Translations under genes and position numbers: made by a program
Part shown: in pieces, positions 1-42,045 of the stretch
Layout: the number at the start of each line of letters is the position of its first letter
Position numbering within the stretch: position 1 is the first letter of the stretch
The notes under the pieces: generated by a model
What the model was told of the DNA's origin: nothing
The model's input: the letters and a program-made list of their open reading frames with translations, nothing else
The model's database searches: none
NCBI GenBank assembly: GCA_007134525.1
Contig: SLKR01000070.1
Location: forward strand, 1-42,045
Origin: Bacteroidales bacterium
GTDB taxonomy: Bacteria > Bacteroidota > Bacteroidia > Bacteroidales > UBA7960
Reading direction: 5' to 3'
Length of the DNA stretch: 42,045 bases

Positions 1-668
1 GCTGTTCTTGCAAGGCTTTCACAACCTGTAATATCGTCCACTGCAGCAGCATAGTAAGTGATTGTACCAACTGCATTAAGTGTCGGTTCTGTGATTATAT
101 TGCCGCCGGTTGGCGCATCGTACCATACAACCGTAATCCCTGCCGGTGCTGTTGCCGATGCCGTTAAAGTTTGTTCTTCGTAGCATTCAGTGATGTCGCC
201 CCCGACGGTGGGTGCACTTGGCAGTGGGTTTACTGTAATTGTAAAAGATTCTGGAAGCCCTTCACAATCATCAGCACCCCATGGGGTGACTGTTATGGTG
301 GCCACGAGTTGTCCACCAGTATCATTAACTGCTGTGAATGATATATTGCCAGTTCCTTCCTGAACAAGACCTATTGAAATATTATCATTACTCCATGAGA
401 AGTATGCTGCATCGCCGCTTATTACGATGCTTACATCCTGGTCGTGGCATGCAGTTACATTCTCAATAGGGTTTACAAACGCTTCACAATCCTGGTTGCC
501 AAAGCCTGTAAGAGTAAAGAGAAGTAAAAGCAGGGTAATCGTGATTCTGAGTATTGACCCAGAGTGGGGAAGGAGGGAGGCTGGTTCCGGCAAAGCAATA
601 GCAGTGACGTATTCTTCCCTGGCCCTAAGGTTAGTGGTCTTTTTCTTCTGGTCGAGTTGAAAGGTCAA
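1..668 (-). CDS. Ig-like repeat surface protein, N-terminal part (runs off left edge)
   Basis: An open frame on the minus strand enters from the left edge. It has a hydrophobic export segment (ITLLLLLFTLTGFG) followed by two Ig-like modules: one begins near CEAFVNPIENVTACHDQ, and a second begins near PLPSAPTVGGDITECYEEQ and contains VVWYDAPTGG. This module type is common in large Bacteroidota adhesins exported by the type IX system. The C-terminus and any sorting domain lie outside the window. The start is uncertain: no in-frame ATG exists between the upstream stop (about 722) and the signal segment. A TTG at 668 was chosen; a GTG at 701 is an alternative. An ATG at 682 is in another frame and stops after five codons. 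The stretch before the signal core is unusually long and contains QKKKTTNLRAREEYV. Family assignment is fairly safe; exact function is unknown. Confidence 0.7.
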   Translation of the reverse strand, partial: MTFQLDQKKKTTNLRAREEYVTAIALPEPASLLPHSGSILRITITLLLLLFTLTGFGNQDCEAFVNPIENVTACHDQDVSIVISGDAAYFSWSNDNISIGLVQEGTGNISFTAVNDTGGQLVATITVTPWGADDCEGLPESFTITVNPLPSAPTVGGDITECYEEQTLTASATAPAGITVVWYDAPTGGNIITEPTLNAVGTITYYAAAVDDITGCESLART

Positions 669-701
669 AAGCTCTGATCCATATGAAGAGTAAATATTCA
701 C

Positions 702-983
702 TACATAATTCCTGGATAAGTCTTACCCCTTTTTAAAGATACAATATTAATCCCAAATTCACACCAAACTTGCTAAAATACTGGTAAACAGATTAGTATA
801 TATTTGTGGTTTAACAAATCACAAGTATAATATGACCATTTTTGGGCACAGTTTATTTGTATGATTGTAGGTGGTTGACAAACAGAGAGTTGTGGCGTCT
901 GGAAAGCTATGCCCATTTACGGACAAGTGTCCTAAATCGGCTATTTTTGTTTAGTCTTGATAATCAAGAAATGCCGGTTGGGG
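702..983. other. AT-rich intergenic region
   Basis: About 280 bases between the start of the left-edge surface protein and the terminator of the transporter gene. It holds the imperfect inverted repeat at 801-827 and a TAnnTTTG-like string (TATATTTG, 799-806, plus strand). A 63-codon frame beginning with TTG at 842 was not accepted as a gene. The promoter of the surface protein must lie here or close by, but no pair of -33 and -7 elements with correct spacing was found for the minus strand. Confidence 0.5.
801..827. repeat. Imperfect inverted repeat
   Basis: The arms TTGTGGTTT (804-812) and AAATCACAA (816-824) are complementary apart from one G-T pair and are separated by AAC. The pairing extends outward with T801-A827, A802-T826 and a wobble at 803/825. 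There is no T-run on either side, so it does not look like an intrinsic terminator. Its place upstream of the surface-protein gene would fit an operator, but this is inference. Confidence 0.4.
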
Positions 984-987
984 AAAT

Positions 988-1014
988 AAAAAAAACGGGG
1001 TTCATTGAACCCCG
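988..1014 (-). terminator. Rho-independent terminator of the AbgT-type gene
   Basis: An 8-bp stem pairs CGGGGTTC (996-1003) with GAACCCCG (1007-1014) around a 3-base loop. Read on the minus strand it is followed by eight consecutive T (988-995). It starts only a few bases after the stop codon of the transporter gene ending at 1021, so it ends that transcript. Confidence 0.85.
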
Positions 1015-1020
1015 CCTTAA

Positions 1021-2568
1021 TCAGTTGATGTAAATCGGCCCGTCCGGCCCAAGGGGAATGCCAAGCCATACCCACAGCATAAGCGTTGCTATCCAGACTA
1101 TTCCGAGAAACAGGGTATATGGAAGCATTGTTGAAATAATTGTGCCTATACCGTATCTCTCATCGTATTTCTGGGCAAAAGTTACAATAAGCGCAAAGTA
1201 GCTCATCATAGGTGTTACAAGGTTGGTAAGGCTGTCGCCTATCCTGAATGCCGCCTGGGTTATTCCGGGATGGTATGCATTGTCGAGCAGCATAAGCATC
1301 GGGATGAAAACCGGTGCAATAATTGCCCACTTGGCAGATGCACTGCCCATGAAAAGGTTTATGAATGCAGATAGCAAAACGAATGATGCGATGAGTACAG
1401 GCCCTGTAAAACCTATATCCCTGAGGCCTGCAGCACCTTTTATTGCTATAATGAGGCCAAGGTTTGATTCATTGAAGAAATAAACAAACTGGGCCGCAAA
1501 GAAAACCAGTACAATATATCCTCCCATGCCACTCATTGACTTGATGATATGCTTCATCATGTCCTTGTCGTTACGAATTGTACCGACAATACGTCCATAT
1601 ACCAGGGCAGGTATAAAGAAAAAGAGAAGTATACCAATGATAATGCCGTCAAAAAAGGGCGAATGCAATATTGAACCGGTTTCCGGGTTGCGCAGAATTC
1701 CGTTTTCCGGAATTACTGTCATTGCCCATAATGCCAGAAAAATCATTGCGGAAATACCTGCCCACCTTAGCCCTTTTTTCTCCAGGGGGGTCAGCTGTTC
1801 GATCGCAAAGCGCTCTGCATTGCCTTCATATTTCCCAAGCCTTGGTTCCACAATTTTATCCGTAACCCATACACCGACAATGAGCACTACAAAACTGGAG
1901 GCAATCATGAAATAGTAGTTGACTGCCGGGTTTACCACCATGTCGGGAATGATAAGCTGTGCGGCAGATGTTGAGATCCCCGCGAGTATTGGGTCAATTG
2001 ATCCGATAAAGAAGTTGGCACCGAAACCGCCGCTGACGCCGCAAAAGGCTGCAGCAAGGCCTGCCATGGGATGCCTGCCGATACCATGAAATATCATTGC
2101 ACCGAGCGGTATCAGGATCACATAACCCGCCTCAACTGCCAGGCCGGAAATGATACCGGCCAGTACGACCGCGGCTGTGATGAGCTTTTTGGGGGCACCA
2201 AGAACCAGGGCGCGTATCATTATTGCAAATAGGCCCGTGCCTTCAGCAAGTCCTATCCCCACCATTACCACCAGCACATAGCCCAGTGGCGGGAAGCGGA
2301 GGAAGTTATCGAGGATATTGGTGTATATCCATCGAATTCCGTCGCCGCTAAGCAGGTTTTTTACAGTAACTACGCTGCCATCTACAGGGTGCACAGCTGA
2401 TACACCCATCCAGTAGCTTATGGCGGATATCAGTATCACAATACCTGCCAGCATTGCGAAAATGGTGGCGGGGTGGGGCAGGCGGTTACCGACTATTTCA
2501 ATATAATCGAGGGCTTTCAGGAAAACCTTTTTGAAAAAATTGTTGACTTTTGGCAAGGGCATACTCAC
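1021..2568 (-). CDS. AbgT-family transporter
   Basis: A 515-residue polytopic membrane protein with the features of the AbgT family (AbgT, YdaH, MtrF): a cytoplasmic N-terminus (VGNRLPHPATIF), re-entrant-type segments around FCGVSGGFGANFFIG and SIDPILAGIST, and conserved loops around FMGSASAKWAIIAPVFIPML and DSLTNLVTPMMSYFALI near the C-terminus. Characterised relatives either import p-aminobenzoyl-glutamate or export sulfonamides; substrate and direction cannot be read from sequence. The length is typical. The gene starts 37 bases after the S9 peptidase and probably shares its transcript, which ends at the strong terminator just downstream. Co-transcription with a secreted peptidase suggests uptake of a peptidase product, such as an acyl-amino acid, but that is inference. 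Confidence 0.9.
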   Translation of the reverse strand: MSMPLPKVNNFFKKVFLKALDYIEIVGNRLPHPATIFAMLAGIVILISAISYWMGVSAVHPVDGSVVTVKNLLSGDGIRWIYTNILDNFLRFPPLGYVLVVMVGIGLAEGTGLFAIMIRALVLGAPKKLITAAVVLAGIISGLAVEAGYVILIPLGAMIFHGIGRHPMAGLAAAFCGVSGGFGANFFIGSIDPILAGISTSAAQLIIPDMVVNPAVNYYFMIASSFVVLIVGVWVTDKIVEPRLGKYEGNAERFAIEQLTPLEKKGLRWAGISAMIFLALWAMTVIPENGILRNPETGSILHSPFFDGIIIGILLFFFIPALVYGRIVGTIRNDKDMMKHIIKSMSGMGGYIVLVFFAAQFVYFFNESNLGLIIAIKGAAGLRDIGFTGPVLIASFVLLSAFINLFMGSASAKWAIIAPVFIPMLMLLDNAYHPGITQAAFRIGDSLTNLVTPMMSYFALIVTFAQKYDERYGIGTIISTMLPYTLFLGIVWIATLMLWVWLGIPLGPDGPIYIN

Positions 2569-2605
2569 TTTATCTGTTTATAAATTACTGTATCCGGCTG
2601 TTGGT

Positions 2606-4639
2606 TTACCAGCCTATTATTTCACCGGGGTATTTCTCAGGCATTTCATCACGTGGCTTGTCAAGCCTCAGGTAATGGTCGAACCATTCCATGGTCCGTA
2701 CTATATAATCAAGCCGGTGAACGTTGCGCTGGTTGCCGTGTCCTTCCCCTTCGTACCAGATAAGCCTTACAGGTGCATTTCCGTGAAGCTTCAGTGTCCG
2801 GTACATCTCCAGACTCTGCGAGGGGTGAACCCTGGGGTCGGAATCCCCGTGGAGTATAAGGGTAGGGGTAATGCTCTGGTCAGCATATTTTACCGGACTG
2901 CGGCTGTAAACATCCTCCCAGTCTTCCCTTGTCCAGTAGCCCCAGTGTACATAATAATCCTCCCACGGGATGTCTGTTGTATTGCGTTTTGATACCTGGT
3001 TGGATATCCCAACGAACATCACTGCCGCGGCAAACCTTTCGGTATACCTTGTGGCTGACCATGCAGAAAAATAACCTCCGTAGGAGCCGCCCCCGATACC
3101 TACCCGGTCAATGTCAACATAGCCGGTTTCAATAAGGTGATCGATACCGTCAATTACGTCTTCATACTCAACACCCACAAGATCGCCATACCCGGCCATG
3201 GTAAAGTCGACACCCCTGCCGGAACTTGCCCTGTAGTTGGGCATAAACACAAAATATCCGCGGGCTGCGGCCACCTGCCCCCAGATACCGTAGGAAGTAA
3301 CCCAGCCATTCTGCACGGCTGCCTCAGGACCGCCGTGTATATATACAATCAGAGGATAGGTATTACCTTCTTCATAGTCAACAGGATAAAGCAGTACACC
3401 TTCAATATCCTGATTATCCCTTGCGTAATAGGTCAGCTTTCTCTGACTGGCCAGATGTATTTCTCCAAGCCATGGGTTGTGGTCTGTATGCCTTGTAAGA
3501 TTACCTGATTCAATGTCGTAAGTATGAATCTCATTGGGATACTGCCAGGTGTTGCCGGCAAAAAAGACGGTCCCGTTGTTGTACCCGAATCCCCTGAATA
3601 CTACCTTTTCGGCCTCTATCAGTATATTCCTGCCATCTTCGTCAATGTTTTGTTCGCTGAGAACAATATCAACACTCTCTTCGGCGGCATAGAGAAGGGT
3701 ATTGTCGTCCTTCCAGGCAAAATCTATAACAGAGAGCTCCATCCCTTCAACATAGTTCCTGAGGCTTTCAAACGGTTGCCCGGCATCTTCTTCGATATCC
3801 ATTACGAACAGACTTCCCGGAACAGAGTCTTCAATTTTGCTGGCTGACCTGAAGGCCAGTTTCTCTCCGTTAGGGCTGAAAGCCATGTTTTCAAGCTTCC
3901 CCGGGTTTTCCATGATCATCTCAATCTCGCCGGTTTCCATATCCACAAGATGTATCCTCTTGAACATATAGCTGTCGTCTACCAGGTTGCGGGGCGCTAT
4001 TGCAGCTGCAGCATACCTGCCGTCTGGGCTCAGTACGAAATCAAATACTGTAACCTCTTCGGTTACCTGCCTGGCCTGGTTAGTGTTGATGTCGTAAACA
4101 TAAAGGTTGCGGTGGGTCCACTCCTCCTCATAAACCTCGATCTCAACACCCCTGTTGCGGAATTCAGCCCTCATGGGATCCCTGTCGCCAAGGGCTACTA
4201 TAGCAAGGGTGCTGTCATCAATGAATGAATAGCTCATTACACTTGAGGTGTGTTGTGTAAGTGCCCTGGGTTCACCGCCCCTCAGGCTCATTGCATAAAC
4301 CTGCGCGCCCGGCTGGTCCGGGAGGTTTGCCCTGAATGTAACGTCGTCGCCCGACGGCGTCCAGCCGATACTGAATATCTGCCTGTTGCCAGTCATAAAT
4401 GGGATCACCTCCCCCTCTTGCATATCATAGATATAGAGTTCGCGGTAATCATTACCCGCTGAATGAGTAAAGGGGCGGGGTACGTTAAGTGTAAAGGCGA
4501 TGTAGTTCTGATCGGGCGACATGGAAGTTTCAACCACTGTTTTAAGGTCGAAAATGTTGTGTGTTGTAAGCACATCGTCAGCATTTACCAATGGTATTGA
4601 TGCCCAGATGAAGATAAGAAGCAGTATGGTTTTACGCAT
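2606..4639 (-). CDS. Exported S9 family peptidase (prolyl oligopeptidase / acylaminoacyl peptidase type)
   Basis: 677 residues with a signal peptide (MRKTILLLIFIWASIPLVNA), a beta-propeller region of WD/PD40-like blades (about 30-400) and a C-terminal alpha/beta hydrolase. The catalytic triad is visible: Ser519 in GGGSYGGY, Asp601 in LHGDSDPRVHP and His634 in EGEGHGNQ. The oxyanion-loop motif IHGGPEA is also present. Such enzymes cleave oligopeptides or N-acylated peptides; here it would act in the periplasm. A promoter-like pair lies at 4687-4715, partly inside the end of ispE, so this gene and the transporter downstream can be transcribed on their own. Exact specificity (DPP-like or acylpeptide hydrolase) is not determinable. 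Confidence 0.93.
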   Translation of the reverse strand: MRKTILLLIFIWASIPLVNADDVLTTHNIFDLKTVVETSMSPDQNYIAFTLNVPRPFTHSAGNDYRELYIYDMQEGEVIPFMTGNRQIFSIGWTPSGDDVTFRANLPDQPGAQVYAMSLRGGEPRALTQHTSSVMSYSFIDDSTLAIVALGDRDPMRAEFRNRGVEIEVYEEEWTHRNLYVYDINTNQARQVTEEVTVFDFVLSPDGRYAAAAIAPRNLVDDSYMFKRIHLVDMETGEIEMIMENPGKLENMAFSPNGEKLAFRSASKIEDSVPGSLFVMDIEEDAGQPFESLRNYVEGMELSVIDFAWKDDNTLLYAAEESVDIVLSEQNIDEDGRNILIEAEKVVFRGFGYNNGTVFFAGNTWQYPNEIHTYDIESGNLTRHTDHNPWLGEIHLASQRKLTYYARDNQDIEGVLLYPVDYEEGNTYPLIVYIHGGPEAAVQNGWVTSYGIWGQVAAARGYFVFMPNYRASSGRGVDFTMAGYGDLVGVEYEDVIDGIDHLIETGYVDIDRVGIGGGSYGGYFSAWSATRYTERFAAAVMFVGISNQVSKRNTTDIPWEDYYVHWGYWTREDWEDVYSRSPVKYADQSITPTLILHGDSDPRVHPSQSLEMYRTLKLHGNAPVRLIWYEGEGHGNQRNVHRLDYIVRTMEWFDHYLRLDKPRDEMPEKYPGEIIGW

Positions 4640-4686
4640 AACTTTTTGGTTTTGGTTAATATAAGGCGGTTATTATGTAATGGTCA

Positions 4687-4715
4687 CAAAAATAAATATT
4701 TTTAGCTAACATCAA
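4687..4715 (-). promoter_or_regulatory. Bacteroidota-type promoter of the S9 peptidase gene
   Basis: On the minus strand TTG (4713-4715, preceded by A) is followed after 18 bases by TATTTTTG (4687-4694), matching the Bacteroidota sigma-70-like consensus TTTG - about 19 - TAnnTTTG with one deviation in the -33 box. A start site near 4680 would leave a leader of about 40 bases before the ATG at 4639. The -33 box lies in the last codons of ispE. Confidence 0.5.
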
Positions 4716-5562
4716 TGCCGGTATTAATAATCATGCAGTCAGGGTGTAATTGCCGGAGCTGTGCAAGGGGAGGAGAGATACTGTATATCCCAAAAACACC
4801 TGATCCGCTTCCGCTTAAGGAGGCGTAGCTGCTGCCGGTTTCAATGAGGTGCTGCTTTATTTTCCGGATTATTGGGTAATGTTCGAATATAAGGGGCTCA
4901 AAGTCGTTTTTCAGGTTATCCTGCCATTTGTCGAGCGGCTGGGCAAGTATATCTTCCAGGAGTGTGACAGGGGTTTTTGGGCTGCACTTAGAGTAAGCCC
5001 ATGCAGTACTGATGTTTACGGGAGGAATTATGATAACAAGCTCGCATCCCTTTATCTCGCTGGTGCTGAATGGATGCAGGATGTCACCTTTACCTGCTGA
5101 GATCATGCTCTCTTTGTGCAAAAAGAAACCGCAATCGCTCCCAAGTAAAGCAGCCAGCTTTAAAAGCCTTTCATGCGGCAGATTCAGTCTGAACATATCG
5201 TTCAGTGTCCTGAGCATGAATGCTGCATCTGAACTTCCCCCTCCAAGGCCGGAACCAGGCGGAATACACTTGTGCAGGTATATGTCAACCGGAGGTAATT
5301 TTTTTTTGGTGAAATCTTCCAGCTCACTTCTGAGAAGTTCGTATGCTCTAAGGCAAAGGTTATTGCCCTTGCCCGGAGGTATCCCGATACCGCTTGTAAA
5401 AAGGTGGGTTTCTGTATTATCAGAGGGGACGACTTCAAGGATGTCATTCAGCCCTGCAACAAGCATGAATGTTTTTATCCGGTGGTAGCCAGGTATAAAA
5501 TCCCGTGGTCCTGAGATGATCTGCAGGCCCAGGTTCACCTTTGCATGTGGAAAGACTACCAT
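4702..5562 (-). CDS. ispE: 4-diphosphocytidyl-2-C-methyl-D-erythritol kinase
   Basis: GHMP kinase of the MEP isoprenoid pathway; it phosphorylates the 2-hydroxyl of CDP-methylerythritol. Visible features are the N-terminal lysine in HAKVNLGL (Lys8), the phosphate-binding loop PPGSGLGGGSSDAA (about 101-114), the probable catalytic Asp143 in LGSDCGFFL, and the C-terminal glycine-rich motif SLSGSGSGVFGIY. The open frame could begin at 5613, but the ATG at 5562 was chosen because MVVFPHAKVNLGL matches the usual IspE N-terminus and because it avoids overlap with the AsmA-like gene, leaving a 28-base gap. The resulting 286 residues are the normal length. It provides precursors for undecaprenyl phosphate, the carrier used by MraY and MurG in this window. 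Confidence 0.95.
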   Translation of the reverse strand: MVVFPHAKVNLGLQIISGPRDFIPGYHRIKTFMLVAGLNDILEVVPSDNTETHLFTSGIGIPPGKGNNLCLRAYELLRSELEDFTKKKLPPVDIYLHKCIPPGSGLGGGSSDAAFMLRTLNDMFRLNLPHERLLKLAALLGSDCGFFLHKESMISAGKGDILHPFSTSEIKGCELVIIIPPVNISTAWAYSKCSPKTPVTLLEDILAQPLDKWQDNLKNDFEPLIFEHYPIIRKIKQHLIETGSSYASLSGSGSGVFGIYSISPPLAQLRQLHPDCMIINTGIDVS

Positions 5563-5590
5563 GTGAACTTTTTTGTTTGGAAGGCCTGTT

Positions 5591-8203
5591 TTACCAGTCT
5601 TCCTCCCATTCAATTAGGAACTCTCCATCTTCCTGCTTTCTGAGGTCTTCCCTCATCCGCTCCCTTTCAGTCTCTTTTGCTGAGGCGGAGTCGGCTCTCT
5701 GCCGCCCCAGGAAACTGAACTCCTCACGCAGTATGTTAACAAGGTTCCGTCTCTCCTCTCTTAGGTCATCGGCGATCTTTTGCCTCACCCCCTGGTAGTC
5801 ATACCTGAATACGGGGTTTCTGGAAGTGCCGGACAGCATAAGAAAGAGAGTGGTCCTGCCAAGGCCGTCGTCAATAATGTCACCATACTGTTCCTGGGGA
5901 TTACGCCTTTCCCTGTGGTTGCGGGCCATAAGGTCGGAAAGCAGTACCTGTATCCTGTAATCTATATCCCCCTCGAATGTATGCAGCCCTGACAACTGAA
6001 GGTTTATGGCACTCGAGCTTACCTCCATCTGCGGAATTATAATGTTCCTGTCGCGGATATGTATCTCGTTTTCCAGAGCAGAGAATGAAACATCCGACAG
6101 ATCACCCGTACGAAGAAAACGGCCCATTTCCTGCATGGGCCTGTAGTTTACAAGCCTGCCGTCGATGATCCTGAGATCCGCAGTGGTTTCCATGCTTTCC
6201 CAGTCTATTTCAAGTGCCGGGCTCCAGTTGGCACGAAAAAACATGTTTGCCGTCAGTTTTCCGTGTATGTTCTGGTCAGTTATGTTGTTCTGCCCGAAAT
6301 TACCCGTCTGATAAAACAGCTTGTTTATGTCGACACCTGAAAGGATGGCTTCACAGCTCATGGAGATATTTCCGGTTTCGCGGCCGTCTATAACTCCCTG
6401 CATCCTGACGCTACCGTCCATGGTATTGAAGTTAAGGTTTTCTGCAATCAGTCTCTGGCCTTCAAGCCTGGCATTTCCGCTCAGTCTGGCTGCCCTGAAA
6501 AGCCGGAACTTCAGGGCCTCAATATCTGCATGTAACATAAGTTGAAGCCTCCGGGGCAGCCTGAGGTGATAGTTTGTGTCAGCCTCTGCGCTGCCTTCTT
6601 CTGCCTGAAGAAGCTCATCAAGGTTTATGTTTTTAGAGTCGAGATCAGCGCTTATAAAAAGAGTTTCATCATTCAGGAAAAGGTAGGGAAGTACATTCGT
6701 CATGTATCCGCTCAGGGCAAAATCGCTTTCACCTGCCCTGCCAGACATGTGTTCGACCTCGAGGCGGTTGCCCCTGAAGGTCATTTTTGAGTTCATATTG
6801 TGGTAGTGTAGTGGCTTGCCACTGACCAAAAATCCAATTTCGCTGAGCAGGATATGGCCTGAGATTTCAGAACTGAGCAGGTCATTACCGGTGAACTTCC
6901 ACCCCCTGCTCATTCTGCCTGAAAAATCAATTTCAAGGTCAATCCGGCCGCTGGCATTTGTTAATCGTTCAAGTATCCCTTGTTTGCTTAGCCCTGAAGC
7001 CGGAATGTTGCCACTCAGGCTGAAGCTGAGAACCGGAGTGTTGAAATTATGGATGGAACCGCTTCCGCTGACTCTTCCGCCATCAAATTCTGCACTTATG
7101 CTGCTCAGACTAAGGCTGCTTTTCTCAGCTGACCCATGACCGCCATTTGAGAAGGTCCCAGTGGCAGCCTTTACCCTGAAAGGGCTGTCAAGAGAGGGGT
7201 GTCTGAAACTGCCATTCTCCACGGTAAAACTTGAGCTTATCCCGGGAAAGTTTCCCCTAATCATTCTGCCTTCCAGATTTGCATTAAAACTGACAGCTCC
7301 CCCTGGTGAATATGCTGCGAGCTTTCTGGCTGTTTTGTCCGGCAGGCCGTCGAGCAAAATGCTCAGGTCTGTCTTGTCCGCACTTATGTGAGCCTGGTAA
7401 GGTAATTCTTTGTCGGATGTGTTTACGTACCCTGACAGAAAATAATCCTGCCCGTTCCATTTAAATTCGCCTGGTCCGATATATAGCTCGCCCTCTTTGG
7501 AAATTTCTATTCCTGTATCCATTTCAAGAGTCTTTCCCGGAGGGAATATTGTGCCTGAAATACTGAGTTCTTTTAAGATCATCCCGCCTTTTGCCGTGAC
7601 CCACGTTTCGCCGCCTTCAAACCTGCCTGACAGCCTTAGCCTTTCTATATCTGCAGATATATTGTGATCACCCGTAACATGAGTGTAGCCCAGCTCGGCA
7701 TTGTTTAGCTGCATGCTTCTTATGTCGAATCTAAATCCCGGGTTAACATTTTCCGGGGAGGCCTTCCATATAATGAAATTCTGTTTTCCCGTACTGTCGG
7801 TATGAAGTAAGATGCTGGCATCTGTTATATTTACGCCCCTTACAGTATAATCCCCTCTGAGTATATCTACTATGTTGAACTCAAGGCGAATGTCACCGGC
7901 CTTCAGCAGGGGCTCGCCTGCCGGCTTGCTTATTTCAGTGTTTTTGAAACTTACAGATGCAAGCGGAAAGCTTCTGAAAAGGCTCAGTTGCACACTTTCG
8001 GTCTTTACTTCTGCAAGCAGTTGTCTGTTGAGGGCTTCAATGAATCTGTCGCTAACAGTGTCACGGTAAATCCAGCCGATAATCCCAAGGCCAAGCACCA
8101 TGACGACAATAAAAACCAGCCCGCTGATCAGTGATAGGCGAACGAACTGAAGCAGCAACCGAACTCTCAACCTTCTGTTTTCGCTCATAGCAAGATTTTT
8201 CAA
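5591..8203 (-). CDS. AsmA-like inner membrane / periplasmic protein
   Basis: 870 residues. One N-terminal transmembrane segment (about residues 17-43, LISGLVFIVVMVLG) is followed by a long beta-rich periplasmic region with the AsmA pattern: ADIRLEFNIVD-like motifs near the N-terminus (GDIRLEFNIVDILRGDYTVR) and the C-terminal AsmA_2 region with NNITDQNIHGKLTANMFF and DGRLVNYRPMQEMGRFL. AsmA-like proteins are repeat-beta-groove proteins linked to phospholipid transport to the outer membrane and to outer-membrane assembly. The C-terminal tail is charged (about 820-870, EERRNLVNILREEF and acidic end). It lies 16 bases downstream of the pseudouridine synthase and 28 bases before ispE, so it is probably co-transcribed with both. 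Confidence 0.85.
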   Translation of the reverse strand: MKNLAMSENRRLRVRLLLQFVRLSLISGLVFIVVMVLGLGIIGWIYRDTVSDRFIEALNRQLLAEVKTESVQLSLFRSFPLASVSFKNTEISKPAGEPLLKAGDIRLEFNIVDILRGDYTVRGVNITDASILLHTDSTGKQNFIIWKASPENVNPGFRFDIRSMQLNNAELGYTHVTGDHNISADIERLRLSGRFEGGETWVTAKGGMILKELSISGTIFPPGKTLEMDTGIEISKEGELYIGPGEFKWNGQDYFLSGYVNTSDKELPYQAHISADKTDLSILLDGLPDKTARKLAAYSPGGAVSFNANLEGRMIRGNFPGISSSFTVENGSFRHPSLDSPFRVKAATGTFSNGGHGSAEKSSLSLSSISAEFDGGRVSGSGSIHNFNTPVLSFSLSGNIPASGLSKQGILERLTNASGRIDLEIDFSGRMSRGWKFTGNDLLSSEISGHILLSEIGFLVSGKPLHYHNMNSKMTFRGNRLEVEHMSGRAGESDFALSGYMTNVLPYLFLNDETLFISADLDSKNINLDELLQAEEGSAEADTNYHLRLPRRLQLMLHADIEALKFRLFRAARLSGNARLEGQRLIAENLNFNTMDGSVRMQGVIDGRETGNISMSCEAILSGVDINKLFYQTGNFGQNNITDQNIHGKLTANMFFRANWSPALEIDWESMETTADLRIIDGRLVNYRPMQEMGRFLRTGDLSDVSFSALENEIHIRDRNIIIPQMEVSSSAINLQLSGLHTFEGDIDYRIQVLLSDLMARNHRERRNPQEQYGDIIDDGLGRTTLFLMLSGTSRNPVFRYDYQGVRQKIADDLREERRNLVNILREEFSFLGRQRADSASAKETERERMREDLRKQEDGEFLIEWEEDW

Positions 8204-8219
8204 CTTTTCGCCGCCATTG

Positions 8220-9038
8220 CTATGGTTTCGCCGGGGCCGACCTCAGATAGGCCACCTCCCTTTCCGACAGCAACCTCCATCTGCCTCTTGGCAGATCTTT
8301 CTTTGTAAGACCGGCAAATACCACACGGTCAAGCTTTTGCACCTTGTAACCAAGCTTCTCGAATATACGCCTTACCACCCTGTTCTGCCCCGAATGAAGT
8401 TCTATACCAATTTCCCTACGGTTTTCGGGATTGGCATATTCTACCTGGTCAGGTATTACCTTAATGTTATCAATATCAATTCCGTGGGCTATCTTTACGA
8501 GATCTGCCTTCTTTACCACCTTGTCGAGATGCACGTGATAAAGCTTTCTTACACCGTGAGAGGGATGGGTCAGCTTTTTGGTCAGCTCACCGTCATTGGT
8601 CAGCAGTAGAAGACCTGTAGTGTTCCTGTCGAGCCTCCCTACAGGGTAAAGCCTTTGGCTGAATGCATTCCCGATCAGGTTGAGGACTGTTTTACGGTTG
8701 TGCGGATCATCGGTGGTGGTAATATAGTCCTTTGGTTTATTCATCAAAACGTATATCTTCTTTTCGTGCGACAGAGTCTGGTTATCGTATGAAATCTTGT
8801 CAGAAGGCAATACTTTGGTACCAAGTTCTGTTACTATCTCCCCGTTCACCTTTATGGCCCCGTTCTTTATAAGCACATCGGCCTCCCTCCTTGAGCAAAC
8901 ACCTGCATTGGCAATATACTTGTTGAGCCGTATACTCGGGTCTGAAGATTTTCCCTTTTCAAGCCGGCCCGGCCGGGGCGAAGACCTTGGCTTATTGGGT
9001 CTGTTGCCTTTGGCACTCCTGTTTTTTCTGTCTTTCAT
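8220..9038 (-). CDS. RluB/RsuA-family rRNA pseudouridine synthase
   Basis: The product has a lysine/arginine-rich leader (about 30 residues), an S4 RNA-binding domain (IRLNKYIANAGVCSRREAD) and a pseudouridine synthase domain with the catalytic-aspartate motif GRLDRNTTGLLLLTNDG and a C-terminal RRIFEKLGYKVQKLDR. RluB modifies U2605 of 23S rRNA in E. coli; RluE and RsuA are close alternatives, and the S4 domain plus the leader favour RluB. The frame is open to an ATG at 9101, but that ATG lies in a terminator hairpin (9076-9098), so the ATG at 9038 (MKDRKNRSAKG) was chosen. A 15-base gap leads into the AsmA-like gene. Confidence 0.9.
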   Translation of the reverse strand: MKDRKNRSAKGNRPNKPRSSPRPGRLEKGKSSDPSIRLNKYIANAGVCSRREADVLIKNGAIKVNGEIVTELGTKVLPSDKISYDNQTLSHEKKIYVLMNKPKDYITTTDDPHNRKTVLNLIGNAFSQRLYPVGRLDRNTTGLLLLTNDGELTKKLTHPSHGVRKLYHVHLDKVVKKADLVKIAHGIDIDNIKVIPDQVEYANPENRREIGIELHSGQNRVVRRIFEKLGYKVQKLDRVVFAGLTKKDLPRGRWRLLSEREVAYLRSAPAKP

Positions 9039-9075
9039 GTTACGGGGTTTTTTTGTTCCGGAAGTGCTTATATTC

Positions 9076-9098
9076 AAAAAAAGGCGCTGTCGCGCCTT
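9076..9098 (-). terminator. Rho-independent terminator after the small helical protein gene
   Basis: AAGGCGC (9081-9087) and GCGCCTT (9092-9098) form a 7-bp stem with a 4-base loop. On the minus strand the stem runs into seven T (9076-9082). It lies 24 bases beyond the stop codon at 9123 and so should end the FKBP/small-protein transcript before rluB. It also decides the start codon of rluB. Confidence 0.75.
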
Positions 9099-9122
9099 CA
9101 TATAACGTTATTATGTGCCTGT

Positions 9123-9410
9123 TTATTCCTTCGCGCTTTCGAGTCTTTCAAACATTTCATTCACCTTTGAAATAAGCTCAGACTGCAGCGACTTGTAATA
9201 CTTTTTCAGTTCTTTTCCTGAACTATCCTTGCTGTCAGGGTTGTTAACCTTAGTGATCATATCCTCTCTGAACTGTAGCATTTCCCCTATCATATCCTCT
9301 GTCTTTTTGTCTTTGCTCTTGCCCTCAAGCTCCTGGTGCATCATGCAGGTTCCGATTACTTCGTCAACCAGGTAATTTATGTCTTTTTTAAGCTCCCTTT
9401 TACTGGCCAT
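9123..9410 (-). CDS. Small helical protein of unknown function
   Basis: 95 residues, highly charged, predicted almost entirely helical, with no signal peptide or membrane segment. Notable residues are a CMMHQE stretch near position 23 and many Lys/Glu pairs, suggesting a soluble helical bundle or coiled coil. It resembles short conserved proteins seen in other Bacteroidota, but I do not recognise a named family. The gene lies 22 bases downstream of the FKBP lipoprotein gene and is followed by a clear terminator, so the two probably form one unit. Confidence 0.75.
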   Translation of the reverse strand: MASKRELKKDINYLVDEVIGTCMMHQELEGKSKDKKTEDMIGEMLQFREDMITKVNNPDSKDSSGKELKKYYKSLQSELISKVNEMFERLESAKE

Positions 9411-9432
9411 TTTTTTTAAAATTAATTTGTTA

Positions 9433-9912
9433 TCAGTTAAAGTCTATAATTTCAATCTCGTATTTCAGCACAGCATTGCGGTCAACGTACATATTGCTGT
9501 ATGGTCCGTATCCGAGTGCTGATGGGACAAAGATTACTCCCTTTCCACCTCTGGTGAACTCCATTACACCCAATCTGAACCCCATCGGCTCATTCGGGAG
9601 GTAAACGAATTCGTCGTATGTGGAGTAAAACATTTTTTCATCTTTGAGTGTAAAGGCATTGAACTTCATCCTCACAGTACTGTCTTCCCTCGGGGTTGAG
9701 CCGCTCCCCTGATATGCAACGACAATGAATATTCCTGATTCATGTTCGTATGCGTCAAGGTTGTTCTCCTCTATATATTCCAGTATCTGTTTCCTTTCCT
9801 TTTCAGCCCTTTCCGCATGCTCATCCTTTTCGCATGATAAAAAAAACAGCGATAAAAGTGGAAGCAGGAAGATCAGCCTTAGAGGCAAGGCCATTATTTT
9901 TTGTATTAACAT
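9433..9912 (-). CDS. FKBP-type peptidyl-prolyl isomerase-like lipoprotein
   Basis: The product begins with a lipoprotein signal peptide whose lipobox is LFFLSC. A charged linker follows, then an FKBP-like fold recognised from GFRLGVMEFTRGGKGVIFVP and SALGYGPY near the C-terminus, the usual flap and active-site strand region of FKBPs. It would act on periplasmic or outer-membrane protein folding. The frame is open to an ATG at 9966, but that start would put 18 extra residues ahead of the signal peptide and across the promoter-like box at 9943-9950, so 9912 was chosen; ATG 9894 is also possible. Several aromatic active-site residues of classical FKBPs are not obvious, so isomerase activity is not assured. 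Confidence 0.82.
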   Translation of the reverse strand: MLIQKIMALPLRLIFLLPLLSLFFLSCEKDEHAERAEKERKQILEYIEENNLDAYEHESGIFIVVAYQGSGSTPREDSTVRMKFNAFTLKDEKMFYSTYDEFVYLPNEPMGFRLGVMEFTRGGKGVIFVPSALGYGPYSNMYVDRNAVLKYEIEIIDFN

Positions 9913-9942
9913 TGTTACTGATTTTGTGCCGTGATTACGGTA

Positions 9943-9950
9943 CAAAATTA
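9943..9950 (-). promoter_or_regulatory. Candidate -7 promoter box for the FKBP lipoprotein gene
   Basis: TAATTTTG on the minus strand fits the TAnnTTTG -7 consensus of Bacteroidota and would start transcription about 24 bases before the ATG at 9912. No TTTG at the expected distance upstream was found, so this is only half a promoter. Confidence 0.35.
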
Positions 9951-9978
9951 ACAAAAATAATGCCATGACCGGAATTTA

Positions 9979-11499
9979 TCAGTCAACATTGTCGTGCAAA
10001 AAAGAGTTGTTTGACTTGATCTGGGCTTTTTTGTCAGATTCATTGAGTGTAAAGCGTGATATATGTGATTCGCTGCTTGCCGGCACCGGATTCAGGTTAA
10101 CCTTCCTTCTGATGAATGCCGGCTGGTTCTCCAGGTCGGCAAGCCCCTCGGGTGTTTTCATCTGTATGCTTAGGTGCTTGAGCCTTTCCTCCCTTTCGGT
10201 TATCCTTTTCTGAAGATCTTCTTCCGATACACGGCTGTCAGTTTTTTCCTCAGTTTCAGCAAGTGTGTGCCGCATTGCAAGCTTCTGCCCGAAGGCCTCT
10301 ATTCCGTCGCCTGAAATAGTCTTTGCAGTAGCCTGCCTTGACCCGGCAGCATGTTCCCCGCCACTTTCGTTCTCGCTTTTTTGCTTGAGCCTTATTCCTT
10401 CTGTCTCGTCCTGGCCTGCGACATCCCATTCAATGGTTTTCTGCTTTGTGTCTTCACTCTCTTCGCTTTCAAGAGGCATTACTTTTTTCTGTTGCTGCTT
10501 CTTGCCTCCCGGCTCGTAGAACTTCTTGCTGGAGTCGAAACCCGTTGCCACAACGGTTACATTTATTTTTGCCTCCAGTGACTCATCCTTTCCGAGTCCC
10601 CATATTATTTCAGCTGTAGATCCTGCCTCATCCTGAATAAAGTCGGTGATCTCGGTTATCTCGTCCATTAATATCTCTTCCTTGCCGCTGGTAATGTTGA
10701 GAAGTATATTCTGTGCCCCTTTTATCTGACTGTCGTTCAGAAGCGGTGACGACAGAGCGGTTTCAACAGCTTTCAGGGCACGGTTCTCTCCCTCCGCGGC
10801 TCCGCTTCCCATAATTGCCACCCCGCTGCCTGACATTACCGTCCTGACATCAGCAAAGTCAACATTGATATTGCCGGTAAGGGTTATTATCTCTGCAATT
10901 CCTTTTGCACCTGTTGTAAGCACATTGTCGGCCTTCGCAAATGCCTCGGATACCGAAAGGTTACCGTACAACTCTCTTAGCCTGTCGTTGCTTATTACCA
11001 GCAGGGTGTCAACCCCTCCCGACAGCTCCTTTATACCCTCTTCAGCCTGCTGACGCCTCTTTCTGCCCTCGAAGGAGAATGGTATGGTAACAATTGCAAC
11101 CGTAAGTATTCCTATCTCCTTTGATGCCTTGGCGATAACAGGTGCAGCGCCGGTTCCGGTACCCCCACCCATACCAGCTGTAATAAAGAGCATTTTGGTG
11201 TTTGTGCCAAGGGCTTCCTTTATCTTCTCTATATCCTCGATTGCCGCCTTGCGTCCTACCTCAGGGATGCTTCCTGCACCCCTCCCTTCTGTAAGGTTTA
11301 CCCCCAGCTGGATCTTGTTGGGTACAGGGCTGCCTTCCAGGGCCTGTGAATCCGTGTTGCAGACAAGGAAGTCCACACCTTCAATACCCTGGCGAAACAT
11401 ATGATTTACCGCATTGCTGCCTCCGCCGCCAACGCCTATGACCTTGATGATGGAACTCTGGTTTTTAGGCAGGTCGAATTTTATGATGTCTGATGTCAT
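9979..11499 (-). CDS. ftsZ: Cell division protein FtsZ
   Basis: Tubulin-like GTPase that forms the Z ring. Its 506 residues show the N-terminal GTPase domain with GVGGGGSNAVNHM (22-34), the tubulin signature GGGTGTGAAP (111-120) and the T7 loop NVDFADVR (212-219), which completes the active site of the next subunit. After about residue 330 comes a long charged linker, rich in Gln, Glu and Lys, typical of Bacteroidota FtsZ. The extreme C-terminus, NNSFLHDNVD, resembles the conserved tail in that phylum that binds FtsA and other partners. It is the last gene of the dcw cluster, 39 bases after ftsA. Confidence 0.98.
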   Translation of the reverse strand: MTSDIIKFDLPKNQSSIIKVIGVGGGGSNAVNHMFRQGIEGVDFLVCNTDSQALEGSPVPNKIQLGVNLTEGRGAGSIPEVGRKAAIEDIEKIKEALGTNTKMLFITAGMGGGTGTGAAPVIAKASKEIGILTVAIVTIPFSFEGRKRRQQAEEGIKELSGGVDTLLVISNDRLRELYGNLSVSEAFAKADNVLTTGAKGIAEIITLTGNINVDFADVRTVMSGSGVAIMGSGAAEGENRALKAVETALSSPLLNDSQIKGAQNILLNITSGKEEILMDEITEITDFIQDEAGSTAEIIWGLGKDESLEAKINVTVVATGFDSSKKFYEPGGKKQQQKKVMPLESEESEDTKQKTIEWDVAGQDETEGIRLKQKSENESGGEHAAGSRQATAKTISGDGIEAFGQKLAMRHTLAETEEKTDSRVSEEDLQKRITEREERLKHLSIQMKTPEGLADLENQPAFIRRKVNLNPVPASSESHISRFTLNESDKKAQIKSNNSFLHDNVD

Positions 11500-11538
11500 A
11501 ACTGGTTTGTGTTTTGGTTTTTATATTTACTTGATTTT

Positions 11539-12810
11539 TTATTCATAACCATCTTTTTCAAAGAACTCCTTCCCGCGTGAAAATATCCTTTCGAGAAAGC
11601 TTTCTTTCTGCGGTCGTTTTTTCCCTTCCGCTTTGTTATTCTGTTTCTTTTGGTTCTCGCTTTTATGGAAGCCTTTTATTACAAGGCCTACACCTGTTGC
11701 GTGCATGGGGCTGCCAACCTCACCTGCTGGTGATTTCGCAAGGTGTTCATTCGGATATCCTATGCGGGTGTCCATTCCCGTAATGAACTCTGTTAACTGG
11801 GCCGCATGCTTAAGCTGGCTGCCGCCTCCGGTAAGTACAATACCCGCTATGAGCTTTTTCTCGAACCCGGAAGCCTTGATCTCATAGTAAACATGCTCGA
11901 TTATCTCCTCCATTCTTGCCTGTATGATATGTGCAAGGTTCTTCAGGGATATCTCCTTTGGTTCCCTGCCCTTAAGCCCGGGAATGGAAACTATTTCCTC
12001 GTCTTTGTTTTCACTGGAAAGAGCTGATCCGAAACTCTTTTTCAGGGCTTCTGCCTGGTTGCGGATTATTGAGCAGCCCTCCTTGATGTCTTCGGTTATC
12101 GCATTACCGCCCAGGGGAATAACAGCGGTATGACGTATTATTTCATCCTGGAATATCGCCATATCGGTGGTCCCCCCCCCGATATCCACCAGCACCACCC
12201 CGGCCTCTTTCTCCTGTGAGCTCAGGACGGCTTCGGCAGAAGCCAGTGGTTCAAGTATAATATCTGACATTTCCAGCCCCGCCTTGATAACACATTTATT
12301 TATGTTCTTTGCCGCAGCCACCTTGCCTGTTATTATATGGAAGTTTGCCTCAAGGCAGTTGCCCGACATGCCTATGGGCTCACGTATACCCTGTTGTCCG
12401 TCAATGATGTACTCCTGGGGTATCACGTGTATTATCTCCTCGCCCGGGGGCAGGGCAAGCTTGTACATATTTTCAACGAGGTTGTCAATGTCCTCACCTG
12501 ATATTTCCTCGTCAATGTCGTTGCGCATAATGTTCCCCCTGTGCTGCAGGCTCCTTATATGCTGGCCCGCAATTCCGACGTTGGCAACATTTATCTCCAC
12601 ACCCGAGTTGGCACTTGCCTCTGCAACTGCCTTGCTTATGGAGTTTACCGTGTGCTGGATATTCTCCACGACACCCCTGTTTACACCCAGGGAGTCTGCT
12701 CTCCCAAGGCCAAGTATCTCCACTTTCCCATATTCATTTTTTCGCCCTACAATGCAGGCGATCTTGGTTGAACCTATATCCAGTCCTACAATGATCTCAG
12801 AAGATTCCAT
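11539..12810 (-). CDS. ftsA: Cell division protein FtsA
   Basis: Actin-like ATPase that tethers FtsZ to the membrane. The 423 residues begin with the phosphate-1 motif GLDIGSTKIACIVG, followed by the SHS2 (1C) domain, the phosphate-2 motif VDIGGGTTDMA encoded across a run of nine G, and the adenosine motif GIVLTGGGSQLKH. The C-terminus is a basic linker ending in FLERIFSRGKEFFEKDGYE, a plausible amphipathic membrane-targeting helix. It starts 7 bases after ftsQ and precedes ftsZ by 39 bases. Confidence 0.98.
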   Translation of the reverse strand: MESSEIIVGLDIGSTKIACIVGRKNEYGKVEILGLGRADSLGVNRGVVENIQHTVNSISKAVAEASANSGVEINVANVGIAGQHIRSLQHRGNIMRNDIDEEISGEDIDNLVENMYKLALPPGEEIIHVIPQEYIIDGQQGIREPIGMSGNCLEANFHIITGKVAAAKNINKCVIKAGLEMSDIILEPLASAEAVLSSQEKEAGVVLVDIGGGTTDMAIFQDEIIRHTAVIPLGGNAITEDIKEGCSIIRNQAEALKKSFGSALSSENKDEEIVSIPGLKGREPKEISLKNLAHIIQARMEEIIEHVYYEIKASGFEKKLIAGIVLTGGGSQLKHAAQLTEFITGMDTRIGYPNEHLAKSPAGEVGSPMHATGVGLVIKGFHKSENQKKQNNKAEGKKRPQKESFLERIFSRGKEFFEKDGYE

Positions 12811-12817
12811 AACATAT

Positions 12818-13597
12818 TTATTTTGAGCATATTATCTGATTGTTGAATTCAAGGTTAAGTCTATTGTAATGATCCCAGCCAACCTGGGACAGACCATTAC
12901 GATAAAAGGCCATAAGTCTGCTGAACTTTTCCCCAATGTCATTGGCTTCTCCAAATTCAATTATATGAGCTCCGTTTTTTGGAACCAGCTCGAATTTTCC
13001 GTTGGGAAGCATAATTATATGGTCGGTAAAGGCTCTCCAGAAATTGTCCCCGTGTATATATGATGCAAGCTCAAAAAGACCAGGAGGGCTGAACTCTTCC
13101 ACCCCGACTTTTATACCTGCTATGTTTGCACCTGCTGAGTAGTCAGTACGGATGCTTCCGGTTATCATCATTACCCTTGCAGTATATTTATCCGAAAGGG
13201 GAAACATATACCCCTCTGTGTCTATATAAAAACTCTGGTTATTGCTGTTTACAACCCTGGCTAAGGGGTCGCGCAGCAATGCATTGACCCTGAGCTCCCC
13301 GTTTATTGTCCGGTAAACTTCGGCACGACTCACAAAAGGGATATTATTGACCGCTTCATTGATTTTTTGGAGCAAAATGGGATCAATCCTCATTCCCTCA
13401 AGGGTGTCGAAACGCTGCACAAGTATGTTTTTTATGTCCCCTTCATCAATGAAGTAGTTCCCGCTTCTGCTTGCGACACTCACCTCAAGGCCCTGTGAAG
13501 TCTTATCCATGTTGCTGTTCAGCGAAAAGCCCATTGCGGTTACAATTCCTGTAAGAAGGCCGGAAAAGACTATTATGTGCAATATCTTTTTTATCAT
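12818..13597 (-). CDS. ftsQ: Cell division protein FtsQ
   Basis: Bitopic divisome protein of 259 residues. A short cytoplasmic start and one transmembrane segment (about 5-25, ILHIIVFSGLLTGIVTAMGF) precede a POTRA-like region (SGNYFIDEGDIKNIL, then NNIPFVSRAEVYRTINGELRV) and a beta domain with YIDTEGYMFPLS. FtsQ links the Z ring to the FtsL/FtsB/FtsI complex. Identification rests on the FtsQ-type DPLARV and DTEGY motifs and on its place between murC and ftsA. Its start overlaps the murC stop by 4 bases, suggesting translational coupling. Confidence 0.95.
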   Translation of the reverse strand: MIKKILHIIVFSGLLTGIVTAMGFSLNSNMDKTSQGLEVSVASRSGNYFIDEGDIKNILVQRFDTLEGMRIDPILLQKINEAVNNIPFVSRAEVYRTINGELRVNALLRDPLARVVNSNNQSFYIDTEGYMFPLSDKYTARVMMITGSIRTDYSAGANIAGIKVGVEEFSPPGLFELASYIHGDNFWRAFTDHIIMLPNGKFELVPKNGAHIIEFGEANDIGEKFSRLMAFYRNGLSQVGWDHYNRLNLEFNNQIICSK

Positions 13598-14958
13598 CCC
13601 AATGCCTTGTTTTTTAGAATCTGAGTTATCGCTTCAGGAAAACGGTCAATATCTCCCGCTCCCATAGTAAGCAGCACTTCAATGTTTTCGGAGGATATTA
13701 TATCCAGCAGTTCCTCCCTTTTACAAAGTACAGCATCTGTCACTTCTGATCTTTCCAGAAGCATGGCTGAGCTTACCCCCTCAATAGGCTCCTCCCTTGC
13801 CGGGTAGATATCAAGCAGTATCAGCCGGTCTAAAAGCGAAAGGCTCTTTGTGAAATCTCCGGCAAGGTCCCTGGTCCTCGAATAGAGGTGGGGCTGGAAA
13901 ACTCCTGTAATCTTTCTCCCGGGCCACAACTCACGTGCAGATGCTATACATGCCCTTATCTCTTCCGGGTGATGTGCATAGTCGTCAACATATACCGTGT
14001 TGTCTGTCTGAAGGCATAGCTCAAACCTTCTTTTTACGCCACTGAAGCTAAATAGCGACTTCTTTATTTCCTCGCTACCTATACCAGCCTGATCAGCAAG
14101 GGCTGCTGCACCGAGAGCATTTTCAAGATTATGCCTTCCCGGCTGCCCCAATGTGATATTGCTGATATTGAGCCTGCCCCTGAAGTCGGCAATGTACCGG
14201 CCGTTCTCTATCCTGATATTTTCCAGATAATAATCCGGCCCCTCTCCTGTACCGTATTCGAAAGTTTTGCCGCCATATCCAAGAAATCCTGATATCCCCT
14301 TTTTGCATACCAGACTGCCGCTGCCGGGCAGAAGTCCGGCGAAATTACGGAAACTGTTTACGATCTCCTGATAGCTTTCATAAACATCCAGGTGATCCTG
14401 GTCAATAGCGCTTATAAGAGCTATCCGGGGTGAGAGCTGAAGGAATGACCTGTCAAATTCATCCGCTTCAGCAATGAGCCATACCGGATCCGGTTCGCCA
14501 ATATAGTTGGTCCCGTAATTGGTACTTATTCCTCCAAGGAAAGCCAGACATGATTTGCCTGCCGATTTCATTATATGGGCAAGCATTGCACTGATTGTTG
14601 TTTTGCCATGTGTGCCGGCTACTGCAATAGTTGGTATCCTGGCAGAAAGCATCCCAAGTATTTCAGCTCTTTTCATCACAGGAATATCATGATCCCTGAA
14701 ATATCTGTATATGGCCGAGCTTTCAGGAACAGCCGGCGTCCGGATCACAATCTCAGGCTTTACCGCTATGCCTGCAGGGTCGTCGGAATAGTTTATCCTT
14801 ATACCTTCTTTTTCGAGCTTACGGGTAAGGGCAGAGGGGGTTTTGTCATAACCGCATACACTAACGCCCCGGGTATTGAAATACCTTGCCAGGGCGCTCA
14901 TGCCAATTCCTCCAATTCCCAGGAAGTAGACATGTGTTATTTGGTCAATGCGCTTCAT
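13594..14958 (-). CDS. murC: UDP-N-acetylmuramate--L-alanine ligase
   Basis: Adds L-alanine to UDP-MurNAc, the first amino acid of the peptidoglycan stem. The 454-residue protein has the N-terminal nucleotide-binding region FLGIGGIGMSALARY (12-26), the ATP-binding loop GTHGKTT (115-121), EADEFDRSFL in the central domain, DDYAHHPEEI and the C-terminal FQPHLYSRT. Length and motifs are complete, in contrast to the nearby murD. It is separated from murG by 55 bases and overlaps ftsQ by 4. Confidence 0.98.
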   Translation of the reverse strand: MKRIDQITHVYFLGIGGIGMSALARYFNTRGVSVCGYDKTPSALTRKLEKEGIRINYSDDPAGIAVKPEIVIRTPAVPESSAIYRYFRDHDIPVMKRAEILGMLSARIPTIAVAGTHGKTTISAMLAHIMKSAGKSCLAFLGGISTNYGTNYIGEPDPVWLIAEADEFDRSFLQLSPRIALISAIDQDHLDVYESYQEIVNSFRNFAGLLPGSGSLVCKKGISGFLGYGGKTFEYGTGEGPDYYLENIRIENGRYIADFRGRLNISNITLGQPGRHNLENALGAAALADQAGIGSEEIKKSLFSFSGVKRRFELCLQTDNTVYVDDYAHHPEEIRACIASARELWPGRKITGVFQPHLYSRTRDLAGDFTKSLSLLDRLILLDIYPAREEPIEGVSSAMLLERSEVTDAVLCKREELLDIISSENIEVLLTMGAGDIDRFPEAITQILKNKALG

Positions 14959-15013
14959 TTTTGAATTTTTCGTTTCCAGTTTGCGTTCCCCCTCAAATCC
15001 CTTTTTGTCCCGT

Positions 15014-16153
15014 CTATATTCCTCTGTTTGTTTTGTTGATCATTTCTATTGCTGCCCCCGCTATCAGGTCTGCTGCATCCCTGTATGACATGCCTGCCAT
15101 CCTTTCCTTCAGCCGGTGCATTTTCTCCTTGTCGTGAATAAGCCCGCGAACAGTTTCACCAAGCTTTTTGACTGCTTCGCTGTCTTTTATCATTATCGCG
15201 GCGTGATGATTTACCAGGGCCATTGCGTTCTTGGTCTGATGGTCTTCGGCTACATTCGGCGACGGGATGAATATCGCCGGCTTGCCAACTGTACAAATCT
15301 CAGATACGGCTATGGCGCCTGCACGGCTAACCACCAGGTCCGCAACTGCATATGCATAGTCCATCCTGTCGATAAATGGCGCAATGTAAAGGCCTGAGCC
15401 ACCAAAGGCCGGGGAAGCCTCCCTGGCGTTACCATAATATGACCTCCCGGTTTGCCATACAAGCTGAATCCCCTCTTTGGCAAAGAGTTCAAGGTGTTCA
15501 GCAATTGCCTTGTTGATGGTAAGCGCACCCAGGCTGCCACCGGTTGAGAACAGTACCGGCTTGCCCTCCTGCAGTCCGAAATACCTGATTGCTTTTTCGC
15601 GCTTGCCTTCTGTCATCACCACATCCTGCCTTACCGGGTTACCTGTCAGGAATATCTTTTCCCTTTTGAAGTATTTTTCCATGCCCTCATATGCAACGCA
15701 AATCCTGTCTGCCTTCCTGCCAAAATACCTGTTGGTCAGCCCCGGATATGAGTTCTGTTCTTGTATCATTAAAGGGATATTCTGTTTAACTGATGCCCTT
15801 AATACAGGAGCACTGGCATATCCCCCGACTCCAATTACCAGGTCCGGCCTGAACCGTTTAACAATGGCCTTTGCTCCTGAGAGGCTTTTAATGATCTTAA
15901 ACGGAAGCAGCAGGTTTTTACTGCTCAGTCTGCGCTGGAGCCCTGCTATATCAAGCCCAATGATATGGAAGCCAGCCTGGGGCACTTTCTCCATCTCCAT
16001 ACGCCCCCTTGCACCCACGAAAAGGATTTGTGCATTGTACACTTTCCTTTTCAGGGCCAGGGCAATGGCTATTGCCGGAAATACATGCCCCCCGGTTCCA
16101 CCGCCGCTAATTATTATCCTGGGCGGTGCGGGCCGATGTAATAGCTTCTCCAT
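15014..16153 (-). CDS. murG: UDP-N-acetylglucosamine--MurNAc-pentapeptide-lipid transferase
   Basis: Membrane-associated GT-B glycosyltransferase converting lipid I to lipid II. The 379 residues carry the N-terminal G-loop SGGGTGGHVFPAIAIA (16-31), a second glycine-rich loop FSTGGSLGALTINKA and the UDP-GlcNAc-binding region VVSRAGAIAVSEICTVGKP with PSPNVAEDHQTKNA. The only good ATG, at 16153, makes the gene overlap the end of ftsW by 47 bases, a longer overlap than at other dcw junctions; no later start keeps the first G-loop. Confidence 0.98.
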   Translation of the reverse strand: MEKLLHRPAPPRIIISGGGTGGHVFPAIAIALALKRKVYNAQILFVGARGRMEMEKVPQAGFHIIGLDIAGLQRRLSSKNLLLPFKIIKSLSGAKAIVKRFRPDLVIGVGGYASAPVLRASVKQNIPLMIQEQNSYPGLTNRYFGRKADRICVAYEGMEKYFKREKIFLTGNPVRQDVVMTEGKREKAIRYFGLQEGKPVLFSTGGSLGALTINKAIAEHLELFAKEGIQLVWQTGRSYYGNAREASPAFGGSGLYIAPFIDRMDYAYAVADLVVSRAGAIAVSEICTVGKPAIFIPSPNVAEDHQTKNAMALVNHHAAIMIKDSEAVKKLGETVRGLIHDKEKMHRLKERMAGMSYRDAADLIAGAAIEMINKTNRGI

Positions 16154-17285
16154 TAATTATCTCTTCTTTTTCAATACTTCTGCTGACACTCAGTATTATA
16201 CCGATTGCCAGACTGGTGAACCATAAAGATGTGCCTCCCATGCTGACCAGGGGCAGTGGTTGCCCGGTAACCGGCAGCAGGTTAACTGCAACTGCCATAT
16301 TCAGTATGGCCTGGAATACAAGGCTGAAACTGAGCCCTGCTGCAAGCAGGGCCCCGAAGGTGCCCGGGCTCTTATGTGCTATCCTGATACCCCTGTAAAG
16401 CAGTATCAGATAAAAGAGAAGGACAATAAAGCCGCCAGCCAGGCCGTACTCTTCAATTATTATGGCGTATATAAAGTCTGAATAAGCCTGTGGCAGGAAA
16501 TTCCTCTGTGTTGAATTTCCCGGGAGCTTGCCCACAACACCGCCACTTGCTATTGCTATCTTTGCCTGCTCTGCCTGGTAGTTATCACTGGCCTCCTTGT
16601 TTGTAAAAGAGCTTATCCTGTTGTTCCAGGTTTCAATCCTGCCGCTCTGGGGTAATGCGGAAATAACCAGGATGAAAACTGCCAGTGCAAATATACCGGC
16701 TCCTGCAAGCCCCAGGATATAGCGAAATCTTACCCTTCCTATGAACATCAGCACCATACAGGTTACAAAAAGCATGGCTGCAGTTGAAAAATTTGCAGGC
16801 AGGATAAGTGCGCATATTATCAGTACAGGCAGGGTCATTGGAATAAAGCCCTGGTGCAGGTCTTTAATTACATCCTGCTTGCGGGTTATCAACCGTGCCA
16901 GGTACATTATTAGTGCCAGTTTTGCAAAGTCAGAACTCTGGAAACTTAAGTTTACTATCGGAAGCGTGATCCAGCGCTGTGCCTCATGAATTGCCGTACC
17001 CCTGATAAGGGTGAACAGAAGAAGTGGTATGGCAATGAATAGTGCAAGCTGTGATATTCGTGAGTAGTAAGGGTACCTTACCTTGTGGGAAAGATATACA
17101 AGGCCCAGGCCGAAAGCAGTTACTATTGCGTGCTTTATAAGGTAATATTCTGTATTGCCTGCCCTGAATCGGTATGCAAGGGTGCCGGTAGAGCTGTAAA
17201 CTGCCAGTATGGAGACAATATACAAAAAGAACACAACCACCCAGATGGTACGGTCGCCTTTAATATTTTTAAGTATTGCCTGCAT
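16107..17285 (-). CDS. ftsW: Lipid II polymerase FtsW (SEDS family)
   Basis: 392-residue polytopic membrane protein of the SEDS family, the division-specific peptidoglycan glycosyltransferase that works with FtsI. Diagnostic stretches are IHEAQRWITLP, SSDFAKLALIMYLAR, the large periplasmic loop with IAIASGGVVGKLPGNSTQRNFLP, DFIYAIIIEEYGLAGG and the C-terminal PVTGQPLPLVSMGGTSLW. Its 3' end overlaps murG by 47 bases and it starts 28 bases after the truncated murD. The RodA alternative is disfavoured by its position in the dcw cluster. Confidence 0.97.
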   Translation of the reverse strand: MQAILKNIKGDRTIWVVVFFLYIVSILAVYSSTGTLAYRFRAGNTEYYLIKHAIVTAFGLGLVYLSHKVRYPYYSRISQLALFIAIPLLLFTLIRGTAIHEAQRWITLPIVNLSFQSSDFAKLALIMYLARLITRKQDVIKDLHQGFIPMTLPVLIICALILPANFSTAAMLFVTCMVLMFIGRVRFRYILGLAGAGIFALAVFILVISALPQSGRIETWNNRISSFTNKEASDNYQAEQAKIAIASGGVVGKLPGNSTQRNFLPQAYSDFIYAIIIEEYGLAGGFIVLLFYLILLYRGIRIAHKSPGTFGALLAAGLSFSLVFQAILNMAVAVNLLPVTGQPLPLVSMGGTSLWFTSLAIGIILSVSRSIEKEEIINGEAITSARTAQDNN

Positions 17286-17313
17286 AATTCTTATTAATTA
17301 AAAAACCCTGTTG

Positions 17314-17862
17314 CTACAGCTCGAGTACTGCCTCCCTGAAACACTTGCCCCTGTCTGCGTAATTTTCAAAAAGGTCGAAACTCGGGCATGCGGGTGATAA
17401 CAGTACAACATCGCCGGGGCTTGCAATACAATAGGCTATGTTTACGGCCTCTTTCATATTGTCCAGCTCCAGCGGAACTCCAATGGTTCTTTTAAAGCTC
17501 CTGACAAGATTTGTGTTGTCCCGGCCAAGGCAAATAAGAGCCTTTACTTTTTCGGCTGCCAGCTCCCTGATTGCGCTATAGTCATTTCCCGTGTCCTGTC
17601 CGCCTGCGATCCATATAACCGGACGGTTCATTGATTCAAGTGCAAACCAGCATGCATTTACATTAGTCGCCTTGCTGTCGTTTATAAAGCTTATACCTTT
17701 AATGGTTGCGACCTCCTCCAGACGGTGAGCCACATTCGGAAAGCCCACCAGGCTCTCTTTTATGGCCTCTTTTCTGAGATCCGGAAAGTTGGAAGCGATA
17801 GTTTCCGCAATTCCGCTGTAAATATTTCTTTCCCTTACCAGTTTTTTCTCTATGCTATTCAT
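17314..17862 (-). CDS. murD: N-terminally truncated MurD (mostly C-terminal ligase domain)
   Basis: MurD (UDP-MurNAc-L-Ala--D-Glu ligase) normally has about 440 residues. Only 182 are present here. The product begins MNSIEKKLVRERNIYSG, joining directly at the point equivalent to the family's HN-x-x-N motif, and continues with INDSKATN (60-67), IAGGQDTGNDY (85-95), LGRDN and LLSPACPSFDLF (154-165). The UDP-binding N-terminal domain and the GTNGKTT ATPase domain are missing. Only 13 bases separate it from mraY, so they cannot lie upstream. The D-Glu-binding lysine expected in GG-x-D-K-G-ND (Lys348 in E. coli, from memory) is Thr91. A near-identical 15/16-base direct repeat flanks the junction. 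The frame is intact and correctly placed between mraY and ftsW, but it cannot encode a working MurD alone. It may be a deletion relic, a domain fragment with another role, or an assembly artefact. Confidence 0.9.
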   Translation of the reverse strand: MNSIEKKLVRERNIYSGIAETIASNFPDLRKEAIKESLVGFPNVAHRLEEVATIKGISFINDSKATNVNACWFALESMNRPVIWIAGGQDTGNDYSAIRELAAEKVKALICLGRDNTNLVRSFKRTIGVPLELDNMKEAVNIAYCIASPGDVVLLSPACPSFDLFENYADRGKCFREAVLEL

Positions 17863-17876
17863 GTAAATATTCTTTC
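17817..17876. repeat. Near-identical direct repeat at the murD truncation junction
   Basis: On the plus strand TGTAAATATTTCTTTC (17817-17832) and TGTAAATATTCTTTC (17862-17876) differ by one T. One copy starts at the last base of the mraY stop codon and ends at the A of the murD ATG. The other covers the codons where recognisable MurD sequence begins (ERNIYS). They enclose about 29 bases encoding NSIEKKLVR. Such a match within 60 bases is unlikely by chance and suggests a recombination or template-switch scar, though the mechanism is inferred. Confidence 0.6.
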
Positions 17877-19132
17877 TATCTTAATTTCAGTGTTATAACC
17901 GAGAATACAGCCAGAATTATCCCTATTATAAAGAACCTCTGGACGATTTTTGCTTCATGCAGCCCTTTAAGCTGATAGTGGTGGTGAAGTGGCGCCATTA
18001 GGAATATACGCCTTCCTGTGCCGGTTCTTTTTTTTGTGAACTTAAACCAGGCAACCTGGATTATAACCGAGAGGCTCTCTATGAAAAATACCCCGCAAAG
18101 TATCGGGATCAGCAACTCCTTTCTTATCACAATGGCGAAGACCGCTATTATGCCCCCCAGCGACAAACTGCCTGTATCGCCCATGAATACCTGCGCCGGA
18201 TAAGTGTTATACCAAAGGAAGCCAATGCAGGCTCCGACAAAAGCCGCTATGAATATCACCAGCTCTCCCGTATTTGGTATGTACATTATATTAAGGTAGT
18301 CAGCAAATACGACATTGCCCGAAACATAGGCCAGAATGCCCAGTGTAACCCCTATTATTGCTGAGGTGCCTGTTGCCAGGCCATCCAGCCCGTCGGTAAT
18401 ATTTGCTCCGTTTGAAACCGCTGCTATTATTAGTATCACCACCGGAATGAAAATCAGAAATGCCCATTTTTCATATCCTGGCCCGAGGAATGACAGGATT
18501 ACCGAGTAGTCGAACTCATTATCCTTGAAAAAGGGTATCGTTGTCTTTGTCGATTTAACTGACTCCATAGGGAATGGAGAGTCAGGACGGGCAACACCGT
18601 CGAGTTCGAGTATTTCGTCTGTGCTTACGAACTCAAGCGGGATCTCTGCCTTTTCCCTTATTACTGCACCTTCGTGAAAATAAAGGGTAGCACCCACTAT
18701 GATCCCCAGGCTGATCTGCCCCAGTATTTTGAACTTCCCGTGAAGACCCTTTTTGTCTTTGCGGAATACCTTTATATAATCATCCAGAAAGCCTATTGCA
18801 CCCAGCCATAATGTGGATATGATCATCAGCAGGATATAGATATTGTCTAGTCTAGCTAAAAGAATACTGGGGACTAAAATGGCGGATATCATTATAATAC
18901 CACCCATTGTGGGGGTTCCCTGCTTGCCGGTCTGACCTTCCAGGCCAAGGTCCCTGACTGTTTCCCCCACCTGCTTTTTGTTAAGTATGCCGATAATCCC
19001 CCTGCCGAATATCATAGTTATCAGAAGGCTTAATATCAGCGCCATTCCAGCTCTGAATGAGATATACTGGAAGACCCCCGTACCGGGTATACTGAAATTA
19101 TGGTCCAGAAATTCAAATAAATTATAAAGCAT
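17876..19132 (-). CDS. mraY: Phospho-N-acetylmuramoyl-pentapeptide transferase
   Basis: Polytopic enzyme making lipid I from UDP-MurNAc-pentapeptide and undecaprenyl phosphate. The 418 residues include [10 protein letters not shown], the aspartate motif [25 protein letters not shown] and [10 protein letters not shown], and the C-terminal histidine cluster [13 protein letters not shown]. An insertion of about 60 residues between transmembrane helices (around [15 protein letters not shown] to FKDNEFDYS) makes it longer than E. coli MraY, a known feature of Bacteroidota MraY. It starts 5 bases after murE. Confidence 0.98.
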
Positions 19133-19137
19133 CCTGT

Positions 19138-20610
19138 TTATGCTGCTAATATTCTTTTTAATTCTGCCTTATCGTCAAAAGGGAGTCTTGCCCCTTTTAT
19201 CTCCTGGTACTTTTCATGACCTTTACCTGCAACCAGTATTATGTCGCCCTGGCCGGCAATTGCACATGCAGCTGCAATTGCTTCCCTGCGGTCGGTCACG
19301 GTAATTTGTTTTGATTTCAGTGCGGGGTTGCTTTCAAGCCCCCTGATCATGTCTTTTATTATATCTTTTGGTTCTTCGAACCTTGGGTTGTCGCTGGTGA
19401 AGATCACCTTATCGCTGAAGCGGGCTGCAATTTCAGCCATCGGTGCCCGTTTTGTGCTGTCCCTGTTGCCTCCGCACCCCACCACTGTAATGAATTTTTC
19501 ATTTCCGGTGCGGAGTTCACTAATGGTTTCCATTACGTTTTTCAGGGCATCAGGAGTATGGGCGTAGTCAACAATGCCGGTTATTCCATCCCTGCCTCTG
19601 AAAAGGTCCAGGCGGCCTTCGGGTGGCCCGCATTTGCTTATAGCCGTGAGGAGGCTGTCGGAGTCAAGATCAAGAATACGCCCTGTAGCATAAACGGCAA
19701 GTATGTTATATGCATTGAAGGTACCCGTGAGCCTGCACCAGACATCTTTCCTGTCGATGGTCAGAAGCATACCGTCAAGGTTTTTTTCCAGTATCCTTGC
19801 CCTGAAGTCGGCCATTCTTTTGATGCTGTAGGTACTTACCCGTGCTTTGGTATTCTGAACCATTGTTTTGCCGTTTTTATCATCCATGTTGGTAAGGGCA
19901 AATGATCCGCTGCCAAGTTCGTCAAAGAGGATTTTTTTGCTTACGGAGTACTCTCTGAAAGTTTTATGGTAGTCAAGGTGATCGTGAGTCAGGTTTGTGA
20001 AAACGGCTCCTGCAAAGCTTAGCCCTGCCACTCTCGACTGTGCAAGTGCATGTGAACTTACCTCCATAAAGGCATATTCACAGCCTGCATCCAGCATTTG
20101 TGAAAGCAAGAGGTTTATTTCAGGTGCATCCGGTGTTGTATAGCGGGCCTCCACCTCCTTGTCGTGTACCATATTGCCTATGGTTGATATAAGTCCGCAT
20201 TTATAACCCATGCCCGAGAATACTCCGTGCAGCATCTTTGCCACTGTTGTTTTTCCGTTGGTGCCGGTTATCCCGATAAGTGCAAGCCCTAGTGAGGGAT
20301 TCCCATAATAGTTTGAAGCAATTATTCCGAGTGCCCTCCTGGAATCCTCCACCCTTATATAGCATACATCCTTGTTCAGGTGTTCGGGCATATGCTCGCA
20401 TACGACAGCAACGGCGCCCATTTCAATGGCACTGTCTATGTGCCTGTGGCCATCATCATTGCCTCCCCTGAAAGCGACAAACAGACTTCCCCCGGATACC
20501 TTCCTGGAGTCGAAAACCACCCCGCTCACCTCACAGTGAGTGTTGCCGGCCGTTTCCAATATCCCTGTCCGGTATATCAGTTCTGCAAGTATCCTGTTGC
20601 CTCTACTCAT
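19138..20610 (-). CDS. murE: UDP-MurNAc-L-alanyl-D-glutamate--2,6-diaminopimelate ligase
   Basis: Adds the third amino acid of the stem peptide. The 490-residue protein has the N-terminal UDP-binding domain ([17 protein letters not shown]), the ATP loop GTNGKTT (116-122), [21 protein letters not shown] and the C-terminal DNPR motif (407-410, [11 protein letters not shown]), which in characterised enzymes indicates meso-diaminopimelate as substrate. The cell wall is therefore predicted to be of the mDAP type. It lies 46 bases after ftsI and is followed by mraY after 5 bases. Confidence 0.98.
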
Positions 20611-20656
20611 GAATTATAATTTTTACCTTTTGTGCTTTCGGTTTTCTGATATTCTT

Positions 20657-22759
20657 CTATGACAATTCAATGTAAATTATCCTGTCCGGCTGTATCCGGG
20701 TGCCAGGAGGAATGCTCTGCCTGCTTACTGTTCCCCTTCCTGTAAACCTGACCCTCAAACCTGAGTTTTCCAGTACATATATTGCGTCCCTTAACCCCAT
20801 CCCTACAACTTCCGGGACCAGATTCTCTATAAAGGTTCTTTCTGCAAAACCGACGGTGTCGGACCGTATTACTGCTGAACAGAAACTTGCGTCAGTGTTT
20901 TCGTTTAACCTGGCATTAAGACCCCTGAATATGGTTTTCATATCTTCCAGGTATGCGTTGCGGAAGCCCGGGAAATATGAAACTATTTCTTCCTGGTGGT
21001 CATACACAGGAGTGAACAGCTGTGCGGCGAACAGTTTGTCTGCAATTTCCCTGAAAACAGGTGCTGCGACCTGGCTGCCTGTGTATATATACCCTCTCGG
21101 GTTATGAATCAAAACAATACAGCTGTAAACCGGATTGTCGGCAGGGAAGTATCCTGCAAAGCTGGCCTGGTAATTTGGTCCAGTACCGGTACGGTACCCC
21201 CTTGCATTTTCTGCAACCTGTGCTGTACCGGTTTTTCCCGCAATAGGGTATGCTTCAGTACGTATACCCTTTGCTGTGCCGTTTTCGACCGCTCCCTGCA
21301 GCATCTCCCTTGCCATTCTTATAGTTGACGGACTTGCTATCGCCCTGTCAATTACCTCCGGGGTGAACCTGTGTACGGTCTGACCCGACTGTCTGATCTC
21401 ACTAACGAACAGCGGCTTCATCATTCTTCCGTTATTGGCAACAGCATTGTAAAAGGCAAGAGTTTGCATTGGGGTCAGGGATACTTCATATCCAATTGAC
21501 ATCCAGGGAAGCGAAACGTTTGACCAGCCCTGATCACCTGCATCTCTCATAACCGGCTGGCCTTCACCCGATATCTCCAGGCCGAGTGGCCGGTCAAGGT
21601 TCATTTGTTTCAGGCGGTTTACAAAACGTTGGGGATCGTCCCTGTAAGCATTGTAAACTACCTGCGATACACCTACGTTTGACGAAAGCTCGAATGCTTC
21701 CATTATGCTGATCCTGCCATGCCCTATATTGTTGGCATCCCTCATTATCCTGTCGTAGTAGGCGATTTGTCCGTTTTTTGTGTCAACGGTGTCTTCCAGT
21801 CTTACTCTGTTGTCTTCCAGGGCTGCCATCAGGGCAGGCAGTTTGAATGTTGAACCTGGTTCCGAGCTCCTGCCTATTGCTATATTGTAGGTCTCTTCAT
21901 AGCTGCCGGTGCCCGGATTGAAGAGCAGGTTTGATATGGCTTTTACCCTCCCTGTTGATACTTCCATTACCACCGCTGTTCCAAAATCGGCGTTGAAGTG
22001 CTGAAGCTGCCTGAGCAGGGCCTTTTCAGTGATGTCCTGTATCCTTACATTAATTGTTGTTATAAGGTCTCTCCCGTTTTTGGGCTGAATCTCATTCTGG
22101 TCGTTTATCGGCATCCATGAACCACCGCTTATACGCTGTACCAGCCGTTTGCCCTGGATACCCTCAAGATGGTCGCGATAGGCTCCCTCCAGCCCTACAT
22201 ATACACCCTCCCTTTCATAGCCGATAGTCCTGGCAGCGAGTGTCTGGTATGGCATTACCCGCCTGTTGTGTTCAACAACAATAAACCCGCCCCTGTTACG
22301 GCCGAGTTTGAAAAGGGGCAGGTCCTTCAAGCGTTGTAGCTGATCGTAGCTTACACTTCTTTTTACCAGGTAGAATCTCTCCTGGTTTCGTCTTGCGTTA
22401 ACAAGGTCTGAACGGTAACGTGCTGCACTGCGGTCACCAAATGTTGATGACAATCCTTCTGCAAGCCTGTCCACCCCGTTGTAGAATACCTCATCCGATG
22501 TGACCTTTGTACTCAGGTCCATTCTGATTTCGTAAACAGGCAGGCTGGTGGCAAGCAGGCGTCCGTCATCGGCATAGATATCACCCCTTGCAGCATCTAT
22601 GTTCTGGTAGCGTATTGTTGTACTGCGCGCCTGTTCTCTCCAGTGGTCACCTTCCACGAATTGTATATGAACGACCCTGGCAATGATGAGTCCTCCCATC
22701 AGTGCCATAATGAAGTATACCAGGCGCATCCTCCACAATATGTCGCTCTTTAGTTCCAC
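20657..22759 (-). CDS. ftsI: Division-specific penicillin-binding protein (FtsI/PBP3) with PASTA domain
   Basis: Class B PBP, the septal transpeptidase. The 700 residues comprise a transmembrane anchor (about 12-30), a dimerisation/pedestal domain (about 45-210) and a transpeptidase domain with the three signatures: the active Ser303 in GSTFK, S-S-N (359-361) and KTGT (509-512). A C-terminal PASTA domain (about 638-698; LVPEVVGMGLRDAIYVL and VSRQSIPPGTRI) is typical of Bacteroidota FtsI and of Gram-positive SpoVD/PBP2x, and absent in E. coli FtsI. It lies 17 bases downstream of the FtsL-like gene. Confidence 0.96.
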   Translation of the reverse strand: MELKSDILWRMRLVYFIMALMGGLIIARVVHIQFVEGDHWREQARSTTIRYQNIDAARGDIYADDGRLLATSLPVYEIRMDLSTKVTSDEVFYNGVDRLAEGLSSTFGDRSAARYRSDLVNARRNQERFYLVKRSVSYDQLQRLKDLPLFKLGRNRGGFIVVEHNRRVMPYQTLAARTIGYEREGVYVGLEGAYRDHLEGIQGKRLVQRISGGSWMPINDQNEIQPKNGRDLITTINVRIQDITEKALLRQLQHFNADFGTAVVMEVSTGRVKAISNLLFNPGTGSYEETYNIAIGRSSEPGSTFKLPALMAALEDNRVRLEDTVDTKNGQIAYYDRIMRDANNIGHGRISIMEAFELSSNVGVSQVVYNAYRDDPQRFVNRLKQMNLDRPLGLEISGEGQPVMRDAGDQGWSNVSLPWMSIGYEVSLTPMQTLAFYNAVANNGRMMKPLFVSEIRQSGQTVHRFTPEVIDRAIASPSTIRMAREMLQGAVENGTAKGIRTEAYPIAGKTGTAQVAENARGYRTGTGPNYQASFAGYFPADNPVYSCIVLIHNPRGYIYTGSQVAAPVFREIADKLFAAQLFTPVYDHQEEIVSYFPGFRNAYLEDMKTIFRGLNARLNENTDASFCSAVIRSDTVGFAERTFIENLVPEVVGMGLRDAIYVLENSGLRVRFTGRGTVSRQSIPPGTRIQPDRIIYIELS

Positions 22760-22776
22760 TATTTCAGATTTTACTG

Positions 22777-23178
22777 TTAATTGAACAGTCTGCCCAGCAA
22801 GCCTCTTTCTTCCTGTGTGTATATTAATTCAGGAGGTTCGGTTGCCTCGACCAGCCCCCTTGCGCTCAAATGCCTTGCGAGTTCCGACTGCCTTGTCATA
22901 TACATGTATTCCGACTTTGTCCGGACATGCCTGATCCTTAGTTCAGTCATTTCCTGCCTTATATGATCAACCTCCCTTGCCTTTTTCTCTGCATAGTATG
23001 CATTGAATATCAGAAAAAGGGCAAAAGCAGAGAGGTAAAGGATAAAAGGCATTGCCGAGGAAGTCGTGCTCCTGGTAATCATACTCCCGTCAAGCATGTC
23101 AGAGAACCAACGGCTGAATCTGCTGCCTGAACCCCTTTTTTGCTGCCTTTCTTCCTTTATGAACTGATTGGCTGTCAT
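22777..23178 (-). CDS. ftsL: FtsL-like division protein
   Basis: 133 residues with a basic cytoplasmic N-terminus (FIKEERQQKRGSGSRFSRW), one transmembrane helix (about 43-62, MPFILYLSAFALFLIFNAYY) and a periplasmic helix with heptad character (EVDHIRQEMTELRIRHV). Sequence identity to FtsL proteins is low as usual, so the call rests on this architecture and on its place between rsmH and ftsI. Its start overlaps the rsmH stop by 4 bases. Confidence 0.85.
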   Translation of the reverse strand: MTANQFIKEERQQKRGSGSRFSRWFSDMLDGSMITRSTTSSAMPFILYLSAFALFLIFNAYYAEKKAREVDHIRQEMTELRIRHVRTKSEYMYMTRQSELARHLSARGLVEATEPPELIYTQEERGLLGRLFN

Positions 23179-24089
23179 TTTTCCTTATCGGTTTTTTCTG
23201 CTATCCTTAGTTTTGCACTCCTGGCCCTGGAATTATCCCTGATTTCATCAGGCCCGGGAATCTGCATTTTTAAAACAGGATTCAGCGGGCTGATCTGCCT
23301 GCCAAAAAAATCCTTCTCCTGTATTCCCTCAAAATTTCCTGTTTTCATAAAATTCTTTACCAGTCTGTCTTCAAGGGAGTGGTAGGATATTACCACCAGT
23401 CTACCCCCTGGCTTCAATACCTCAGTGGCTTGCTCAAGCAGTGCCTTTAGCGATGCAAGCTCATCATTTACCTCTATCCGCAGGGCCTGAAATACCCGGG
23501 CATAGAATTTGTTTTCCCTTCCCCTTGGTGCAAGCGGCTTTAATGCATCCACCAATTTATGAGTACTATCTATTGAAAGATTTTCCCTCGTTTCCGCTAT
23601 TATGCCTGCAACACGCCTTGCGTTCCTTAGTTCGCCGTAAAGGCGGAATACAGAAGCGAGTCTTTCGATTTCATAATCCCTTATTACTGTTTCAGCACTC
23701 CTGGCTGCCGACCTGTTCATCCTCATGTCGAGAGGGCCATCGTAACGCGTTGAGAAGCCCCGCTCGGACTTGTCAATCTGATGCGAAGACACCCCCAGGT
23801 CGGCCAGTATGCCATCGGCCGGGATCAGGCCGTAATACTTCAGGAAGTTTTTCAGGTACCTGAAATTATGATTTACGAATATCAGCCTCTTGTCATCCGG
23901 AAGGTTTTTGCCTGCATCATCATCCTGATCGAAAGCCACAAGCTTCCCACTGCCCAGCCTTTGCAGGATGGCATCCGAGTGTCCGCCGCCTCCGTAAGTG
24001 GCGTCGACATAAATGCCTCCTTCAGCTACCCTTAAGCCCTCGATGCTTTCTTTAAGCATAACAGGTATGTGATAGCTATTTTTTGTCAT
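23175..24089 (-). CDS. rsmH: 16S rRNA (cytosine(1402)-N(4))-methyltransferase
   Basis: SAM-dependent enzyme (formerly MraW) modifying C1402 of 16S rRNA in the decoding centre. The 304 residues include HIPVMLKESIEGL, the SAM loop VDATYGGGGHSDAIL (28-42), DGILADLGVSSHQID, RGFSTRYDGPLDMRM and LVVISYHSLEDRLVK. It overlaps the end of mraZ by 14 bases and ftsL by 4, as expected for a coupled dcw operon. Confidence 0.98.
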   Translation of the reverse strand: MTKNSYHIPVMLKESIEGLRVAEGGIYVDATYGGGGHSDAILQRLGSGKLVAFDQDDDAGKNLPDDKRLIFVNHNFRYLKNFLKYYGLIPADGILADLGVSSHQIDKSERGFSTRYDGPLDMRMNRSAARSAETVIRDYEIERLASVFRLYGELRNARRVAGIIAETRENLSIDSTHKLVDALKPLAPRGRENKFYARVFQALRIEVNDELASLKALLEQATEVLKPGGRLVVISYHSLEDRLVKNFMKTGNFEGIQEKDFFGRQISPLNPVLKMQIPGPDEIRDNSRARSAKLRIAEKTDKEK

Positions 24090-24552
24090 CTGCTGATTCC
24101 TGGTTGATCTTACCCATCACCTCTTCAGCGAGTGAAGAGAAATCATCGGGCTCGTTGGCCATCATCTTTTCATAAGACTCCTTGTCCCAGATCTCAATAC
24201 GCTGACCATATGCAAAAAGAACTATTTCCCTTCCGATCCCGCCGTACTCGATCAGTTGCCTTGGCAGAAGCAGCCTGCCGGCGCTGTCAAGTTTGAGCTC
24301 TGTTGCCCCGCGGAAGAAGTAGCGTGCAAACTCACGGTTTTTTTTGTTATAGAGATTCAATGCATTAACTTCACGCGAGATTTGGAGCCACTCGCTTTCC
24401 GGATATAATGTAAGGTTGTTTTCCAGGCCCCGGTTTACCACAAAGCGCTCCTGGTCACTTTCCCCGAGTTGCTTTTTAAGGCCCGAGGGTAGTAAAAAGC
24501 GCCCCTTTGAGTCAACCTTGCATTCAAATTCGCCGAGCAGGTGCTTTGTCAT
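24076..24552 (-). CDS. mraZ: Transcriptional regulator MraZ
   Basis: 158-residue DNA-binding protein made of two AbrB-like swapped-hairpin repeats, each with the D-x-x-GR signature: KVDSKGRFLLPSGLKKQ near the N-terminus and KLDSAGRLLLPRQLIEY in the second half. In other bacteria MraZ forms a ring and represses its own dcw promoter by binding spaced TGGG repeats; such repeats lie just upstream here (24598-24623). It is the first gene of the cluster. Confidence 0.97.
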   Translation of the reverse strand: MTKHLLGEFECKVDSKGRFLLPSGLKKQLGESDQERFVVNRGLENNLTLYPESEWLQISREVNALNLYNKKNREFARYFFRGATELKLDSAGRLLLPRQLIEYGGIGREIVLFAYGQRIEIWDKESYEKMMANEPDDFSSLAEEVMGKINQESADDKK

Positions 24553-24597
24553 TTTTTACCGGATTGTTGTTTTGATGTGTAAATATATGAATAAAAA

Positions 24598-24623
24598 TCC
24601 CACTTTTTCCCACTTTTCCCCAC
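24598..24623 (-). promoter_or_regulatory. Putative MraZ operator: three TGGG direct repeats
   Basis: On the minus strand three boxes, GTGGGG, GTGGGA and GTGGGA, lie at 24618-24623, 24608-24613 and 24598-24603, exactly 10 bases apart and separated by runs of A. In E. coli and other bacteria MraZ binds TGGG(N) direct repeats with about this period upstream of mraZ. The boxes end 46 bases before the mraZ ATG, around the expected -33 region, so binding would block transcription of the cluster. Confidence 0.8.
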
Positions 24624-24819
24624 ATTGTTGATAACTTTTTTATGTCTGTAGTTGTACGGTATTTTGCTTTAGATGCATAAAAACCTGATAAACAGTAATA
24701 AAAGAAAGGGTATGCATGGTTTTTGGACTGCTATAGGATTGAAACGGATTACCACAAAAAGAATACAGTTTCATGTGTCTGCCTGTTCCAATATGAATGG
24801 CTCTTCATTTGATTTTTGT

Positions 24820-24827
24820 TATTTTTG
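24820..24827 (+). promoter_or_regulatory. Candidate -7 promoter box for the glsA-like gene
   Basis: TATTTTTG matches TAnnTTTG and would place the transcript start roughly 36 bases before the ATG at 24871. No TTTG lies at the usual distance upstream, so support is partial. Confidence 0.35.
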
Positions 24828-24870
24828 TTCAGGTTTCAGACAGCCTTTTTTGCAGTCAAACTGATTTGAG

Positions 24871-25716
24871 ATGGAGAATAACGAACTTCAATTGATTGAT
24901 GTTGATAAAGTACTCAGGTCAAAAGCCGGTGGAGCTTACCGTTTTATTCCCGGGGCACTTAAAAGATATCTTAAACGCATAGCTCATCAGGAGGAAATCA
25001 ACAGGGCCCTTCTGGACTTCCGGCACCTTAAGGGGCTTGAGTTCATTGAGGCTATTCTGGTTGATCGTTTCGGCCTTGATATTGAGGTTGTAAATCCGGA
25101 GTTCATTCCTGAGGAGGGCCGCTTTATAGTTGCATCGAACCATCCTTTGGGCGGACTTGACGGAATGGCACTTATGCATATTATTGGAAAGAAGCGGAAG
25201 GATATTAAGTTCCTGGCAAATGACATTCTGCTGGAGATAGATAAACTGAAGGATCTGTTTGTTCCTGTGGACAAAGTCGGCCGGAACAAGGCTGAAATGC
25301 TGAGGGCGATCGACAGGTGCTTTGCTTCAGGTGAACTGATTCTTGTCTTTCCGGCCGGGTTGGTTTCCAGGAAGCAGGGCAGGGAAATACGTGATCTTGA
25401 ATGGAAAAAGACTTTCATCTCTAAGGCAGTCAAGCACAAAAGAGACATTATTCCTGTGTATATTAGGGGGAAAAATTCGAAATTTTTCTATAATTTAGCA
25501 CTTTGGCGAAAGAGGCTGGGCGTTAAGTTGAATGTGGAAATGCTCTACCTGCCAGACGAAATGTTCAGGCAGCAAAGCAAGACGATCCGGATTATATTTG
25601 GAAAGCCTGTACCATACGATACTTTCAATAAAGATTTAACCCACAGGGAGTGGGCTGAAAAAATGAAAGAACATGTTTATGGGTTGCCTGAAGGTAAGCT
25701 TGAATTTAATGCTTAA
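24871..25716 (+). CDS. glsA: PlsC-like O-acyltransferase, GlsA-type (glycine lipid synthesis)
   Basis: 281-residue acyltransferase of the lysophosphatidate acyltransferase superfamily. The catalytic block is NHPLGGLDG (90-98), where His91 and Asp97 are five residues apart rather than the usual four, followed by FLANDILLEI, VPVDKVGRNK and FPAGLVSR (160-167). No transmembrane helix is obvious. In Bacteroides thetaiotaomicron a pair of genes, glsB (N-acyltransferase) and glsA (O-acyltransferase), makes acylated glycine lipids. The next gene is a GNAT-type N-acyltransferase matching the partner, which supports assigning this one as the O-acyltransferase. Substrate is inferred from the pairing. 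Confidence 0.85.
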   Translation: MENNELQLIDVDKVLRSKAGGAYRFIPGALKRYLKRIAHQEEINRALLDFRHLKGLEFIEAILVDRFGLDIEVVNPEFIPEEGRFIVASNHPLGGLDGMALMHIIGKKRKDIKFLANDILLEIDKLKDLFVPVDKVGRNKAEMLRAIDRCFASGELILVFPAGLVSRKQGREIRDLEWKKTFISKAVKHKRDIIPVYIRGKNSKFFYNLALWRKRLGVKLNVEMLYLPDEMFRQQSKTIRIIFGKPVPYDTFNKDLTHREWAEKMKEHVYGLPEGKLEFNA

Positions 25717-25727
25717 TACCAATTGGA

Positions 25728-26690
25728 ATGACAAAGGCAAATATGGAAAGGGATATAATTCCCCCGATAGACAGGGAATTGCTGAAACAGGAACTGAATA
25801 GTGACAGATTCTTCAGGAAAACAAATAATGCTGGTAATGAAATATATATAATTACCTGCCACGACTCACCAAACACACTTCGGGAGATAGGGCGTTTAAG
25901 GGAGATATCATTCCGGACAGCCGGAGGCGGAACCGGAAAGGAAGCTGACCTTGATGATTACGATTATGCAGATGTACCTTACCGTCAGCTTATTGTTTGG
26001 GATCCTGCCTCAGAAGAGGTAGTTGGTGGATATCGGTATATGTTGTGCTGGGAAGTGCCAAAGGATGAAAGTGGCGACCCGGAGATAGCAACTGCTGAGC
26101 TTTTCAGTTTCAGCGACATGTTCAAAAAGGATTATCTGCCCTATACCATTGAGCTGGGCCGGTCATTTGTCCAACCGGCCTATCAGCCATCCAGGGAGAA
26201 CAGGAAGAGTATCTATTCGCTCGACAACCTCTGGGACGGGCTTGGGGGCCTTGTCGTGGATTATCCTCAGACTAAATACTTCCTTGGCAAGGTTACCATG
26301 TTCAGCCACTTTGACCAGTATGCCCGTGATTTGATCCTCTTTTTCATGCACCGCTTCTTCCCGGATCAGGAAGGGCTTGTAAAACCCCATAAGCCACTTC
26401 ATGTCAAAACACCCGCTGAGGAGCTGGATAAGGAGTTTGAGGGCAAAAGCTTTGAGGAAAGCTACAAGCACTTGTCTCATAGGGTCAGGGAAAGGAAGGA
26501 GAATATCCCCCCTCTGTTCAACTCCTACATGGGCCTGAGCCCCACGATGAAAACTTTCGGTACCGCCTTCAATGAAGGATTCGGAGGTGTTGAGGAGACC
26601 GGCATTTTAATAACTATAGGGGATATATATGAGGCCAAAGCCAGACGTCATATAAACACCCACCGTCCTCAGAATAAAAAGGATAAGTAA
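25728..26690 (+). CDS. glsB: GNAT-fold N-acyltransferase, GlsB/OlsB-type (glycine lipid synthesis)
   Basis: 320 residues of the hemolysin-like/OlsB GNAT acyltransferase family. Typical stretches are IGRLREISFRTAGGGTG, DDYDYADVPYRQLIVWD, VVGGYRYMLCWEVP, YTIELGRSFVQPAYQ and LGGLVVDYPQTKYFLGKVTM. Such enzymes transfer a 3-hydroxy-acyl chain from acyl-ACP to an amino acid: ornithine for OlsB, glycine for GlsB. It starts 11 bases after the PlsC-like gene. The pair would make N-acyl then N,O-diacyl glycine lipids of the membrane. Ornithine as substrate cannot be excluded from sequence. Confidence 0.85.
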   Translation: MTKANMERDIIPPIDRELLKQELNSDRFFRKTNNAGNEIYIITCHDSPNTLREIGRLREISFRTAGGGTGKEADLDDYDYADVPYRQLIVWDPASEEVVGGYRYMLCWEVPKDESGDPEIATAELFSFSDMFKKDYLPYTIELGRSFVQPAYQPSRENRKSIYSLDNLWDGLGGLVVDYPQTKYFLGKVTMFSHFDQYARDLILFFMHRFFPDQEGLVKPHKPLHVKTPAEELDKEFEGKSFEESYKHLSHRVRERKENIPPLFNSYMGLSPTMKTFGTAFNEGFGGVEETGILITIGDIYEAKARRHINTHRPQNKKDK

Positions 26691-26732
26691 TTGCCTGCCA
26701 ACCAGCCAGGTCTGTTGTGAAAGTTTTACCGT

Positions 26733-27344
26733 ATGATCATAAGGAGTGCTGAATTTGTAAAAAGCTCAGGCAGCTATAAAGACTGTCCGGTGGCTGATAA
26801 ACCCGAATACGCCTTTCTCGGGCGTTCAAATGTCGGCAAATCGTCGCTTATCAATATGATTACCAGCCGGAACAAGCTTGCAAAAACCTCATCTTCGCCC
26901 GGGAAAACCCGTCTTATAAACCACTTTCAGATCAATGATGCCTGGTACCTTTGCGACCTCCCCGGTTACGGTTTTGCAAAGGTTTCCACCTCTGTGAGCA
27001 GCAAGTGGGAGAAAATGATAAAAGATTACCTTCTCAAGCGTGAGAATCTGCTCTGCTCATTTATCCTCATAGACATACGCCATGGGCCTATGAAGAATGA
27101 TATGGCATTTCTTGAGTGGATAGGCAAAAACCATATTCCGTTCTGTCTTGTCTATACGAAGGCTGACAAGCTGAGCCGTTCACGTATAAGGCAATATTTG
27201 TCAGGATATGAGAAAAAGCTCTCCTCCCTATGGGAGCCTTTGCCGGCATCAATAATTACCAGCAGCAGTAAATGGCAGGGTGGAGAAGAGGTACTTGACC
27301 TTATCTCCGGATGCAATAAACAATTTGTATCCGGTCGTTTATAA
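26733..27344 (+). CDS. engB: Ribosome biogenesis GTPase EngB (YihA/YsxC)
   Basis: 203-residue TRAFAC GTPase needed for late 50S assembly. It shows the G1 loop GRSNVGKSS (30-38), switch region SSSPGKTRLINHF, G3 as CDLPGYGFAKV, and G4 as YTKADKLS with ITSSSKWQGGEEV near the G5 position. Length is normal. It follows glsB after 42 bases on the same strand and faces the gldB-like gene, whose stop is 12 bases away. Confidence 0.97.
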   Translation: MIIRSAEFVKSSGSYKDCPVADKPEYAFLGRSNVGKSSLINMITSRNKLAKTSSSPGKTRLINHFQINDAWYLCDLPGYGFAKVSTSVSSKWEKMIKDYLLKRENLLCSFILIDIRHGPMKNDMAFLEWIGKNHIPFCLVYTKADKLSRSRIRQYLSGYEKKLSSLWEPLPASIITSSSKWQGGEEVLDLISGCNKQFVSGRL

Positions 27345-27356
27345 ACTGCGTGACGG

Positions 27357-28379
27357 TTATGGCCTGTACCGGGATTCCCGGAGAATCTCCCTTGCGTCTG
27401 TTTCTGCCATCAGGTCCTGAAGGCTTAACTCAGGATTTCTTCTCATATACTCCCGGACTATCTGCCAGCCGATCCAGCTTCCCGTTTGGGGGGCTGAGTG
27501 CCTGGAGAAAACCGATGTGAAAGGGGCCCTGCCGGTAAATTTGTTGATTGCATTATGATCAGTTGAGTACAGAAGGTCATTGTCTATAATGTAGGTCCAT
27601 ACAAAGGCCTCATTGTTTTCCATCCAACTGAGCTGGCTCCCGGTGTAGAATATTTTAAGAGAGTCGTGAGCATGAGGTATCATACAGTCAAGGAAATAGA
27701 GTTTCCTGCCCTCTGTTATCATGTTATCAAGCAGGTTTTCCTGCCGGTGCGAGTTATCTTGAAGATGTTTGTGCGCATAAATACGGACGATATCTGCTGT
27801 AACGGACGCTGGTTTCATCCATTGGGAGATGTATCTTGGTATTCCCAGTTTTTCATAGTAATGGTAATCGCTGCCAAGATAGTTGTCGATTGCGATTATC
27901 AGGGTGTCTCCCTCCAGTATAACCGGCAGGTTATAGTCTATACCGGATATATATGTGTAGATAGCCGGTATTTCTCCTTCCGGGAAGTGATGTCTGTAGT
28001 AGCGGAACATGTTCTCAAGTGATCTTTCCAGTTCATCTGTGTCAGCCCACACCTCCCGGCTGTCATTATACAGTTCTATAAGTAGGGGATCGGTAACATA
28101 GTCAAACAGCATTTGCTGGTTTTCATCATCATGTATACCCTCTCCGAGGAAGAAGTAAAACTCTTCTTTATGCGGAACCAGCTCTTCGTAAAGCACAAAT
28201 GGGTTGACATTGAAAAGCACTTCCTCATACCTGAATATCCTAAGGCTGTCAATTTCAATCCCTGATATGTCCGCTTCGTAAAACGGCCTTTTTCTGCATG
28301 AATTACATGCATTAAACAAAAAGAATAAGGCGACAAATGCAATAAAAAAATAAACAGTTTTTATTTTCTGTTTAAACAT
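27357..28379 (-). CDS. gldB: GldB-like lipoprotein
   Basis: 340 residues with a lipoprotein signal peptide (VALFFLFNAC, Cys25). Matches to the GldB family are the early strand region around EIDSLRIFRYEEVLF, the central VILEGDTLIIAIDNYLGSDY and the C-terminal GKLYFLD-type motif (EGRKLYFLDCMIPHAHD) and GSWIGWQIVREYM. GldB was identified as necessary for gliding in Flavobacterium johnsoniae, but homologues occur widely in non-gliding Bacteroidota, so a general envelope role is likely. It resembles a zinc-metalloprotease-like fold without an obvious intact HExxH motif. It is divergent from the beta-barrel gene at 28456. Confidence 0.85.
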   Translation of the reverse strand: MFKQKIKTVYFFIAFVALFFLFNACNSCRKRPFYEADISGIEIDSLRIFRYEEVLFNVNPFVLYEELVPHKEEFYFFLGEGIHDDENQQMLFDYVTDPLLIELYNDSREVWADTDELERSLENMFRYYRHHFPEGEIPAIYTYISGIDYNLPVILEGDTLIIAIDNYLGSDYHYYEKLGIPRYISQWMKPASVTADIVRIYAHKHLQDNSHRQENLLDNMITEGRKLYFLDCMIPHAHDSLKIFYTGSQLSWMENNEAFVWTYIIDNDLLYSTDHNAINKFTGRAPFTSVFSRHSAPQTGSWIGWQIVREYMRRNPELSLQDLMAETDAREILRESRYRP

Positions 28380-28396
28380 TTTGTAATTTCTTTATG

Positions 28397-28404
28397 TATC
28401 TTTG
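28397..28404 (+). promoter_or_regulatory. Candidate -7 promoter box for the beta-barrel gene
   Basis: TATCTTTG fits TAnnTTTG exactly, about 50 bases before the ATG at 28456, giving a leader of roughly 45 bases. A TTTG at 28380-28383 is only 13 bases away, short of the usual 19. Confidence 0.45.
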
Positions 28405-28455
28405 GTTTACTTATTAATAATGGTATTGATGAAACGTAAACCTTAAATTAAAAGT

Positions 28456-29151
28456 ATGAAAAAACTAACTGTTTTCATGGCATTGTTGTTTGCTTCAGTT
28501 ACCCTGAGTGCAAATGATGATTTCGGCTTCCGTTTCGGACTGAAGGCTTCCCCAAACCTGTCCTGGTTCCGTACCGAAACCAGTTATTATTCTAATGATG
28601 GCATAAATCTTGGTTTTTCCTACGGACTTATCGTTGATTACAAACTTACTGACAATTATGCAATAGGTACAGGTGTTAATATACTTCGTACAGGAGGTAA
28701 ACTCAATTACAGGATTATATACAACTATGAAGGGCAGCAAATAGATACCGATAAGAGAAGAGAGCACTATCTGAGATACCTGGAGATACCGCTCACCATG
28801 AAGCTCAGCACCAGTGAAATGGGGTTTATAACGTACTACGGCCAGTTTGGCCTTGGGCTTGGAGCAAACCTCAGGGCACGGGCTGATGACCGCGTATATT
28901 TATCGGAGGGAAGCACCCTGCGGACAACAGATGTTGACATATCTGACGAGATCAGATTTCTTCGTGCAGGTCTGATAATTGGTGCAGGTCTTGAGTACAA
29001 CATGGGAGGGAGGACTTCGCTGCTCGGAGGCATCACCTTTAATAACGGTTTTTCCAATGTGCTGAAAAAAGATAACCCGTTCAATCCCCAGGCACCCGAT
29101 CCCAGTGCCATGAATAATTACGTTGAGATCACACTAGGCATAATGTTTTAG
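28456..29151 (+). CDS. Outer-membrane beta-barrel protein (PorT-like family)
   Basis: 231 residues with a signal peptide (MKKLTVFMALLFASVTLSA) and alternating hydrophobic beta-strands: FGFRFGLKASPNLSWF, YGLIVDYKLTDNYAIGTGVN, YLRYLEIPLTMKLS, GQFGLGLGANLRARAD and a C-terminal strand ending VEITLGIMF. This pattern is that of small 8-strand Bacteroidota barrels (OMP_b-brl_2 / PorT-like). A true PorT role in type IX secretion cannot be claimed from sequence alone. It is followed after 44 bases by nadE. Confidence 0.85.
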   Translation: MKKLTVFMALLFASVTLSANDDFGFRFGLKASPNLSWFRTETSYYSNDGINLGFSYGLIVDYKLTDNYAIGTGVNILRTGGKLNYRIIYNYEGQQIDTDKRREHYLRYLEIPLTMKLSTSEMGFITYYGQFGLGLGANLRARADDRVYLSEGSTLRTTDVDISDEIRFLRAGLIIGAGLEYNMGGRTSLLGGITFNNGFSNVLKKDNPFNPQAPDPSAMNNYVEITLGIMF

Positions 29152-29195
29152 CCTTTTTGCCCGCGCCCGTCAGCTGATGCATAAATATTTCCAAA

Positions 29196-30863
29196 ATGCG
29201 TATTGCTCTTTCTCAGATAAACCTTCATGTGGGTAACTTTGCCTTTAATAAGCAGCGTATGTTATCTGACCTGGAGAGTGCCCGCACAATGGGCGCTGAC
29301 CTTGTTGTCTTTCCTGAACTCTCGGTTTGCGGCTATCCGCCGGGAGACATGCTTTTATCTGAGTCTTTCATAGACAGCTGTTTGTCAGTGGTGGAGAGCA
29401 TTGCTCAACATTGCCGGGGAATAGCGGCAATAGTCGGCAGCCCTTCCAGGAATCCGGGCAGGGGAGGTAAGCCACTTTATAACAGCGCCTTTTTGCTGGT
29501 TGAAGGCAAGGTGTTGAATGCCTGCCATAAAGGGCTACTGCCCACCTACGATGTTTTCAATGAATACAGGTACTTTGAACCTGCAGTGAAGTTCAGTCCG
29601 GTGGAGTTCGGGGGAGAGGTCATATCCCTTACTATTTGCGAAGATATCTGGAACATTGACGCTGCCGGGCTTTACACCTTTAGCCCGCCAGATATAATTA
29701 ATAATGAGAGACCTTCCGTAATGATCAATATTTCTGCTTCACCTTTTGCCTGGAACCACAGGCCTGAAAGGATGCGGGTGTTGTCGGAGAATGCAAGGAA
29801 GTTTGGCCTGCCACTCTTTTCCTGCAACCTTGTTGGCGGCCAGTCCGATCTTTTGCTTGACGGGGGGTCTGCAGTGTTCAACGGCAGGGGTGAAATGGCA
29901 GGTTCCCTGAAAGTCTTTGATGAGGATCTGCAGGTTTTCGATACCAGCGGACTTGACCGGTCTCTGCCCTTAAGAATGCCGGATGTGCCTGAAGAAGAGG
30001 AGAAATTCCGGCTGATAAAGGATGCCCTTGTAATGGGGGTAAGAGATTACTTCAGAAAGAGCGGTCTTACAAAAGCGGTCGTCGGGCTGTCCGGAGGCAT
30101 TGACTCGGCTGTTTGCCTTGTAATTGCAGCTGAGGCTCTGGGCAGGGATAATGTATGGGCTGTCCTGATGCCGGGGCCATACAGTTCTGACCACTCAGTG
30201 GTGGATGCCGTCAGCCTGGCTGATAATCTTGGAGTTTCATACGATATAATTCCAATCAGTGATACTGTAAACAGTTTTGGTGATCAGCTGGGACCGCTTT
30301 TTGAGAATACCGATCCGGGGATTGCCGAAGAGAACATTCAGGCAAGGACAAGGGCGGTAATCCTTATGGCCCTTTCCAACAAGTTCGGTCATATATTGCT
30401 GAATACCTCCAACAAGAGCGAGGCGGCAGTTGGTTACACTACCCTGTATGGTGATATGTGTGGTGCTCTATCGGTTCTCGGGGATGTTTACAAGACCGAA
30501 GTCTATGGTCTGGCCCGACTGATCAACAGGGGAGGTGATATTATTCCCCGTAATACGATCGTAAAACCACCTTCGGCCGAACTAAGGCCAAACCAGAAGG
30601 ATTCAGACTCCTTACCTGACTACGGGAGCCTGGATGCCATACTGTATAGTTTCCTTGAAAAGCAGATGGATATGGGGGAGATCGTAAAGGCAGGCCATGA
30701 CAGGGAGCTCGTAAAACAAGTGATTGAGCTTGTTTGCAAAAGTGAACACAAAAGACGACAATCACCCCCAATACTGAGGGTGTCATCAAAATGTCTTGGT
30801 TTAGGAAGGGAGATGCCTCTTGAAGCAGATTACAGCAGCTTCCTGGCCAGTGGTAAGCCTTAA
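29196..30863 (+). CDS. nadE: Glutamine-dependent NAD(+) synthetase
   Basis: 555 residues in two domains. The N-terminal nitrilase-type amidase has the triad Glu41 (VVFPELSVCGYPP), Lys112 (HKGLLPTYDVF) and Cys148 (LTICEDIW), which releases ammonia from glutamine. The C-terminal NAD synthetase domain has the ATP-pyrophosphatase loop GLSGGIDSAV (297-306), TSNKSEAAVGYTTLYGD and the substrate-binding stretch KPPSAELRPNQKDSD. It catalyses the last step of NAD synthesis. Its stop codon overlaps that of the convergent NifU-like gene within TTAA. Confidence 0.97.
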   Translation: MRIALSQINLHVGNFAFNKQRMLSDLESARTMGADLVVFPELSVCGYPPGDMLLSESFIDSCLSVVESIAQHCRGIAAIVGSPSRNPGRGGKPLYNSAFLLVEGKVLNACHKGLLPTYDVFNEYRYFEPAVKFSPVEFGGEVISLTICEDIWNIDAAGLYTFSPPDIINNERPSVMINISASPFAWNHRPERMRVLSENARKFGLPLFSCNLVGGQSDLLLDGGSAVFNGRGEMAGSLKVFDEDLQVFDTSGLDRSLPLRMPDVPEEEEKFRLIKDALVMGVRDYFRKSGLTKAVVGLSGGIDSAVCLVIAAEALGRDNVWAVLMPGPYSSDHSVVDAVSLADNLGVSYDIIPISDTVNSFGDQLGPLFENTDPGIAEENIQARTRAVILMALSNKFGHILLNTSNKSEAAVGYTTLYGDMCGALSVLGDVYKTEVYGLARLINRGGDIIPRNTIVKPPSAELRPNQKDSDSLPDYGSLDAILYSFLEKQMDMGEIVKAGHDRELVKQVIELVCKSEHKRRQSPPILRVSSKCLGLGREMPLEADYSSFLASGKP

Positions 30864-31102
30864 TTTACTGCCTCAACCGATTTGATTTCCGGTATTGCCT
30901 TTTTCACTGCCTGTTCAACACCGGCCTTGAGTGTCATCTGGCTCATTGGGCAGGATCCGCAGGCTCCCAGGAGTTCTACATTCACAACATTGTCGTCGGT
31001 AATTTCGACAAATCTTATATTTCCGCCATCTGCCTCCAGGTAAGGACGGATCTGATCTATTACGTTATTGACTTTATTTACCAATTCTTCTTTCGTTGAC
31101 AT
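30860..31102 (-). CDS. NifU C-terminal-domain Fe-S carrier protein
   Basis: 80 residues forming a single NifU_C (NFU) domain. The C-x-x-C pair of the iron-sulfur scaffold is Cys48 and Cys51 in LLGACGSCPMSQMTLK, preceded by IRPYLEADGGNIRFVEI. It probably carries 4Fe-4S clusters to target enzymes. The gene is convergent with nadE and shares the TTAA stop overlap; a 74-base AT-rich gap separates it from the upstream alkyltransferase-like gene. Confidence 0.93.
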   Translation of the reverse strand: MSTKEELVNKVNNVIDQIRPYLEADGGNIRFVEITDDNVVNVELLGACGSCPMSQMTLKAGVEQAVKKAIPEIKSVEAVN

Positions 31103-31176
31103 ATTTTTCCAGTTTGGGGTTGTTATCTTAATTTAGTTTTTGTAAAAATAATACTTTTTCATTTAATGGCAATGAT

Positions 31177-31494
31177 TTACCTGTTTTCAGGCCTCCAGAA
31201 ATGGCTTTCAAAGTTAACAACCCTGTCATCTTTTACCTCAACCCCTTCATTTTCGAGTAATTGCTGCATTACCTCACTTCCGCCGAAGTGGTGCTTGCCG
31301 GTAAGTATCCCATGTCGGTTCACAACCCTGTGCGCCGGAACATAGGGGACTTTACCGTGTGAATTATTCATTGCCCATCCGACCATACGGCTGCTTCCCT
31401 TACTGCCAAGGTGTTCAGCAATTGCCCCGTATGTGCTTACCCTCCCTCGGGGGATCTGCCGGACAACATCGTAAACTTTTTCAAAAAAGTCCAT
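31177..31494 (-). CDS. Alkyltransferase-like protein (ATL; MGMT fold without the reactive cysteine)
   Basis: 105 residues equal to the C-terminal DNA-binding domain of O6-alkylguanine-DNA alkyltransferase. It keeps the helix-turn-helix IPRGRVSTYGAIAEHLG, the arginine finger (Arg36 in SSRMVGWAM) and the active-site surroundings, but the PCHR motif reads PAHRVV (53-58) and the whole protein has no cysteine. ATL proteins such as E. coli YbaZ and yeast Atl1 bind O6-alkylguanine without repairing it and hand the lesion to nucleotide excision repair. Most have Trp in this position; Ala is a less common version. It lies 1 base after the stop of trmB. Confidence 0.9.
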   Translation of the reverse strand: MDFFEKVYDVVRQIPRGRVSTYGAIAEHLGSKGSSRMVGWAMNNSHGKVPYVPAHRVVNRHGILTGKHHFGGSEVMQQLLENEGVEVKDDRVVNFESHFWRPENR

Positions 31495-31495
31495 T

Positions 31496-32179
31496 TCACT
31501 GTGCAGTTGGCTTTAGTGAAAACCTGACATAGTGTATCCTCTTACCCTCAACCAGAAACATATTCTCGTAATATGTCCGTATATCCTTGACCAGAGGTTC
31601 AATAACCTTTTCGTCTGAATACAGGTCAGGACTCAGAGATTCGGTGTTATGACCCTGTTTCCCGATTATATCAAGGGTGTAATCGAACAGCTCCCTGTTG
31701 TCGGTTTTCAGGTGAACCGGGCTGCCTTCCTTCAATATATCCAGGTAACGTTTCAGGAAAGCAGGCGATGTGAGTCTTTTCTTTTCCCGCGACTTTCTTG
31801 GCTGGGGATCAGGAAATGTCAGCCATATTCCTGAAACTTCACCTCTTTCGAAAAAAGCGGTAATATTCTCTGCCTGTATCCGCAAGAAGGCAACATTTGT
31901 GAGTCCCTTGTCGAGTGCAAGTTTTGCGCCCTTCCAAATCCTGTCTCCCTTTATATCAATGCCTATGAAATTGGTGTCGGGGTATACCTGAGCCAGGCCT
32001 GTGGTATATTCACCCTTCCCGCAGCCTATTTCCAGTACCAGGGGGTTGTCGTTCCTGAAGTAATCACTGGTCCACCTGCCCCTGTATATGAAACGGTTCA
32101 GGGTATGGTGCGACTGTGGCTGAATTACGTTGGAAAAGCTGTTTATCTCCGCAAACTTCTTTAACTTGTTCTTTCCCAC
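31496..32179 (-). CDS. trmB: tRNA (guanine-N(7)-)-methyltransferase
   Basis: SAM-dependent enzyme that makes m7G46 in tRNA. Diagnostic motifs are the SAM loop LEIGCGKGEYTTGLAQ, GIDIKGDRIWKGA, GIWLTFPDPQPRKS and RLTSPAFLKRYLDIL. The frame is open to an ATG at 32227, but this would overlap the SPOR gene and give an extra leader coded by an AT-rich, non-conserved stretch. A GTG at 32179 yields VGKNKLKKFAE, the family's usual N-terminus, and was chosen; the ATG remains possible. It lies 1 base before the ATL gene, so the two are likely coupled. Confidence 0.93.
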   Translation of the reverse strand: MGKNKLKKFAEINSFSNVIQPQSHHTLNRFIYRGRWTSDYFRNDNPLVLEIGCGKGEYTTGLAQVYPDTNFIGIDIKGDRIWKGAKLALDKGLTNVAFLRIQAENITAFFERGEVSGIWLTFPDPQPRKSREKKRLTSPAFLKRYLDILKEGSPVHLKTDNRELFDYTLDIIGKQGHNTESLSPDLYSDEKVIEPLVKDIRTYYENMFLVEGKRIHYVRFSLKPTAQ

Positions 32180-32208
32180 TTGTGGTAATCTTAATTTAAA
32201 AGATAAAA

Positions 32209-33222
32209 TCACCGGTGCAGTATCCATGCCACCTGCCGGAGGTCATCACTCAGACCTGCCTTTTGCCTTTCGGCTTCCTCAAGTTCATAATAATACCCAT
32301 AGCAGACCCTGAAGTAGTTTGACGGGGTACTGCCCAGCACGTGAGCCAGAGAAGCCCCTTCCTTCCTGAGGTCTTCGGCCAGGGAGCGTGCTTTAACCTC
32401 ATTACGGAAACTACCCACAACAATGTAGTACACATTGCGGCCAGGTTCCGGCCGGGGAGGTTCCGCCGTTGGATCTGCAATCTCTGCCTCTTCTTCGGTA
32501 ATAGCTTCGGGTTCGGTAATTTCTTCTGCAGGGGCTGTTTCAGGCCTTGCTTCTTCTGCCGTGCGTTCTGCAACAGGACGCTCTCCCCGCCTGAGAAGAC
32601 CGCCTTCACCGAAGAAGAAGCTGAAGTTTGCAAAGAGCAAAATCAGGATTATCAACAGGGGAATCAGGATATAAGCGAGCCACCTGACGGCAGGCGGAAG
32701 CTTGGTCTTTTTTTCTTTCATATTTTCCTCACTTTTTTGGTTGCTACTGTATGCTTCATCAGGAACGCCAACCGGAGCGGGACGGGAATCCTGCTTTGAG
32801 GAATCAAGGTTCGGAGGTGTTACGACCCTGGGAACATCAGTTGCCTGATCGAGGTAGTTTACCTCCCGGTTGGGTTCAAACTGGTAATTACCATCAGCAT
32901 CCATGTAAAAGATGCCCAGGTCCTCAAATTCAACCTTCTTTCCCGATTCCAGTGAATACTTTATCTCCTTCACCATATCGCCAAGATATGATACTACATT
33001 TTCAACTGATTTGCCCTCTTTCTCAGCTATGTATTGCGGCAGCGGACTGTCTCCGCCGGTTTGCCCCGGGCTGAAGTGCGCAATTTTTGAAGGGGATTCA
33101 ACAATTTTCTTTTCGGGTATGAATCTTGCGGGTACGTACCTGGTCGAAAAGGTACCGAATCCGGGCAATACTATCGATTCATGATGGAATAGCAGATCAC
33201 TGATATATTTCCCAACCTTCAT
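32209..33222 (-). CDS. HU-CCDC81 / SPOR domain membrane protein
   Basis: 337 residues in three parts. The N-terminal half (1 to about 120) is an HU-like CCDC81-type pair of domains (FHHESIVLPGFGTFSTRYVP, VEFEDLGIFYMDADGNY), a family known from Bacteroidota. One transmembrane helix lies near residues 182-202 (LAYILIPLLIILILLFANF). A Glu/Ala/Pro-rich stalk follows, then a C-terminal SPOR domain (about 263-337; YYIVVGSFRNEVKARSLAEDL). SPOR domains bind denuded septal peptidoglycan, so the protein probably sits at the division site. Whether the cytoplasmic HU-like part still binds DNA is unknown. It lies 12 bases after kdsB. Confidence 0.9.
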   Translation of the reverse strand: MKVGKYISDLLFHHESIVLPGFGTFSTRYVPARFIPEKKIVESPSKIAHFSPGQTGGDSPLPQYIAEKEGKSVENVVSYLGDMVKEIKYSLESGKKVEFEDLGIFYMDADGNYQFEPNREVNYLDQATDVPRVVTPPNLDSSKQDSRPAPVGVPDEAYSSNQKSEENMKEKKTKLPPAVRWLAYILIPLLIILILLFANFSFFFGEGGLLRRGERPVAERTAEEARPETAPAEEITEPEAITEEEAEIADPTAEPPRPEPGRNVYYIVVGSFRNEVKARSLAEDLRKEGASLAHVLGSTPSNYFRVCYGYYYELEEAERQKAGLSDDLRQVAWILHR

Positions 33223-33234
33223 TTGCAGATGATT

Positions 33235-33987
33235 TTATTTTGTTTGTGCATTGTTTATTGCCATAAGGTCAGCCGGTGTATCGACCGAGAGGCTTTCCGT
33301 ATATGTTTCTTCTACGAAAATTTCATGATCTTGTTGCAGCCATCTTAGCTGTTCCAGTTTTTCCGCCTGTTCCAGGCTGCTCCAGGGAAGGCTTTCAATT
33401 TCCCTCAGAGTTCCCGCCCTGAACCCATAAAGGCCGATATGACTGTAAAATACAATATCCTTTGCTGAACTACCCTGATCCGCCCTGATATATGGGATTG
33501 GAGACCTGCTGAAATACAAAGCCCTGCCCGATGCCGAAATAACCACTTTTACCGTGTTGGGGTCATTGACCCTGGAACTGTCAGATATTTTCCTGGCGAG
33601 TGTAACAATTGACCTCCCCGGCACCTTCAGCATGCCGGCAAGCATGGTTATTTGTCCGGGGTCAATAAAGGGTTCGTCACCCTGTATGTTTATTATGCAG
33701 TCGTTTTCGGTGTAGCGTTTGTCGTGATTTATAAGATCGAATGCCTCAAGGCATCTTCCCGTACCTGACTCGTGTTCCTTCCGGGTCATTACGGCCTTCC
33801 CGAAAGTGTTTACATGGTTCAGTATGCGCCTGTCGTCGGTTGCAACCACTACCTCACTCAGCAATTGGCACCTGGAGGCCTGTTCATATACCCTGCTAAT
33901 CATCGTTCTCCCTAAGACCTTGGCAAGGGGCTTGCCCGGAAACCTGCCTGAACCATACCTTGCAGGTATTATTCCAATGAATTGCAT
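33235..33987 (-). CDS. kdsB: 3-deoxy-manno-octulosonate cytidylyltransferase
   Basis: Activates KDO as CMP-KDO for LPS inner-core synthesis. The motifs are IPARYGSGRFPGKPLA at the N-terminus, VVATDDRRILNHV, NIQGDEPFIDPGQI, YFSRSPIPYIR and the C-terminal IGLYGFRAGTLREI with VDTPADLMAIN. An ATG at 34050 is in frame, but the ATG at 33987 (MQFIGIIPARYG) fits the family and avoids overlap with the kinase gene. The resulting 250 residues are the normal length. It shows that the organism is Gram-negative with KDO-containing LPS. Confidence 0.96.
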   Translation of the reverse strand: MQFIGIIPARYGSGRFPGKPLAKVLGRTMISRVYEQASRCQLLSEVVVATDDRRILNHVNTFGKAVMTRKEHESGTGRCLEAFDLINHDKRYTENDCIINIQGDEPFIDPGQITMLAGMLKVPGRSIVTLARKISDSSRVNDPNTVKVVISASGRALYFSRSPIPYIRADQGSSAKDIVFYSHIGLYGFRAGTLREIESLPWSSLEQAEKLEQLRWLQQDHEIFVEETYTESLSVDTPADLMAINNAQTK

Positions 33988-34024
33988 ATCAGGTTTATTG
34001 GAAGTTTTGTATTGCCTTTTGCAG

Positions 34025-34639
34025 TTAAAACAGTCCGTGGATCTCTGCATCTATTTTTCTGATAACATCGCCCAGATCCTCCTGCTTTTCGCTGAACTTA
34101 ACATTGTCAACGTTTATTATCAACAGCTTGCCCAGGTCATATTCCCCGATCCACTCCTCGTATCTTTCATTGAGTTTTTTCAGATAGTCAAGACGTATGC
34201 TGTTTTCATACTCCCTTCCCCTCTTCTGTATCTGGTTTACCAGTGTCGGCACACCAGCCTTCAGGTAAATAAGCAGGTCGGGAGGTTCTATAAAACTGCT
34301 CATCAGTTCAAAAAGGCTGGAGTAATTATTGAAATCCCTTGACTCCATCAGCCCCATATCATGAAGGTTGGGGGCGAAAATACGGGCATCCTCATATATT
34401 GTACGATCCTGTATCACTTTCTTCTTTTTCTTCCGGATCTCCACTACCTGACGGAAACGGCTGTTCAAAAAATAGATCTGCAGATTAAAGGACCATCGTT
34501 TCATGTCCTCATAAAAATTATTCAGGTATGGGTTCGTATCTACGTCCTCATAGTGTGCTTCCCATCCGTAATGCTTTGAAAGGAGAGACGCAAGGGTGGT
34601 TTTTCCGGATCCGATATTCCCGGCAATGGCAATATGCAT
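34025..34639 (-). CDS. Deoxynucleoside kinase (dAK/dGK/dCK type)
   Basis: About 204 residues with the P-loop AGNIGSGKTTLASLL at the N-terminus, an ERS-like region (VIQDRTIYEDARIF), PPDLLIYLKAGVPTLVNQIQKRGREYE (the LID region) and LNERYEEWI. This is the family of small deoxyadenosine/deoxyguanosine/deoxycytidine kinases that salvage deoxynucleosides; substrate choice is not readable. ATG 34639 (MHIAIAGNIGSG) was preferred over 34666, since family members begin just before the P-loop. Confidence 0.92.
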   Translation of the reverse strand: MHIAIAGNIGSGKTTLASLLSKHYGWEAHYEDVDTNPYLNNFYEDMKRWSFNLQIYFLNSRFRQVVEIRKKKKKVIQDRTIYEDARIFAPNLHDMGLMESRDFNNYSSLFELMSSFIEPPDLLIYLKAGVPTLVNQIQKRGREYENSIRLDYLKKLNERYEEWIGEYDLGKLLIINVDNVKFSEKQEDLGDVIRKIDAEIHGLF

Positions 34640-34685
34640 ATTTGATAAGCTTAGGGGTTTAAACAAAAATACACTTTCTTTCTGT

Positions 34686-36215
34686 TTATTCCAATGTGGC
34701 CTGGTCTTTAAGGAAGCTCAGGATCTCATCGACATATTTTCTGTTGTTGTAAAGCCGCGGCACCTTGTTCTGACCGCCAATCTTTCCCTTCGACTTTAGC
34801 CAGTTGAAAAATGTCCCCTTAGGAACCACGGATATTTCCGGTTTTTTGAGCATAAGATCGGCACTCCTTTTGGCCTCATAATCTGAATTAAGCTCCTTGA
34901 GCTTGTTGTCAAGCAGCTCAGCAAACCTTCCAATATCTGACGGCTCTTTTTCAAATTCAATGATATATTGGTGTGCTGCTCTTTGTTTGTCATCAAGATA
35001 AACAGGTGCTGCAGTGTATTCGCTTATTATTGAAGAAGTCTGGTCGCTTGCCGTTTTAATGGCAATATCTGTATTGTCAACTATTACTTCCTCGCCGAAG
35101 GCATTAATAAAGTTTTTTGTCCGGCCTGATATTTTGATCCTGTAGGGTGAGAGACTGGTAAAGCGAACAGTGTCGCCTATCAGATATCGCCAAAGCCCGG
35201 TGTTTGTGCTGATAACCATTGCATAATTGGTGCTTGTGTCAACTTCCGAAATTGTGACTGCCCTTTGTCCTGTCTGGCCATACTCGTCCATTGGTATGAA
35301 CTCGTAAAAAATTCCGTAATCAAGCATCAGCAACATCTCTTTCGACTCCTTGCGGTCCTGTATCCCAAAAAAACCTTCTGATGCATTGTATGTTTCCAGG
35401 TACTGCATACGGGGGTTGGGAATAATTTTTTCAAATTGTCCCTGGTAAGGTGCAAAACTGACCCCGCCATGAATAAAAAGCTCCAGGTTTGGCCATACTT
35501 CATTAATATTATCCCTGCCGGTAATATCCAGCAACCTTTTCAGCAGTATCAGATTCCAGGAAGGAACTCCGCTAATACTGGTAACATTCTGGCTGTATGT
35601 TGAATGTGCTATCTTGTCAAGCTTTTCCTCCCAGTCTTCCAGAAGGGCAAGGGAGAGATCGGGTGTGCGGAATATGTTCCCATAAAACGGCGTATTTTGC
35701 AGTAAAACAGCAGACAGGTCGCCAAAGTATACCTTGTTGTTGAACTCACTCACCTTATGGCTCCCTCCCATGATCAGCCCTTTGCCGTCAAAAACCCGGG
35801 TTCCGGGGTTGTTGTTGATATATATCGACATCACATCTTTGCCTGCCCTGTAATGACAATCTGACAAAGCCTCCTGGCTTATAGGGATGAATTTGCTTCT
35901 GTCGCTTGTGGTCCCTGAAGACTTGGCGAACCACTGTATATTGGTCGGCCAGAGGACATCCTGCTCACCGTGTAGCATCCTGTCTATATATGGCTTGACT
36001 TCAGTATAGTCCTGAAGGGGAACCCTGTCGCGGTATTCTTCATAGGATTTTATATCGCGGTAGCCGAACTTTTTTCCCCATTCAGTGTCACGGGCAAAGC
36101 CAAGAAGCTCCCTGAGGGTTTTATCCTGGACCTCCCCGGGGTGTGACATAAAATACTCTATCCGGGAAATGCGTTTTTTTTTTTTTTTTTTAACAACACT
36201 GTTGACAAATGACAT
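34686..36215 (-). CDS. GH3 family (auxin-responsive promoter-like) adenylating enzyme
   Basis: 509 residues of the GH3 branch of the ANL superfamily. Recognisable parts are the N-terminal PLQDYTEVKPYIDRML, the ATP-binding loop WFAKSSGTTSDRSKFIPIS (95-113), LETYNASEGFFGIQD and ISTNTGLWRYLIGDTVRF near the hinge to the C-terminal domain. Plant GH3 enzymes conjugate amino acids to hormones; the bacterial enzymes in Bacteroidota are largely uncharacterised. The N-terminus is odd: codons 9-14 are six consecutive AAA lysine codons from an 18-base A tract (36174-36191), so slippage would frameshift the whole protein. The gene is divergent from the histidine kinase. Confidence 0.9.
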   Translation of the reverse strand: MSFVNSVVKKKKKKRISRIEYFMSHPGEVQDKTLRELLGFARDTEWGKKFGYRDIKSYEEYRDRVPLQDYTEVKPYIDRMLHGEQDVLWPTNIQWFAKSSGTTSDRSKFIPISQEALSDCHYRAGKDVMSIYINNNPGTRVFDGKGLIMGGSHKVSEFNNKVYFGDLSAVLLQNTPFYGNIFRTPDLSLALLEDWEEKLDKIAHSTYSQNVTSISGVPSWNLILLKRLLDITGRDNINEVWPNLELFIHGGVSFAPYQGQFEKIIPNPRMQYLETYNASEGFFGIQDRKESKEMLLMLDYGIFYEFIPMDEYGQTGQRAVTISEVDTSTNYAMVISTNTGLWRYLIGDTVRFTSLSPYRIKISGRTKNFINAFGEEVIVDNTDIAIKTASDQTSSIISEYTAAPVYLDDKQRAAHQYIIEFEKEPSDIGRFAELLDNKLKELNSDYEAKRSADLMLKKPEISVVPKGTFFNWLKSKGKIGGQNKVPRLYNNRKYVDEILSFLKDQATLE

Positions 36216-36244
36216 TTTGCTGCATTTTACTGTAAACTCAACTA

Positions 36245-36252
36245 CAAAAGTA
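36245..36252 (-). promoter_or_regulatory. Candidate -7 promoter box for the GH3 gene
   Basis: Minus-strand TACTTTTG fits TAnnTTTG and lies 30 bases before the ATG at 36215. No -33 TTTG is seen at normal spacing. Confidence 0.4.
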
Positions 36253-36302
36253 AATTAATTTTTTCATTGGAATTCTTATGAAGTTAAGTTTGCCAAAAGT
36301 CT

Positions 36303-36310
36303 TAATTTTG
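36303..36310 (+). promoter_or_regulatory. Candidate -7 promoter box for the histidine kinase operon
   Basis: Plus-strand TAATTTTG fits TAnnTTTG and lies 34 bases before the TTG start codon at 36344. A TTTG at 36289-36292 is too close to be a standard -33 element. Confidence 0.4.
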
Positions 36311-36343
36311 GTAAACGAAAAGTAAAATAAAAAAGCTAACTGT

Positions 36344-37891
36344 TTGGGTCTGATTGGAAAAATAACCGGACTGGAGATATACTCCAGAAAGCAACGCTGG
36401 AAGGTATATCTGCTTGCGTTTGCTGCCCTGATAGTACTTGCCTCGCTTTATTATACCGACACAATGGTAAGGAAGATAGAGAGGGATGAACGCCAGCGCG
36501 TTGAACTGTGGGCTGAGGCAATACAGAAAAGGGAAACACTATTGCAGGAAAACGAGAGGCTCTTTGAGGTGATACAGGCCGAAGAACAAAAAAGGGTAGA
36601 CCTTCTCAGGCAGGTATATGGCAGGCTGGGAAGGGATAATTCAGCAGGAGAAGAGCTTACATTCTATACCAACATACTGGAGAGCAATACTACCATTCCT
36701 CTTGTAATGACAGACGAGAACGGGGAGATCCTCTCCGACAACAACCTGGAGAACCGGTTTTTTGACGAGAATAACAGACTCGGGTATGATTACCTGGAGG
36801 GAGACTTGGCTGACTATTTTTCAAAATATCCCCCCATGACATTTTCAATAATAGATGGCCAGAGGTTTATATATTACCAGGATTCAAGGGTTTTTACAGA
36901 GATACAGGAGGTAATGAGTGACCTGACCGACTCATTTCTTTCAGATATAGTTGTCAACTCTGCCAATGTTCCGGTTATAGTTGTTGACGCCGCTGGCACG
37001 GAGCTGATAGCCCATGGCAATATAGAAGGAGTGGAATTTGAAGATGAAGAAGAGGTGAGGGAACTGATAGAGACAATGACCGGGAGGACCCGCTTTTTAT
37101 CTGTCAGCCTCCCTACCTATGGCCAGTGTTATGTATATTATTCAAACTCCCTGTTGCTTACCCAGCTAAGATATTACCCGGTTTTCCAGTTTCTTCTCAT
37201 AGGGATATTCCTGTTTGTCTCATATATGTTGTTCAGCATTGCCCGTAATGCCGAACAGAACCAGGTATGGGTCGGCATGTCAAAGGAAACCGCTCATCAG
37301 CTTGGCACCCCGCTCTCTTCTCTGATGGCGTGGCTGGAAATACTAAAGATGAAGGGACTTGACGACGACACGATTCAGGAGATATCAAAGGATGTTAAAA
37401 GACTCGAAAATATTACCGAAAGGTTTTCCAAGATCGGATCTGCGCCCAAACTTGAAGAAAAAAACATTACTGCTTCGGTTAGTGAAGTAATGGAGTATAT
37501 GAAAAAACGCAGCCCCAAAAAGGTTTCTTATATGCTTGCAGCTCCGGGTGGTGAAGTTGTAGTACCTCACAATCCGAATCTCTTCGGCTGGGTAATTGAG
37601 AATCTTTTGAAGAATGCTATCGATGCAATGCACGGCTCAGGCAGGGTTTATATTACTGTGGAGGATAACCGGGAGCAGGTAATAGTTGATGTTTCAGACG
37701 ATGGCAAGGGTATTCCGCAAAACAGGTACAAAACGATATTCAACCCCGGATATACAAGCAAGAAAAGTGGCTGGGGCCTGGGCCTGTCGCTAAGCAAGAG
37801 AATAATTGAGAATTACCACGGGGGCAGGCTTTTTGTTAAGCATTCGGCAAGGAATTCAGGTACAACTTTCAGGATAATTTTGAACAGATAG
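36344..37891 (+). CDS. Membrane-bound sensor histidine kinase
   Basis: 515 residues with two transmembrane helices (about 21-37 and 279-298) flanking an extracytoplasmic sensor region that starts with a coiled coil (MVRKIERDERQRVELWAEAI). The kinase core has the H-box SKETAHQLGTPLSSL with His318, the N-box VIENLLKNAIDAM, the G1 box DVSDDGKGIPQN and the G2 box GWGLGLSLSKRIIENY. The start is TTG: an in-frame stop lies at 36323 and the first ATG (Met41) would cut the first transmembrane helix. No response regulator gene lies in the window, so it is an orphan kinase, first gene of an operon with four envelope proteins. Confidence 0.93.
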   Translation: MGLIGKITGLEIYSRKQRWKVYLLAFAALIVLASLYYTDTMVRKIERDERQRVELWAEAIQKRETLLQENERLFEVIQAEEQKRVDLLRQVYGRLGRDNSAGEELTFYTNILESNTTIPLVMTDENGEILSDNNLENRFFDENNRLGYDYLEGDLADYFSKYPPMTFSIIDGQRFIYYQDSRVFTEIQEVMSDLTDSFLSDIVVNSANVPVIVVDAAGTELIAHGNIEGVEFEDEEEVRELIETMTGRTRFLSVSLPTYGQCYVYYSNSLLLTQLRYYPVFQFLLIGIFLFVSYMLFSIARNAEQNQVWVGMSKETAHQLGTPLSSLMAWLEILKMKGLDDDTIQEISKDVKRLENITERFSKIGSAPKLEEKNITASVSEVMEYMKKRSPKKVSYMLAAPGGEVVVPHNPNLFGWVIENLLKNAIDAMHGSGRVYITVEDNREQVIVDVSDDGKGIPQNRYKTIFNPGYTSKKSGWGLGLSLSKRIIENYHGGRLFVKHSARNSGTTFRIILNR

Positions 37892-37897
37892 ATTTTT

Positions 37898-38608
37898 ATG
37901 AGAAGCAGAGAACTTACATTTTTGCTGGTTATTACCGTCATTCTGATAACAGGCTTCTCTCTAACCGGCGTTGACAGGGTAAAGCTCAGTATGTTTAGCC
38001 AGAGCCTGCAGGATGGCAAGGCTGCGAGCCTTGAGGCAATATTGTACTACCAGTCGCTTGACGGGCGCCTTATAACTAAATTCGTTGACCCATTGGATCA
38101 TATTATGGTAACAAACCGGCACGGGGAGCTTACGGTATATGATCCCGCTGAAAACACCGTTTACCGCAGGCAGAGCCTGGAGTACAGTTCAGAGAACAAT
38201 CTTGTGTATTTCTTTCTTCATGGGAAGACCCGTGATCTGGGGCTTCGTGATATGGGTTTTATTCAGACACGAACCGACTTCGAAGAAGAACTTATGGTTT
38301 CCCGCTGGGAACCGCCAGCCTCACTCGGCCACCTGTTTTCACACATACAGCTTGTCCATGAAGATTATATGCCTGTTTATGCCGGATATTACGATGCTTC
38401 CGGTGAGCTTGTCAAAAAGGTCTACTATTCGGATTACCGGGTTTTCCCTGACCTGATACTTCCGATGCGTATAACCGAGTTCAATTACCTGCCAGGCGGA
38501 GATTCAATTATAAACCGGGTCAGTTTTTCGGATGTCCTTATAAACAGAAGGGCTGAAAGTGAATGGTTCGAGTTTGAAATTCCTGATGATGCGAAGATTA
38601 TTGATTAG
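37898..38608 (+). CDS. LolA-like exported protein
   Basis: 236 residues with an N-terminal hydrophobic segment (ELTFLLVITVILITGFSL) that is either a signal peptide or an anchor. The rest is beta-rich with the pattern of the LolA/LolB/lipoprotein-sorting half-barrel fold: LEAILYYQSLDGRLITKF, a short strand NRHGELTVYDPAENTVY, and the late strands ILPMRITEFNYLPGGDSIINRVSFSDVLIN. The family is inferred from this pattern rather than a sharp motif. It starts 6 bases after the histidine kinase stop and overlaps the next gene by 23 bases. Confidence 0.7.
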   Translation: MRSRELTFLLVITVILITGFSLTGVDRVKLSMFSQSLQDGKAASLEAILYYQSLDGRLITKFVDPLDHIMVTNRHGELTVYDPAENTVYRRQSLEYSSENNLVYFFLHGKTRDLGLRDMGFIQTRTDFEEELMVSRWEPPASLGHLFSHIQLVHEDYMPVYAGYYDASGELVKKVYYSDYRVFPDLILPMRITEFNYLPGGDSIINRVSFSDVLINRRAESEWFEFEIPDDAKIID

Positions 38609-39086
38609 CAGTTTATGTGTTTCTGTTATCCTGTTTCTTACGGCTGGCATCCAGGCCTCTGAAGGCAGGCCATATGATGACCTGCAGCTTATAAGGCAGG
38701 AGCTTGAGGTTCGGCAACCATCTGCCAGCCCATACCGCAGTATCGGCTTTATGCCGGCCAGGGGCGATGGCCTCATTTCAAGGTACAATCCCGCGCGTAT
38801 TTTACTCGGCGGGATGATGTACCTCTATCAGGGCTATATCAGCCCGCAGCTTCCGTCCGAATGCCTGTATCATACTTCTTGTTCTGCCTACAGCATGGTA
38901 CTTATTTCAGAATTTGGTTTTGCAAAAGGGGTTATTGCTACATCCGACAGGCTGATGAGGTGTAACCGGGTGGCTGCCCTGGACATACACCCCATGTCTA
39001 TACATGAGATATCGGGCAAGGCAGTAGAAAACCCTGATATTTACAGATTACAAAGAAACAAAACAGAAAGTACTATTCAGCGTTAA
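38586..39086 (+). CDS. Exported YidD-like protein
   Basis: 166 residues. The YidD domain (about 78-130) is clear: MYLYQGYISPQLPSECLYHT, SCSAYSMVLISEFGFAKGV and SDRLMRCNRVA, with conserved Cys93, Cys99 and Cys126. YidD assists membrane protein insertion next to YidC and is normally a 70-110 residue cytoplasmic-side peripheral protein. Here the domain is preceded by a signal peptide or anchor (MMRRLLISSLCVSVILFLTA) and about 45 further residues, implying a periplasmic or membrane-anchored version. ATG 38586 was chosen; an ATG at 38559 is in frame but adds nine residues before the signal. It overlaps the LolA-like gene and lies 3 bases before the next gene. Confidence 0.85.
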   Translation: MMRRLLISSLCVSVILFLTAGIQASEGRPYDDLQLIRQELEVRQPSASPYRSIGFMPARGDGLISRYNPARILLGGMMYLYQGYISPQLPSECLYHTSCSAYSMVLISEFGFAKGVIATSDRLMRCNRVAALDIHPMSIHEISGKAVENPDIYRLQRNKTESTIQR

Positions 39087-39089
39087 GGT

Positions 39090-39983
39090 ATGCCATGTTA
39101 TTTTTCAATTTCCTCAAGAATATTGTTGACAGCCCTTTTGCTTATGGCACTTCCCTGGCAGTCATCAAGTACAGGGCTGCATGAAGGAGGTTTCCGGAGA
39201 GAGGTTGATTTTATATTGTATCTTATGTCGAGGGGTGACCTGGAAGAGAGCCTTTTTCTAATTGAGAGGCTTAAAGCTTCAGACCCGGTTAGGGCCGACA
39301 GTCTCAATTATCTGGAGGGTTGGGTGCTCTACCGGCAGCAGAGACTTATGGCATCTGCCATGCGCCTACTTAATGTGTCGGAAAGCAGCCCGGTATATCA
39401 CAAATCCCGCCTGTTTGGGGCATACAACCTGGCGCATTCCGGAAACACCGTCAGGGCTGCATCAGAGCTTACGTCAGTCAGGGTGAATAAAGGTAGCATG
39501 CCAGCTGCAATGAAGAATTTACAGATGGGGGGTGTTGCTTTGCTGAGGCGTGATCTTGACACCTATTTGTTGCATCAGGAGGAATTCAGTGGCGGGTTTC
39601 ATGTGATGGCCCTGGAGGAGAGGAGGATGCACCAGCACTATGAAACAATCCGTGACAATCCTCCCCGTTCACCCTTTATAGGAGGACTGCTATCAGCGGC
39701 AGTACCCGGCCTGGGCCGGGTATATGCAGGCAAGGCACCGGAAGGTATTGTCAGCTTTCTGTACGTTGCAGCACTCGGTGCCTTAAGTTATGATATTTAC
39801 CGGGGGAAAGGCCCGGGACATCCTTTGTTTATAGTTTCTGCTTCTGCAACCGGTATTTTTTACCTGGGCAATATTGCAGGCGGGGCTGCGGCTGTAAGAC
39901 GGATGAATAATGAATTCAGATATGAGATTGATCAGCGTATTTTGTTTGATATGCATATTCCTTTGCGCAACGCCTTTAACTGA
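39090..39983 (+). CDS. TPR-like exported protein with C-terminal membrane hairpin domain, copy 1
   Basis: 297 residues. A signal peptide (about 1-27, ILLTALLLMALPWQSSS) is followed by helical TPR-like repeats (about 35-165, e.g. SRGDLEESLFLIERLKASDP and NYLEGWVLYRQQRLMASAMR). The C-terminal domain starts at SPFIGGLLSAAVPGLGRVYAGK and contains two or three hydrophobic helices. The PG-x-G-x-x-YAG motif recurs in the next gene and is reminiscent of TM2-type hairpins. No named function; probably anchored in the inner membrane with TPRs in the periplasm. Overlaps the next gene by 62 bases. Confidence 0.8.
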   Translation: MPCYFSISSRILLTALLLMALPWQSSSTGLHEGGFRREVDFILYLMSRGDLEESLFLIERLKASDPVRADSLNYLEGWVLYRQQRLMASAMRLLNVSESSPVYHKSRLFGAYNLAHSGNTVRAASELTSVRVNKGSMPAAMKNLQMGGVALLRRDLDTYLLHQEEFSGGFHVMALEERRMHQHYETIRDNPPRSPFIGGLLSAAVPGLGRVYAGKAPEGIVSFLYVAALGALSYDIYRGKGPGHPLFIVSASATGIFYLGNIAGGAAAVRRMNNEFRYEIDQRILFDMHIPLRNAFN

Positions 39984-40821
39984 AAGGCTTTTTGCTGAGG
40001 GATCCGGTAAATGGCTTGAAAGGGCCGACAGCCTCTATGGCGAAGGTCTGTGGTTTGAAGCATCCATAGCATATGAGAGAGTGTATTACTTATCTGATGA
40101 TGCACAACAGAGAGTGCTTGCAAACCTGCGCAAGGCTGAGGCAATGAAGCAGAGCGGGGAGTTTTCTCGCGCAGCCGGTGATCTTCAGCGCTCACTGGTT
40201 TTTACTGCTGATGATTCATTGCGTGCAGAGGTTTTGTACCAGCTGGCACTGTGTTTCTATCTGGATGGAGACTACAGTGCCTCCCGGTCGTTCATCATGC
40301 AACTCAGGCACGACAGGGGAAACAGTTCTGGCAGGCAGGAGGTTTTTTTGCTGGAAGGACTTGTAATGAGCGCACAGTCGCAGTGGAATGAAATTGCCGG
40401 GCATCTTGATTACTGGCTGTTGGAGAGCGGAGCTCCCGGTATGGTCAGGGATTCAATTGTGCAATACTATAAAGTAAATTTCCTGCTAGGGCAACCTGAC
40501 TCTATACCTGATCCCGGACGTGCCAAATTGTTTTCGACATTCATACCCGGTACCGGTCAGGTGTATGCCGGTGCTCCCGGATGGGGTGTACTTAATGCGG
40601 CTTCACAGCTGGCATCGCTCGGGGCTTTTGGCCTGATGGCACTCAACGGATATTATATTGCTGCGGTGATAGCCGGGCTGGGCCCGTTTCAGGCATTCTA
40701 TTTCGGAGGCATACGGCAGGCAGGTGAAATTGCCGAACAGAAAAGAAACAGCCGCCTGGTTTCTTTCCGGGCGGCTGTTGACGGCTTTCTTATAAATGTG
40801 GCCGCTGAGCTTGAAAACTAA
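39922..40821 (+). CDS. TPR-like exported protein with C-terminal membrane hairpin domain, copy 2
   Basis: 299 residues with a signal peptide (MRLISVFCLICIFLCATPL), TPR-like helices (about 35-170; EGLWFEASIAYERVYYLSD, YQLALCFYLDGDYSASRSF) and a C-terminal hydrophobic domain starting at FSTFIPGTGQVYAGAPGWG. Domain order and the FIPGTGQVYAG motif match the preceding gene, so the two look like diverged tandem paralogues. ATG 39922 was chosen over 39910 because it puts the signal peptide at the very start; either way it overlaps the previous gene by more than 60 bases. Function unknown. It ends the operon 3 bases from the convergent TM2 gene. Confidence 0.8.
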   Translation: MRLISVFCLICIFLCATPLTERLFAEGSGKWLERADSLYGEGLWFEASIAYERVYYLSDDAQQRVLANLRKAEAMKQSGEFSRAAGDLQRSLVFTADDSLRAEVLYQLALCFYLDGDYSASRSFIMQLRHDRGNSSGRQEVFLLEGLVMSAQSQWNEIAGHLDYWLLESGAPGMVRDSIVQYYKVNFLLGQPDSIPDPGRAKLFSTFIPGTGQVYAGAPGWGVLNAASQLASLGAFGLMALNGYYIAAVIAGLGPFQAFYFGGIRQAGEIAEQKRNSRLVSFRAAVDGFLINVAAELEN

Positions 40822-40824
40822 GCG

Positions 40825-41241
40825 CTACCACATGAAAAAGCTGGGATTGTCGACATATTTGGAAATATCGTCATTAACCAGGCCGATCAGAAGAAGCACC
40901 CAGTCGACGAATGCAACAATGCCGCATCCCCCTAAAGTAAGTATGTATCCAATAATTGTACCCGTCGACGTGCCCAGGTAGGCACGGTGGATACCCAGCG
41001 GACCCACAAACCATGAAAGTATAAAGGCAATTGCCGGGTCCTTCTCGTTTGAACTCAGCATGCTTGTGTTTGTACCTGCCCCTGCCATAGGTGACATGCT
41101 GTTCATTGAGAACATATCTACCTGTTCTGCCTGTTCGAACATCTGATCAACTGAGGCATGATCCAGGTAGTAGCTGCCGGTACCTGCCCTGGCAGCGAAT
41201 ACGCCCATTAAAATAAGGAGTGTAAGGGTAATTTTTTTCAT
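40825..41241 (-). CDS. TM2 domain protein
   Basis: 138 residues: a signal peptide (MKKITLTLLILMGVFAARA), a low-complexity region rich in Met, Ser and Ala, and a TM2 domain (about 65-125) with two helices: AFILSWFVGPLGIHRAYLG, then GYILTLGGCGIVAFVDWVLLLIGLV. TM2 domain function is not known in bacteria. ATG 41241 was chosen over 41283, since the earlier start lies upstream of the signal peptide and inside the likely transcribed leader. It has its own well-formed promoter (41281-41311) and is convergent with the TPR/hairpin operon, whose C-terminal domains have a related look. Confidence 0.88.
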   Translation of the reverse strand: MKKITLTLLILMGVFAARAGTGSYYLDHASVDQMFEQAEQVDMFSMNSMSPMAGAGTNTSMLSSNEKDPAIAFILSWFVGPLGIHRAYLGTSTGTIIGYILTLGGCGIVAFVDWVLLLIGLVNDDISKYVDNPSFFMW

Positions 41242-41280
41242 AATAGATGATTTTGGGGTATTGTTTTCTTTCACTAAAAG

Positions 41281-41311
41281 CAAATATATGACAATTGGCT
41301 TAAATTACAAA
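41281..41311 (-). promoter_or_regulatory. Canonical Bacteroidota promoter of the TM2 gene
   Basis: On the minus strand TTTG (41308-41311) is followed after exactly 19 bases by TATATTTG (41281-41288). This matches the TTTG-N19-TAnnTTTG consensus in both boxes and spacing, the best promoter in the window. Transcription should start near 41274, giving a leader of about 33 bases. The -33 box is next to the stop codon of the upstream barrel gene. Confidence 0.7.
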
Positions 41312-41856
41312 TAATAACGTACGCCAATGTTAAGCTTCAGCTGGTCGAAGCCGCTAAGAAAAAGCTTTGGTTCGGCAAACAGTGAGAACCCTCCTATGTT
41401 ATACTCAACTCCTCCACCTATACCAAGCCCGAGTTCACTGTCTGAGCTGCTTTCAGATCCGTATCCGGGAATATCCATAGAAACCCTTGAGTAATGGATC
41501 CCCAGGGCTCCGATACCATAAATTATAAGATCGTCTTCATTGTAGAACAGATAATGGAAATTACCATTGATCTCAAGTGCAGTCCAGGAGTAACTGTAGG
41601 TCTCGCCCCAGTAATGTTCTGTGTGGTCATCAGTTAACCAGTAAGTGAGGTCGCCTCCGACCCTCATATTCTCATTTAGAAAGTAGGTAACTCCTCCCCT
41701 GAGCCCCAGCTCCTCGATGTCAAAACCGTAAGCTATACCGGCGTTGATGGCGATCTGACCCTCCTCGAACTCGGTTTGGGCCTTTACATGTAAGCTGCTG
41801 GCTAATAAGAGAAAAACCGCAACCAGGGTAACTGTAAATTGTTTCATTTGTTTCAT
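41305..41856 (-). CDS. Small outer-membrane beta-barrel protein
   Basis: 183 residues with a signal peptide (QFTVTLVAVFLLLASSLHVKA) and alternating strands: IAINAGIAYGFDIEELGL, VTYFLNENMRVGGDLTYWL, EINGNFHYLFYNEDDLIIYG, LGLGIGGGVEYNIGGFSLFAEPK and a terminal LKLNIGVRYYL. This is the usual eight-strand porin-like barrel of Bacteroidota. The ligand or role is unknown. A GGAG sequence four bases before the ATG at 41856 is a Shine-Dalgarno-like site, uncommon here; the in-frame ATG at 41847 is an alternative start. Confidence 0.87.
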   Translation of the reverse strand: MKQMKQFTVTLVAVFLLLASSLHVKAQTEFEEGQIAINAGIAYGFDIEELGLRGGVTYFLNENMRVGGDLTYWLTDDHTEHYWGETYSYSWTALEINGNFHYLFYNEDDLIIYGIGALGIHYSRVSMDIPGYGSESSSDSELGLGIGGGVEYNIGGFSLFAEPKLFLSGFDQLKLNIGVRYYL

Positions 41857-41933
41857 TTTGCTCCTTTTTTTTAGTTTGTAATTAATTAATGGATCCCCCT
41901 ATACATGGGTATAACTTATGAATCTACAGAAAG

Positions 41934-42045
41934 TAAAGATATGGCTTTTTTTGAATATGGTGAATTGGCTCATCTCTCATGAGAGTAGGGCGTGATACTT
42001 TTCCCTTCTTTGCAATACGGATAGAATCACTCAAATACTCATGCA
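41934..42045 (-). CDS. Possible C-terminal end of a gene entering from the right edge
   Basis: A minus-strand frame is open from the right edge to a TAG at 41934-41936, reading about 37 residues (HEYLSDSIRIAKKGK, then VSRPTLMRDEPIHHI, ending KKPYLYFL). It is basic and has no recognisable motif. An open frame of this length is easily found by chance, so it is only a candidate. The span from 41857 to 41933 holds the leader of the barrel gene and shows nothing else. Confidence 0.25.

Follow-up and report, generated by a model that had tools for sequence, protein, structure and literature searches.

In the dcw cluster of a Bacteroidales bacterium, the murD gene encodes only the C-terminal part of MurD, and comparison with related genomes, mostly from uncultured Bacteroidales, reads as the retention of a non-catalytic MurD domain after replacement of the enzyme. 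The gene was analyzed in a window of 42,045 nucleotides, the whole stretch of DNA under study, and was followed into other genomes of the order.

Structure of the short murD gene and its protein

The short murD gene is located between mraY and ftsW on the minus strand of the window (Table 1). As stated in the initial annotation, it forms an intact frame of 182 codons and is separated from mraY by 13 bases; the frame starts with ATG and contains no internal stop. Among the neighbors tested, the earlier description of the other cluster genes as full length holds for murC, murE, murG and mraY, each of which exceeds its NCBIfam cut-off; ftsW covers its model end to end but scores below the cut-off.

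Table 1. Positions of the short murD gene, its sites and its neighbors in the window
Feature	Position	Strand	Description
murC	13594..14958	-	TIGR01082, 382.7 bits
murG	15014..16153	-	TIGR01133, 290.8 bits
ftsW	16107..17285	-	Directly downstream of short murD; TIGR02614, 278.5 bits, below cut-off of 337.5
Short murD	17314..17862	-	182 aa; TIGR01087 positions 277-439; Pfam PF02875 only
Thr91 codon	17590..17592	-	Aligned at the place of D-Glu-binding Lys348 of E. coli MurD
HRLE codons	17716..17727	-	Residues 46-49, start of C-terminal domain; His and Arg equivalent to E. coli His301 and Arg302
Gap from mraY stop to short murD ATG	17863..17875	-	13 bases, no trace of missing domains
mraY	17876..19132	-	Directly upstream of short murD; TIGR00445, 327.1 bits
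murE	19138..20610	-	NF001126, 593.5 bits

The short protein matches the murD model TIGR01087 only at positions 277-439 of 441 (E 2.1e-49), with a score of 168.8 bits that lies below the cut-off of 211.95, and its Pfam content is Mur_ligase_C (PF02875) alone (E 7.2e-14). These two matches place its relationship to MurD far beyond chance. The protein lacks the three-domain architecture, and the P-loop columns of the alignment are empty. It consists of the C-terminal (glutamate-ligase) domain and the preceding ∼45 residues from the end of the central domain. Both front domains, about 260 residues, had been described as absent; the UDP-binding domain and the P-loop part are indeed gone, but the end of the central domain is kept, and alignment to the MurD protein of G023 gives ∼266 missing residues. 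The frame had also been placed with its start at the HN motif. The position of this motif corresponds to residues 12-13, and the frame begins 11 residues earlier.

A structure model of the short protein, generated with 25 sequences, has a mean pLDDT of 81.1 and is confident from approximately residue 50 and poor before it. In a Foldseek search with this model, the best matches are MurD structures (E 1.5e-14 to MurD), consistent with a MurD C-domain fold. The short protein resembles full-length MurD in the sequence and fold of its C-terminal domain and in its place between mraY and ftsW. It differs in that it has no UDP-binding domain and no P-loop and has lost the equivalent of Lys348, the residue that binds D-Glu in E. 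coli MurD (accessible part of PMC8788868); Thr91 occupies this position instead. On its own, the short protein cannot act as a ligase.

A split enzyme might form if the front domains were supplied by another gene and associated with the short protein, since Mur ligase domains fold separately. At an E-value of 0.001, front-domain matches in the same genome are confined to MurD2, MurC, MurE and two other Mur-like genes, which, together with the loss of the D-Glu lysine, largely refutes a split enzyme and makes it highly improbable. A tblastn search of 52 truncated loci with the N-terminal portions of 88 full-length MurD sequences found no remnant of the missing domains; the matches obtained were taken, by position, as paralogues (MurC and MurE) and mraY overlap.

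Conservation of the truncated locus in the genus

Of 20 congeners, 19 carry the short murD gene, and the contig of the remaining one (G015) stops just after mraY. The congener genes are flanked by mraY and ftsW except at contig ends (G003, G009 and G010), and their proteins comprise 178-183 residues from the chosen ATG, with 55-73% identity to the window protein. A full-length murD at this locus, which the initial annotation regarded as the sign of an assembly collapse, is found only in other genera of the family (11 readable genomes; G026 is truncated) and in no congener with a readable locus. Five of the 80 named loci compared are truncated, and the murD frame is full length in Breznakibacter xylanolyticus and other cultured relatives.

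The genome that contains the window is a draft of 156 contigs, which could point to an assembly or binning artefact. The same short gene recurs in the congeners and in other families, and these independent genomes include one with the locus on a 5.26-Mb contig and one with the locus on a 1.38-Mb contig. Because of this recurrence, the wrong assembly that was initially offered as an option is excluded, and the probability of any such artefact is negligible.

Several unusual frames were encountered at related loci. An apparent MraY fusion (619-codon frames in G016 and G019) was rejected, as several stops lie between both genes in the DNA. In G068:C61 and G106:C42, the MurD C-domain match lies in unusually long frames of 865 and 659 codons, respectively, which represent either fusion or overlap. 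In a Flavobacteriales MAG (L112, 4222-5546, + strand), murD occurs in two overlapping frames of 175 and 272 codons, and this split looks like a frameshift.

MurD2-type ligase and MurL homologue in the same genome

The genome of the window (G000; 2.69 Mb, 96% complete) contains one full murD-type gene elsewhere (C45:18238-19575, 318.8 bits), one of the options offered in the initial annotation. This gene encodes a MurD2-type ligase and adjoins a gene for a MurL homologue (NF041275, 203.9 bits, E 3.2e-60). The MurL score is far below the curated NF041275 cut-off of 700, which belongs to a Xanthomonadales equivalog; the genomic context is that of MurL, next to MurD2 in a genome in which a profile search gave no match to MurI. 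According to the accessible part of PMC8788868, MurD2 adds L-Glu, which is then epimerized by MurL, and the preference for L-Glu is governed by two differences from the E. coli enzyme, Glu in place of Asp182 and Arg in place of Lys348. The G000 MurD2 protein carries both determinants, Glu182 and Arg348. Across 21 MurD2 loci from 16 genomes, Glu182 is found in 20 and Arg348 in all 21. Given a full MurD2-type ligase beside a MurL homologue, the lost MurD step is probably covered by this pair, in agreement with the replacement option raised at the outset. From these sequence features, we infer that the predicted MurD2 L-Glu ligase and the predicted MurL epimerase work as a replacement pathway. 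An arginase/agmatinase-family gene (L001, 361-1425, + strand) also adjoins MurD2 in this genome.

Among 59 genomes including G000, a MurL match is found in 36 and MurI over the cut-off in 17; none has both, and six have neither. One genome (G028) combines a MurL match with a weak MurI-like match. Within the genus, 17 of the 20 congeners have MurL. Across the order, 393 genomes that are at least 85% complete were searched, and 126 gave a MurL match. No MurL match was obtained in 391 other genomes of the wider phylum, a draw that also holds some genomes from the same order.

In G111:C12, G340:C11 and G136:C329, and also in G203:C6 and G279:C16, the MurL match is located in frames of 885-949 codons. 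G111, G340 and G136 additionally have a MurD2 C-domain match on that contig, in a frame of equal size, and the long frames are probably MurD2-MurL fusions. Two genomes that are close in a tree of MraY and FtsW (G107 and G277; branch lengths 0.05 and 0.03) differ in MurL, one lacking and one having a match, which reflects a recent loss, a gain or a gap.

Association of truncation with MurL

For a screen beyond the family, a model (A1) was built from 25 truncated domains and applied to 80 of the 120 MurL-positive genomes outside the window's own family, which cover 40 families. MurI over the cut-off is found in none of these 80 genomes, and 18 have weak matches. The MurD C domain stands alone in 30 genomes from 17 families, MurD is full length in 45, one copy (G136) is cut by the contig end, and four genomes give no match. 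Of the latter four, G182 has a full-length murD front that runs off the contig, and the contig of G109 begins at murE; G054 and G157 have no murE-like match either, so their murD locus was probably not assembled. Total loss of the MurD C domain was thus demonstrable in none of the 80 MurL-positive genomes, the four without a match having a cut locus or no readable one. In 80 MurL-negative genomes of the order, MurD is full length in 77 and truncated in one (G049); it runs off the contig in G085, and G158 gives no match. At readable loci, truncation is found in 30 of 75 MurL-positive genomes vs one of 78 MurL-negative genomes (Fisher p 2.7e-10, kinship ignored). MurL is nearly invariant within clades and within supported pairs, and a tree-aware (paired) test of the link has no power.

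The near confinement of truncation to MurL-positive genomes would suit a short protein that serves MurD2 or MurL, and not the dcw-encoded machinery, as a structural or regulatory subunit. This role is unlikely: each MurD2 locus read encodes a complete ligase that already includes a C domain, the short gene remains between mraY and ftsW and not near MurD2, and G049 carries the short gene with MurD2 and MurL undetected. In G049 (98% complete; L153, 1971-2606, + strand), the short murD gene is accompanied by murE and mraY, and neither full MurD nor MurI is detected, which leaves an assembly gap or an unknown route as alternatives.

Full-length MurD also exists alongside MurL. All 57 full-length MurD proteins from MurL-positive genomes keep Lys115, Asn138, Glu157, Asp182, His183 and Lys198 as well as Arg302, Lys319, Thr321 and Lys348. 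A decayed full-length MurD, as expected if MurL had replaced MurD everywhere, was therefore rejected. With their active-site residues intact, these proteins are probably still D-Glu ligases, and replacement would be incomplete in some lineages. Intact full-length MurD is present, for example, at L024 and L170-L176, in genomes with MurD2 and MurL and without MurI over the cut-off. D-amino-acid transaminase (TIGR01121), an alternative source of D-Glu, gives matches in 26 of the 80 MurL-positive genomes, none of them over the cut-off. These matches fall in 23 of the 45 genomes with full-length MurD, one of the 30 with truncated MurD and two of the rest (Fisher 8e-6, uncorrected for phylogeny or genome size). 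A possible interpretation is that lineages with some access to D-Glu retain an intact MurD and that those without it truncate the protein.

Recurrence of the truncation

In a quick tree of MraY and FtsW from 121 genomes, the distribution of truncated and full copies requires 17 label changes, at least nine of which are forced by the well-supported (starred) branches alone. Well-supported groups of mixed state include G067/G173, G105/G199+G337, G082/G181+G262, G124/G214 and G153/G240+G308. The C-domain tree needs 14 label changes. In this tree, the truncated copies of G026, G243, G105 and G082 are closest to full-length MurD from the respective family, and those of G039, G153, G124 and G167 do not. 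Very diverged copies, found in families f2, f16, f34, f78 and f97, are placed on long branches. In-place regain of the lost domains is unlikely, and most label changes should therefore be losses; by both trees, MurD truncation is shown to have arisen repeatedly.

The position of the truncation is also recurrent. Near the truncation point, the full-length MurD proteins of the order share a conserved Met (52 of 57 from MurL-positive and 30 of 31 from MurL-negative genomes), and it aligns in 19 of 20 short copies of the genus and 25 of 32 other short copies. Judged by predicted start codons, the truncated proteins begin at or near this internal Met.

Selection and residue conservation in the short protein

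In four congener pairs (dS up to 1.2), the dN/dS values of short murD are 0.065, 0.129, 0.125 and 0.069, and those of its neighbors range from 0.033 to 0.100; frames were taken from stop to stop, so dN is slightly overestimated. These ratios show that short murD is under purifying selection and is kept as a protein, which supports the original remark that an intact frame is compatible with retention of a domain protein. Between G000 and its nearest congener (G012), short MurD is 74% identical vs 94% for FtsW, 92% for MraY and 82% for MurG, with dS saturated in this pair. The per-site entropy is 1.78 bits in truncated copies vs 1.17 in full copies. This faster evolution relative to the neighbors and the strong divergence in several families would fit a slowly decaying remnant that stays in frame through its operon position and translation coupling to ftsW. 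A remnant is quite unlikely in light of the dN/dS values well below 1 in all four pairs, the absence of internal stops across 52 frames, the retention of the same protein end every time and an age sufficient for the gene to be common to the whole genus.

Truncated copies have released the HN motif region, the Lys348 equivalent and a stretch around E. coli residues 414-423. The Lys348 equivalent is found in two of 20 genus copies and nine of 32 other short copies vs all 88 full-length copies. The kept positions include the equivalents of Asp317 (52 of 52 truncated copies) and His301 (49 of 52; E. coli numbering), two Trp residues and several hydrophobic residues; no newly conserved position was found in truncated copies. 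The conserved part looks like the fold core. The persistence of Asp317, which we take to be an ADP contact in E. coli MurD, and of His301 could indicate that the domain still binds a ligand, such as a nucleotide, and acts as a sensor. Such a sensor is very unlikely, given that the equivalents of Asn271, Lys319 and Lys348 are relaxed and the P-loop is absent.

Discussion

The evidence tips modestly toward an explanation in which MurL and MurD2 replaced the ligation and the MurD C domain was kept repeatedly for an older, non-catalytic job, proposed here to be adaptor function within the precursor machinery. Takeover by MurD2 and MurL would have made ligation by the dcw-encoded MurD dispensable. 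Sequence comparison and the trees show that the codons from the murD start to approximately the conserved internal Met were deleted, separately in many lineages, and the remaining C-terminal domain is maintained by selection even as the D-Glu site decays. The most likely reason for retention, we infer, is that, even before truncation, this part of MurD served a second, non-catalytic purpose. The adaptor may bind the products of neighboring genes, with MraY, MurG, FtsW or other Mur ligases as guessed partners; the adaptor role itself is likewise a guess. In the accessible parts of the respective sources, MurC-F are reported to bind MreB, MraY and MurG (PMC4929429), and MurG is proposed as a scaffold (PMC6420597). 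Counting against an adaptor are the faster evolution of the short protein than of its neighbors, its higher entropy, the lack of newly conserved positions and the very diverged copies in several families. The replacement step is weakened by the intact full-length MurD in 57 MurL-positive genomes and by MurL scores under the curated cut-off.

A broader reading, a real possibility that falls somewhat short of even, is that MurD of Bacteroidales, and perhaps all MurD, combines two proteins, with a D-Glu ligase followed by a C-terminal adaptor module that would have a role of its own in division or in the peptidoglycan precursor machinery. In intact murD genes, the internal Met may already act as a start codon that yields a separate C-domain isoform. 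If so, the repeated natural deletions of the ligase part would reveal a second role of MurD, which is usually studied as an enzyme and drug target. The natural series from intact MurD to the C domain only, repeated within one order, resembles a domain-deletion experiment performed by evolution. Through this series, the long-standing proposal that Mur ligases also have non-catalytic roles in complex formation becomes open to direct testing, and the C domain emerges as the relevant part.

The present data also extend the distribution of MurD2/MurL homologues to a Bacteroidota order, in which 126 of the 393 genomes sampled have them. Gammaproteobacteria, alphaproteobacteria and actinobacteria are the groups named for MurD2/MurL in the accessible part of PMC8788868, and Bacteroidota are not among them. 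In the open literature, as covered by titles and abstract beginnings and by parts of PMC8788868 and PMC5808125, with subscription papers mostly outside, no free-standing MurD C domain is reported. G000 resembles the MurD2/MurL pathway of Xanthomonas oryzae in that its MurD2-type ligase has Glu182 and Arg348, is encoded next to a MurL homologue and occurs without a MurI match. The X. oryzae pathway differs in that the accessible part of its description (PMC8788868) mentions no retained MurD C domain and in that the G000 MurL homologue scores below the curated cut-off.

The short MurD model has a weak fold match to the MurT/GatD amidotransferase (PDB 6h5e, E 9.5e-4), which serves as a precedent only. 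In MurT/GatD, a Mur-ligase-like protein works in a complex with another protein; MurT keeps the ATP-binding middle domain, whereas short MurD does not. A further fold match to the short MurD domain is found in chain O of a plastid RNA polymerase structure (8qma), in which the process is unrelated. This complex presumably holds a MurE-like protein, which would be a Mur relative serving as a structural part.
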